64,000 nucleotides of DNA from Artocarpus heterophyllus (Eukaryota; Streptophyta; Magnoliopsida; Rosales; Moraceae): NCBI GenBank assembly GCA_025403435.1, contig CM046354.1:36992459-37056458 (forward strand). The letters run 5' to 3'. Made by a program: the position numbers and the translations under genes. The notes below the pieces were generated by a model. The model worked only from the letters and a program-made list of their open reading frames with translations. It made no database searches and was not told the DNA's origin. This document shows, one piece after another, positions 1 to 64,000 of this stretch (position 1 is its first letter; each line of letters starts with the position of its first letter).

Positions 1-1440
1 CAATAGTTATCGCATGTTAGTTAGTAAGTTCTAAGAGAGCCCCGATTAACCTTACTAAAGTGTAGTTGTTATCGAGTTTAGTAATGAGCAATGGTCATTG
101 CAGAGGTTTGAACTTAATCAATTAGTTATTAATATTCTAATTAATTAAAACAGGGGTTTTGGTTTAATTAACTAAATTATTAATATCAAAGAAAACAAAA
201 ACAATAAATAAAATTAAAGCAAAGTTCACGAGTTCGTAAATAATAATGATGAAAGTGGTTAAAGGTTCATTCTCTACTGCTAAACAATAATTATACAATT
301 AATCACAGAATTATCTCTAATTTTATATCAAAAACCAAAATTATTAACTGCAAATAACAATAAGCTTCACCATCCCAATCTTTCCTTCCTTTGTTGTTAA
401 ATAAAACAATTTCTTTATTTAATCTCTTTCTATTAAATAACCAAAAACAAGCTCTCTAGATTCAATTCAATAAAAGCATTATATTAAGACAGATATGTTG
501 TTCTAAGCAATACACATACAAGTTTTACCTATTCAACCTAGATTATGTTCTATACCACAATCTCACAAAAGCCTCTCGCAATCGTAAACCATATTTTGCT
601 AATAAGGACTAGAAAAACAAGAAAATTATAGATTAAGTCTCCTAATCTAGCAATATATTAAATTTAAGTCCTATTTTGTTGGGCATCCAAACAAACAAAG
701 AAAACAATCATAAGCAATAAAAATAGAAGGACATAAACAATTTTGATTGGGAGAATTGGTTTATGAAAATATCAAATACAATCATGTCTAAGGTTTTGGA
801 ATCACCCTTAACTAAAAAGAAATTTAGCCTAGCATAATTATAAAATTAAACAACAAAAAATAATTTAAAAAAATCTAGAGTTCATAAGAAAAAAGGAGAA
901 GATAAAAACTTGTTGTTGATCTTGAAGAAATCTCCACGCTAATGAATCTCCTTAAGCCTCAAGAGAATTCTCCTTGCTTCATTCTTTTTCTCTCCAAGGA
1001 TGGCTAGAAACTTGTGATAAAACTGATATATTTTGTGTTTCTAAATGTGGTATTTATAGGTTTACATTATGGGAATAAAAAAGAGTAAGTTGGGACCCTT
1101 TTTAGACTAAAAATCGAAGCAAAACTTGGGGACACATGCAAGGGCTCCAGATTTTTGTGCGGGGTCGCGCATTGCAATTTTGCACTTCGGATCAGCACGT
1201 CTAGTGCATTGGGGCCAAGGTTTTGTCCCTCCATGCGAGGGCACCACTTTGACTCCCAGTTAACTTCTAAAATAGATAAATGAAATTCTTAGGCTCCAAA
1301 ATCTTCACTTGTATCCATTTTTAATTTCATTACCTCAAAACACCTACAAAATACAAAAAACACATAAAACACTAGAAAATCAAAAAATTAACAATTAAAC
1401 ATAAGGAAAAATGATAGAAAATTAATGTAAAATTAAACAC
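1..1440 (-). mobile_element. 3' LTR of a decayed Ty3/gypsy (Athila/Tat-type) element, cut by window edge
   Basis: Read on the minus strand, the segment follows a purine tract just inside the element and opens with TGATAGTGTTTAATTTTAC. A promoter-like AT-rich stretch, a GC-richer part near 1130-1250 and a long AT-rich leader follow, which is the usual order in long Athila/Tat LTRs. The far end lies outside the window, so length and target duplication cannot be checked. No coding frame is supported. The assignment rests on the tract at 1442-1476 and on the protease and gag pieces further right in the same orientation. Confidence 0.55.
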
Positions 1441-1441
1441 T

Positions 1442-1476
1442 ATCAAAATTCCCCCATACTTAACTTTTGCTAGTCC
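1442..1476 (-). other. Polypurine-tract region of the Athila/Tat-type element
   Basis: The minus strand reads as a 'ggactagcaaaag' motif followed by 'ttaagtatgggggaat', directly before the LTR. This G-rich tract with an upstream 'gactagcaa' box is typical of plant Tat/Athila elements, where it primes plus-strand DNA. The bases from here to 1669 are untranslated 3' sequence of the same element. Confidence 0.55.
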
Positions 1477-1674
1477 TTGAGCAAAATCTAAACAAAAACA
1501 GAAAGAAAAGAAACAAGAGACACTAACCTTCAAACCTTTAGTCTCATAGAACAATAAGAGATGTGGACTTCAAATCAAACAAGAACTGAGCTAAATCCAT
1601 CATCAATCTAAAGCTAATATATTCCTACAATAATTATACTTAGTGTGTGTGAATAGCCAGTATCAACGATTATT

Positions 1675-3700
1675 TGTTGGAAACATAGTACACAACGGAT
1701 TTCAAAATTTTTATATCAGAGTATTTTTCAAAACATAAGTTTGACACGCTATATGCATAAATTAACTAGATCTTACTAATCTCTAAATGTCGAAGAACTC
1801 CTGCAATCTGTGAAGAGAAGTAACGTTCCAAAAGAACCTCAACTGACTGGTCTTCCTTGCTATTCTCTATCCACGATCGAAGTGAGTGTGGGCTCGTGTT
1901 GTTTAGCCTTTCCCTGGTGACTCTCCTTCCAACCAATTGAGAGAACCTAAAGCTAGTGTTCGTGATTTGTGAACAAGAGCTCTCTGGGAATTTTCAAAAT
2001 CTCACCAATAGAGTTTCACTTTTAATCTTTCAATTGATCTAAATAATAATGAGACTCGCTCCCCTTTTATAGAGGTTGAGCCTAAGAGTCAGTCCTTATC
2101 AAATAAGGCCTCAAAAATTCGAATCAGAATCAAACCAGAATCAATATCTAATAAAATCTGCATCTGAAATATGTGACAAAAAATCTCACATTCGGCAGGC
2201 CGAACTAGCAGATTGGCCAGCCAAACCTGTCCCATCGGCAGGCCGAAGTTCAAGATTGGCCTGCTAAACTTACAATTTTTTTTTCTTTGCGAATCTTTAT
2301 TTTCCACCTGAGATTCTTAGGATAGAGCATCAGTTTTAATTCAAATAACCCAATCGAGAAGTTATATAATTAAAATAGTCATATCTAGATAATCTTTAGG
2401 AAAATAAATATTCCTGATAATTCAACAAGTTTATCATGAATTAATTCAAAATTAAGCTAATTGATAAATAGACATGAATTATCTGATCCCGATAATTTAA
2501 TAAGTTTATCTTGAATTAATTTTATCACAAAATTAATTCAACTGATAAACAGACATGAATAATATGCTTTTATCAAATTTCAGCCAATCTGATAAACGTG
2601 ACATAAGTCACCAATTATTAGAAAAGCACGCTGTATCATTACAGGATTTTTGTGAACTAGCAAAGGAGACTTGATGGACCTATATAGTTCAAGCTCCCAA
2701 TAATTATGAAACCCAATATCCCAAATATACATTTCATAATTTTCAACTCCAACCCTACTCCACTAAAAGCTTGGAGATGCACTCTCAAACTATATAGAAT
2801 TACAAAGCTCGTATAGCTAAGTCTCCATGACATATCATAATGTATCATATCCTCATAGGATTTTCCATAATCGGTTTATGGACAAGTTTTGTCTTATATT
2901 CTTGATTATTTTTATCTTACGTTCCATTATTTCACCATCGAAAAACTTACCATCCAGAGACAGTGTACCATTCGATTAAACCTATGTATCCAAATGGTTA
3001 AGCATTCTAGTTTTTCAATTACAAGATAACACATATAAGATGATATCACTACTCCTAAAGAGGAGCTATGGATTCCATATCTATGAATAATAGGTCCGCG
3101 CTATTAAGAGTCATGCCTCCAACATACCGGCATGCATACCACTATTAAAATGTAGGTGTCACCCTTTGGTACATCAAAAGACATAAGTCAAGACAACAGG
3201 CCCACTATTCATCTCAGGATTAAGATACAATACAAATGATTGTCTAAAGTGAATCGATTTGCTGAGATAAAATTATTAATCCAAATCAATTCACTTTATG
3301 TCCTGATCCAACACATTGTTACCAATGACAATGTGCCAATGTTTCTATTCGTGGAGTCCACCTTCAATGGTCAAGACAAACCATCTCTCAATAGGGATAT
3401 AGACAACATAACAGTCTTTACATGAATAAAGCGCTTAACTTTATTCCCTCGATTGCAAATCTTATGATTTAGACCGTCACCTTAAGAATTGTATCTTTCG
3501 CATAATCTATCTATCATATGCCCAATTCTTAAGGGCTTAGACTGACAATCTCAGACTATTGTTTACTTAACATATATTCAACAAATATGAACGTAAAGAG
3601 GACAAGATTTGATATATAAATTATGAATGAATTCTTTATTGATAAAAATGTCTCCAAAAATATATTACATTTTTACTCCTTAGGGCAAACACGTCTAACA
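1675..3700 (-). mobile_element. Solo LTR, Ty1/copia (Angela-like), 2.0 kb
   Basis: The segment starts TGTTGGAAAC and ends GTCTAACA on the + strand, so it has TG...CA ends, and TTATT flanks it at 1670-1674 and 3701-3705. No primer site or coding region is present, so it is a solo LTR left by recombination. Two close relatives lie at 47756-49743 and from 62084. In the LTR's own direction (minus) it opens TGTTAGACGTGTTTGCCC; the relatives have ATGCCCTAGG here, recalling the start of Angela/BARE LTRs. The Angela label is an inference from that motif and the long leader. Confidence 0.85.
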
Positions 3701-3705
3701 TTATT

Positions 3706-5130
3706 ATGCTATGCCCTTTAACAAGGAAAATCTCATAAACCACAAAACAACGATCACCCAATTTCCAATGAAGATGTCAAACATCATACACTCTTCCTTT
3801 GGTACGAATCTCCACTACGTCAAAGACACCACTTGAAATCAAAAGATCTTCAATATAGCTTGTCACAGGACTAAGAGGAAGTGGCTAAAAAAAAAGATAT
3901 GGATATCACAAAGGTCCTAAAAGCTTCATGGAGCCTAAGACGTTATAAAATTTTCAAGGGACACTCCTGAAAACCTATAAAAGTAAAAAGGTAGGCCTGA
4001 TATCATTGTGTTGGGCCTTTGCTTCATTATAACCAACATTGGAACATCCAAAATAAAGATAGGAAAGCTCAAGATATTTTAAATTGAATTTTATTTCTTT
4101 CTTTTTTTTCTTTTCATTTTCTTTTTTAAACATTTTTTCTCTTGTTTCTTCTTCTTTTCTTTGTATTTTGATTTTTTTTCCTTGAGCTATCCTTTTCTTC
4201 TTGATTTAATTTCCTCCCCCAAACTTACCTTCTACCCCTAACCCAAAATTTTTTTTGTAAAATTCTCCTTGTACATGAAATAAGTCCCCAATGCTCTAAT
4301 TCATCTTTAGAATAAGGGTAAGATATAAATATAAATGAGTTAGGTAATAAGATATGGTTAGCCAAAGAAAAGGTTCTATATGACGGCTCAAATCGGCTTA
4401 CTTGGGGGATTAATTATTGGAGCATCAATTAGGGCTTTGGTTGATTTGGACTTGGTGATAGAGATCCTAGTGCCTTAGTCATTTACCAAGTAATGCTCAA
4501 TCAGTCGTTTGCCTCGAAATATTTTCAGAAAAGTTTTAATGTATCAACCCCTACATGTCAAAATCAAAATGATAGTTAAAGTAAGGGGTAAAAGAAGCTA
4601 CTCATCTTAACATCTTGTCTCTATATCGAATAACATGGCTATTATGCAAAAATATGTGAATTTAATTATCGTAAAAACATATTAACTATAGAATGACATA
4701 AAGACTCAAATTAATACTTATTATCATTTAAGGCTATAAAAATTAATGCTCAATTCTCATCATTGAAGTTGGAAGCCATCCAAAGACTCAAGAACAGCTC
4801 AAAAACAAATAATTCTAAGAAAAAAAATTTTGCTTCGTTCATTTTTAACCCTTTTTTTATTATTTTGGGGAAAAACAAGACATTCCTAAACATTTCTAAA
4901 TCCTTCCCCCCACACTTAATTTGTATATTGTCTTCCATGTAAGACTAAGCATAGAAGAAAAGAAACAAACTAAGCAAACAAAATAAATAAAATAAGACAG
5001 TTAAAAATAATAAAAGATAAAGTCGAGGAGAGTAGGAAAGATTAAATCTATTTTGGTGCGCTCTTCATCCATTGGGTTACCTCCCATTAAGCGCTTGATT
5101 TATTGTCCTCAGCTTGACTTAGTCCTTGCT
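3706..5130 (-). mobile_element. 3' untranslated remnant of the Athila/Tat-type element
   Basis: Non-coding debris continuing the element interrupted at 1675-3700. Minus-strand landmarks are a 'ttaagtgtgggggg' purine box near 4905-4920 and a 'aagcgcttaatgggaggtaa' block near 5075-5095, both common downstream of the coding region in Athila/Tat elements. Long pyrimidine runs lie at 4090-4260. No open frame survives. Reverse transcriptase, RNase H and integrase are absent between the protease fragment at 5132-5310 and this region, so the element had lost most of pol. Confidence 0.5.
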
Positions 5131-5131
5131 T

Positions 5132-5310
5132 TCATCCCCCATCTTGATGGAAACATATAATCTCCCCCTTAAACTTTATGATTAGTGTTCCCTCATCCAC
5201 ATCAATTTGGTCCAGGACGTCTTCAAGAATGGTTTCCAAGGAGTATAGGTGTTCGATTGAGTGAGGAGTTATCCTCCATATAAAAAGTACATAAAAGTCC
5301 ACAGAGAAGA
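5132..5310 (-). pseudogene. Ty3/gypsy aspartic protease fragment, C-terminal part
   Basis: The minus strand encodes VFSVDFYVL and, after a frameshift region, IDVDEGTLIIKFKGEIICF. Plant Athila/Tat proteases have a PVDFxVL strand, then a GRPFL turn, then ID(V)xxGTLxxxFxGE. An alternative frame in the middle reads RTPILLG, matching the expected turn, so at least one frameshift is present. It continues the protease piece at 8251-9012: the solo LTR at 5316-8245 split one gene in two. Not functional. Confidence 0.6.
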
Positions 5311-5315
5311 CCAAT

Positions 5316-8245
5316 TGATGAGACTATAAAAGTGTACATTTTACAATGCCTAAATCAATTTTTATGATTTTATTTCTCATTAAATCCTTTAATTAATAGC
5401 AATTTTATGTTAATAAATATTTTTGTGTCTTAGTGTGTAAATGTATCTAAAAATGTATTTCTAGTGTGTTTTTATGTTTAAGAATATTTTTGGTAATGCT
5501 TAGAATCATTTCAATGCATTAAATAAAAAAAAATTTGTAAATGATTAAAATAGTAAAAATAATGTTGTGTAATTTTATTTTGAGTCTTAAAATAAAATAA
5601 GTTCTTAGTTTGTAAATATATTTTATAATATTTTTAGTAGTTTCTAAATATATTCCCAAGTCTTAAATAATATATTTATTAAGGTTTATTAATTTTAGAA
5701 GTTTTTATCTGTTTTTAGTTTGTTTTATGTGTTTAATTGTAAAATAAATATTTCAAAAATTATTGTAAAAATTATGTCTATAAAATAATTAATTTTAGTT
5801 TGTTTATTTTATTTTATTTTAAATTTAAAATTTGGGGGAAAAACGAAGCAAAACGTCACAAAAAGGTAGAGGTGAACGGCGGGCGGTTTGATGGTTTTTG
5901 GGCGGGTGTGGTGCGGTTTTTTTGGATAGCGGGTTGGCGATTAACCAACCCGCAAACCGCCCACCACATGGCGGGCAGTTTTGGTTTAGTTTTGGGTGGT
6001 TGCGGGCAGGTTGAGGCGGTTTAGACCTATGCTATTGCCCAATGTAATTTTTTGGACCTTTTTTTTAGGAAGTGAAGAAAATTTGTAGAAAATATAAGAT
6101 GATAATACATAAAACATTCCCAACAAGTTTGATGCTTAAAGACAGTGACCATATTCTAAAGTACAAATTAAGAAACATAAGCATTCACTGCAACATGAAA
6201 CATCAACTACATATAAAGTGATGAATAAAGTCAAGAGTCCATAAAGATTAAAGCCTATTCACTGGGTTCGAAAATAATAGAATGCTACAAATGAAATGAT
6301 GAACAAAGTCAAGTGTTCTTTTTCTTTTAGGGCTTTTTCTACTAACTTACTTGATTTGAATTTTGATCACTTCACAAAATAATAGGAGAATTTTCAGTTT
6401 CTAATATGTCAAGAGGCAGCCGAGCCCATGCTTGAAGTATTAGATTGTTCAATCATCTCTAAAATAAGAACAAAATCAAATAAATGATAAGTTTTTTTTA
6501 AAAAAATATATAGACGGGTGGGTGCGGGTTAAACCCACCCTCAAAAACTTAAAACCATCCCCGTCCACCGAATATATTGGTGGGCGGGTTGACCAGTGGG
6601 TTACTAACGTAATACCCACTTTTTTTGAGATGGGCAGGGGCGGGCGTGGGTGGTTGGCGGGTGCGGGGCGGTTTTTGTACAGCCCTACAAAAATGGGTAA
6701 AAACGAATCTCAAATGCACAAAAAAATATAAAAAAAAGAAATTAAAAATAAAAATAACACATGGCATAATCTATGTGGTCAAATCAAGTTGCTAAACTCA
6801 TTAGGGCCATGCGTCCCTGATCAGTCACCGGATCCCATGCAGCGCATTGCACGTGTGCCTGCCTTGATAGCCGTCGATTCAGCTTATCAAAGACCTATCC
6901 TATAATCGTCAGCGTGCCGATCAACTCTCTAATCCGCGCCATTGCTGCAGTCTGAGTCTGCATATCTGAAGGTCTAGAATGAGGCACTCCAGTAGATTTT
7001 GAGCTAAAATTAGCACAATAACGAGCAGATATCACACAAAGAAAGAAGAAAAATAATCAGCCATTGATTCTCAATTTTTGGTGGGGCAGCGATAATAAAA
7101 TTAAAAAAAGATTAAATGTTGCATTCGCCTAAGATACAACTAAAAAAATGAAAAATAAATAAATATAAAATAAACATAATATAATAAAAATATTAATAAA
7201 AAATATATAAACAATTTTTTTTAAGCTCTATAAAAATCCACCCCTTTAGATGCATTCTACGGCCATTTGGTCCCCCTTCTCTCCTTTCTTTGTTATTTTC
7301 TCAATTGTTGAGTCTTTGACTTAGCAGTGCCCTCTTTTAGGAGGAGATGTTGTTAGAGTATTCCTCTGACCCCACTTTTAATATTAAAATAATGCCTACA
7401 TTAGTGTAGAAAGTTTAGGGACGCAGAGAAATGATCTTGTATGCATAATACTCTGGTATAGATTTTAATTCTATATCTAATTTGTAATGTTTATATTTTT
7501 ATAGAATAAGTTATATGTTTCAATTCTTTAATAATTATCGTTAGTGTTGTTATGACGCTCTTTTTACATAAATTTAGTCATGCTTTGTTTATGTAATTTA
7601 ATTATGTTGCATAATTAATATTATTAATAATAAAATAATGTTTAATTTTATGAAATGTCTTTTATTACAATACGACTAGTTATGTTGTCGATTTTAGATA
7701 TTTTATAGAAATTAACATAAAAATTTATTCCATTTAAATATATTAATTTTCATTTGTTATTTTTTTCCATCTTAAAATTATGTTAATTATAATTGTAATG
7801 ATAATAATTATAATTTTCATAATTAGCACACAAAATTACTAGTTAATCATAATTATTTTGCCACTTTTTATAAGAAAATCTTTACTGTATTATATCTTAC
7901 TATATTGTCGCTTTGGTTGACTTATAAAATTAGTAAATGTGTGCAATTAATGAGACAAAATAGAATAAATCAAATGCCTTAGATAATTATTTTGAGAAAA
8001 TTCCATATTAGTTATGAAAAATACTAGGAATTTTCAAAGTTTTACCATTTCAATTTTATGTTTTAATAATCTTATCTTAAAGTTCTCAAACAATTTTGTT
8101 TTCTTTTAAATGTTTTTTTGAAAAATTCCTTTACCATTTTAAATAAAAATTTTCAATCTTTTAAAAACCTACCTCCTCGTGGATACGACAATGTTTCTAT
8201 ATTGCATACGTCTACATTTAGAGAATCATTTTGGGCGATACAACA
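5316..8245 (+). mobile_element. Solo LTR, Ty3/gypsy, interrupted by a hAT element
   Basis: Bounds are TGATGAGAC at the left and GATACAACA at the right, with CCAAT on both sides (5311-5315 and 8246-8250). Removing the hAT insertion with its duplication (829 bp) leaves an LTR of about 2.1 kb. A TATA-like TATAAAAA at 7229-7236 suggests + orientation, and the right end has the 'cctcgtggatacgac' block seen near the 3' end of many plant gypsy LTRs. It sits inside the protease gene of a minus-strand Athila/Tat-type element. No coding frame is supported. Confidence 0.75.
5867..6687. mobile_element. Non-autonomous hAT-type DNA transposon, copy 1 (821 bp)
   Basis: The left end reads TAGAGGTGAACGG and the right end reads GTACAGCCCTA, giving hAT-like imperfect terminal inverted repeats (TAgrGGTG against TAGGGCTG). 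Flanks are caaaaagg (5859-5866) and caaaaatg (6688-6695), an 8-bp duplication with one mismatch. Both subterminal regions are rich in GGGCGGT/ACCGCCC motifs. No transposase frame is present. A closely similar copy lies at 40705-41527. Confidence 0.85.
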
Positions 8246-8250
8246 CCAAT

Positions 8251-9012
8251 CTGTTCACCTATACCAAAACATCTTCCACAACTCCAAATGGGTAAATATT
8301 AGATCGATCGACAAGTTGAAGAATTATACTGGTTTTCTTAAGTATACTGATATTTAAAGAAGCATATATGGATTATGGAATTATGTTAATCGTTGCTCCT
8401 AAATCTATTAGGGCTCTATCAAACCTAATGTTACCAATGGTACAAGGCATAGTAAATGTACCTCGATCTTTGCACTTTAGAGGAAGCTTCTTTTGCAACA
8501 TCGCCAACATATTTTTGTACACCTATTACATTATTATCCTTTAGTTTCTGCTTGGTGATGTACAATTCTTTGAGGAGCTTAGTGTAGTTGAGACACCTAC
8601 TTTACGGCATCTAGGAGTGTTATGTTTACCTGGACCATGCAAAATGTCTGCAAAATCTCATTTTCATGTTTCTCTCTCTTAGATTTTGCTAATATCCTTA
8701 GAAAATGAGGACGGGTAAGAAGTTGAGGCATTGTCCATGGGAGAGGCGGTCTCATCTTTCTTTTCAAGTACTTTCTTCGTTTATGCTCTCTTTTCTTCCA
8801 CATGTGGCTTTAGTGGTCGATTCTCTAGTTACTTCCCACTCTTCAACATGATGGCACTAACATTCTCTCTTGGATTAACCATAATTTGTGATGATAACTT
8901 TTCTGAATTTTCTACCTCAACTAGCTCACAGCACTAGCCAATTGGCCCACTTGATTTTGCAAACTTTGGATGCTAGCCTTTGCCTTTTGTTGAAATTGCA
9001 ACGTGTTAAAGC
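8251..9012 (-). pseudogene. Ty3/gypsy (Athila/Tat-type) gag-protease fragment
   Basis: On the minus strand, near 8370-8420, the frame reads ALIDLGATINIIP, the D-[LS]-G-A active-site block of plant gypsy aspartic proteases. Around it are LPLKCKDRGTFTMPCTIGN upstream and IILQLVDRSNIYPFGVVED downstream, then a stop. A minus frame at 8597-8803 resembles the gag-protease linker (PxFLRILAKSKREKHENE). The piece joins the gag fragment at 21051-22260 once the solo LTR at 9018-21045 is removed. Several stops and frameshifts make it non-functional. Confidence 0.75.
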
Positions 9013-9017
9013 CAAAG

Positions 9018-9276
9018 TGTAACACCCGTATTTTTAACGGGCATGATTTTGTAAAATTTAATGAATAAAATGTGACTATTTAAAATTACTAAGTTGTTTA
9101 TGATCATTAAAAAAAAAAATGCCACTTTAGTATTTTCTTACCAAGTCTTCCTAAGAAACATTCAAAATTTACCAACACTTACTTCTACCAATCTTGTCTC
9201 CCTAAATTATTGCTCAATTATATAGCCTTCTTCTCATTTTGCTAAAGGTATCCGAAGGGGACATTGAATTATTTTC
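9018..9276 (+). mobile_element. Older Ty3/gypsy solo LTR, left piece
   Basis: It begins TGTAACACCC directly after CAAAG (9013-9017). The rest of this LTR resumes at 18497 and ends GGGTGTTACA at 21045, followed by CAAAG at 21046-21050, a perfect 5-bp duplication. The gap is exactly the cargo element at 9277-18491 plus one copy of its TTTTC duplication. The total LTR length is about 2.8 kb. The terminal TGTAACACCC...GGGTGTTACA is frequent in plant chromoviruses. Confidence 0.85.
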
Positions 9277-9330
9277 TGTGACACCTGTTATTCTCCTAAG
9301 GGTATTAAGGTAATTAGATTAATTACCTAG

Positions 9331-9420
9331 TATATATATAAAAAAAAATCAGAAAATCTCTCATAATTCGAAACTCTCTCTCTCTCTCTACTTTCTCTCT
9401 CTAAAAATTCTCTCTCTCTC
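9331..9420 (+). promoter_or_regulatory. LTR core promoter: TATA box and CT-rich start region
   Basis: TATATATATAAAA at 9331-9343 is followed about 30 bases later by a pyrimidine-rich tract of repeated CTCTCT, the usual layout of a plant core promoter (TATA plus Y-patch). The 3' LTR has the equivalent at 16140-16152. Transcription from here would cover the whole element. The start site itself is inferred. Confidence 0.55.
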
Positions 9421-10157
9421 CTCAAAGATCGTCTGAGATTTCAGCATCCGTTTTCGACACCTCCCGCACCAATGGAAAGCTCTCGACGAGCTGAGTCCAA
9501 CGAGGTGCCGCGCCGCCCAAAACGCCACCGGAGGAGACCACACGCGCCGCCCAAAGTGGCGGCGAAACCCATTTCTTTCCGACGAGATATCTTCGCCGTC
9601 CGACGTCCGATCGACGTGATTCTTGTTCCTACACGACCACCGTGATGAGAGGAACAAAACTCACCCTTGGTGGCAACTCAACAACCGCCGGATTGCTCCG
9701 CCCGCCTATTGTCGCCGTGCGCCGCCGCCCCCATGGTGGAACTCTGCCTTGCCAGAGGAGGTGACTGACACCACCCCTCCCAATGAGTTCAGAGGATCAA
9801 GGGGAGTAAAACCCCTCGATCAATTGTACGGAAGGAGCCGGTTTCGCCGGAGAACGGCCAACGCCGCCGTCAACCGCCGCGGGAGCCTCCGTTTTGGCTC
9901 TTCCCAGCCACGTTTCTTCAAATTGGATGAGGGGAAATGCTCATAGGAGGATGGGTAGCAAAAGCCCTCAGCCAATTTCAGGTTTCCATCGTCGGAGAAT
10001 CAAGATCGGAGCTCATCCATTTCTACCGACGTTGTACTTCACGACCCGCTATGTTAGAGGCAGAATTAGGTGAAATTGACCCAGCCATTGGACTCAGAAG
10101 GGTCGATTTAGGGGGGGTAGGCCCGAGCCCAGCTGTCAACGGACCCCGATTGACGCC

Positions 10158-10224
10158 GGTCAACGACGGTCAAAGTCGGTCAACGCTGGTCAACGGTGGT
10201 CAACGCCGGTCAACGGCTAGTCAA
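10158..10224 (+). promoter_or_regulatory. Array of six GGTCAA (W-box complement) sites at exact 10-bp spacing
   Basis: GGTCAA occurs at 10158, 10168, 10178, 10188, 10198 and 10208, with a seventh variant AGTCAA at 10219. Read on the minus strand these are TTGACC, the W-box core bound by WRKY factors, spaced one helical turn apart. The same array is in the 3' LTR from 16968 to 17034. It is absent from the shorter LTRs of the second cargo element and from the older solo LTR. Whether it binds WRKY proteins is inference. Confidence 0.5.
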
Positions 10225-11266
10225 CGGCGACTTTGGATTTTTGTGATCTGGACCTCCGATCGACTATCCGAGACCTCCTCCTGACTCGTTTCGATGCTCT
10301 GAATGCAATGGTGACCTCCGTTCGAGCAAATTCCACTCCGATGAAAATCATTCGGTACCAACTGCACGCGAATCGAGGCGATTCAAACAGCAGTATCGGA
10401 GTCCAGAATGACGTTTTCAAGAATGTATGATCTCCAAGAAGCATTCCTAGCCATTCATAGTCACTCGAGGAGCACTACAGAGGATGCTTCGTAGATACAG
10501 CGAGATACAACTGGATCTGTTTTGCTTGGAGTTCAAGATCAAGGGAGTATGGAGCTAACGTTAATTGATTCCAGGATTAAGAGACTGTTGATAAGCTTGA
10601 AAGGTAGGGATTCTATTACTCATCTTTTGTGAGGTTTTTATAGAATTAAAATTGATTGTTTTGCCGCAATATATATATATATATATATATATCTATGTTG
10701 AACTGATATTATATGAGTATCACATATGAAACTATGACATGGACTCGTCTTGTATTGTACGGCGAGGAACATAATGAATTGACACATGTTATAAATTGAG
10801 AAGCATGGTTAGGAAAACTGACTCTATTAATAATGATTTAATATAGAGAAATGGTGAGACATGAAGAGGGCGGCGATTACGTCCTTGGGCATGAATACCC
10901 TAAAAGGTAAAATATGGGGAAGGTGATGACGCTTCCTTGGGTTGAAAGTCCCAGAACACACTGTACAGGAATCGACTTGGTGAGGACTCGGGGCTTGATG
11001 TCCCCTCACCGGAACACCCTTGGAATGTTTATAGGGTGATCAAGTACGCCCATTTGGGTTTCGATGAGTTGAGTGATACTCAATTTAACATGGATACCTA
11101 GGAACAATGATGATTGGTAATATTTGTATAAATGTGTAATTATGAAACTTGGTAATGATTAACTACGGTATCCATAAGATGTGATCATAATAAACCTCAT
11201 AATCTGGAATATGATGTAACTTACTAACCATGCAGGTTTTAATGTGGTAATGATAAAAACCTAAAG

Positions 11267-11330
11267 GTGAGTAATGGCTTTCTCTACTGAGCATAGTGTC
11301 GCTCATTCCCTTATATTTTTATCTTTTCAG
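11267..11330 (+). other. Candidate conserved 64-nt intron in the LTR
   Basis: AAG/GTGAGTAA at 11267 and TTTTCAG/G ending at 11330 form a strong donor and a pyrimidine-rich acceptor. The same pair occurs at 18071-18134 (3' LTR), at 20641-20703 in the older solo LTR (63 nt), and on the minus strand at 44225-44288 in the second cargo element (64 nt). Its other LTR keeps the donor (54692) with a shifted acceptor. Sequence between the sites varies while ends and length persist, which favours a real leader intron. 64 nt is near the lower limit for plant introns. Confidence 0.4.
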
Positions 11331-11694
11331 GACTCACTAAGTGTGAGGTGGCTACGAGAAATATAGTTGAGGAAGTGATGTAGCTATATTACATTGGGAC
11401 TACTTCAATTGTTGAGAATGTTCTTCATGATAATGTAAGCATCAATTGTTACTTTCTGTGACTGTATTACAATGTGTTGAGGGTTAAAATGATGATGACA
11501 ACAGTTTATATTATTAAATTTAAGGTGCTACATTAAACTGTGGTTTATTTATCGTTTATATTTTTATTTTTGAGTTGGAAGTTTTCATTTAAGTCCCGGG
11601 CAAATTTTATTTTTAAGGTTTTACTTTTATTATTTATTTTTATTTTATCTCATTAAAAACTGTTAACCCCCATATAGGGGCGTTACAGAATTTT

Positions 11695-11707
11695 TGGTAT
11701 CAGAGCC
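11695..11707 (+). other. Primer binding site, tRNA-iMet
   Basis: TGGTATCAGAGCC, eight bases after the 5' LTR end, is complementary to the 3' end of plant initiator methionine tRNA. It confirms the element's orientation and its LTR retrotransposon nature. Confidence 0.92.
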
Positions 11708-13066
11708 TAGGTTCGGTTAACCTAGGGAGTGTAGCACCACTTTAAAAAAATATATATATATTTTTTAGATGGTTTTGAAGCTGAATTTTCATTGTCATCA
11801 TCAAAATGAACCTTCACATTGATTTATACAGTCTAGAAGGATGTAACATGGAAAGGCCATAGAATGAAAATACTAATGGTTATATGAGTACAATAATTAT
11901 ATAGAAGGAAAGTGTTAATAGTTATGAGGGAATGATAATTATATGGAATGAGTTTATAAGTAGAATGCTTATGAGAAATTCGTATAATATTTTGATCTAT
12001 AAGCATATCTAATTCGTATAAACGATGAGAAATTCGTATAGATACGAGGATTTAAGAGCCTTTTGTCTCGTGAAAAACAATAAGAAATATAAAGCTTGAT
12101 TTATTGATTTTAAAGTTTGGCATAGATATGCCAAATTTTTTGTAATTAATTCAAACCTAAGTAATGATTATGTGTGGATTCGATGGAGCACATAAGTGTC
12201 AATATCTTTTTTTAAAAGTTCTATTTATTTGAGGAATATGATATAAGTTGGGAATCATGGTATTGAATCTTGAGAGAGATAAATGTTAGACTTTTGGTTT
12301 GTTGAGGCTGTGTAAAGTCTAGAATGCATGAATCTCAAAATTGGAATATTTTGTTACGTACATTGTATTTAAGTGTATCAGTGAATCTTTATATATAGAT
12401 GCAATAGAAAAATGATCAATAGGAGTTTCCTTAAGTAAATCATAATACTTAAGGCACTTATAATAATTTTGGATAATTACGATAAAATGTTTAAGTTTTA
12501 GATGTTTAGATGTGAATCTTTTGGTTACCTAAGGTTTTGTTATATGAGGAAATTATATATTATATAAGTAGAATTGTGGGGATTGTAGATGTTCTTAAGT
12601 AGTAACATCTAGTGTCTTTGTTCATTGATATGGTCTACGTTGAAAGACGTAAATCGTATTGATTTCAAGGTTAGTCACATTCTAAACCCTTGGTAGTAAT
12701 GATGATGAATCCATTGATAGATGTTGAGTATTATGAATAACATATGGGTGTATGCATTGTTCAATAAGGTTTTCATTAAAACAAAATTAATTGAGTTGCT
12801 GGAAGATTATGTTGTTATGAAATGATTTTAAATATCATTCAGGAAGATCCTTGTTGTCGTTAAATTAGATTTGTTGTTCATAGTTAACTTTATCTATAGT
12901 GGGCTTTAAATTGGGTTTAAGATTTATACAAATTGGTTTTCAATTTTATGTTTGTTATTTAACTCGTTCTAAATGTGTTAAGGCCCGAAACAACCGGACC
13001 ATTTTCAACTAAGAACATTTGGGCCTAGTTCAAATCTTAAATCAGTTTGATTCACACTGTCTCTCC
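11708..13066 (+). other. AT-rich untranslated interior of the cargo element
   Basis: No gag-like or other coding frame is visible on either strand. It holds an inverted repeat TTTGGCATA-GA-TATGCCAAA at 12116-12135, partly recognisable in the second copy near 53935-53955. Homologous sequence is present at about 53100-54250 on the minus strand, so the region belongs to the family. It may hold packaging or dimerisation signals, but this is speculation. Confidence 0.5.
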
Positions 13067-13313
13067 CACGTGGTCTCTATACGTGTCATATACAGTGGTT
13101 TAATCATTGTTTACATATACGTTTACTGTGCATAGGAGCTTATTTCTCCGAGTTCACTTTTTCTCTCTTAATTTGTTATTTTCTCTCTAAATCGTAAATC
13201 CTCTTCTTTTTCATTAAAAATTCTTCTTTTCCTCTAAAAGAAGAAGGAATTCTAGGATTCTGCAATTTACTATCTTAATTTTTCCTTTCTATTTACTCTT
13301 CTTTCATCTGATC
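13067..13313 (+). promoter_or_regulatory. Putative internal promoter and 5' leader of ORF1, with conserved G-box
   Basis: CACGTGG at 13067-13073 lies 240 bases before the ORF1 start, followed by a block around 'tttactgtgcataggagct' and a CT-rich leader. The G-box (52977-52982) and this block are conserved before the broken ORF1 of the second element. The layout resembles a plant gene promoter with a pyrimidine-rich 5' UTR, suggesting that the cargo may be expressed from its own promoter as well as from the LTR. No clear TATA box was identified. Confidence 0.4.
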
Positions 13314-13835
13314 ATGGACCCAAAGTACCAACACATGAGAAACTATTTCCCATCACTCTCCCAAAAGATTCTCAGAAAGAAATACAAGGCTAGAATTACT
13401 CGGTTGTGGATTCTTATGCGTTTTGGCATCCCTTGTGATGTGAGAATGTTGATAGAGGGGAAAATCCGTCCGAGTGACTTTAGTCAAGATGTCGGTTTAC
13501 CAGGAACAGGTACCAGTCGTAGTGCAATGAAAAGAAGAGCCCGTGCCATCGTGGTCGCTTGTAACAAATGTGGAAGACAAAATTGTAACGGTAAATGTAC
13601 TTCACCTGGTTATATGTCTACGAATAGAGAGGATAAAATAAGGTTTTGTAGGGATGGACTTTCAAAGGAGAACTTGGATAGCATCCATCCTCCTCTTCAT
13701 GGTCACCCTAGTGGATATGTTCAAGGAGCTATTTTTAAACTCTGGCCTAAATTTTATACAGAAAGACAACGCCTCAGGAATATGGTATTTCTAGATCCTG
13801 TTTGCCAAGCCATAAGAAAACTGGATGGGGAATAA
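13314..13835 (+). CDS. Cargo ORF1: 173-aa basic, cysteine-rich putative nucleic-acid-binding protein
   Basis: An intact intronless frame from ATG in a good context (A at -3, G at +4) to TAA. Residues 1-60 are basic with hydrophobic patches (RITRLWILMRFGIP). A glycine-threonine turn and a basic cluster, SRSAMKRRARA, follow at 68-78. Next is a C-x2-C-x4-C-x3-C block (C83, C86, C91, C95) that could hold zinc, then a charged C-terminal half with GYVQGAIFKLWPKF. It is not a retroviral CCHC knuckle because the histidine is missing. The order of hydrophobic N-terminus, arginine-rich stretch and cysteine cluster resembles the small cysteine-rich proteins of carlaviruses and relatives; this is a weak layout match, not an established homology. 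A broken copy (52240-52774, minus) conserves most of the length. ORF2 follows 612 bp downstream. Confidence 0.7.
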   Translation: MDPKYQHMRNYFPSLSQKILRKKYKARITRLWILMRFGIPCDVRMLIEGKIRPSDFSQDVGLPGTGTSRSAMKRRARAIVVACNKCGRQNCNGKCTSPGYMSTNREDKIRFCRDGLSKENLDSIHPPLHGHPSGYVQGAIFKLWPKFYTERQRLRNMVFLDPVCQAIRKLDGE

Positions 13836-14447
13836 ATCATCGCTCTATAAAGGTTATTTAGTCTTTACTTATTTGAAGCAGTTTTAGCTGATGTTCAACA
13901 GTTTGTGTTTTTCTTTTACTCAGAATATTTGCTTTTGTGTTTGAAATAATTGTGATTATTAGATTGATACAGTAAGTGTTAATATCTTATTTAATTTATG
14001 ATTTTCTTAAATATATATAAATATATATAATAAAATATATTATCTTATCAGACACGTCACATACGGTACAGTAATATGTTTGAATTTTGAAAAGCTTATC
14101 CAGATATTTCAAGATTTGTGTCTCAAATTTCAAAAGTTCTACAGTATTTGTCGTTTATATTAAATTTCTATACTTGGTGTATATTTGTCAAAAAGTCTAC
14201 AGTTGTGTCAAGAGGGTCTTCTGTCAAATTGTTCTCAATTGTCAAAAGTTATACAATTAGAGTCTAATCTTTTTCAAAAAGTGAATCAGATTTTCTGTAA
14301 ACTATCAATCACCTTATCTTACTTTCTTATCCGCACAAGATTTTGTTTAAATCTTTGGATTACCTTTTCATTACCTACTCGTCTATCTCTTTAGCCCTTT
14401 TTGTATATTTCTCATCTTTAAAATCTCATGTAGAACCCGAAGTCTAA
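13836..14447 (+). other. Spacer between cargo ORF1 and ORF2
   Basis: 612 bp of AT-rich sequence with an ATATATAAA run near 14010-14040 and several short 'gtcaaaag/gtctacag' repeats at 14130-14260. The region is homologous to 51600-52240 on the minus strand of the second element. A 69-codon frame at 14185-14394 is not supported by the second copy. It could hold a promoter for ORF2, an intron of a joint transcript, or simply a 3' UTR plus 5' UTR. Confidence 0.5.
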
Positions 14448-15137
14448 GTGGAGCAGACATTAAGCAACCACTTCTATAAACCAAATATGTCTACCTCCCA
14501 GCCCACGAAGAAAATAAAAAATGTCTGTGTCTTTTGTGGTTCCAGCCTTGGAAAAGATAAAGCTTATTTAGAAGCTGCAAATCACTTAGGGCAAGTCCTA
14601 GCACACAAGAAGATTAACATAATCTATGGGGGTGGTAGTATAAAAATGATGGTAAATATGGCACTAGCAGCTAGGTCTAGCGACGCTACTGATGTAAGAA
14701 TTTGGCCTCATATTCCAGTTGAAGGAAACCTTTGTAAGGAAGCCATAGGTAAGGGAGAAGGAGTCAGGAGTATCCCTAGAAATTTTAAAGACATAATCTA
14801 TAATTCTGATGCTTTTATAGCATTACCTGGTGCTCTAGGTACTCTTGAGGAAATATTTGTAGTTGCTTGTGGGCAATTGTTGGGCTTTTATTCCAAACCT
14901 TTGGGACTGCTGAATGTAAATGGTTTTTATGACGGTCTTTTGAAATTTCTAGATTACGCTGTGGAAGAAAACATCACTACAGAATCAGAGAGACAAATCT
15001 TTGTTACTGCTTCAACAGCTGAGGAATTGATAGATAAAATGCAAATCATACATCCAGAATCTGACACTGCAACATCCAAGCTTGAATGGGAAAGGGAAAG
15101 CCGGGAGCGGCCAATTGATTTGAATCTCCATCTGTAA
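14448..15137 (+). CDS. Cargo ORF2: LOG-like (lysine decarboxylase-fold) protein with altered active site and EAR-like tail
   Basis: LOG enzymes release active cytokinin bases from riboside monophosphates. This 229-aa frame (216 if started at Met14, 14487, where family similarity begins) keeps the Rossmann-like fold landmarks: VCVFCGSS (26-33), IIYGGGS (58-64), DAFIALPGALGTLEE (121-135) and PLGLLNVNGFY (151-161). Host LOG genes are split by several introns; this copy has none, as expected after passage through RNA. Key changes are PGGxGTxxE to PGALGTLEE, loss of the Arg-Lys pair normally before the SDAF helix (here PRNFKDII), and GGGSxGLMG to GGGSIKMMV. Catalysis is therefore doubtful. The last six residues, DLNLHL, form an LxLxL/DLN-type repression motif not typical of LOG proteins as I know them. 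A broken copy on the minus strand at 50830-51580 keeps the same tail. Confidence 0.85.
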   Translation: MEQTLSNHFYKPNMSTSQPTKKIKNVCVFCGSSLGKDKAYLEAANHLGQVLAHKKINIIYGGGSIKMMVNMALAARSSDATDVRIWPHIPVEGNLCKEAIGKGEGVRSIPRNFKDIIYNSDAFIALPGALGTLEEIFVVACGQLLGFYSKPLGLLNVNGFYDGLLKFLDYAVEENITTESERQIFVTASTAEELIDKMQIIHPESDTATSKLEWERESRERPIDLNLHL

Positions 15138-16071
15138 TCTTTTTGTTTTATCTTTGGCATATAGGCATGTGTGTCCGTATTCGTGTGTTACGAATAACCG
15201 TTTGCCCTGTATTCTGTGTTTCTTGTGGTACGTTGTTGTTCAATCTTTTAGATTCATTGAGCCTAATGCCGGGATGGCTGGATACGGAGTACTTGATGCT
15301 CTCGAAACGCATCCTTCTTAAGGTCCGATCTTTTGTTTATCGATGTTTTTGTATCCTATAAGCATGCATGATATGGATAGCTGGTATACGGAGTGCCTTG
15401 TACTCTCGAAACGTATCCGTATCATATTTGTAATGTGTAATATTCTGTTAATATTATGTGGAAGTACCAGAGTCAGTTATGAGGATATTCCATATGAAAT
15501 ATGAGTATATTATTTGGGTTGAATGTTTGTGTCATGAGGATAGCTGTTTAATGAAAAATATGTCGGGTATGTTTGCAACCAGAGATTCCGTTTAATATCT
15601 CTATGAATAAGTTTAATGTATGGTTTTGAATAGAAGTGTTTTTGATATATGTTTTATGATTATGTTTTAGTTTATTAGTAGAGGTATGAAATCAAATATA
15701 TTTGACTTTTCCTTACTCAAAAAGGAAAAGGAACCTAAAGATGAAGTATATAAAATTTCTCTAGCAATCTCCTTAAATGTGATTGTAAATCACAGTCCAT
15801 GGACAATGAAGGACTGGAATCATGGTATGGTCAATATGTATGCCTGATCAGATTCTTAGACTATTATACGGTGTTACAAGTTGAAACTTGTCAGAAATAC
15901 TCTCATTGAGGGATTTAGAATTTAGAGTAAGATTTATTATGCAAGTAAATAAGTGGAGATACGATAACTTAAATTTGGAAGATAAACAACATTAACGGTT
16001 TAGACTCAGAATTGGAATCATAATTTTTACTAGTATTACTAGAATTGAAATTTTGAGGACGAAATTTCTTT
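15138..16071 (+). other. 3' untranslated interior of the cargo element
   Basis: No coding frame is supported. Blocks around 15290-15480 and 15700-16070 align with 45530-46640 and 50720-50830 of the second element, including 'agcatgcatgatat' and 'ctcgaaacg(t/c)atcc'. The latter also occurs as a nearby repeat within this element (about 15300 and 15400). Pol sequences are absent. Confidence 0.6.
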
Positions 16072-16084
16072 AAGGGGGGTAGAG
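16072..16084 (+). other. Polypurine tract of the cargo element
   Basis: AAGGGGGGTAGAG directly before the 3' LTR, preceded by GAGGACGAAATTTC, a box found before the tract in many plant Ty3/gypsy chromoviruses. It primes plus-strand DNA synthesis. Confidence 0.85.
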
Positions 16085-16085
16085 C

Positions 16086-18491
16086 TGTGACACCCGTTAT
16101 TCTCCTAAGGGTATTAAGGTAATTAGATTAATTACCTAGTATATAAATAAAAGAAAAATCAGAAAATCTCTCATAATTCGAAACTCTCTCTCTCTCTCTA
16201 CTTTCTCTCTCTAAAAATTCTCTCTCTCCTCTCAAAGATCGTCTGAGATTTCGGCATCCGTTTTCGACACCTACCGCACCAATGGAAAGCTCTCGACGAG
16301 CTGAGTCCAACGAGGTGCCGCGCCGCCCAAAACGCCGCCGGAGGAGACCACACGCGCCGCCCAAAGTGGCGGCGAAACCCATTTCTTTCCGACGAGATAT
16401 CTTCATTGTCCGACGTCCGATCGACGTGATTCTTGTTCCTACACGACCACCGTGATGAGAGGAACAAAACCCACCCTTGGTGGCAGCTCAACAACCGCCG
16501 AATTGCTCCGCCCGCCTATTGCCGCCGTGCGCCGCCGCCCCCATGGTGGAACTCTGCCTTGCCGGAGGAGGTGACTGACACCACCCCTCCCAATGAGTTC
16601 AGAGGATCAAGGGGAGTAAAACCCCTCGATCAATTGCACGGAAGGAGCCGGTTTCGCCGGAGAACGGCCAACGCCGCCGTCAACCGCCGCGGGAGCCTCC
16701 GTTTTGGCTCTTCCCAGCCACGTTTCTTTAAATTGGATGAGGGGAAATGCTCATAGGAGGATGGGTAGCAAAAGCCCTCAGCCAATTTCAGGTTTCCATC
16801 GTCGGAGAATCAAGATCGGAGCTCATCCATTTCTACCGACGTTGTACTTCACGACCCGCTATGTTAGAGGCAGAATTAGGTGAAATTGACCCCGCCATTG
16901 GACTCAGAAGGGTCGATTTAGGGGGGATAGGCCCGAGCCCAGCTGCCAACGGACCCCGATTGATGCCGGTCAACGATGGTCAAAGTCGGTCAACGCTGGT
17001 CAACGGTGGTCAACGCCGGTCAACGGCTAGTCAACGGCGACTTTGGATTTTTGTGATCTGGACCTCCGATCGACTATCCGAGACCTCCTCCTGACTCGTT
17101 TCGATGCTCTGAATGCAATGGTGACCTCCGTTCGAGCAAATTTCACTCCGATGAAAATCATCCGGTACCAACTGCACGCGAATCGAGGCGATTCAAACAG
17201 CAGTATCGGAGTCCAGAATGACGTTTTCAAGAATGTATGATCTCCAAGAAGCATTCCTAGCCATTCATAGTCACTCGAGGAGCACTACAGAGGATGCTTC
17301 GTAGATACAGCGAGATACAACTGGATCTGTTTTGCTTGGAGTTCAAGATCAAGGGAGTATGGAGCTAACGTTAATTGATTCCAGGATTAAGAGACTGTTG
17401 ATAAGCTTGAAAGGTAGGGATTCTATTACTCATCTTTTGTGAGGTTTTTATAGAATTAAAATTGATTGTTTTGCCGCAATATATATATATATATATCTAT
17501 GTTGAACTGATATTATATGAGTATCACATATGAAACTATGACATGGACTCGTCTTGTATTGTACGGCGAGGAACATAATGAATTGACACATGTTATAAAT
17601 TGAGAAGCATGGTTAGGAAAACTGACTCTATTAATAATGATTTAATATAGAGAAATGGTGAGACATGAAGAGGGTGGCGATTACGTTCTTGGGCATGAAT
17701 ACCCTAAAAGGTAAAATATGGGGAAGGTGATGACACTTCCTTGGGTTGAAAGTCCCAGAACACACTGTACAGGAATCGACTTGGTGAGGACTCGGGGCTT
17801 GATGTCCCCTCACCGGAACACCCTTGGAATGTTTATAGGGTGATCAAGTACGCCCATTTGGGTTTCGATGAGTTGAGTGATACTCAATTTAACATGGATA
17901 CCTAGGAACAATGATGATTGGTAATATTTGTATAAATGTGTAATTATGAAACTTGGTAATGATTAACTACGGTATCCATAAGATGTGATCATAATAAACC
18001 TCATAATCTGGAATATGATGTAACTTACTAACCATGCAGGTTTTAATGTGGTAATGATAAAAACCTAAAGGTGAGTAATGGCTTTCTCTACTGAGCATAG
18101 TGTCGCTCATTCCCTTATATTTTTATCTTTTCAGGACTCACTAAGTGTGAGATGGCTACGAGAAATATAGTTGAGGAAGTGATGTAGCTATATTACATTG
18201 GGACTGCTTCAATTGTTGAGAATGTTCTTCATGATAATGTAAGCATCAATTGTTACTTTCTGTGACTGTATTACAATGTGTTGAGGGTTAAAATGATGAT
18301 GACAACAGTTTATATTATTAAATTTAAGGTGCTACATTAAACTGTGGTTTATTTATCGTTTATATTTTTATTTTTGAGTTGGAAGTTTTCATTTAAGTCC
18401 CGGGCAAATTTTATTTTTAAGGTTTTACTTTTATTATTTATTTTTATTTTATCTCATTAAAAACTGTTAACCCCCATATAGGGGTGTTACA
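16086..18491 (+). repeat. 3' LTR of the cargo element
   Basis: 2406 bp, TGTGACACCCG...GGGGTGTTACA, followed by TTTTC (18492-18496). It differs from the 5' LTR by roughly 30 substitutions and a shorter AT run near 17480. It carries the same promoter-like TATA (16140-16152), GGTCAA array (16968-17034) and candidate intron (18071-18134). Confidence 0.93.
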
Positions 18492-18496
18492 TTTTC

Positions 18497-21045
18497 CCTC
18501 AATTCATAGAAGACATGGAGATATTCTCTCAACCACCTATTTAATTATTTCCTTACCTTCTTCTATAATTCACTCCAATTGTCCCCTCAATTATGTTGGC
18601 ATGATTTGCTAAAAGTCTCCATGGGATACAAGATGATATTTTCCTTTAAGACTCTTTTGTTTCTTCTTACAACTTTCCCCCGTAAACATCCTATTCCTCT
18701 TAAGCATTTTGATATCTTTTTATTTAACTATCACCACCTTCTTCTCTAGTTCTCATTCTCTCCCTTTCTCACTTCAAATTTCTAACTAAAGACATAGAGC
18801 ACAAAGCTCTCTTTGTGGCCAAGACAATTATAATTCCCAACCATGATCAAGGCAGTTTTAGAGTTAATTCAAGCTTGATTGTTAACCCGAACTTTGGTGC
18901 TTTTCAAAGAAGTTTTGAGGTAGGTTTTCTTTAATATAAACTTAGTTTTTAGTATGTATTTTCTCCCTGTTTAATGCATAATTTTCGTGTTCAAAATTCA
19001 TGCAAATTTCTAGTTATGTTAACATGCATCCTTAAATATTTATGAACAAAAACTTGAGTCTTGAGTTACAACCCACAACCAACTTTTATTTTGGTTTGAT
19101 GAAAATTTTAGAAACATGTTAGGAATGTTTAAAACCGGTTTCCATAACTTTAAGATTGATGTTCTAATGTTTTGAGCTTAAAGAGCAAATTTAAGCATGT
19201 TTTCATCATTATTTACAAGAAAGGCTAGAGATATAATTTGATAATGATTTTGGTATAAAACTCATGAGAATCTGTTTATTGTGATTATATAATGCATGTT
19301 GCATATTTTGGAATGGTTTTGAGATTTTAAACAAGGATAATATGCTTTAAGTTAAAGAAAAATTTGACATCCCATAAACTTTATAATACCTCTATGGGCA
19401 GTGGCTATTTCTTAAAATTCTGGAGTTAAATGAAAATGAATTTTGTAAATTGGTTTGCATATTTAAAAAGTAGACATCCTAAGCTTTCCAATGAGCTATC
19501 ATGAGCCTAAATCGGAGTTGTATTTTAATTTCTATGAATTTTTCAATTTTCGGATTAGAAACTAGTAAACCTGCCAGTGGTAATAAACCACCCGTCTATC
19601 TTAAGTAAACCACCTGTTAACCCGTGTGTTGATTGTAGATAGTGAACCCGCCTTTTTACAAAAGTATACCACCAAGTTGCCATGGTATACTAGCTGTTAA
19701 CTTGAACCAAAAACCCAACTTTGCTCACCTTCTAGTCTCTTAATGTCTTACAACCTTTCCAATACTATCCTAAATGATTTATGAATTCTTATTAGAGACT
19801 AAAACATAAAAATTGGTTGTATGTATTTTATATTGCGTTAAGATAAAAATTATTTACGTGGTATTTAAAGAACAATTGCATAAAAATACTTTAATGGCAC
19901 TAGTAGACGGGTTTGCACATAATTCACTTATGAATGTGATTATACGTTGTGCTTTAGTTTTAATTGTCCTTATGCATGCCTTAGGGTCAAGGATGTGTGG
20001 AGCTAACGTTAATTAATTCCGAGAATAAAAGTTTGTTGTTAAGCTTTGAAGGTAGGGATTCTATTACTCATCTTTTGTGAGGTTTTTGGTAAATTAAATT
20101 TGTTTGTTTTATGTTGTAAAATATGTATATTGTATAGCAAGGAATATAATGATTTGACATATGTTATAAATTGAGAAGCATGGTTAGAAAATTGACCCTA
20201 TAAATAAAAATTGAATACAAAGGAATAGTGAGATGTAAAAAGGGCGACGGTTACGTCCATGGGCACGAATACCCTAAAAGGTAAAATAGGGGGAAGGTGA
20301 TGACGCTTCCTTGGGTTGAAAGTCCCAGAATATACTGTACAGGAATCGACTTGGTGAGGACTCGGGGCTTGATGTCCCCTCACCGGAACACCCTTGGAAT
20401 GTTTATAGGGTGATCAAGTGCGCCCATTCGGGTTTTCGATGAGTTGAGTGATACTCTATTTAACATGGATACCTAAGAACAATGATGATTGGTAATATTT
20501 GTGTAAATGTGTAATTATGAAACTTGGTAATGATTAACTATGGTATCCACAAGATGTGATCATAATAAACCTCATAATCTGGAATATGATGTAACCTACT
20601 AACCATGCAGTTTTTAATGTGGTAATGGATAAACCATAAGGTGAGTCATGATTTCCCTACTGGGCATGTCGATGCTCATCCCTATCATATCTTCATATCT
20701 CAGGTGGAACTCAGTGCAACATATCTGAAGAGGAATAGGCGAAAACAATCCTGCTGTTTTCGTGTTAGAAGACCTTGTTTATTTGTAACTTATCTACAAC
20801 ATGTAAGAGTTGTATTATTTTGTTTCATGGCTGTGTTAAGTTATTTGGAAATTGTACTATGGTGATGATGACTGTAATTATATATATTTGGTGCTGCACT
20901 AAAAACTGTGGTTTGTATTTAAAACGTTTATTTTTATTTTTCTTGTTGTTTAAAGACCCATGGGCATTGTTTAATTGATTTAAATAATATAAAATTTAAA
21001 ATTATTTTTATTTATTTAAAACTGTCCCCACATAGGGGTGTTACA
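18497..21045 (+). mobile_element. Older Ty3/gypsy solo LTR, right piece
   Basis: Continues the LTR begun at 9018. From about 20000 it is clearly related to the cargo element's LTR (the 'ggtagggattctattactcatcttttgtgagg' region, the fragment around 20280-20400, and the donor/acceptor pair at 20641-20703). Residues 18497-19990 differ and lack the GC-rich leader. It ends GGGTGTTACA, then CAAAG. The cargo element thus inserted into an LTR of a related family. Confidence 0.85.
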
Positions 21046-21050
21046 CAAAG

Positions 21051-22260
21051 CCTTAACAATGTCTTCAAGAGACATAATTGAATTATGTGGAGTGAGTTGG
21101 TTTTAGGCTTGGTATGGTTGTTGCAATGATTGAGTGTAGCCTGGTGGTCGGTTTATCATGGGATTTGGAGCCACGGTTGTGGATTCCTTTCATAGCTTAA
21201 ATTAGAATGATCCCTTCATCTCTCATTGTAGGTGTTGGAGAAGGGGTTATACTTTCTTTGTTGCCCTGGGAATCCACCTATGGTAGCTTGCTCTATATTG
21301 CCTTCTTACATTGTTAGGCATATGTTAGTAGAATGGCCCATTGTGAAATAAATTCCACACATTTTTGTTTGTTACATATTTTCCATGGTCAACTGTTGCA
21401 AGTTAAGTGAGGCAAGAAGGTTGTTGCTCTTCTGTAATAAAAGTGGTGCCAAATTCGTTCACTTTCTTGGGTGGTGGTGGTAATTCGTTTCGATAATAGA
21501 ATTGTTGAAAGTTAGCCGCCATGTTTACAATTGGTGCTCTTGCTGCTTCGGGAGTTTTGTCAACTAGTACTCCTCCACTTGTGGCATCGATCTATCGATC
21601 TTGCTCCTATCCAGTGGCATAAAGATACTTATACAAATATTAGATAAGAAATTGTTTACTTATTTGATGATGAAGACAACTAGCACATAGCTTCTGGAAT
21701 CTTTTCCAATACTCATAGAGTGTCTCTCTATTGTAATGGCGGATGCCATATATCCCTTTCCTGATTGTTGCAGTTTCGGATGTAGAGAAATTCTTCTCTA
21801 GGAAGAGTTTTTTCATCATGTACCATGTGGTGACGGTGCAGGAAGGTAAGTATTATAGCCAAACCTTGGCGGAGTCCGTTAGAGAGAAAGGAAAGACACT
21901 TAGTTTGATTTGTTCTTTAGATATTCTTGTCGGTCTCATGCTCGAACATATCACATGGAATTTTTTAAGGTGCTTGTATGGGTATTCATCTACAAGACCA
22001 TAGAATGTAGGAAGGAGATGTATTAACCCCAACTTATGTTCAAATGGAGTCGTAAGGGTGGGGTACTCAATGTAAAGTTGTTATTGATTAAGAAATGGAG
22101 CCGCTAACTCTTTAAGTGTTTAGTTGTTTGGCGACATCTCTTCTTCTTTTTGGAGTTGCATTGAGTGTTCTAAAGAATCGCTCGATGATGGAGGGGACAA
22201 AGTTGAATCATGCTTGATGTCAGACGAAGATTCTACAAACTTTCTAGTCTTTAGAAGTCT
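21051..22260 (-). pseudogene. Ty3/gypsy (Athila/Tat-type) gag fragment
   Basis: On the minus strand between about 22010 and 21630 the frame reads FPFSLTDSAKVWL, then TTWYMMKKLFLEKNF, then ETATIRKGIYGI and NRETLYEYWKRFQKLCASC, with a few stops. This is the core of plant gypsy gag (LxDxAxxWL...W..(L/M)...FL.KFFP...RE..YEYW.RF..L). The part at 21051-21630 is more decayed. Together with 8251-9012 and 5132-5310 it forms the split host element. Its 5' LTR was not identified. Confidence 0.75.
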
Positions 22261-22859
22261 TCATCAATTTTAACTACCACTATTGTGTTTTCTCTTGTTT
22301 TCTCCTCCCTTTGATCCATATCATTTCCTTGGCAGAATGAAGGAAATGTATTTTGAACTTTTTGAAGTAAATATCAAGTTTGGAAATATTTGTAATAAAT
22401 GATAGATTCACAATGTAAATAACTTATTTTCTATGTAAATAAGCAATATTTACATTGTTAATAAGGGGTAATTTTTTTTTTGTATCATTAATTCATTTAT
22501 TACGTAAATAAGAATTGTTTACACTACACACAAAGAGTAAATAAGTTGTTCACACCATAAATTTGACGTTTACTATAAATATTTTTAAAACCCGCTATTT
22601 ACTACAAAAATTTTTAGAAAAGTGATATTTTCTACAATTTCCGTATTTCCCCTAGATAAAAAGATCAAAATGCCTTAGATAACACACATTTGCCTAACTT
22701 TAAGCTAAAATACTTAGTAACAATAATATCTTTATATATATTGAAAATGACATGTTTCAAACTTTCTCATAAAAGTAGTAGAATTAAAAAATTATGTTTC
22801 AAACTTTCTCATAAAAATAGTAGAATTGAAAAACAACACTATAGGAGTAACAGCCCCAT
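22261..22859. other. Intergenic AT-rich sequence with a 42-bp tandem duplication
   Basis: No gene seen. ATGTTTCAAACTTTCTCATA starts at both 22752 and 22794, giving two 42-bp units (22752-22833) with a few mismatches. A run of 'ttgtttacac/ttattta' motifs lies at 22380-22640. Confidence 0.6.
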
Positions 22860-24050
22860 TTAGTATTGTTTTTATTTTGTTTTTGATTTTTAGAAAAAAG
22901 TTGAAAAAGAGAATATTTTGAAAAAAATGCTGAGCCTATTTTGTAAATTGTGTTTGGTTGATAGTTGAGAAAAATAAAATTGTGTTTGGTGTACCTTTTT
23001 TTTTGAAAATGACCATTCAAAAAATTAAAACTAATATGTATGATTATGTAAAACAAACCAAATTTAATTTTTAAAACACTAATTATTAATATAATAATAC
23101 TTAATAGTACTAATTAGAATTAAACATTTTTCACTAAAAAAGTAAAAAAATTCAAGAGGAAGCCTCTCGTCTTCCTCTTTTTATTTTTTGTTTTGTTTTT
23201 TTTGGCTCCGAACTCTTGTCTTCCTTCGAACAACAGTGAGGTTGCAATGCTAGCTACCTTCTACAACGACAACGACGATAGAGTTGGGCTAGAGGGATTT
23301 GTACGACGGAGATCAAGGCTAGGCTTGTAGGATTCGCGACGGAGCTTGGTGGGATGATTCGACACGATGCAATGGGTGGGGGATCGGGACAGCGATCCGC
23401 GAGAGCCTAGCGATGGGAAGCTTTTGTGACAATTAAAAAACCAATGGGAGGCACAGGGAGGGGTGGGTCATGGCTCCCTCGGATTGGCCTGTGATATAGG
23501 AGGGGGGTGGGTCTTTGGGTTTGCAGGCGACGACTAGGATTGTGCCCTGGAGATGGCTTGTGTTGTGGTAGACAACGCTTCGAGGTTGGGAGTTTGCAAT
23601 CATCAATGATTCGGCAAGAGGTTGTCTTCGTTGAACGAAGAGAGAGAAGAGAGAGAGGTCTTCCGGGTTATCACCGGCGATGGGTCTTCCTTGAACAGAG
23701 AAAGAGAAGAGAAACAGAGGCCTTCGGGGTTATCATCGGCGATGGGTGGGTTGATGTCTTTAGGCGAGGTGGTCAGTGGGATGGCAGCAATGGGGCTGTA
23801 GGTGGTGTCGTCAGCCGAGGAGGGGTGGTGGTCTGGTCAGTCAAGGGAGTGAGAGAGAAGTAGTTTTGAAAATTTTGAAAACGTGTTTTTTTTTTTCTCA
23901 AAAACTGAGGAAGAGTAAGAAAATTTTTGAAAGAAATTTTCATTTTTAAATTCCACACAAATTTAAACAAACATGTTTTCAAAAACATTTTTATTTTTTG
24001 TGTTTTTAAAAATGGAGAAAACATTTTCAAAAACTAAACCAAACAGCACC
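22860..24050. mobile_element. Possible non-autonomous DNA element with a GC-rich core
   Basis: The edges are loosely inverted: GCCCCATTTAGTATTGTTTTT near 22853-22875 and, read on the minus strand, GTGCTGTTTGGTTTAGTTTTT near 24030-24050, each followed inward by A/T-rich 'gttttga' repeats. The core (23180-23870) is much more GC-rich than its surroundings and contains two similar 'agagagaagag...' / 'cggcgatggg' blocks. A 118-codon frame at 23507-23863 shows no family I recognise. No clear target duplication was found, so the element call is tentative. Confidence 0.3.
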
Positions 24051-24790
24051 ATATATATTTGGAAAAATGCATAATTATTTTTTAATGTTCCGTTAAACAA
24101 AAATTCTTCAAGTTCAAAGTTAATTTATCTAATTCTAGTTGAAGGAACCTTGCAAATCACAATGTGAACTATGGGTTATGGCTATATTTTCCACAGGAAA
24201 ATGCTAAATAATCTTTTTTTTTTATCCAAACATGTTACGTTTTAATTTTTTTCATGGCCAAACCTATTGCTTTTAAGTTGCTTGTCTACCTACTCATTGT
24301 TAACATTTATCACATATGAATTGCATTAAATTCCATATAGGACAAATAATAGACGTGCCCTTTGGTCCACCAAATAGAGCCATTGTGCGTGTCAAACTCT
24401 CGGGCCACACATGGACATGGTAATATCAATCGACATAATGATTCCAACGCTCAGTCGTTTGGCCACCATTTTCCCTGTTTTCCTTCTTTTTTTTTTTTGG
24501 TGATGAATTATTGGGCATTCTTTTCGTCTATTGACGGATTGTTTTCAATGACATTATGACAATAATGATGAACAAATGCAATACTGTTACAGCCACTCGT
24601 AGTGCCTACCCCGTCAGCCTGAACAAAGCAAAAAGCAACAAGCAAACCAACTTTTATTAATCATTACGACGTCTTCCTTCTTCTTTTTTTCCTCCTCCTT
24701 CTCATTTTTGTTTGTAGTTAACAAACATTAAAATCGCAACAGCAAGCAAAAAGCAGAAAGAAAAGAGAAGAAAAGTGAAGATAACAAACT
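24051..24790 (+). promoter_or_regulatory. Upstream region and 5' UTR of the ZIF-like transporter gene
   Basis: About 740 bp between the repeat at its left and the start codon. The last 70 bases are purine-rich 5' UTR (repeated 'gcaaaaagcagaaagaaaag'). A pyrimidine-rich patch precedes it at 24670-24705, with a GACGTC core at 24668-24673 and weak TATA candidates around 24653. I did not see a full zinc-deficiency response palindrome (RTGTCGACAY). The transcription start is inferred. Confidence 0.4.
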
Positions 24791-27700
24791 ATGGCGGAAG
24801 ATTCTCAGATTCCAGAGCCGCTTTTGAGGAAGGACTACTTCCCCGATTGTCCTGGCTGTAAGGTTGACCAATACAAAGACTTACAGAGAGGTTTGCCGAT
24901 TAAGGACCTTTTCCGTATTTGGATCATCGTCCTCGCCAATGGTAACTTCTTCTTTTTTTTTAAAAATAAAAATAAAATGCCATGTGCGACAAGGATCGAA
25001 GTAAAATCATATATGTGTATCTTATGATTAGTCTTTTTTTTTTTTTTGCTCACTTTTATTTGGATTTTTCAAAAAAATGGAGCATTTTATTTTGTGATGC
25101 TTTTCATATATGGTTTCTTATTTTGAAACATGGAAACATATCTTTTTTTAATCATAGATATGAGGATGTGTTTTGCTAAGTTTCAAGTTTGATTTGGTTT
25201 TGATAACAAGCACTAAAGTTTATTGTATTTAAAAAGTTATAGTTTTTTTATTATTTTTATTAAATTCATTTTTTATTGTGATCTTTTTTTTGGAAAGTTG
25301 TTGTGTAGTTGACACCATGATTAGATTGTTTATATTATATTATATTATATTCTTTTTTTGAGAAAGATGTCATGTTGTTTTTGTTTGTATTTTTTTAATC
25401 ATATGTTAGATTATGTTTAGGGAAAGAACGGGATATACTCATCTGTCGTATCATAACTATGTATAAAAAAGCTTGACCATAATATGCCATACCTTTTTTT
25501 ATTTTTTTTTTAAGCACCGTTTATCTTAATTTGTGCTTAACTTTTTTTTTTTTTTTTTTTTTTCAGCTCTGCCAATATCATCGCTTTTTCCTTTCCTCTA
25601 TTTCATGGTAAGGCTACTATTTTTTCCCAGCTCCTTTTGGGGTATTTTTTTCCCGGCAATGTTTGAGATCGTTTGATATTGTTTTTAAAATAAGTAAAAA
25701 AATTTTATTTAAAAAATTAAAATTTTTTAAAAATTGTGTTGAGAGTGTGTCAAAGCATTTTTAAAAATTCTGATAAGAAAAAGTTTGTTTTTTACTATTG
25801 CCTTTGGTCGATTACTCTTTGATGTTATCATTTTTCTCTATTTTTAGAAATTTTATTATCGAAATATAATATTGGAATATAAGCATCTGATAAAAAGGTG
25901 ATCATTTTCTTTTATAAGAAACAACACTTCATTAATAAAATCAAGTAATGTACAAGAATAGATGGACGAGAGATGCATCAAAAAAAGCAACAGAACCAAG
26001 AGACGTTAAACAAAACAAAAGCTAGCAAAACACTCTAAGAGGGTGTTTGGTTAAAGATGTTTACACCACAAACTCAGTTATAAACAGTATAAAACTCTTA
26101 TATGTTATAGTAAAAAAAATTATTATAATATAAAGCTTTTATATACTTTAATAAAAATAGTTTTCATTGATGATTCCCATTAGCCAAACGTCCTATAAAA
26201 CAATAGCAGCAATACTGTGCACCAGACCAGAAGTTAAAGACACCTCAAACTAACACATCCTGCCAACTAAGCAAAATCAAAGGAAGGGAAAAATCCTTGA
26301 AAGCTTTGACCGTGGCCACCCACAGAGACGCCATAAATTTCGCCTTTTAAAACAAATCTTCCAAAAGCATCTCATTTTCCTAAAAAATTCGTTGATTTCT
26401 CTCAAGCCACACCACCCAAAGAATAGCTATAGCCATAGTTTTACACATTGTTTTACTTCTCTTTCCTCTGCCAAGGCCGGAAAGGCCCGCTATAAAAAGT
26501 GCCTTACTTTGAGCGGGAGGGACCCAAGACAGAGAAGCAGCTTCCGACAGCTTATACCATAATTTTCCAGCTACCTTAACACACATAACACACCAGCTAG
26601 GAGACAAAGCCAAATTAGGATGTTTCTTTTGCACCAAATCACAGGTATCCGAATAAGAGCACAAGATTTCCAAATGATTCAAAAGGGTGAAAAGGAGGAA
26701 AGTTTGGATTCCAAATCAAGGACTGAAAGAAAGAGTTGCATGAAAAACCATTTGAATCAACTACCCAAATTCGAGAATCAGGCAGCCACGGAATTGGAAC
26801 AAAGTTCTGTAAGGAATTAAGAAGATCCAAAAAATCCTCACATTCTCTGTCACTAAGGCTCCTCCGAAAAAAGACAGTTCCAAGTGAGTTGAGAATTCTC
26901 CTCACACACCAAAATATTTTGGATTTTCAAATCTTTCTCCCTCACTAGATTGTACAGTCTTGGAAAGGTGACTGCAAAAGGCCAATCACCACACCATTTG
27001 TCTTCACAGAACCTTGCTTGACTACCATCTCCTACTTTCCACCTCACTCTCTCTAGAAACGAATGCAAACCCTGAATAATAAATTTCCAAGGATTCTTAT
27101 GAATGCCTCTAGTGACAAGGTTAGAATCCCAGCCATTGGATTGCAATTCATGTTTGCTTCTAATGATTGTGGCCCACAGCGCGTCTTGTTCCAAAGAGAA
27201 TCTCCACAGTCATTCCCCCGAGAGAGCTGGATTCTTTTTCAACAAATTTCCAATACCTAAACCTCCATCTTTTTTGCTAAGTGAAACAGCCTTCCAAGCA
27301 ACTAAATTATCCATTGACTCTCTCTCCAAACCATCCCACAAAAACTATCTCATTCGAGCTTCAATCTCCTTCGCCACACCCACTGGAACTTTGAAAAGGG
27401 TGAGAAAATAAATTGGAATGCTAGACAAGACTGACTGTATAAGAGTAACCCTATGTTTGAATGAGTGGTGAGAACCACGGTTTCTACCATTTTTTCAGTT
27501 ATAAACAATGTAAAGCTCTTATATGTTATAGTAACGATAAAAAAATCGCTACAGTGTTAAGCTCTTACATGCTACAATAAAAGTGGTTCTAACCAACGGT
27601 TCCCACCACCCTTTCAAACACCCCATAAGTCTATCTCCCCTAGAAAGAAACCCTTTTTTTCCGACCATCAAATCTCTTTGAAATATTTTCCAACAGCGGA

Positions 27701-30700
27701 TTCCAGAATTCCTTGGAAATAGGATTACCCCCAAGTGGTAACCCCAAATACTTAGTTGGCCATGACCCCACCTCACAACCTATTTCCCGAGCCATAACTT
27801 GAACCTCCTTTTCCTCGATTCTCTTTTTGGTGCTTCGAACAATCCCACTCACTTTTAATCATCTAGTAATAACAAAGAGATACTACTATAGGTATCAAGT
27901 TTTTTGTTTGATTTTACATCTTAAGTTCTGTGTCAACGAACACAGACATCAAGTTAATTTGTATGCAGGTGGCAAATACCTACGTGAAAATCACATTACT
28001 TGTTGAGCAAACTATAGTAAAATCCATTCTTTTCATGGCATTTTTTAGAAGAAATTGCTCAGAGAGGGAAGTTTCAAGTTTCTCTCTGACTTAACTTTTG
28101 TGTCTATTTCCTTACAAATGCAAGGCAATTGCCTTGCTGTGTTCGGTACATGGTGCAATTCCCTTTCTCATAAAAAGAAATGGGATTTTTCCTTTTTCCT
28201 TTTTTAACGGAAATAATATTGTTCTTCACTTATTATTCTGTTTTCTTCTTTCATAAACACTTAGTGAAATATGCAGCCTTCGCAGATCATTCAGCTCAAA
28301 TGTAACCTACCTAGAGACTAGAGGGTAGAGAGTATAGCAACCTAGTACATAACTTATTTTTGTAGTTATTGGTTAACCATCCTTTGCAGATAAGGGATTT
28401 GCATATTGCCCAAAGAGAGGAAGATGTTGCCTACTATGCTGGTTACGTAGGTGAGGTTATTTCATTGACTATCTTTTGTCATTGCTTATTTGATGGGTCC
28501 TAATAAACTTTATTTTCTTTGAAGGCTCTGCGTATATGCTTGGGAGAGCTTTGACGTCTGTTTTATGGGGAGCAATTGCTGATAGATTCGGTCGAAAACC
28601 TGTCGTAATAATAGGGACCCTCTCAGTGTTAGTAAACATTTAAAGTTCTCCTTTTATTCATGATTTATGTCTCTGAGATACGTGTGGATGTTGTCAAAAA
28701 GAGGGGGAAAAAAAACAAGTCTAGATGTTTTGTTTCACATGTAATTTTGGCTGTAATTTTCTTTTACAAGGATCTTGTTTATGTCCTCAGGGTTATTTTC
28801 AACACTCTCTTTGGCCTTAGTGTAAACTATTGGATGGCTATCACTACAAGGTTTCTTCTTGGAAGTTTGAATGGTTTACTTGGACCAATTAAGGTACAAT
28901 AATGTTCCATGTATGATTAGCAATGGTGTGGTTGCAAATCTTTGACAATATAACATACACAAACTTCATACAAATGAGTTGATGAGTTTCTCTGCTGCTT
29001 CTCCCCCATCAATATAGTTTTCTTTCTCTCTCTCTCTTTTCCTAACATGATTTAATTTCCTTAATCACCAGGCATGTTCAGCTGAAATCTTCCGGGACGA
29101 GCACCAAGCTCTAGGAATGTCAACAGTAAGAATTAATGGTTCATGTCTAGTGCAAGTTTTGAATGTTATTACATCATCACAGTTATTGATATTAAGAGAT
29201 GCTGTTTCAGATTAGTACAGCATGGGGTATGGGATTGATCGTTGGGCCGGCAATTGGAGGCTTCTTTGCCCAGGTAACTTTTGAACCTTCAATTTATTGT
29301 CTTTTAGGGAGGAAATGCACCTAAGAAAAACTCTCAAATTCTAGTTCTCGTCTTTTTCACCTTCTTTCACTCAGTACTTTTGTATAATATGTAAATTAGT
29401 AGCTAGTTGTGAGCTTATTTAGTTTTAGATTATAACAACAAGTGATGGTTCTATGTATGTTTCTTAGGTTTGAACCTTTCAATTTCATTTGGTGATCCTC
29501 TGCCCCAACTGAAGTTAATAAGTTTTGCTTGGTTAACTTTATCATGGAAAGATTAACACTAATCATGTGTAGCAGAAAAAGAATCCTTCCCTGGCTCTGC
29601 TTCTTTCGCTTTTGTGTTGTGTAGATGTGGAAAATGTGTATCATTTGTTTATTCGCCGTAGTTTGGATCGTTCCCCGTGGGCAAAAGCTTGGAAAGAGCT
29701 TGGTCTGAGAATGGGTGATTCTTCATGGTTTTTCGGCTTCCGCTTCTCCTCACAGAGGACTTCATGTTCTCCTTTCCTGTTATTTTTTTGCTTTCAGCAT
29801 ATTTTTGTTGTTTAATTTTAAAAATTACTGTAATTAAAGAAAAAACGAAACTACAGATGCTGAATCACCGTTTCTCCGGAAAGCTCAAGCTGTTAGGAGA
29901 TGAACCTGCATTTGCTTTTTATTCTAACAACTAATACAATGCATGAGTCAATAAGTTTATCTTCAAGATCTTTTTGATGCTTAGAAGTCCGGAAAGATTG
30001 CAATGTCTCTAAACTTATTTATACCCAGTTAGCATCATCTAAAACCCTTGAAGAAATTTTAATTATACGTTACTTAAGTGTTGGTTTTTGATTTTTGCAT
30101 CATGACTATTAGTCTGATCTGCACAAGCATTATACTAGTTTTTATACGATGAAAAGCATATATAGCATCTTAGCTCTGACCTTTAATACTGGCTGAATGT
30201 GGATTTTCTTGTTAATGATTGAAATATTCATGATCATGGTTGAATTTGATAGCTACGTATCTGAAAGAGATCAAGATTCAATAAGCTTTTATCTAGTATA
30301 TTTATAAGTAAAAAAAATATATGTTCTTCGTCTGACATTATTTTAATATTTCCTGGCAAATGTTCTTTTTTTTTTTTTTTGTGGTTCAGCCAGCGGAGAA
30401 GTATCCAAGCATATTTTCCGAAACTTCATTATTTGGAAGGTAGTCTTTTGAATTTTTAACTACAATTCAAAAGTAAGGTTCATTTAGTCTTATTTCATGT
30501 CTCGTGTTCTCATTGTTATTCTTTGATGTTCCAACATTGAATCCTTTATGCAGGTTTCCGTATTTCTTGCCCTGCTTTTGCATATCAGCTATTGCACTTG
30601 GAGTCATGATAATTTCTTTTTGGCTTCCGGTACATATCTTATTTTATTTGTCAAATTTTCATCAAGTCCCTTTTGTAAGTGTCAAATATTCCGTGCTGCA

Positions 30701-33700
30701 TTTCATTTTGGTTGTTTGGCCCCTAGATAAACATATCTTGCTCATATGGTAAGCCTTTCCTTGCTTGTACGTTTCATGAAATTGTATATTGCTAGTACTG
30801 CAAATCATCAAATTTTTACATTTTAAAATTATTTTTTTAATCTATAATTTGTAATCTAGATCCAAAAGTTGTATTTTTAGATTTCTCCACTTTAAAAACA
30901 AAGAATTTAGCTTGCACATTTTTTTCCAATCGAAATCAACTTGAATTTCCTAGTTAGAGTTATATTCCAATTGTCACAACCTGCTTTTTTTGGGCTGTGA
31001 TAAATTTTTTTCTTACTTACGTATAGACAAAAACTTAGGAACTTCTTTTTTTCTCACATATAAATTTTAACAACTTTCAAAATACAAACAAATACATATA
31101 ATTACATACACAACTTTCTTTTTACAATCCTGTTTGCTAAATACTCTCAAGAGAGGTTTTGTCTTACTTAACTAGGTTACAACTTTTATACACACATTTC
31201 AAAATAATTTAAAATATATTACAGCGGAAACATAACTGCGACAGTATCCATACCCATTCTGCACACTACTCATATCTCTCCGCCAGCTCATCAGTGAAAT
31301 TATTCTGACCTTTTAGTGGGAATACCTACAGCATAAAATATTAAGTGAGCTTACGACTAATAAATCCCAATACAGTCTACATGCACATTCAATAAAATGC
31401 ATGATTTAGTTATGCTTTCTTATGAACATTCTTTATCCTTTTTATGTCTTATCTTTAACTAGGGCCCAAGTGTTCATACTATTGCGCACATAGGTCTACG
31501 TGACACCGAGACCATACTATATCTTTAAACTTTTCTTGAGTTAGGAGTCAGTACGACACTCTTTCTTAATTCTAGTGATATATTTACCAGTCTAATTATT
31601 ATGGTTATCATACCATGCATGAAGTTATAATCACATGTTATACACAAAACCTAAACTCTTGTACAGTATAGTATACACAGGTACATACTTTATATACTCA
31701 CAGGTACACATTAATATACACAGGTATACAGCATAATATACACACAGGTATTTATTTTGTATACTCACAGGTATATACTAATATACTTATAGGTACTTAT
31801 ATTATTGTACGCACACAGGTATACACCTTGATATACACACAAGTATATATATATATATCATATTCGTCCTATTCTATACCTATAATTTCATACTGTTGAT
31901 GGGATGGGTACTTACTTGGTTTGGGTTGTTGTGCAAGTTGACCTCAGTCCCCTCTCTCCTAGTCTTCTAGGGTCCTGTTTGGCCAATTACAACACTACCG
32001 GCCAAATTTCACTATTTCTTCTATGTCTCTCAATGCAAAACGATCGTTAATTAATAAATCGAGTTGCATAATTGTATACAACTTCGATAATCCCGGTTCT
32101 CTTACTCCTATCTTACTCTATCCTATTGTTTCTAACGAAGGCGGAAATATTTCTAATCATCCCTTTCCCCTTTTGGAATGTTTCGAAGCAATTCGGGTTA
32201 CTCGGGATAAAATGACGATTTTGCCCTCGATAGGAATCTTGAATTCCTCGAGCTCGATTTTATTATTCTAGAGAAAATAGTTGCGTTTTGATCTTAGAAT
32301 AATACCCTAGGGTGTCGGGTCTCCTTATTTTACATCAATACCCTATTTTAATAAAACTTTACAATTTTGCTCATTATCTGAAGATTTTGACAATTTTATC
32401 CCTGGGACTAAAATTAATCTCTTTGAATCATAATTTTCTATTTTTCATGAGGATCATTTTTGCTCAAATTAACATGGCCAAAATCCCTTTGAAAAATGAC
32501 ATTTTTGCCCTTTTAAAATTTTTTCCAATTTTAACAAATTTTTGTAAAATTAATATCTCACAAACGAACACAATTTTCGATGAACCGTTGTGATTTTTAA
32601 CAGTTTCGTTGAGATCTACAACTTTCATGTTTTAACTTTTTCAAAATTCTCACTACACAGGGGTGTTTTTAAGCATTTTTCAAATCTGCTGAGAAAAAAC
32701 TTTTTCTTGCAATTTAGTCATTGGGTCATTTTTGTAAAAATCTGTTTTTCAACAGCATCTCCACCCCTGTGAAGGCAGTTCCAACCTGTCTAAACCATTT
32801 TCATACCTAATCATTATTTTTGCAAAACTAACATCAAAATTACAAAAATAACCTAGTTTGCATAAACCAACACTTTGCACATTCAACCATTGATTTCCAC
32901 AATACCAACATGCCATAAATCATATACCCATGGGATTTAATCAAAAACTTTGCTTGAATACCCACATGCTTTTTGAAATAACAAAAATCAAAACAAAAAC
33001 CACTAAACTTTAAGTTTAAGGAATCAAAACTTACCCAAATAAAAACTTTGTGCTTCTAGCCTTCCAAGGGCTCCTTTGAAACTTTTTCCTAGGCATTTTT
33101 CATACAAAAATACCTTGAATCAAATTTCCCCCTTAACCCAAGAAAAGCCCTAAGAAAACTTGAAAAAAAGTTTAGGTTTTTACCTCAAATTTGCTAAAAT
33201 CCTTTGAACTTTGCTTTTTGAACCTAATTGGGCCTTTGAACTTTGCTTTTTGAACCTAATTGGGGCCAATTTTGTAAAGATGTGAAGTTGAAAAATTTTT
33301 GGGAAGGTGCTCCAATGGCTGTCGTAGGTGAGGAAGAAGAAATGGGAAAAAATTTGGCTTGGTTCACATTTATTTCATGCTTATCTTGATGGGTGACTTA
33401 TCATGTAACCAATTAGCTTACCTAAGGTGGCTTGGTGTGATTGTGCCACCTTTCATGGCATGGTGGCTTATTGAAATTTTAGTGGGTGTCCGCTTAGTGG
33501 GTCTCAAAAATTTTACACAGTATAATTTTTCACCACACAGTATTTTTCTTATACTGCGATAGTAAAATCAGTGCAAAACATACTTTTAGACTATAAAATA
33601 TTTTACTTGCCTTTGGTTTATTTTTGGAGGCCAAACATAACATTTCCTATATCTGTGTTTTAACTTAGCAACATACCTATACCGCATTGGACCCCCTTTT

Positions 33701-36700
33701 ACACTGGTTTAAGGTTTTGGTAGACTCTCTATCTAATTTATACCTCAATTACCCATCCATTTATATCACAATTCTATAATTAATTGTGATATAAAATTCA
33801 TTTTATGGATATTATTTACAAATTCCTGATATTTGAGTCACAAAATCTGTATTAACAATATCCAATATTGCATCGAGTTCACAATGGAGTTTCCTATTAA
33901 TACTATTTATTTGTACATTCTCACAAATTTTACAGAAAATACAATTTTTAAGGGTAAATTCATTAATTAAACCCATTAAATAGTAGATTCTATTTATGAA
34001 TTTCCTTTGGTCATTACACCAATGGAGCTGCATGCTCGTTCATTATAGCATCTAGTTACTTTATTTTGATTAATAGTGAAGCTTAATATGTTAGGTTTAA
34101 TTATAAATATGATTTACCTCCATATTCAAAAATCCCAAGAACCATCATGCTCAATTACTGAGAATAATAGTTGAGAATGTGTACCTGGATCCATGGTGAT
34201 GAAATTGATAAGGATGGAGTCTTCTACAGTCAAATATGTCCTTTAGTGCTCAAGGATAAGCAAATTGTACGTATGATTTAACTTGAAGACCATAACTCTT
34301 TTATATACTAAGTCAAAATAGAATCCCATTATTCAATCTACACGTTTAAAGCCCATACCTAATAGATATCTTTAAAACCCAAAATAATACATAACTTATT
34401 TGGCCCTATTAAATTAGATAGCCCATAAGATAATTGTTACTTAAATATGTAAGCCCATAATAGAGTATTAAATAAAAAACCAACATAATAATGTTCCAAC
34501 CGTGTTCGGTATCTCCACATGACCAAACTTTAAAACTTTGATGACATGGTGATGGTAATATAGAAGTCACGTTTAAAATATTAGCATATACTTACTATAT
34601 ATATCTGAAGTCTCTTTCACGCTACAGTTGTATAAACCACCATCTGATATGGCTGAATTGTTTCAGGAGACATTGCACAAGCACCATGGAAAACAGAGAT
34701 CATGTAATGATTCATTTGATGCTTTGGAAACTGCACATTTTCCAACTGATGCTGATGAAAGTAGAGAAAACACTGAAGAGGGTCCGAAATCTAAGAAAAG
34801 CATCTTTAAGAATTGGCCCCTAATGTCTTCAATCATTGTTTATTGTGTTTTCTCACTTCAGGATATGGCATACACTGAGGTATTACTTCTCATAACTCAT
34901 TTAGCTTTGGGAACAAAATATACGTCCTTCTTTATATACATATAAAAACATATATTTTGGTACTTTCTTCATAAGCGAGTTCTCGCCTGTTCGCTTATTT
35001 TTATTAATTATTGTTTTTTTCTCAATGTTCTCTCCACGATGATTTTTTAGTTCTATCTGTTATTAAAACTTGTTTAGAGGCATGACTGCATAAAGTTTTT
35101 CTTATATTCTTCGTATTATTCCTTGTTCTTATTTGTTTTCGTTGTCCCTATTTTCCGATGAAATTAAGATCTTCTAGACTTTCAAAAGACCTGTTTGTTT
35201 AAAATCTGTTTCCTAACTTCCATTCAACGAACCATACAAAGCCTACCACGCGTAACATGTTAGTATCAGAACAACCTGCAATGTATTCATGAATTTACAT
35301 CTATATAATTTATTTATTTATTTTTTGTGCGAGGACTGACAACTCTTATGTTTTGTTAAAATAATAGAGACGCCCCTGGCCAAAATTAATTATAATGACA
35401 CCCCTTGTTCTTAACTCTGTTTACTTTTAATCTATAATGACAAAAGTACCTTTTTAATCTCAGATAAGGATACTACTATCATCTGAACTAATTTCAGATA
35501 TAAATAACTAATAATGCTCTGCTACAAATCCTTGTGTGTTTGATTGTCTTTTCTTCTGTTTCCATTTGTTTGTATATCTCGTCCTCTAACTGTAGTGTAT
35601 GTGGAAACCACTTTTGTGTCCACAGGTTTTCTCATTATGGGCTGTCAGTCCTCGAAAATTTGGGGGTCTAAGTTATACAACGGACAGTGTTGGTGAGGTT
35701 CTTGCTATCTCAGGTAAGCATTTGACTGTTTTTGTATCCCTTGATATATCATGATATGCATATGGCGTCACAAAACCTGCCCATGAAAAGGCATACATTT
35801 TTACGTTTTTGGTTATGCAGTCCAATTTGAATCAAGCCCGCCATCCAAATCCGTGTTTAGAACAAAAAAATTGGACTGTGTTATTGTTCTTTTATTCAGT
35901 GCTTTGATGTGTTGTTCCAAATTTAAAAATTGTTGCTGATTTTAAATTTCATAATATTTTTCCTGTTGCATTGTTAATGCATTGACTTTAAAATTCCAAT
36001 TGAGCAAGCAATATCACACGGTAGCCTTTGAGACAAATTGTTTATTTCTTGGTTACCATTACATATTCCACTGTCACTGACAACAAAATTTTTTTAGGCT
36101 TCTCTCTTTTGGCCTTTCAACTTTTCCTATATCCATATGTGGAAAGGATTATTGGTCCCACACTGGTCTGCCGCATTACAGGGGTAATTATCAAAGCTCA
36201 TTGCTACATTAGTGTACTTCTAATATCAACTGTTTTCCTCGATCATTATACGTAACAGTTTTCTTTGCCAATTTTCTACTCTAATTTCCGGTATGCATTG
36301 CAGGCCTTAAACATACCTCTATTGGCAAGTTACCCATTTTTGGCCGCGTTGTCGGGTTTAACACTTTTCCTGGTGTTAACCCTTGCATCTGTGGCTAGGA
36401 GTGTCCTAACTGTAAGTGAATATACAGCATGAAGATCTCTTGTGATATAAAGTTCGTTCCTAGCATTATGACTTTTCATAACGAGCTTTCTGAATGATGA
36501 ATTAAGGAGTGCCAAAAGGTTTAGATTTTAAGTCACATGGTTTATAAGGGCAATTGAAAGGTTGTGGGGGTAAAATCTGATAGGAAAGATTCAGGCTTTT
36601 CTTGACGGCAGCCATAATATTGATTAACAGAGACAAGGATGTTACAAGGACGAGTTTTGAAAGATGGCGAAGTTTGGTAATGTTGGGATTTGTACTGCTT

Positions 36701-39397
36701 TTCCGTACTATCAACATTAAGTTTTTGGCTTCTCTTTTATGTTTAGAAACAATTTGCAAAGCTAGGTGCTTTGGATGGTTTAAGCGTGGCTAGAATTCGA
36801 ACATAAAACATAGAAAGTAAAAAAGAAAGTGACCTACACGGAAATTGGATAGAACAAGAAAAGCAAATTTATTAGGTCTTTCAGTTTTATCTTGTCTTAC
36901 GCAGATACCTTATTTCCTCATACTATGTTCTTTGTTCATCTCCCCTTTTGGACAACCCTTTCTGATTATTATTACTATTATTTTCTTTCTTTTGAATAAC
37001 TAGGTCTCACTTGTAACTAGCTTGTTCCTCCTGCAAAACAGAGCTGTGGTAATTGTCATTCTTGGCTTATCTCTGTCTGTGTTATGATTTTCTTCCTTGG
37101 GCTCTGTATTATCACTGGTTAAATAATTTCCATTTCTTGATTTAAATTGATTTCATAATTCAACACCAGGACCAAAATCAAAGAGGTGTTGCTAATGGCC
37201 TTTCAATGACTGCAATGTCACTGTTTAAAGCTGTGGGCCCGGCTGGAAGTGGTGCACTGTAAGTTAGCTCTCTCTGTGAAGAAACTAGAAATAAGTGGAG
37301 GCCATAATTGGGACATGATATAAGTACTGATGTAGGCTGAAATTTACATTCAACAATTCTGCATACAAAAAAAAAAATCGACTTAGTAAATGAAATCTGG
37401 TGAACATCTTTCTCTTAATTGTTGTCCAATATGTCTTGCAGTTTTTGATTCAGTTTTGTGATTTCATTTTCACACTACTAGATGGAACATATGGCCATGA
37501 ACATGCCAAATATCAGGGAAACATGAGGAAGATAAAATAATTATGAATTTGGTTTATACTAGATTCCATTCTTTCCCTCCATAAAACCTCCATAACTCTA
37601 TCCAGTCCTTCCAACAACCCTTCCAGCCAAACATGCAAACATCTCATACTCGACCTGCTAATTACCTCGCTACGTTCCCTCTTTCTACAATCCTGTCCGC
37701 TTTAACGGACCATAAATTACAAGCACATTGAAGCATGTATGGCCTGTTACTTCACTACGAAGTCATGGTTCTTATGGTTTATGATCTTGGTCTCCACAGG
37801 TTCTCTTGGGCAGAAAAGCGTCAAGATGCCTCCTTCCTACCAGGTATGCTGTTCAACTTAACTTTCTCATCCTCGACTCTTATATAGAGAATCAGAGATA
37901 GATCTGTACGGTAAATTTTCTTGCCTCGGAAAAGCCACAAGCCACCGAAAAGTCCGTGAAATTTTACACATATCTATCCTTGGGAACGTGTTTGGTACGA
38001 GGGAAAGTAGAAGGAGGGAGAGGGGTGAAGGGATTAGTGATAGGATTTTGGTACTGATTGTTGTTTGGCAGGAGATAAGAGGAGGGAACAGATTAGGTAA
38101 AAGATTTCAAATCTTCGAAGTGCCCCTACTTTCAATTAACATAGTACCTCGTTTTTAATCTCTTTAAATATGGAGAGAGTAGAGGAGAGAATCAATATCA
38201 AACATTATAAGAGAAAGGTCTTTTGATTCTTCTCTATATATCTCACTTGTAAGTCCTATGATTTTTTTTTCTCTTTAAAATATTATCCTGCATTTCTGAG
38301 ATTTCGAGACGTATGGTTTAGGTGAATTGGGGTCATTCTCATGGCCACTACGGCATGGCACATAACGTAGGAGATTGTCTTGTAATCTTATATCCTACGG
38401 TCTAGCTCATGCATCCTTTAATCTTTACTATATCTTCTTTAATCTCTGTAAATTAGAGAAGGTGCATCTTCAAATTTTGACCCAAAAGATGCCCCCCCTC
38501 TCTCTGAACAAACCTACTTCTTAATCTTTCTTCCCCTATCTCTCTATCCAATTTTCCTATTCTAACAAACAAAAGTCAACTCTTGTTTCCACATCTGTTA
38601 GAAAATAAAATAACATGGGCCTACCTCCTAGAAGTTTAAGTCTTTGGGACAAATGATAAATTAACAGGATCTGAGAGCAGTAGGTCCTGAGCTTCGTGAT
38701 TCTGTTCTTACCTACTTCCCATCAAAATTTATCGAGATAGAACATTGAATAAGAATATAAAATATAGAAGAGAAGAAGACTTAATGTGGTTTGCAGCATG
38801 CCAACATTCATGGATACTATATAGAGAATAATAGAGAGAAAAATATGGCATACCTTTCTGATTGAATAAACATATTTAAAGAGTTTACAAGAGTAATCTT
38901 AAATTGAGTAAGTTAAGGATTCAAATATTAAAAGGAGGAAACTAGATAATAGGAAACTTAACAAAAATAGAAGGATATCTAAATTTCTAATATTTTCAAA
39001 ATTTTAATTAATTTTCCTATTAGACTTTAGAATGCCAAAACATGTCATGTGAATACATAATTTTTCACTCCTTTATTGTCAAAAAATTAACAGCTTGTTT
39101 AGAAACGCAATTCGAACCATAAAATTGTGTTTCGAACTTTGTGAGAAAAACACTAATATCAAATATGTTGCTCTGCATAACTTGTAATCATACCACGTTT
39201 CTCCAGTAATGTAGGCATAACGTAAACTATTGTGTCATAGGAATTTGCAGTAAAATTCACTCGGTATCTTATGAGATTGTAAATTTCACCCAGCTACTTC
39301 AAATGCAGGCACACACATGGTTTTCTTCGTCCTGAATGCGGCCGAGGCAATTGGAGTGCTGATGACATTTAAACCATTTCTAACAACACCGCAGTAG
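24791..39397 (+). CDS. ZIFL: ZIF-like major facilitator transporter, 17 exons, 487 aa, intact
   Basis: Exons: 24791-24941, 25567-25607, 28390-28450, 28525-28627, 28791-28893, 29072-29125, 29211-29273, 30390-30439, 30554-30629, 34667-34879, 35626-35713, 36098-36183, 36304-36411, 37004-37048, 37170-37258, 37800-37843, 39309-39397 (stop included). All introns are GT-AG and the phases join to 1464 nt. The protein has an N-terminal CPGC motif (20-23), LPISSLFPF in the first membrane segment (52-60), the MFS loop motif [12 protein letters not shown] (99-110), the antiporter motif [10 protein letters not shown] (179-188) and a cytosolic loop with HKHH (238-241) between the two six-helix halves. The second half begins [13 protein letters not shown]. 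Arabidopsis ZIF1 and ZIFL1 are membrane proton antiporters linked to nicotianamine/zinc handling and, for ZIFL1, potassium flux and auxin transport. Which substrate applies here cannot be told. The length matches the family (about 480 aa). Confidence 0.95.
24942..25566 (+). other. Intron 1 of the ZIF-like gene
   Basis: 625 bp, T-rich, ending in an unusually long T run (about 25542-25563) directly before the CAG acceptor. Open frames here are intronic. No mobile element recognised. Confidence 0.85.
26043..26191. mobile_element. MITE, copy 1 of a three-copy family
   Basis: About 150 bp with GTGTTTGG at the left end and CCAAACG at the right, and an interior 'tcagttataaacagtataaa...cttatatgttatagtaaaa' shared with copies at 27454-27620 and 46117-46272. 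Target duplications are not clear. It sits at the 3' side of the LINE in intron 2. Confidence 0.6.
27454..27620. mobile_element. MITE, copy 2, inside the LINE
   Basis: The ends TGTTTGAATGAGTGGTG and (minus strand) TGTTTGAAAGGGTGGTG form a 17-bp inverted repeat with three differences. The interior 'cagttataaacaatgtaaagctctta' matches the other copies. It splits the LINE coding sequence, so it is younger than the LINE. Confidence 0.7.
29274..30389 (+). other. Intron 7 of the ZIF-like gene with a LINE-like fragment
   Basis: 1116 bp. At 29590-29740 the + strand reads [20 protein letters not shown] followed by KELGLRMG, which resembles the zinc-binding region after plant LINE reverse transcriptases (CxxC..E...HLF..C) with lost cysteines. 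This is a weak call on a short piece. The rest is AT-rich with nothing recognised. Confidence 0.4.
30972..34018 (-). mobile_element. 3.0 kb solo LTR (Ty3/gypsy-like) in intron 9 of the ZIF-like gene
   Basis: The ends are TGTCACAACC at the left and GGTCATTACA at the right, flanked by CCAAT on both sides (30967-30971 and 34019-34023). Read on the minus strand it runs TGTAATGACC...GGTTGTGACA. It has no coding region. It carries a minisatellite at 31676-31852 and a 36-bp duplication ('gggcctttgaactttgcttt') at about 33195-33262. It makes up three quarters of the 4037-bp intron between exons 9 and 10, antisense to the gene. Confidence 0.8.
31676..31852. repeat. Imperfect minisatellite built on CACAGGTATA
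   Basis: About eight variants of 'cacaggtayata(c)' separated by 8-20 AT-rich bases. Unit spacing is irregular and units differ, so it is not CRISPR-like. It lies inside the solo LTR. Confidence 0.65.
34880..35625 (+). other. Intron 10 of the ZIF-like gene
   Basis: 746 bp, T-rich, ending tccacag. No mobile element or open frame of interest was seen. Introns 11 (35714-36097) and 13 (36412-37003) are likewise plain, AT-rich and without recognised elements. Confidence 0.8.
37259..37799 (+). other. Intron 15 of the ZIF-like gene
   Basis: 541 bp, nothing recognised beyond an A run at 37367-37376. It follows the exon encoding the [14 protein letters not shown] segment. Confidence 0.8.
37844..39308 (+). 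other. Intron 16 of the ZIF-like gene, repeat-bearing
   Basis: 1465 bp. A purine-rich block starting 'ggaacgtgtttggtacgag' at 37981 and a pyrimidine-rich block ending 'ctattctaacaaac' near 38570 are roughly inverted and may bound a decayed DNA element. The stretch 38760-38860 ('gagaagaagacttaatgtggtttgcag') looks like a worn copy of a repeat common in plant retroelements. Neither is firm. Confidence 0.35.
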
Positions 39398-40696
39398 ATA
39401 GCTTAATGTCTGTTATAATTGTTTTTCTATCTAGCATTTATTTAAGTTTAATTTATTATTTGGTTATGTTTATCTTATTTATTAAGTTTTACGCAATTAC
39501 AAATTGACCTTGTAATTAGTTGCAGAGCCAGTTTTTTTTTTTTTTAGGGAGCATGAATTACCCGAAAATTTTAAACTAAAAATATTTATTTGTATTTTTT
39601 CTTGAATGAACTAAACTTCTAAGTGAGTTTAATTCGCCTTTTGAACTCGAATCCAAAAAATTATGAATCTATATCTTGTAGCATAATTGATTTTTATTAC
39701 TGGAGGTTTGAAGTGTAAGACATGAGTATATAAAGAAGCCAAGGGCAAAATTTTTTGGATGATTGTAGAAATTGCAATTAAAACAGTTCCAGGAGGCAAT
39801 CTAAAACAAAAATTGAAGTTGTGATCTATATGCATGTATCTATTTATCTATTTATTTATATATAGGCGTGTTTTAAGGTATTAGTTGGAGTCCCCGCGTG
39901 ATGCACGTGAGAAACTTATTTTGTAGGCTCTATCCATATAGTATGTGTAGTTAAAAAAAGTACTTTAGAAAAGAATGATACTATAGGGAATCTTTGGCAA
40001 ACCAAAAATAATAATAATAAAAAAAAGAATGGACATATAAATTATGATAATAAGAATACAGGAAGGGAAAAATGTATTTCAACTCCCATCAAGAATGAAT
40101 TAAAAAGAATGCATTTATTAATTAAAAAAAGTTGGGTGGATGACTCGAAAAAACTTTTGAAAGAAGACATATTTTAAGGAGAAAAAATTGATGTAATTGA
40201 CCAATTAGAAAAACCGAACAACATATTTTAACAGAAGTAAGTTAGAGAAAAAAAAGTATTGTAAAAAAGCATATAAAAAATAAAATTGTAAAATAATCAA
40301 AAGTACAAAATAAGCTATTTTGATAAAAGACAAAATAACAAAAGAAGACCAATAAAAAAGCCAAAGAAAAAGGAAAGCAATATTTCACCAAAGAAATGGT
40401 ATTATTTAAATTAAATAATTACATTGGAATAAATTAAATGAAATTCTTTTCATGTTATATTTCAAGGAAAAAAATAAGATTAGGAAAATTAAAAAAACAA
40501 AATAAACTTTTTTTTTAATGGAAGAGACAAATAAGAAAAAAATGGGGGTGGGGTGTGGGTGGGTTTTGGGTTTTCTTCCTGGAATTGCCTTATGGCATGG
40601 CTGGTGAATGCCAGATGTATTGCAGAAAGTGGAATAGCTTGTAGCCGGTTTGCTTGTCACTAAAGTTGGCGTATTTGGGTGAAAATATGTTATGGT
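39398..40696. other. 3' flank of the ZIF-like gene, no gene
   Basis: AT-rich sequence. The first 100-200 bases probably hold the 3' UTR ('aatttattatttgg' region), but no definite polyadenylation signal can be singled out. From 39990 to 40520 it is A-rich on the + strand. Short frames here have no family resemblance. Confidence 0.6.
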
Positions 40697-40704
40697 GCGT
40701 GCAC

Positions 40705-41527
40705 TAGGGGTGAACGGCGGGTGGTTTGATGGTTTTTGGACGGGTGTGGTGTGGTTTTTTTGGATGACGGGTTAGCGATTAACCAACCCACAAACCGCCC
40801 ACCACATGGCAGGTGGTTTAGGTTTGGTTTTGGGTGGTTGCGGGCGGGTTGAGGTGGTTTAGACCTATGCTATTGCCCAATGTAATTTTTTGGACCTTTT
40901 TTTTAGAAAGTGAAGAAAATTTGTAGAAAATATAAGATGATAATACATAAAGCATTCCCAACAACAAGCAAGTTTGATGCCTAAAGACAGTGACCATATT
41001 CAAAAGTACAAATTAAGAAACATAATCATTCACTGAAACAAGAAACATCAATTACAGATGAAGTGATGAACAAAGTCAAGAGTCCATAAAGATTAATGCC
41101 TATTCACTAGGTTCGAAAATAATAGAATGCTACAAATGAAATGATGAACAAAGTCAAGTGTTCTTTTTCTTTTTAGGGCTTTCTTTACTAACTTGATTTG
41201 AATTTTGATCACTTCATAAAATAATAGGAGAATTTTCAGTTTCTAATATGTCAAGAGACAACCGAGCCTGTGCTTGGAGTGTTGGATTGTTCAATCATAA
41301 GAACAAAATCAAATAATAATAAGCTTTTTTTTTTTAAATAATAGGCGAACGGGTGCGGGTTGAACCCGCTCTTAAAAACTTAAAACCAAACCCGCCCACC
41401 TAAATATATTGATGGGCGGGTTCAACCCATCCGTCAGTGAATTGCTAACATAAACCTACTTTTTTTCAGATAAGCAGGGGCGGGGGCAGACGGTTGGTAA
41501 GTGCGGGGTGGTTTTTGTACAGCCGTA
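40705..41527. mobile_element. Non-autonomous hAT-type DNA transposon, copy 2 (823 bp)
   Basis: The left end is TAGGGGTGAACGG and the right end is GTACAGCCGTA, flanked by a perfect 8-bp duplication GCGTGCAC (40697-40704 and 41528-41535). It aligns over its whole length with 5867-6687, including the GGGCGGT/ACCGCCC-rich subterminal parts and the 'agacctatgctattgcccaatg' interior. No transposase frame. Confidence 0.92.
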
Positions 41528-41549
41528 GCGTGCACAATGATCTGTTTAA

Positions 41550-42720
41550 AATAAGGGGAGGTCTATGGCAGAGAATGGTTTTATTCTCTACTAGTGGAGA
41601 AAAAACCAACGGTAAGATGCAAACGGTTAGATGCAGCTCTTATATTTGAATCTATGCTCTTATATGTGAATCTATGGCAGAGAGCATCAAATTAAAATAG
41701 GACTTACCACATATGATTTTATACTCAATTATAACGTTTATACTAAAAATAAAATAAAATAACATATGTGGTGGTGGCGGCCGGGGGGGGGGGGGGGAAT
41801 CATTCTTCTTCCTCCTCCTTTTACCAGTTCTACCATATCCACTATCAAACCCAACCACCAGCGAGGCCATTTTTTCGAATCAAAGATCAAAATCAATCTG
41901 ATTCTTCATCTTAGCTAAGCAAACATAATTTCAAAATTCAAAATTAACAGAACCTTAATCTTAGTTAACCAATTCAATGCAAAATCTCAATATTAATTAC
42001 TCAAAAATTCAAAATCTCAAAGAATGAAATGTATTAATGAATAGATCTAAGTTTCTATTTCTCCCTCCTGCATCGTACACCATCAGACCCAAAATCATGA
42101 AAGCTAGCCCGACACTTCCACTCACCAGCGCTTCTAACCATTGACGACCTAACCCCTTGCTTACCCACCGATGAGCGCAGCCCCATTGCCTTCATCTCCA
42201 ACGAGACTCATGGCATCCCCAAGCCTCGCTTTCTTGATCATCGAATCAACATGCTCATCCATTCCAGAGTCCCTATGAAGCCTATCTACGAGCCTCAAAT
42301 CTCCGCGAAGTTTATCTTATTGTTGCCCTAGACCTCGCTGACAACAAAGAGCTTGTGGAGCTTGGCATCTTTGTCGCACCGTAGTTGGAGTTGAAGGTAG
42401 GATGGATGGAGGCGAACCCATCTAAGAGGAACATGGAAATCCCCTTCTCGACGGCGAGCCCTTCTAGGAGAGAAACATGAGTCGCGAAATCAGATGAGTT
42501 TGCCGGAGGTGGTGGCAGGGTTCGGAAAACCTAGTAGGGGTGGTTTTTTTTTTCCCTCTACTTTTGTAAGAATAATTGTTTACTATGGAATCATATGTTA
42601 GAGATCTTATTTTAGTCTGATGCATCTTTGTTTTTTTTTTTTTTGTCGTTAGATTTAAATTTAATAGTTCAAATAAAATTCTCTAACTATGGAGAATTTT
42701 ACTACACCCCACCATAGTTT
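41550..42720. mobile_element. Possible MULE-like element carrying an unrecognised gene-like fragment
   Basis: The left end (ctatggcagagaatggtttt, then attctctactagtggagaa) resembles the complement of the right end (ctatggtggggtgtagtaaa, then attctccatagttagagaa), suggesting long imperfect inverted repeats. Inside, 42070-42400 is GC-richer and reads, with frameshifts, LLTIDDLTPCLPTDERSP, NETHGIPKPRFLDHR and LIVALDLADNKELVELGIF on the + strand. I do not recognise the protein. A G run lies at 41782-41797. No target duplication was confirmed. Confidence 0.35.
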
Positions 42721-42779
42721 TTTCCTATAAAGTAATTTTGGAGAGGGGCTTTTCCCAATAACCTATCCATCGTGTAAAC

Positions 42780-42960
42780 CTATAATCTTATGGCATATTT
42801 GACACACCGTATTGTATCATTTTGTATTGAATTGTATTATATTGTATCAGTGTTATACAATACATTGTTTGGTTTTGCACCCTATTAACATATTGTATTA
42901 CATTATACAATGTTTGTTTTCTACCACCATATTATATTGTATTAATATTTAAATTTTAAA
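42780..42960. repeat. Possible small MITE or hairpin repeat
   Basis: 'tttgacacaccgtattgtatc' and later 'caatacattgtttgg' / 'acaatgtttgttttctacc' are inverted and rich in TTGTATTG. This kind of hairpin repeat is common in plant genomes. The boundaries are uncertain. Confidence 0.3.
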
Positions 42961-42973
42961 TGTGGTAAATTTA

Positions 42974-43856
42974 GGTCATGGTCCTAGAGTTGAAATTCAA
43001 GACCAGGTTGAGGTCAGGGTAGGAATTCGAGACCGAGGATGGTGTCGCAATTTGGGTCGAGATTTGGGACTGAGGTTGAGGTCGGGATTTAGGACAAGGA
43101 TCGAGGTCAGGATTCGAGACTGGGGTTGAGGTTGCGATAGGGATTAGGGACTGGGGTTAGGTTCAAGATTTGAAATTTGTGGTTGGAGTCAGGATTCGAG
43201 GTTGAGGTTGGGATTATAAATTCAAAATCGAAGTTGGGGTTGAGATTCGGGATAGAGGTCGAGGTCGAGATTCGTGATACAAGGTCAGGGTTAGGATTAA
43301 AGACTAGGGTAGGGGTTAGGATTGGGATCAAGATTTGGGTCTAGGATTAGGGTCGGGATTCATGATTTGAGGTAGGCGTCAGGATCAAGATTCATAACTG
43401 GGGTTAAGGACAGGATTCAAGATCAGGATTGGGGTTGACATTGGGACCAAGATTCAGGACCGAGACTGGCATCAAGATTTAGGACCAGGGTTGGGATCAA
43501 AATTCAGGTTGAGGATCAGGGTTGGGTCAAGATTCTTGTTTTGAGGTCAACGTTAGGGTCAAGATTCGAGGTTAGGGTTGGGATTCGAAACTAGGGTCAA
43601 GCTCAGGATTTACAATTCGAGGTTTGGGTCAGGGTTGGGATTCACGATCGAGGTTAGGGTTGGGATTCTGGATTAGGACCAGGTCAGGATTTAGAACCAA
43701 GGTCAAGGTCAAAATTTACGATTCAAAATCTAGGTCGGAATTTGAGAATGATGTTTGGGTTGGGATTCAAGACTAGGGTCAAGTTAGGGCTCAAGATTCG
43801 AGACCAATACCAAGATCAAGATCAAGATTAAGATTGGGATTCGGGTCTAGGGATGG
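42974..43856. repeat. Degenerate minisatellite, left half
   Basis: About 880 bp made of variants of 'gaggtcgggattcgagac' in units of roughly 24-30 bp. The same array continues at 55918-56340; the second cargo element inserted between the halves. Minus-strand frames (for example 43107-43331, rich in NPNP) are reading frames of the repeat, not genes. Confidence 0.8.
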
Positions 43857-45510
43857 TGTAGCGCCCCTAATGGAGGTTAACATTTTTTAATAAATAAAAT
43901 AAAGATCAGAAAATAAAAATAAAACTTAAAAAAAAAAAAACAAAGTTGCTCCGAACTTAAATGAAACCAAATAAAAATATAAACAAACAAACCACAGTTC
44001 AATGTAGCAACCACAGTTTAATGTAGCACCTTAAATTGAATAATATAAAACTGTCATCATTATCATTCCAACCCTCAATACAACTTAATACAGTCAAGGA
44101 TAGTAACATACCGTGCGTATATTATTATGAAGGACATTCTTAATAAACAAAGAGATTCCAACTGAATATATTTACATACCTTCCTCAAATATGTTTCTTG
44201 TCACTAGCTCATATATTGCGAGTCCTAAAAAGATAAAAATATAGGAGAATGAGTGACCATATGCTCAGTAGGAAAAACCATTACTCACCTTTAGGTTTTG
44301 ATTATTGCCATATTAAAACCTACATGGCTAGTTAGTTCTCAATCATTATTCATCTTATGAGATTCATTATGATTATATTCCACAGATACCTTAAGTTAAT
44401 CATTACCGAGTTTCATACATATACATATGCACAAATATTATAGTTTACCAATGTTCCTAGGTATCCCCGTTTCAATAAAGTATTCATCACTCAACTTATC
44501 GAAATCCAAATAGGGTGCTTTTCCACTCTTCAATCATTCCAAGAGTGTCGGGTGAGGGGACATCAAGTTCTGGATCCTCATTAAGTCGATTCCTATACAA
44601 TGTGTTCTAGGACTTTCGACCCAAGAGAGCGTAATCACCTCCTCCCTATTTTTTCTTTTCCAAAATTTGTGCCCAAAGACGTAACTGCCGCCCTCTTCAC
44701 GTCTTACCATTCCTCTATAATCAATCATTATTTATAGAGTTAGTTTTCCTAGCCATGCTTCTCAATTTGCAACAACATATGTGAAATCAATTTATTCCTC
44801 GCTACATCATACATGGCAAGTTTTACATCTTTGTGTTATAAGGAATATTCATATACATTCAAAATATCATATACATATCTTGCAATGTAAAACAATCATA
44901 TTTAATTAGTCAAAACCTCACAAAAGATGAGTAATAGAATTTCTATCTCTTATGAATATACTACTGACAACTTCCAACTCAAGATACCAAGTTCACCACG
45001 TAAGCTCCAAGTATTTCATTATCCTCAAGCTTGAAGAAAATTAGTGATTTTGTTTGCAAAGATGTTTAATCTTTGTTTTGTGATTTTGGAAGATCTAAGC
45101 AAAATAACTTTGGATTTCTCTCTTGATTATCTTGGAGCTAAGTTAATGATCCTCGATCTTAGAGAGGAAACGAGAGAGAAAAAGAGAGAGAGAAAGAGAG
45201 AGATATGTGAGAGAGAGTGAAAGAAGGAAACTCAAAGAAGATTAAAATAATTGAAAGGGGATAGGTAGGTGAAGGGTGGTCTCCATCGGAGACTTTGGGG
45301 CCTATAATGCCTAATGGCATTTTTGAAATAATTTAAAAGTTCCAAGGGCATTTTGGTCAATATACTAAATAGGTATATTTTTAGAAAAATTAAAAATAGG
45401 TAAAAATAAATAATATGACATAGATTTTAGATGAAATAAAAATTTTAATTGGCACACTAATAATTGATTTAATTATAGTGATACCTGTCAGGAAAATAAC
45501 GGGTGATACA
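43857..45510 (-). repeat. 3' LTR of the second cargo element
   Basis: 1654 bp; on the minus strand TGTATCACCCG...GGGGCGCTACA. It carries the shared block with 'cctaaaggtgagtaatgg' and the 64-nt candidate intron at 44225-44288. It differs at many positions from its partner at 54276-55917, so the insertion is old. Confidence 0.85.
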
Positions 45511-45524
45511 ACTCTATCCTCCTT
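45511..45524 (-). other. Polypurine tract of the second cargo element
   Basis: The minus strand reads AAGGAGGATAGAGT directly before the LTR, preceded by GAGGATGAAATTTC. It is a mutated form of the AAGGGGGGTAGAG tract in the young copy. Confidence 0.75.
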
Positions 45525-46116
45525 AGAGAAATTTCATCCTCGAAATTTCAATTCTAATGATATTAATAAAAATCACAAATCTGTTACAACTTTACTTTCG
45601 ACTCTACACCTCAATGCCATTTGTCTCCAATGTGGATTACCATATGTCCGTTCTCCATTCATTTACTTCAAATATCAACCTTACTCTAAATACTAAATTC
45701 CTCAACAAGAGTATTTCTAACAGTTTCTAAATTTACAACACTGGGTTAAGGTCTAGGAATCTAATTAAAGAAGTACACATGTTGATCATATCATTCTTCC
45801 AGTCCGCAACTGTCTCTGGACCATGGTTTATAATTATATTAAGGAGATTGCCAAAGAAATTCTTGTGTACTTATCTTTGGGTTCCTTTTCCTTTTAAGTA
45901 AGAAAAGTCATAGGTGGTTGATTTCATATTCCATCAAATAAATTGAAACATAATCATAAAATATATAACACAAGCACTTGTATTCAAAATTATATATTGA
46001 ACTCTTACATAGAGAGATTAAAAGGAATCTCGTAATTGCAAACAAACTCAACAGATTCTTTAATAAACGGTTACCCTCATGACGCAAACATTCAATCCAA
46101 ATAACATACTTATTGT

Positions 46117-46272
46117 GTGTTTGGCTAAGGGCGGTTTACACCACTAATTCAGTTATAAATAGTGTAAAGCTCTCACATGTACAGTAAAAAAAAAAGTTTT
46201 TACAATGTAAAGCTCTCACATGCTACAGTAAAAATAGTTCTAACTAATGGTTCCCACCACCATGCCAAACAC
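46117..46272. mobile_element. MITE, copy 3, in the second cargo element
   Basis: 156 bp between GTGTTTGGC and GCCAAACAC (perfect 9-bp inverted ends). The interior 'cagttataaatagtgtaaagctctcacatg' is shared with the copies at 26043 and 27454. Confidence 0.75.
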
Positions 46273-46577
46273 TCTATTATATTTTCTACGGAGTATTCCC
46301 ACAATTAACTTTAGTATTTCCACAATTAAATTTGGTTCTTTCACAAGACATTAACAGAATATCATACATTACAAACTGACGCGGATACATTTCAAGAATA
46401 TCATACAGTAAAAATAGTTCTAACTAATGGTTCCCACCACCATGCCAAACACTCTATTATATTTTCTACGGAGTATTCCCACAATTAACTTTAGTATTTC
46501 CACAATTAAATTTGGTTCTTTCACAAGACATTAACAGAATATCATATATTACAAACTGACGCGGATACATTTCAAGA
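46226..46577. repeat. 180-bp tandem duplication
   Basis: The unit starting CAGTAAAAATAGTTCTAACT occurs at 46226 and again at 46406, nearly identical over about 170 bases. It includes the right end of the MITE plus flanking element sequence, so it arose after the MITE inserted. The near identity suggests it is recent. Confidence 0.85.
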
Positions 46578-46646
46578 GTACAAGACACTCTATATACTAG
46601 CTATGCATATCATGCATGCTTAGAAAATACAAAAACATTGATAAAC

Positions 46647-49600
46647 TGTTACACTTTGAAATTTAATTAAGTGGTTTTAGTGTACAAAATGGTGAATTAG
46701 TCTGCTATGATGTATTTTTAAACTTAATCTGACTATTTTGTGATATTTTTAAACTAATGTTATTTCTAATTATTTTAATCATTGTAATTACTTTTGATTA
46801 TCTTTATTTGTTATTTTGAATTTTGAAACAAAACAATTTGTCAAATGCTAAATATACCTCTTTTTGCAAAACCGTAGATGGCACATGGTTTTTACACAGT
46901 GAAACCACCCACATTTTCTTTTATTTCCCTCCTCTGCCTCTCTCTTTCACTCATGTTCACACACACACTCTCTCTCTCCTCACTCTCTCGTTCTCTCTCT
47001 CTTTCTCTCTCACTGCCTCTCTTTCTCTCTCTCTTTTGTTCAAATTTTTGATTCCAAATCAAGCCCAAGCTTCGGTTTTTAGTAGATTGGAAGCTCAGGA
47101 ACACGTTTGAACAATCACAAACTCGATTCAAAGATTAAATCAATGTTAGTTTTCAAATTCTACACTTTTCCTAAAATTTTTAATTTTCTTAGCATTTTGT
47201 AATTCGAGCCCTTTTGAGCTTAGAAAACCTTGAATCTAAGTTAGAAGAACCCAAGTTATCTAGAATCCAAGCTTAGTTTGATGAAAAATGAATTTGAATC
47301 AAGTTTTTCAATTTTTCTTCATTTTTCTCATTTTTAGATTTTCTTGAAATTTTTTTATGTAAATCTTGTTTAAATTAGTTTAGAAGTGTTCTATTATGTT
47401 TTTCTATTATCTATGAGTGTTTTTCATGCTTAGGAATTGAGAAAAACATATGAAAATGAGAATTGGGCACGGGGAAGATCAAGACCCGATTATGGAAAAT
47501 TCTAGAATTTTTTAGTTCGGTAGGCCAAACTTGAAGTTTGGCAGGCCGGTCCTATACGGTAGGTAGGCCAAGCTCTGTAGTTCGATAGGCTAGTACAGAC
47601 AGTTCGATAGGCTGACTGAATCTTGTAGAAATTTGTCATTTTTTACCCGTTTTTACTATTTTGAACCCAGAATGAGAGTTTAGCCTTATAATATGATTTT
47701 ATAAATATAAACGGCACACTAGGACACCGTGAAATAGTTTAACAACATAGGATATTGTTGGAAACAAAGTGCGCAGCGGAATTTTAAAATTTTTCATCAG
47801 AGTAGTTTCTAAAACACAAGTTTGACATGTTATATGTATAAATTAGACAGATCTTACTAACCTTTGTGTGAAGATCCTCCGCAGCCTGTGAAGAGAAGTA
47901 ACGTTCTAGAAGAGCCTCAACCAACTGGTCTTCTTTGCTATTCTCTATCCACAACCGGAGTAAGTGTGGGCTCACACGTTCAGCTTCTTCCACCGGTGAC
48001 TCTCCTTCCAACCAATAGAGAGAACCCAAAGCTAGTGTTCATGATTTGTGAACAAAAGCTCTCAGGGAGTTTTTAGATGCTCACTAGAGAGTATCACTCT
48101 TAATCTCTCAAATTGATCTCAGTAAATCATGAGACTCACTCCCTTTTTATACCTATTGGTCCTAGGGTCAGTCCATATCAGACTAGGTCTCAAAAACTCG
48201 AAACAGAATCAAGTTCAGATCAATATCTGATAAGATCCGCGTGAAAAAGCGCGTAATCTTATCTCCGCTGATCGGCAGGCCGAACACGTCATCCGACAGG
48301 CCGAACTCCCGAGAAAAAATCTCCGCGAATTTTTTATTTTCCACCTAAGATTCTAAAGGATAAAGTCTCAATTTTGATTCCAATAACCCAATAGAGAAGT
48401 TATCTGATCAAAACAAACTTTATCAAGATAGTCTCTAAGAAAATAAATCAATTCACAATAATTATACAAGTTTATCTTGTTCTAATTTGTCCAAAATCAA
48501 AACAACCGATAAACAGACAAGAATTATCTGATTGCAATAATTCAACAAGTTTATCTTGAACTAATTTCTTACAAAATTAATTCAACCGATAAACAGACGT
48601 GGATTATTTGATTCTTACAAATTTTAAACCAATCTGATAAATCCGACATAAGTCACCAATTATTGAAAAAGCACGCCGTGTCGTTACAGGACCTTGTGAG
48701 CTAGCAAAGGGGACCAAAATAGACCTATAAAGTTCAAGCTCATGATAATTATGAAACCCAATATCCCAGATATACATTTCACAATTATCAACTCCAACGC
48801 TACTCCACTAAAAGCTTGGAGCTGCACTCTCGAACTTTATAGAATTACGAAGCTCGTATAGCTAAGTCTCCACGACATATCATAGTGTATCGCATCCCCA
48901 TATGATCATCCATAATCGGCTTAAGGACAAGTTCTGTCTTACCTTCTCGATTATTTTTATCTTACGTTCCATTGTCTCACCATTAGAAAACTTACCATCC
49001 AAAGATAGTATACCATTCGGTTACACCTATGTATCCAAATGGTTGAGCGCTCCAGTTTTCCAATTACAGGACAACGCATATAAGAGGATATCATTACTCC
49101 TAAAGAGGAGCTATGGATTCCATATCTATGAATAACAAGTCTACGCTATCAAGAGTCATGCCTCCAACATACCGGCATGCATACCACTATAGAGATGTGG
49201 GTGTCACCCATTGGTACATCAAAAGACACAAGTCGAGACAACGGGCCCACTATTCATCTCAGATTAAGATACAATACAAATGACTGTCTAAAGTGAATTG
49301 ATTTGCCAAGACAGAATTATTAATCTAAATCAATTCACTTTATGTCTCGATCCAACACATCGTCACCTATGACAACGTGCCAATGTTTCTATTCACGGAG
49401 TCCAACTCCGATGGTCAAGACAAACCATCTCCCAAAAGGGATATAGACAACATAACAATCTTTATATGAATAAAGCGCCCAACTTTATTCCCTCGATTGC
49501 GGATCATATGTTTTAGACCGTCACCTTAAGAATCGTGTCTACCGCATAATCATCCCATCATATGCCCAATTCTTAAGGTTTAATCTGACAGTCTCAGACT

Positions 49601-50717
49601 ACTGTTTGCTTATCATACATTCAACAAATATGAACGTAAAGAGTACAAGATTTGGTATATAGATAAATGAATAAATTCTTTATTGATAAAAATGTCTCCA
49701 AAAAAAAATTACTTTTTTACTCCTAGGGCATACATGTCTAACAGATATCTTAAGCTAGATACTGATAAACCTAGTTCCTATTTAAGGTTGTTCATGGTTT
49801 CGTAGAGCTAACATATAGCGGAGCGGGACTGCGGTAAAAGTCATGATACCAGATATTAAGGTAGGACTTCTACCCCTTTCTTTGGTAGCCAAGTTTTTAA
49901 ATGATTTTTGGCCTTAAAAATGATTTGTTTCAAAATGTTTTCAATGATTGATTGAAAAAGATTTTTATCAGTTGTTTTCATAAACAGTAAGATGAGGTGA
50001 TTTTCATAATGAACTACATAATGAATGCAAAAGAATACATTTTGTAAAATGAGATTTTAATAACTATAGAAATACATAGATGGGCATGATGCCATATTCA
50101 GAGATCGGGTCTGTAGTGTACAACCTTAGGGACAGGTCCTGAAATCCAATTGGGTCACTTCGGTGGTGATTATTATGGTTTGCCCAAGAAAGATAAAAAG
50201 GTACTTTCTGAACGAACTGATTTTGATAAGATTAATTTAAATGAATTTTATCTATTTAATTATGTTTTCTAATTATTTTTCTTGAAAGATAAATTTTATA
50301 TTTAAATTATTTATCTTTTTTTAAAACATGGTCTTATTGAGCCTTTCTCTCACTTTTCATTAGTTTTCAACCTTTTTTCCCATCTAGGTGGAATCCAGCT
50401 TAGGATTGACAGATAATCCACTGACCGAACTCACGAGTAGTAGAAGACCCTGAGTAGGTTATTCGTGTTAATCAAACAAGGCTTGTATTATCTTAACTCC
50501 TCTTTCTATTTTAGGCTGTGGTTGTAATTTACATATTGTCGATACTATGTGTGGGCCCTGTGGGACCTAACATGCACTTCTCTCTCTTTATCATTTTATC
50601 TCATTTTTTTTATCTTATTTGTTTAATTATTGTAAATGTTTGTTTAAAAAGGTCTTAAAATATCACATTTTTCATCATTAATTAAATTCTTTAACTGGTG
50701 TTTTAATTAAAAAGACA
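46647..50717 (+). mobile_element. Solo LTR inside the second cargo element, itself holding a copia solo LTR
   Basis: The ends are TGTTACACTTTG and AAAAAGACA, flanked by TAAAC on both sides (46642-46646 and 50718-50722). The insertion point is confirmed by the young copy, where the flanking sequences are contiguous near 15330-15345. Without the nested 47756-49743 insertion the LTR is about 2.08 kb. A CT-rich leader lies at 46930-47040 and a 'ttcggyaggcc' motif cluster at 47515-47610. The orientation, judged from the leader, is tentative. The frame at 46823-47110 is CT-repeat, not a gene. Confidence 0.75.
47756..49743 (-). mobile_element. Solo LTR, Ty1/copia (Angela-like), second copy
   Basis: 1988 bp, TGTTGGAAAC...TGTCTAACA on the + strand, flanked by GATAT on both sides (47751-47755 and 49744-49748). 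It is closely similar to 1675-3700 and to the LTR from 62084. On the minus strand it begins TGTTAGACATGTATGCCCTA. No internal region, so it is a recombination remnant. Confidence 0.92.
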
Positions 50718-50829
50718 TAAACAAAAGATCGGACCTTAAATGAGATATTTTTTAGGAGTATTAATTACTCCATATCACCAGCTATCCTGACATTAGGGTC
50801 CATGAATTTAAAAGTTTTAACAATAGCAT

Positions 50830-51580
50830 GCCATAAGAAATACAGAGTGCGGGGAAAACGGTTAGGAACACATGAAATATGGACACACATGCCATGGGTA
50901 AAACCAAAAGATTACAAATGGAGATTCAAATCAAATGGTCGTTTTTGGCTTCCTTTCTCCCAATCAAGCTTGGACATTGTAGTGTCGGATTCCGAATGTA
51001 TGCTTTGCATCTTATCTAACAATTCCTCAGCTATTGAAGTACTAACAAAGATTTGTTTGCCCGATTCTACAATGAAATTTTCTTCTACGATGTAATCTAA
51101 AAATTTTAAAAGACCATTATAAAACCATTTACATTCAAAAGTCCCAAGGGTTTAGAGTGAATGCCCAATAAATTTCTACTAGCAACCACGAATATTTCCT
51201 CAAGGGTACCTACTCCACCAGGTAGTGCTATAAAAGCATCAGAATTATCAATTATGGTTTTATGACATTTAGGGGTGTCTAAAAGTCTTTTCTTCCTACC
51301 TATTGTTTTCCCACAAAGGTTCCCCTCAACTAGGAGATGAGGAATAATACCCAGGACTTCGGCACCACTAGACTTAGTTGTTGTTGCCACATTTCTCATT
51401 AATCCTTAGGTCAGGTTATTCTTCCTGCCTGCTAAGGCTTGCCCTAAGTATCTTGCAGCTTCTAGGTAGAATTTATTTTTTCCAAGGCTAGAACCACAAA
51501 TGACACAAACATTCTTTATTTTCCTGGTTAACTAGGAGGTAGACATATTTGGTTTGTATGAGTAATTGCTTTATGTCTGC
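50830..51580 (-). pseudogene. Broken LOG-like ORF2 of the second cargo element
   Basis: The minus strand keeps KIKNVCVICGSSLGKNK, then a deletion and stop that remove the GGGS region, then GIIPHLLVEGNLCGKTIG, NSDAFIALPGGVGTLEEIF, KPLGLLNVNGF, a frameshift, and a C-terminal part ending DLNLHL. Unlike the young copy, it retains PGGVGTLEE. The helix before SDAF reads PKCHKTIIDN, also without the Arg-Lys pair of host LOGs, so that loss predates the split of the copies. Stops and the deletion make it non-functional. Confidence 0.85.
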
Positions 51581-52239
51581 TCCATTTAGACTCGGGGTTC
51601 TACATGAGATTTTAAAGATGATGGATACGTAAAAGGACTAAGAAGTCAGACAAGTAGGTGACGAACTAGTAATCTAAAGGTCTAAATAAAATATTGTGCA
51701 GGTAAGAAAGTAAGAAAAAATGATTGATAGTTATGGAAAGCCTAATATACCTTTTAAAAATTTAGACTCGAACGGTATAACTTTTGATAATTGAGAGTGG
51801 TTTGATAGAAGACAATCTAACACAACTATAGACCTTTTGACAAATGTACACTGAAGCTAGAAAATCAATATAAACGACAAACTACTGTAGAACTTTTGAA
51901 ATTTAGACACAAGTCTCAAAATATCTAGATAAGTTTCAAAAATTCAAACATACTATAGTACCACATGTGATGTGTCTGACAGGGTAATATATTTTATTAT
52001 TATATATATTATTTTATTTTATTTTTTTAAGATAGTCATAAATTAAATGAGACACTAACACTTATTGTGTTAATTTAATAACCCTAATTATTTTGAACTA
52101 AAAATAAAACATTCTGAATACAAATAGTTTTTATCAAAGAGAAAGATAGATTATTGAATACCAACTGAAATGATTTCAAACAAACATTGAACAACCTTTA
52201 TAGAGCGATGACTTATTTCCTATCCAATTTTCTTGTGAT

Positions 52240-52774
52240 TTGGCAAATAGGATCATGAAATTTCATATTCTTGAGACGTTATATTTTTGCATGGAATTTA
52301 GGCCAGAGTTTAAAGATAGCACCTTGAACATATCCACTACGATGATCTTGAAAAGAAGCATGGAGTTCATTCAAGTTCTCCTTAAAAAGTCAATCCCTAT
52401 AGAACTTTATTTTATCCTCTTTATTTATGGATACAAATCTAGGTGAAGTACATTTATCGTTAGAGTTTTGTTGTCCACATTTGTTACAAGTGACTGCGGT
52501 GGCATGAACTCTTCTTTTCATCGCATTACGACTGGTAACCCATACTTGGTAAACTGATATATTGACTGAAGTCACTTAGACAGGTCTTCCCCTCTATTAA
52601 TATCCTCGCACCACTAGAGATGCCAAAATGCATAAGAATCCACAACCGAGTGATTCTAGTCTTATATTTCTTTTTGAGAATCTTCTGGAAAAATGATAAA
52701 AAATACTTTCGTAGGTGTTGGTACTTTGGGTCCATGATAAGATAAAAGAAGAGTAAATAGAAAAGAAAAATCAA
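52240..52774 (-). pseudogene. Broken cysteine-rich ORF1 of the second cargo element
   Basis: On the minus strand it starts MDPKYQHLRKYF and keeps KKYKTRITRLWILMHFGI; a frameshift falls near 52560, then come SRNAMKRR and CNKCGQQNSNDKC. The third cysteine of the block is now serine. The tail QGAIFKLWPKF and the end KLD are recognisable. It covers the full length of the intact 173-aa protein. The conserved G-box at 52977-52982 and the CT-rich leader precede it. Confidence 0.85.
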
Positions 52775-54256
52775 GACAGTAATTTACAGAATCTTGGAAA
52801 TCCTTCTTCCTTTAGAGGGAGAAAGAAGAAGATCTAGAGAGAAGGAAAAGGATTTGCGATTTAGAGAAAAAATAACAAGTTTAAAGAGAGAGTGAGCTCA
52901 GAGAAATGAGCTCCTATGCACAGTAAACGTATATGTAGACAAGGATTGAATCATTGTATGTGACACGTATAGTGACCACGTGTGAGGGACAAGGTTTAAT
53001 GGATCAAACTGATTTAGAATCTGGACTAAGCCTAGATGTTTTAAGTTAAAATGTGTCGGGTTGTTTTTGGGCTTTACCACATTTGAAACGAGTTAAGCAA
53101 TAAATATGATATTTGAAGCCCAACTTGTACAGCTCTTAAGCCCAATTCAAAATCCAATTCTTAAAAACAATTTAGCTAAGATAAACAAGGAGTCCAATTT
53201 CATGATAATCAGAAGTCCTCCTAAATGTTATCCAAATCGTTCCATAACAACAAAATCCCCTTGTAACTCAAATAATTTGCTTTAATCAAAACCTTGTTGA
53301 ACAATGCATATACTCTTATCTTATCCTTAATACTCAGCATTTGTCAGTATATTTCTACCATTAACACTATCAATGGTTTGAACGTGACTAACCTTGAAAT
53401 CAATATACTTTTTGTCTTCCAATATAGATCACATCAATGAGCAAAGATCATCGATGTTATTACTTAAGGACATCTACAATCCCCGCAATCCTACTTATAC
53501 AATCTTTAATTTCCTTATATAAGAAACCCCAAGTAACCAAGAGATTCACATCTAAGCATCTAAAAGTTAAACCTTTCATCGTAAAGGTCCAAAATCATTA
53601 CAGATGCCTTAGGTATTGTGATTTACTTAAGGAAACTTCTAGTGGTCATTTTCACATTACATCTATTCATAAGGATCATTGAAACCACTTAAACATTATG
53701 TACACAACAAAAATATTCCAACCTTGAAGTTCATACATTCTTTGCCTTTACAAAGTCTCAACAAACCAAAAAATTAATGTTTATCTCAGTCAAGGTTCAA
53801 TACCATGGATTCCTAACTTATCTCATGTTCTCAAGTAAATAGAACCTCTAAGAAAATTTACCGAGACTTAAGTACTCTATCAAGTTCACGTATAATGACT
53901 ATGTAGGTTTGAGTCAATTATGAAGAATTTGGCACAACCATGCCGCACCTTGAGATCAATAACTCAAGCCTTGTATGTCTTATCATTTCTCATGAGATAA
54001 AAAGGCGTATAAAGCCTTGTAATTGGACAATTTCTCTCTTAAGCAATATACGTATAAATTCATTCTTTATAATCATCGAACTCGCATAAGCGTTAATACT
54101 TTTATTCTAGGGCTTTTCTATGTTATGGCATCCTCTTGGAGTGTATAAATCACCCTAAAGGTTCAATTTGATGATGACATTGAAAATTCAACGTTAAAAC
54201 CATCTCGAAAAGTGATATTTAAAGTGGTGTTACACTCCATAGGTTAATCGAATATA

Positions 54257-54269
54257 GGCTCTAATGCCA
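54257..54269 (-). other. Primer binding site of the second cargo element (degenerate)
   Basis: The minus strand reads TGGCATTAGAGCC, two mismatches from the TGGTATCAGAGCC of the young copy and at the same distance from the 5' LTR. It supports the orientation and shared ancestry. Confidence 0.75.
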
Positions 54270-54275
54270 AAAATT

Positions 54276-55917
54276 TGTAACGTCCCTAAGTAAAGGTTAA
54301 CAACTTTTAATAAATAAAATAAAGATTAGAAAATAAAAATAAAACTTCAAAAAAAAAGTTGCCTAGGACTTAAATAAAAACTCTCAAATCAAAATAAAAA
54401 TATAAATAAATAAATCACAATTTAATATAACACCTTAAATTGAATAATATAAAACTGTCATCATCATCATTCTAACCCTCAACACAACTTAATGCAGTCA
54501 AGGATAGCAACATTCAATACGTACATTATTATGAAGGACATTCTTAATAAACGAAGAGATTCCAACAGAATATATTTACATAGCTTTCTCAACTATGTTT
54601 CTTGTCACAACCTCATACATCGTGAGTCTTGAAAAGATGAAAATATAGGGGAATGAGCGAAAACATACTTAGTAGGGAAAAACATTACTCACCTTTAGGT
54701 TTTTATCATTGCCACATTAAAACTTGCAAACTTAGTTAGTTCTCAATCATTATTCATCTTATGAGATTCATTATGATTATATTCCATAGATACCTTACAT
54801 TAATCATTACCGAGTTTCATACATATACATATGAACAAATATTATAGTTCACCAATGTTCCTAGGTATCCACGTTTCAATAGAGTATTTATCACTCAACT
54901 CATCAAAACCCAAATGGGCATGCTTTTCTACTCTTCAATCATTCCAAGAGTGTCGGGTGAGGGGACATCAAGCCCTAGATTCTTAATAAGTCGATTTCTA
55001 TATAGTGTATTCTAGCACTTTTGACCCAAGGGAGCGTCATCACTTCCTCTTTATTTTTCCTTTTAGGGAATTCGTGCCCAAGAACATATCCGTCATCCTC
55101 TTCACGTCTTACCATTCCCTATAATCAATCATTATTTATAGAGTTAGTTTTCTTAACCATACTTCTCAATTTGCAACAACATATGTCAAATCAATTTATT
55201 CCCTGTTGCATAATATAAGACAAGCTCCACATCTTTGTGTTATGAGTAATATTCATATACATTCAAAATATCATATACATATCTTACAATGTAAAACAAT
55301 CAAATTTAATTAATCAAAACCTCACAAAAAATAAGTAATAGAATCCCTACCTCATGTGAATATACTGCTTATAACTTCCAACTCAAGATACCAAGTTTAC
55401 CACTTAAGCTCCAAGTACTTCGTTATCCTCAAGCTTGAAGAAAATTAGTGATTTTATTTGCAAAAATCTTTGATCTTTGTTTTGTGATTTTGGAAGATCT
55501 AACCAAAATAACCTTGGATTTCTCTCTTGATTATCCTGAAGCTGAGTTGATGATCCTTCATTTTAGAGTGGAAACGAGAGAGAAAAGAGAGAGAGAAAGA
55601 GTGAGATATGTGAAAGAGAGTAAAGGATGGAGACTCAAAGAAGATTAAAATAATTGAAGGGGAACCGGTAGGCGAAGGGTGGTCTCCATTGGAGACTTTG
55701 AGGCAAATAAAGCCAGGTGGCATTTTTGAAATAATTTAGAAGTTCCAAGGGCATTTTAGTCAATATACTAAATAGGTATAGAAAATTTTTTAAAAAAATT
55801 TAAAAATAGGTAAAAATAAATAATGTGAAATAGATTTTAGATGAAAAAAAATTTTAATTGGCACCCTAATAATTAATTTAATTATAATAATACCCGTTAG
55901 GAAAATAATAGGTGTCA
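54276..55917 (-). repeat. 5' LTR of the second cargo element
   Basis: 1642 bp; minus strand TGACACCTATTATTTTCC...GGGACGTTACA. It carries the shared LTR block, a donor at 54692 (minus) and an acceptor region near 54630 similar to the other LTRs. The CT/GA-rich stretch at 55575-55625 corresponds to the CT-rich start region of the young LTR. Confidence 0.85.
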
Positions 55918-56340
55918 CCGACGACGTCAGGTCAGGGCCAGATTCAAGATTGGGTTTGGGGTTAGGATTCATGATTTGGGGTCGGAGATAGGATTCAGGG
56001 TCGAGGTTGGGGTTGAGATTTAGGATTAGGGGTCGAGGTCGAAATTCAAAATAAGGACCAAAATTAGGGTTGGAATTCAAGACCGAGGTCGAGGGCAGGG
56101 TCGGGATTCGGGACAATGGTCAAGGTCAAGATTCAAGTCAGGGTTGGAATTCTAGATCGAGATTGGGGTTAGAATTTCATATCAGGCTCGAGGTCAGGAT
56201 TCATAATTTGAGGTTGAGGTCAAAATTCAAGATCAAGGTTGGGATCAAGATTTAGGACCAAGGTCAAGGTCAGAATCTAGGATCGGGGCTGGTCGAGGTT
56301 GGGATTTAGCATCGAAGCATGGTCAAGATTCTAGACCAGT
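55918..56340. repeat. Degenerate minisatellite, right half
   Basis: Continues the array of 42974-43856 with the same 'gaggtcgggattcaagac' variants and ends near 56340. The frames at 55790-56116 and 56070-56255 are repeat-derived. Confidence 0.8.
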
Positions 56341-56690
56341 CTTGGTATGCTCGTTAAACGGCTAGAAAGGCACGTGTACATGGAGTTGCCCGGAGTACAT
56401 CTAGCGAGGCTACTGACACGTGGGACCCATTTTGCTAGTGCTGTTTGGCGATAGTGCTAAGAAGATGACATGTGGCCTTAGATCGAATGGCTGAGAATGC
56501 TTTGGTGGCTAATTCGATGAACAAGAGCATGCCACGTGTCCTTTCTTATTTAGTTTCTAATTTTTAGGTTTTTTTAGGTATTTGCTGTTTGATTTTGCAT
56601 GTTTTGGTGCTGTTTGCTTCATTTTTCTGTTAGATTTCAAATCTACAGATAGAAAATTAAAAGAAAATTAATTATTTTACAAACATAATA
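56341..56690. other. Intergenic sequence with three G-boxes
   Basis: CACGTG occurs at 56371, 56417 and 56533, each followed by T or G (ABRE-like). No coding frame follows that I can support, so this may be a chance cluster or the promoter part of an unrecognised LTR. Confidence 0.4.
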
Positions 56691-58210
56691 TTCACTTGTA
56701 AAGGTGTTTATTTGTATCTCAGTACATCTATTACAGTGGATGTGTACATTGCTAATTGATGTTCAGGTTTATATGAAAGCATACAACCAACAAATACATA
56801 GGTTCAAAACATGTCTAAAGACACCTTTTTTTTTTTTCAATGTAAATCAATACAGAAGAACACCGCGGTGCCAAAACTCACTGTGCAAATTTTGCACATG
56901 TTGCAGTGGTAGGTGTTGTGGTGCCAATGCCTTTTCAAATGGGCGTCGTGGCCATAAATATAGAGGTTACCTTTTAGGGCTTAATGTAAGGGCTCTACTA
57001 GAGGTTAAAACACTTGATTTTCAAGCTTAAAATGGTGAAAACTTGAGGCTAGTTTGTGTAATCCAAATTTCCATAGTCTTGTTTAAGTTTTTGTGAGCTT
57101 TAGGACATAGAAAATGGAGAGGAAGAAGTGGGGAGAGTGCAGAACGTTTTTAGACTTGCTTGCAAAATAAAGATGCAAAAATGAATATTCTAGTTCATTT
57201 GATTTAGTCAAAATCGGGTAAGTGAACGGAGGAGCTTGCTTGGGAGCTTTTACCATCTTTTGGTTTGACATGTGGAAAGAGTATTGAGTAAGAGAATTTA
57301 GCTAATAGCTAGCCACTTAAATCTAGTACAAGCAAGAGTAATTCAATTTGCTATAACCTCGTTAACAAACTAATCAAATTACACCATTTTGCATACTTTC
57401 AATTCCAATCAAATTTATCTATATCAAATAAATAAATAGGCAAAACAGTTAGTTTAGAATGTATTTGAAATGAAAAAACACTTTCCAATCAATTCGCAAC
57501 CATTTAGCAAATTGATCAACTTGAACACTTGAATTAAGACAAAACACCATATCCTTGTCAGCCTCCATCGTAGTAAATAAAACCTTTAAGATTGTTGGTG
57601 TATTTTTGTATGTAAAGAGAGAGTGAAGGCTAAGAAATTTTGGAAAATGAAAATGCAATTGAGTCATGTATGAACATTTTCCATAAAGGTTTTATTTGCC
57701 CTTGCTTCTTGAAGTTTGTTAACGAGTTTTTATAGCAAATTACCCTCAAGATACAACAAACACTATATCTAGCAACAATATGGTGTCTCAGAATAAAATA
57801 TAAATTCTATAATAACTCTAGAGATTAAACAAAGACAGTAGTGCCATTTAAAGAATAGTCACAACCGAACTAATCCATACAACTTTTACACAAAAGTGTA
57901 TCATCAAATGTAAAGGTATCTCTTCACTCGTAAAGGTTTCTATTCGTGTTTTAGTACATCTATTATAATGGCTGTGTTCATTGCTAATTGATGTTTAGGT
58001 TTGTATCAAAGCATACAACCAACGAATACATCGGTTCGGAACATGTCTAAAAACATATTTTTTTCAAAGTAAATCAACATGGGAGAGTGCAGCAGCGCCA
58101 GGTTTTTGACGCCGCAGTGCTATGCTCACTGTACAAATTTTGCACATGTTACAATGATGGGTGCCACAGTGCAAGTGCTTTTTCAAACGGGTGTTGTGGC
58201 CCCAACAGCC
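56691..58210 (+). repeat. Direct repeat pair of about 290 bp (56691-56990 and 57915-58210) with a 0.9 kb spacer
   Basis: The two copies share 'gctaattgatgtt(c/t)aggttt', 'gcatacaaccaac' and 'ttttgcacatgtt(g/a)ca(g/a)tg', with considerable divergence. They could be partial LTRs of a small element or an old segmental duplication. The left copy has the palindrome CACCGCGGTG at 56861-56870. The spacer is AT-rich with no recognised gene. The 108-codon frame at 56704-57030 and the 87-codon frame at 58079-58342 are not supported. Confidence 0.5.
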
Positions 58211-58439
58211 ATGTCCTATTTTGTGTTGTTTTGTACCTCTAGCACCGTGGCCTCCGATATGGGTGCCGCGACGTTACGAGCTAAATCTAAACACATTAAA
58301 AATGTGTTTTTCAACTTATATCCATGTGATTTTTGGTCTTAAACATGTTAGAGAGACATATTATAATCTCTCAAACACTATTAGTGTGAAGACTTGACAT
58401 GAAAGATTACAGTGTCAAAGATGAAAGTTAGGATGCTCT

Positions 58440-59415
58440 AATAGGTCTTCAAAAGGTTAGAATCACTATCTCATATGTTTCAATGATGAATTATAATTTT
58501 ACACCTGTTCTTGATAAACAACGATTTGAGAAAATTTTTGTTTGTCAACCAATCCAATTTTCCACTATGTTTTCTATTAAAATTTCAATATATCAAAGTC
58601 ATCATTTGAAGAGCATATGGTAACGACATTCCTCCTAATGGAAATCTTAGAAGACGTGGCACTGAATGGTGACCAATTAGCCATCGCTACAGAGCTAGAA
58701 ATGAATGTGTCTTTTATGTAATTTGAAACTTTAAAGGGCCAAGGATATGTGGCTCTCATCATTTCTGTATCAATGGGTAGATAAGAGCAATATGTCTTGT
58801 CAACGTTCTAAAAAAGAGATGTTGGAGTTCTTTTTGCATCGTGGCTTGGTAAATTTGGCAGGACAAGAACAAATCTTGTCCATAATAGCTGCATAAAAAC
58901 CTAGAAATCCTTTTGGAGGATGTAGGTCTCCTCTTTGATGAGTTCCTATGATGCACAATGATTAGTTACAACCCATGCCCCTCCTCTTCGTGGGACCCTT
59001 AAACCGAAATTTGATGTAGAAATCTGTGATTTATGGGCTTCTTTTCCGTTGGAGGTGCTATTCGAGATACGAACGAAGTCATTGTTGCGGCTTTCACCAA
59101 AAAGGGTTGATGGTGTCATGCTCTAGGAGAGGCACTTCTTTTTGCAATTGCTAATGGTTGAAAGATCTCTATTGTTGAATCTGACGCCAACAAATTGGTC
59201 TCTGATGTTAAAGGCAAGATGTTTTTATAGATTCCATGGAACTTTAATCTCTGACATTTGTAATATTATGTCTAATTTATATTGCGTTTGTGTTTATGGG
59301 CCCTGTAGTGCTAATGGGCTGGCCATACTTTAGCTACTTTTGACTTTTCTTATAAGGAGCATATATTTTGGACTGAGTTCCTCCCTCGTTTCACGAGTTA
59401 GTGTAAAAAAAAAAT
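58440..59415 (+). pseudogene. LINE/retroelement RNase H fragment
   Basis: The + strand reads, with stops and frameshifts, APPLRGTLKPKFD, VGGAIRDTNEVIVAAFTKKG, EALLFAIANG, ISIVESDANKLVSDVKGK and WTEFLPRF. This matches the RNase H-like domain (GGxxRD...ExxAxxxA...ESDxxxxV) found at the end of plant non-LTR retroelements. An A run at 59404-59413 marks the 3' end. Sequence from 58440 to 58960 is probably the more decayed upstream part. Confidence 0.65.
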
Positions 59416-61827
59416 AAGATGCTTATTATTCTAGTGTTAGCTCAAAACCAACTTGTCTAAAACTAGATCGTGTTTGTATCAATTTACTCGACATTAAATT
59501 CATTAATAAAATATTACATTTTAAAAAATTTTGCTATAATATATATAGCATCAATAAATTGACTCTAAATTAACGCTAATGGGATATATCGTGAGCGTTG
59601 ATTTGAATATATTGGTATCGTTTGAACCGATTGGATTAAAATACTGTAGTGCATGAAAGCTTTTTATAATTCGTTTTTGCTTTATACTATAGAATGAAGG
59701 ATTTTATACTGTTTGAGTTCAAACTAAATGGTCCAAGTCAATCCTCTAAACACTTTATAAATTGGGTATATTTTATAATGACCCTACGTATGTGGTCACT
59801 ACTTAACTATTTAAACTTATATTTATTTAGATTACACAATTTTACGAAATATTTTTTTTACTAAATTAAATATTTAGTTAACTCATAATTCAAAGTTATT
59901 AACTTTTTGTTGCAACAGAAGTAGTAACATATTTTAACGGTTTAAAAGTCATCTAAAACACACATACATACTAGTTTCAAACATAATCAAAAGAGTCGTA
60001 ATAACAAAAACTAGTTGCGGAAAAAAAAGTGTACAGTATCCATTTCCTATGACTACATTCTAACCATTTGCCGCTTCACCATTAATCCATTAGGCATTAT
60101 TGGCAAGTTACTTACTTAGAGTATGAACATTCTTGGATGAGTTTTTGCTCAACAAGTAGCAACCATAACTCACAAAACATTCAAAATATCATATAGCAAT
60201 AATATGCCTATTCCGATTATGCTCAATTATATTCTTGTTTTAATAATTTATCAGGCCAAAGTAGTCGTATTGGTTGCGCACAATCAACGGGAAGTTAGAG
60301 TTTGCAAGGTCCTAACAACACCATGATCTAATTCATTTTTAATCATGTATTTAAATCTTAAGCCTTCCTATAAATCGAGAGATTGGTATGACCCCCATAT
60401 TTAATTTTACCTTAAGCGTTTCACTGAACTAACTAATGAGCATGTAGTATCGCATAGCATCACATACTTAAGCATATAATTTAGACATGTATTACCAGTA
60501 AAAAAGAAACATTTATTTCTAAATTATTCACACTGTAGGTAAGATTTTTACTTACCTGTTTTCTTGTCTTAGGTTTCTCTACTCGCTCAAAATTTTCTGC
60601 TTATTGGGAATCAATTATGTAGAAAAACACCCATTAAGAGTGTAAGAACAACTTGTTTTATGCTCAATTAATATTAGCATGCTCATAAAGATTTTAATTA
60701 TTCATTAGATCACATTTCCTTTCATCATAAAAAAATCATTATTTCTTATTACAAGGATTAATAAATTAAATCCTTGAAATTTTTAGTTGTGATTAATTGC
60801 CCTTAATTTGTGTTAAGATTGATAATTAATTAATTATTGCATCATTACTAAGTCTAGATGACTTTAATTAACTAAATTAGAATTTATATAACTTCATGGT
60901 TCTTGAACTAAGTTTAATTAACCATTTCCTTGATTCAATTAGTGGGCTCATAATTGGTTCATAAGCCTACTAACCCCAAAAACGAACAGAAGATATTTTA
61001 TACACCATATCGTTAAAACGATGACATAAGTGGCTTTTGGACTAATGTAGCATTAGACCTATGCCTAGAATCATAATACAAAAAAATCTAGCTTATCTGG
61101 TTTTCATGATAGTCGTTTTAGCATTCAATTGAAACTATTAAAATTTATCATTTGGAAATCATATCCATATAATTCTAAGTTTTGAGTAAAAATCACTCTA
61201 TAAAATAATTCTCAAAATTAGTAAAACACTAAATCCGAGGCTTATATAGTTTTTCTAGAGTGCTATAATTTCTTGGTTTGTCAAAAAATAGGATTTCGTA
61301 ACCACTCAAATTTTGTTTATAAAAACTAGTACTTAAAAGTACTTTGGATTAGTTTTAGAAAATTACCATGAAACTATATGTTAATTTTTTTTTTCTCTAT
61401 GGAAGTTACTTGTTTTAAATACATGATTTAACAACTTTCATGCTCATTTGAAAGTCCCGATCACTATCCTTAGCATATTTGTTTTTTGGCTAAATATTGT
61501 AAACTTTACTGATTAAAAAGTCTTGAATAAAACTTTCTTCATAAAAGATCTTCATTTCGTCAAAACCTAAAACTTTTGCGTTTGGCAAAAATTGCAATTC
61601 TATTTCAAAACGACCCAAAACTTGAAAATTATTTTCAGCCCATAAATACAGCTTTTGGATAGTTTTAGAAACTATCCGTAATTGTATTTTGTAAGCAAAT
61701 TTTAGAAAAGTTTCTTCTCGAAAATTGTCCATCTCGTCAAAAATAAAACTTTAATGTTCGGCAAAGCACAAAATTCAAACCCAAAATAGCCCGAAAGAGT
61801 CAATAACTACAGCTACCAAATTTGGAT
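59416..61827 (-). mobile_element. Decayed Ty3/gypsy-like LTR sequence, no gene
   Basis: Long AT-rich stretch. The part at 60000-60330 ('gttgcggaaaa', 'acagtatccat', 'ttgcgcacaatcaac') resembles 31225-31490 in the intron-9 solo LTR, in the same orientation, so an old LTR of a related family is likely. The ends were not found. No coding frame is supported; the frame at 61490-61732 (minus) shows no family resemblance. Confidence 0.35.
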
Positions 61828-62083
61828 TGTTGGAAAAATAGAACGTAGTGGAAATTAAAAAAAAATTATACCAGAGTGTTTTTCAAAACACAAGTTTGAC
61901 ACGCTATATGCATAAATTAAGCAGATCTTACTAACCTTGTATACTAAAGAGCTCCTGCAATCTATGAAGAAAAGTGCGTTCTAGAAGAGCTTGAACCAAC
62001 TGGTCTTCATTGCTATTCTCTATCTACGATTGGAGTGCGTGTGGGCGCACAACATACAGCTCTTCCCCGGTGACTCTCCTTTC
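61828..62083 (-). mobile_element. Copia (Angela-like) LTR fragment interrupted by a younger LTR of the same family
   Basis: It starts TGTTGGAAAAATAG and runs parallel to the first 256 bases of the 47756 and 62084 LTRs until 'gactctcctttc'. There the next LTR begins TGTTGGAAAC at 62084. The rest of this older LTR should resume beyond the window, after a repeated CTTTC if the target duplication is intact. Confidence 0.8.
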
Positions 62084-64000
62084 TGTTGGAAACAAAGTAC
62101 GCAGCGGAATTTTAAAAATTTTTCATCAGAGTAATTTCCAAAACACAAGTTTGACATGTTATATGCATAAATTAGACAGATCTTACTAACCTCAGTGTGC
62201 CGAAGAACCTCTACGACCTGTGTAGAGAAGTAACGTTCCAGAAGAGCCTCAACCAACTGGTCTTCTTTGCTATTCTCTATCCACAACCGGAGTGAGTGTG
62301 GGCTCACACGTACAGCTCTTCCACCGGTGACTCTCCTTCCAACCAATAGAGAGAACCCAAAGCTAGTGTTCGTAATTTGTGAACAAAAGCTCTCAGGGAG
62401 TTTTCAGATGCTCACTAGAAGAGTATCACTCTTAATCTCTCAAATTGATCTGAGTAAATCATTAGACTCACTCCCTTTTTATACCTATTGGTCCTTGGGG
62501 TCAGTCCATATCAGATTAGGTCTCAAAAATCGAAACAGAATCAAGTTCGGATCAATATCTAATATGATACGCGTGAAAAACGCGTAATCTTAGCTGTCGC
62601 GGTCGGCATGCCGAATTGTGAGATAGGCAGGCCGAACTGGCCAGTTCGGCAGGCCGAACACGTCATCCGGCATGCCGAACTGCGGAGAAAAAATCTCCGC
62701 GAATCTTTTATTTTCCACCCGAGATTCTAAAGGATAAAGTCTCAGTTTTGATTCAAATAGCCCAATAGAAAAGATATCTGATCAAAACAAACTTTATCAA
62801 GATAATCTCTAAGAAAATAAATCAATTCACAATAATTCTACAAGTTTATCTTGTTCTAATTGTCCAAAATTAAAACAACTGATAAACAGACAAGAATTAT
62901 CCGAACGCCATAATTCAACAAGTTCATCTTGAACTAATTTCTTACATAATTAATTCAACCGATAAACAGACATGAATTATTTGATTCTTATAAATTTTAA
63001 ACCAATCTGATAAATCCGACATAAGTCACCAATTATTGGAAAAGCACGCCGTGTCGTTACAGGATTTTGTGAGCTAGCAAAGGGGACCAAAATGGACCTA
63101 TAAAGTTCAAGCTCATGATAATTATGAAACCCAATATCCCAGATATACATTTCACAATTATCAACTCCAACGCTACTCCACTAAAAGCTTGGAGCTGCAC
63201 TCTTGAACTTTATAGAATTACGAAGCTCGTGTAGCTAAGTCTCCATGACATATCATAGTGTATCGCATCCCCATATGATCATCCATAATCGGCTTAAGGA
63301 CAAGTTCTGTCTTACCTTCCCGATTATTTTTATCTTACGTTCCATTGTCTCACCATTAGAAAACTTACCATCCAAAGATAGTATACCATTGGGTTACACC
63401 TATGTATCCAAATGGTTGAGCGCTCCAGTTTTCCAATTACAGGACAACGCATATAAGAGGATATCATTACTCCTAAAGAGGAGCTATGGATTCCATATCT
63501 ATGAATATCAAGTCTACGCTACCAAGAGTCATGCCTCCAACGTACCGGCATGCATGCCACTATAGAGATGTGGGAGTCACCCATTGGTACATCAAAAGAC
63601 ACAAATCGAGACAACGGGCCCATTATTCATCTCAGGATTAAGATACAATACAAATGATTGTCTAAAGTGAATCGATTTGCCAAGACAGAATTATTAATCC
63701 AAATCAATTCACTTTATGTCCCGATCCAACACATCGTCACCTATGACAACGCGCCAATGTTTCTATTCACGGAGTCCAACTCCGATGGCCAAGACAAACC
63801 ATCTCCCAAAAGGGATATAGACAACATAACAATCTTTACATGAATAAAGCGCCCAACTTTATTCCCTCAATTGCGGATCATATATTTTAGACCATCACCT
63901 TAAGAGTCGTGTCTACCGCATAATCATCCCATCATATGCCCAACTTTTAAGGTTTAGACTGATAGTCTCAGACTACTGTTTGCTTATCATACATTCAACA
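62084..64000 (-). mobile_element. Copia (Angela-like) LTR, third copy, cut by the window edge
   Basis: Very similar to 47756-49743 over its visible 1917 bp, from TGTTGGAAAC to the 'cttatcatacattcaaca' region that lies some 120 bases before the end in the complete copies. Whether it is solo or the LTR of a full element cannot be told. It contains GTTCGGC-AG-GCCGAAC at 62644-62659 and related repeats at 62600-62690. Confidence 0.85.

Follow-up and report, generated by a model that had tools for sequence, protein, structure and literature searches.

In the 64,000-nucleotide stretch of Artocarpus heterophyllus DNA analyzed here (the window), positions 9277 to 18491 of the plus strand hold a LARD-type LTR retrotransposon, non-autonomous but with LTRs, a primer binding site, and a polypurine tract of its own, that belongs to an abundant and recently active family. 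Its interior carries a gene for a cysteine-rich protein (ORF1) and a homolog of the cytokinin-activating enzyme LOG (ORF2). We think it probable that the element is mobilized in trans and has retained its virus-type zinc-finger protein, with the LOG on its way to becoming a pseudoenzyme.

The LTRs are direct repeats at 9277 to 11687 (2,411 bp) and 16086 to 18491 (2,406 bp), 98.5% identical in blastn, with 30 substitutions over 2,405 aligned sites, 27 of them transitions. Both have TG...CA termini, and the element is flanked by the target-site duplication TTTTC (9272 to 9276 and 18492 to 18496). A primer binding site, TGGTATCAGAGC, which we take to be of the initiator-Met tRNA (iMet) type, lies at 11695 to 11706, and a polypurine tract, AAGGGGGGTAGAG (16072 to 16084), lies directly 5' of the 3' LTR; thus, all of the structural parts named in the original prediction were found. 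A block of the 5' LTR (9450 to 10560) has 55% G+C versus 34% in the downstream remainder, and the older LTRs of the window align in blastn with the young LTR at its positions 1326 to 2411 only. The interior has two open reading frames on the plus strand, ORF1 (13314 to 13835; 173 aa) and ORF2 (14487 to 15137; 216 aa). A Pfam scan of 15 frames recovered no gag or pol, in agreement with the predicted lack of replication proteins, and the 12 other stop-to-stop interior frames (58 to 80 aa) yielded no Pfam match above the cut-off; a BglI match in one interior frame (E = 0.01), below the cut-off, was taken as chance. Rfam searches returned no matches in the whole window. LARDs and TR-GAG elements have long LTRs and no pol, and LARD interiors are not known to contain conserved coding genes. 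The element falls with the LARDs by its two LTRs, the duplicated target site, the primer site and polypurine tract, and the absence of gag-pol; it differs from them in retaining two interior ORFs, one of them (ORF1) clearly constrained. The family is also without gag. It has neither the gag nor the primer site that we presume to be typical of Athila elements.

The element is one of many. When the best 40 of 2,987 candidates were scored with the LTR as the query, 39 places besides the window matched at 97 to 98%, and the best 150 of 5,789 candidates for ORF1 and of 6,104 for ORF2 were all full-length places. Both ORFs were present in 15 of the 20 stretches fetched at LTR matches, bearing out the proposal of a non-autonomous family with a two-gene cassette, and since the same order of parts recurs at many places in the genome, the element is neither a chimera nor a one-off. 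In three other complete copies, the LTR pairs differ at 0 of 2,379, 3 of 2,397, and 5 of 2,394 sites, and divergence within the dated copies spans 0 to 1.25%; a further LTR pair (L014; 58 differences in 2,376 sites) was excluded from dating because it encloses only part of the interior.

The two genes have a longer shared history than this burst. The window itself contains an older, decayed gag-pol-free relative on the minus strand (55919 to 43857), with a 5' LTR (54276 to 55919; ends approximate), an ORF1 remnant with stops (52213 to 52734), a LOG remnant with stops that keeps PGGVGTLEE (50914 to 51546), a region of about 4 kb without alignment to the young element, parts of which align with the copies L033 and L030 (46647 to 50716), and a 3' LTR (43857 to 45510) that shares about 88% identity with the 5' LTR. 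The interiors of four older relatives that were read align with the gag-pol-free interior of the young element; three of them (L032, L033, and L035) have the ORF1-LOG pair and L034 has LOG only. The cassette is also found downstream of the protease in two copies of a second kind of element, L029 and L036, which keeps gag (PF03732 in L029; E = 2.1 × 10−22) and an aspartyl protease (PF13650 in L036, above the cut-off) and has a possible zinc knuckle below the cut-off. The primer-site candidate of L029, TGGTGCCGTTGCC, has three mismatches to an Asp-type query. No reverse transcriptase was found beside the cassette in either cassette-bearing kind read, so there was none by which to place L029, and we call these elements Athila-like only. 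Some Athila elements have env-like ORFs downstream of gag-protease, and Steinbauerova et al. are said to have described, in 2011, two Athila-like elements with similarity to LOGL4. The ORF1-LOG pair is thus a long-lived cassette, and in this genome no fewer than two kinds of retroelement carry it. As a hint of the pairing in another species, P0062 (LOG) and P0150 (ORF1 type) share a longest-contig size of 8,723 bases; other equal sizes in the two lists come from contigs too short to exceed chance.

ORF1 is a predicted zinc-finger-type protein whose family matches carlavirus nucleic-acid-binding proteins at the level of Pfam profiles. A basic stretch (KRRARA) is followed by C-x2-C-x4-C-x3-C; carlavirus cysteine-rich proteins such as p12 of chrysanthemum virus B likewise have a basic stretch ahead of a four-Cys finger (PMC7588395, PMC12172455). 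ORF1 belongs to a broad plant family (855 profile matches at E ≤ 0.01); of 60 aligned members, 47 match Viral_NABP and 47 match Carla_C4 (Pfam, E ≤ 0.001), and none matches a retroviral zinc knuckle at that threshold. The likeness is by Pfam profile and is confined to the finger region (about residues 63 to 118) of a protein that here sits on a retroelement. ORF1 of the window itself scores below both cut-offs (16.2 against 23 for Viral_NABP and 12.8 against 20.9 for Carla_C4), with no match at E ≤ 0.001; the Carla_C4 cut-off is passed by L030 ORF1 (23.6 against 20.9), P0150, and P0155, and the Viral_NABP cut-off is passed by P0150 and P0155 only. All four cysteines are kept in 8 of the 9 ORF1 copies of unbroken length (6 of 15 copies were excluded from this count); one is lost in L026, a copy with identical LTRs. 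With the ORF1 alignment as the query, the viral contigs of IMG/VR gave 54 pattern matches, none of which was confirmed as a relative. An AlphaFold model built from the 60-sequence alignment was poor (pLDDT 69.2; pTM 0.31), and the best profile match in PDB had an E value of only 0.41. An NCBIfam match of ORF1 to KduD (E = 0.0006; 19.3 bits against a cut-off of 430) was rejected as chance. A rather unlikely alternative is that ORF1 is the packaging protein of the element, a zinc-finger RNA chaperone that would mark its transcripts for the capsid and reverse transcriptase of another element, with LOG a passenger and the carlavirus likeness reflecting a shared nucleic-acid-binding domain. Such a helper of trans-mobilization would be useful to elements with no reverse transcriptase beside the cassette, and the shared polymorphisms mark ORF1 as the more constrained of the two; however, the Athila-like elements encode a gag of their own and a possible knuckle and yet still have ORF1, and the ORF1 family matches both viral families and not the retroviral knuckle.

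The pattern of substitution shows purifying selection on the virus-type ORF1. Polymorphisms shared by at least two copies comprise 10 synonymous and 3 nonsynonymous changes in ORF1 (P = 2 × 10−5), as against 6 and 6 in LOG (P = 0.03), and between the window element and L030, dN/dS is 0.16 for ORF1 (dS about 1) and 0.30 for LOG. On the young branch, dN/dS of LOG is 0.81 (0.37 to 6.0) with L032 as the reference and 0.44 (0.23 to 0.85) with L035; that LOG is less constrained than ORF1 is not firmly measured. Copies free of premature stops and frameshifts number 9 of 15 for ORF1 and 15 of 17 for LOG, counts that alone would rank LOG as the better kept. It could be argued that both ORFs are functionless passengers in the young family and that their apparent conservation is descent from a few recent source elements. 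The small LTR divergence, the low share of open ORF1 copies, the loss of the catalytic arginine from LOG (see below), and the dN/dS values obtained with the window's decayed copy as the comparison (ORF1, 0.53; LOG, 0.43; changes due to decay included) would all agree with this, but the shared ORF1 polymorphisms, the dN/dS of ORF1 against L030, and the presence of the same pair in older relatives make it improbable.

ORF2 is clearly of the LOG fold family (PF03641, E = 4.8 × 10−20; PDB code 2a33, E = 6.4 × 10−43; also TIGR00730), but its NCBIfam CtkRMPhLog score, 84.2, is well short of the cut-off of 300. In a study of Corynebacterium LOG, Arg99 is a proposed catalytic residue, and alanine at the active-site residues, Ser19 excepted, nearly abolished activity (PMC4979012). 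The place of this arginine is taken by Asn in all 16 window-family LOG copies of unbroken length (1 of 17 was excluded for a frameshift), and the GLMG loop has become KMMV. The motif PGGxGTxxE is kept in 15 of the 16, the window copy reading PGA. The places of Met96 and Lys100 are changed as well, as they are in L030, which keeps the arginine. Five other cassette copies (L029, L030, L031, L032, and L036) keep Arg, and relatives on other elements keep PGG along with it; among decayed older copies, the residue is Cys in that of the window and in L034, His in L035, and unreadable in L033, and so only a small number of copies stand behind a loss of Arg confined to the young family. Compared with the plant enzymes AtLOG3 (2a33) and AtLOG8 (1ydh), the window LOG shares the fold family and, in those 15 copies, the PGGxGTxxE motif; it differs in the missing arginine and GLMG loop, an LxLxL-type C terminus (DLNLHL), a single continuous frame, and its multicopy state. 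With Arg and the GLMG loop gone, the protein is probably no longer an enzyme, and because Asn replaces the catalytic Arg, cytokinin production by the window family is unlikely. Of the two intact ORFs originally reported, both are open, but an open ORF2 is not an intact enzyme; likewise, of the suggested effect on hormone signaling or silencing, silencing fits the carlavirus-type match of the ORF1 family, while active cytokinin does not fit the loss of Arg in 16 of 16 copies. That this LOG yields active cytokinin and alters hormone signaling where the element is active is therefore very unlikely, despite the clear fold family, the near-universal PGGxGTxxE, and the Arg and PGG kept by relatives on other elements, given the Asn, the KMMV loop, and the PGA of the window copy.

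In a LOG tree of 46 rows, from which host LOG exons were left out, the window LOG, a database near-copy, L032, L030, and the Athila-like L029 form one group (100/100) within a clade of 36 rows (100/98) that is separate from AtLOG3 and AtLOG8. If an element had transduced a host LOG mRNA once and recently, in the manner of maize Bs1, where host mRNA was recently captured within one element, this would account for the continuous LOG frame, inasmuch as 12 host-like matches in the genome begin, like exons, at residues 23 to 32 of the query of 65 residues, but this part of the original prediction is highly improbable in view of that grouping, the joint travel of ORF1 with LOG, and the pair being common to older relatives and the Athila-like family.

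In the pseudoenzyme reading that we favor, gag, protease, reverse transcriptase, and integrase would be supplied in trans, mobilization in trans being assumed because no autonomous partner turned up among the elements read here. ORF1 would most likely bind nucleic acid and either shield element transcripts from silencing or adjust host transcription, by analogy to the studied viral protein: p12 of chrysanthemum virus B is reported to be both a silencing suppressor and a transcription activator (PMC7588395). ORF2 would have started as a LOG enzyme, lost its Arg and GLMG loop in the young amplified family, and now be either on the way to loss or serving as a noncatalytic protein. Because the LOG has probably ceased to be an enzyme, it is ORF1 and the LTRs, more likely than cytokinin, that would underlie the recent success of the family.

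The earlier statement that no LOG-carrying LTR retrotransposon had been described does not hold: LOG-type (YgdH/LOG domain) ORFs in Gypsy retrotransposons of Citrus and Populus appear in PMC9289625. A LOG-family ORF in Gypsy-type elements is thus common to that work and to the Athila-like L029 and L036. Those consensuses, as described there, were built around reverse transcriptase, of which the window family has none, and the family further differs in its iMet-type primer site, the carlavirus-type ORF beside LOG, and a LOG without the catalytic Arg. The terms "carla" and "nucleic acid binding" are absent from the text of PMC9289625, and the published literature searched yielded no LTR retrotransposon in which LOG is paired with a carlavirus-type ORF. 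The same paper (PMC9289625) describes orchid Ty3/Gypsy elements that carry an AlkB m6A demethylase, likewise an extra domain also found in plant RNA viruses and kept by a retrotransposon family; they differ in the domain, in their 25-kb length, and in their demonstrated activity, whereas the window family is without gag-pol.

We tentatively raise the possibility that the two genes form a host manipulation cassette, a virus-type zinc-finger regulator plus a cytokinin-activating enzyme, long carried by eudicot retroelements downstream of gag-protease and moved between lineages. Since the viral cysteine-rich protein (hyperplasia) and LOG (cytokinin) can both promote division, the cassette would give the element more dividing cells from which its copies could pass to the next generation; in the window family, its hormone half would be a pseudoenzyme and its regulator half would drive the burst. 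If this were true, some plant genes annotated "LOGL10" would be retroelement genes. Caution is in any case needed with plant genes annotated as "LOG" that are multicopy and intronless, as they may belong to retroelements. Extra genes retained by retrotransposons reveal what limits these elements in the host, and the pairing seen here, present in several retroelement families in natural versions with and without the catalytic residue, offers a way to test whether retroelements benefit from opposing silencing, from altering cell division, or from neither.

The anatomy claimed in the original prediction, that of an LTR retrotransposon carrying a LOG-like gene and a cysteine-rich ORF without gag-pol, proved correct. 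The element (window positions 9277 to 18491) is flanked by the target-site duplication TTTTC and comprises a 5' LTR (9277 to 11687), a primer site, TGGTATCAGAGC, at 11695, two open frames, namely, the cysteine-rich ORF1 (13314 to 13835; 173 aa) and the LOG-like ORF2 (14487 to 15137; 216 aa), a polypurine tract (16072 to 16084), and a 3' LTR (16086 to 18491), all on the plus strand. Alignment of its two LTRs over 2405 sites shows 30 differences, of which 27 are transitions, and 12 further interior frames of 58 to 80 aa gave no Pfam match above the cut-off. A G+C-rich block (55%), possibly captured sequence, lies within the LTR at 9450 to 10560 and likewise in the 3' LTR, and the older LTRs of the window are unaligned there. 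The spacer between the ORFs (13836 to 14486) shows a mean variation of 1.1% among copies versus 2.2 to 2.6% in other noncoding parts, the sets of copies being different, and could be a promoter or an intron. An LTR fragment with 82 to 91% identity to that of the element is found at 19987 to 20667.

The copies of this element across the genome (the window family) form a large and recent family. A search of the 985-Mb genome with the LTR gave 2987 candidates, and of the 40 places scored, the 39 outside the window are 97 to 98% identical. Comparable searches with ORF1 and ORF2 yielded 5789 and 6104 candidates; among the best 150 full-length places scored for each, 149 and 150, respectively, are free of stops, proportions biased upward by the choice of best-scoring places. 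We fetched 20 stretches at LTR matches, which together include 23 of the 40 places scored with the LTR. Both ORFs were present in 15 of them (ORF1 of one, L016, being cut by the end of the stretch), LOG sequence without ORF1 in 2 (only the end of LOG in L014), and LTR sequence alone in 3, two of which are solo LTRs with 5-base duplications. The element is hence neither a single copy nor a product of a chimeric interior, given its many further genomic copies. Within three other complete copies, the two LTRs show 0 differences over 2379 sites, 3 over 2397, and 5 over 2394, respectively, indicating that the family was recently mobile.

The pairing of ORF1 with LOG is itself an old cassette. A decayed relative on the minus strand of the window (55919 to 43857), with LTRs about 88% alike, retains remnants of both ORFs. 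It also contains about 4 kb of other sequence, and similar short repeats lie on either side of it (43045 to 43508 and 56208 to 56281). With a query made of the end of its LTR plus the first bases of the interior, 40 places were scored, the 39 others being at 80 to 84%. Among the four of these places that were read, three (L032, L033, and L035) carry both ORFs in unchanged order, with interiors that align with the gag-pol-free interior of the window element; the fourth, L034, has LOG without ORF1.

The cassette also occurs in another kind of element. A 65-residue AtLOG3 query gave 3696 candidates in the genome, of which 150 places were scored; 12 matches begin at residues 23 to 32, as expected of host exons, and 138 cover the whole query at 42 to 51% identity, in open frames of 88 to 259 aa, a few with stops. 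Two stretches among these 138 places, L029 and L036, are 94 to 95% alike over most of their common length (92% in one piece) and encode gag (PF03732 in L029, E = 2.1e-22) and an aspartyl protease (under the cut-off in L029 and above it in L036), followed by ORF1 and LOG. Because the gap between the protease and ORF1 frames is just 0.7 to 1.2 kb, reverse transcriptase and integrase cannot fit between them; four other L029 frames gave no Pfam match. These stretches are a different kind of element from the window family. They represent a second family present in multiple copies, in which gag and protease but no reverse transcriptase precede the cassette, and the gag-protease frame of L029 is interrupted by two stops. 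We take the gag sequence of L029, together with a site resembling TGGCGCCGTTGCC, to suggest a likeness to Athila. Two further stretches, L030 and L031, have little in common beyond a 2.4-kb cassette region (82.7%).

By the matches of its family, ORF1 is predicted to be a carlavirus-type protein. The window ORF1 itself matches Viral_NABP (E = 0.011) and Carla_C4 (E = 0.12) weakly, both under the cut-off. However, a single search with it recovered 15 proteins at E ≤ 1, 14 of them with a precomputed Carla_C4 match, and a profile search recovered 855 at E ≤ 0.01; the organisms named among the 120 relatives listed are Populus, Xanthoceras, Acer, Rhamnella, Hibiscus, and Orobanche. Among 60 aligned members, 47 match Viral_NABP and 47 match Carla_C4 (E ≤ 0.001); the database proteins P0150 and P0155 exceed both cut-offs, and the ORF1 of L030 exceeds that of Carla_C4 only. 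The conserved core combines a basic stretch with four cysteines (positions 83, 86, 91, and 95), all kept in 8 of 9 unbroken-length window-family copies, the exception being L026. The relation to plant viruses may reflect gene transfer in either direction or merely a common domain. One studied viral relative, p12 of chrysanthemum virus B, is reported to be a nuclear transcription activator and weak silencing suppressor whose expression leads to hyperplasia (PMC7588395, PMC12172455). By analogy, plant ORF1 may act similarly.

ORF2 belongs to the LOG family (PF03641, E = 4.8e-20; PDB code 2a33, E = 6.4e-43). For the Corynebacterium LOG, Arg99 and Glu122 have been proposed as catalytic residues, and alanine substitutions in the active site, except at Ser19, are reported to nearly abolish activity (PMC4979012). 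As read from alignments, the window-family LOG is without its catalytic arginine: all 16 unbroken-length copies have asparagine at this place and KMMV instead of GLMG, and 15 retain PGG, the window copy having PGA. In an alignment of 122 LOG-type proteins (the window LOG, AtLOG3, and the 120 best relatives), 115 have arginine there and just 2 have asparagine, the window LOG and P0016, its 97% near-copy. Within this genome, the LOGs of L029, L030, L031, L032, and L036 keep arginine. Three decayed older copies have cysteine (the old copy in the window and L034) or histidine (L035), which may be decay, indistinguishable from earlier loss; L033 is too disrupted at this place for its residue to be read. 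An LxLxL-type C-terminal motif is found in 91 of the 122 proteins, and the window LOG ends in DLNLHL, which we take to resemble EAR-type repression motifs. A LOG protein tree of 46 rows, from which host LOG exons were left out, unites the LOGs of the window, P0016, L032, L030, and L029, the last on a long branch, in one group (100/100) nested in a 36-row clade (100/98) that has AtLOG3 and AtLOG8 outside. Three Populus proteins (P0020, P0023, and P0056), two of them named LOGL10 by the source, fall in the LxLxL-type clade beside retroelement LOGs, so these could be genes of retroelements and not LOGs of the host.

In ORF1, 10 synonymous and 3 nonsynonymous polymorphisms are common to at least two copies (P = 2e-5, relative to sites); in LOG, there are 6 of each (P = 0.03). 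The corresponding singletons number 11 and 20 in ORF1 (P = 0.04) and 11 and 16 in LOG (P = 0.02). All of these P values assume independent sites. Between the window and L030, dN/dS is 0.16 for ORF1 and 0.30 for LOG; that of LOG between L030 and L032 is 0.18. Between the window element and the decayed copy in the window, the values, which include decay, are 0.53 for ORF1 and 0.43 for LOG. On the young-family branch, dN/dS is 0.23 (0.08 to 9) for ORF1 and, depending on the reference, 0.81 (0.37 to 6.0) or 0.44 (0.23 to 0.85) for LOG. These figures indicate that ORF1 is maintained by selection in the window family and that constraint on its LOG, though not firmly measured, is weaker or altered; yet LOG is open in more copies (15 of 17) than ORF1 (9 of 15), counting copies that cover at least 95% of each ORF, the window included.

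Gypsy elements with a LOG domain have already been published (PMC9289625, in its section 12). In literature consisting mostly of papers free of subscription, we found no report of LOG paired with a carlavirus-type ORF or of a gag-pol-free family bearing both, and the pairing and its carrier family are apparently unreported. The window family is a high-copy element without gag-pol, in which the two ORFs are inherited together, and would be mobilized in trans. Its constrained ORF1 may act on silencing or host transcription, and its LOG, minus the catalytic arginine, would be a pseudoenzyme or a passenger.
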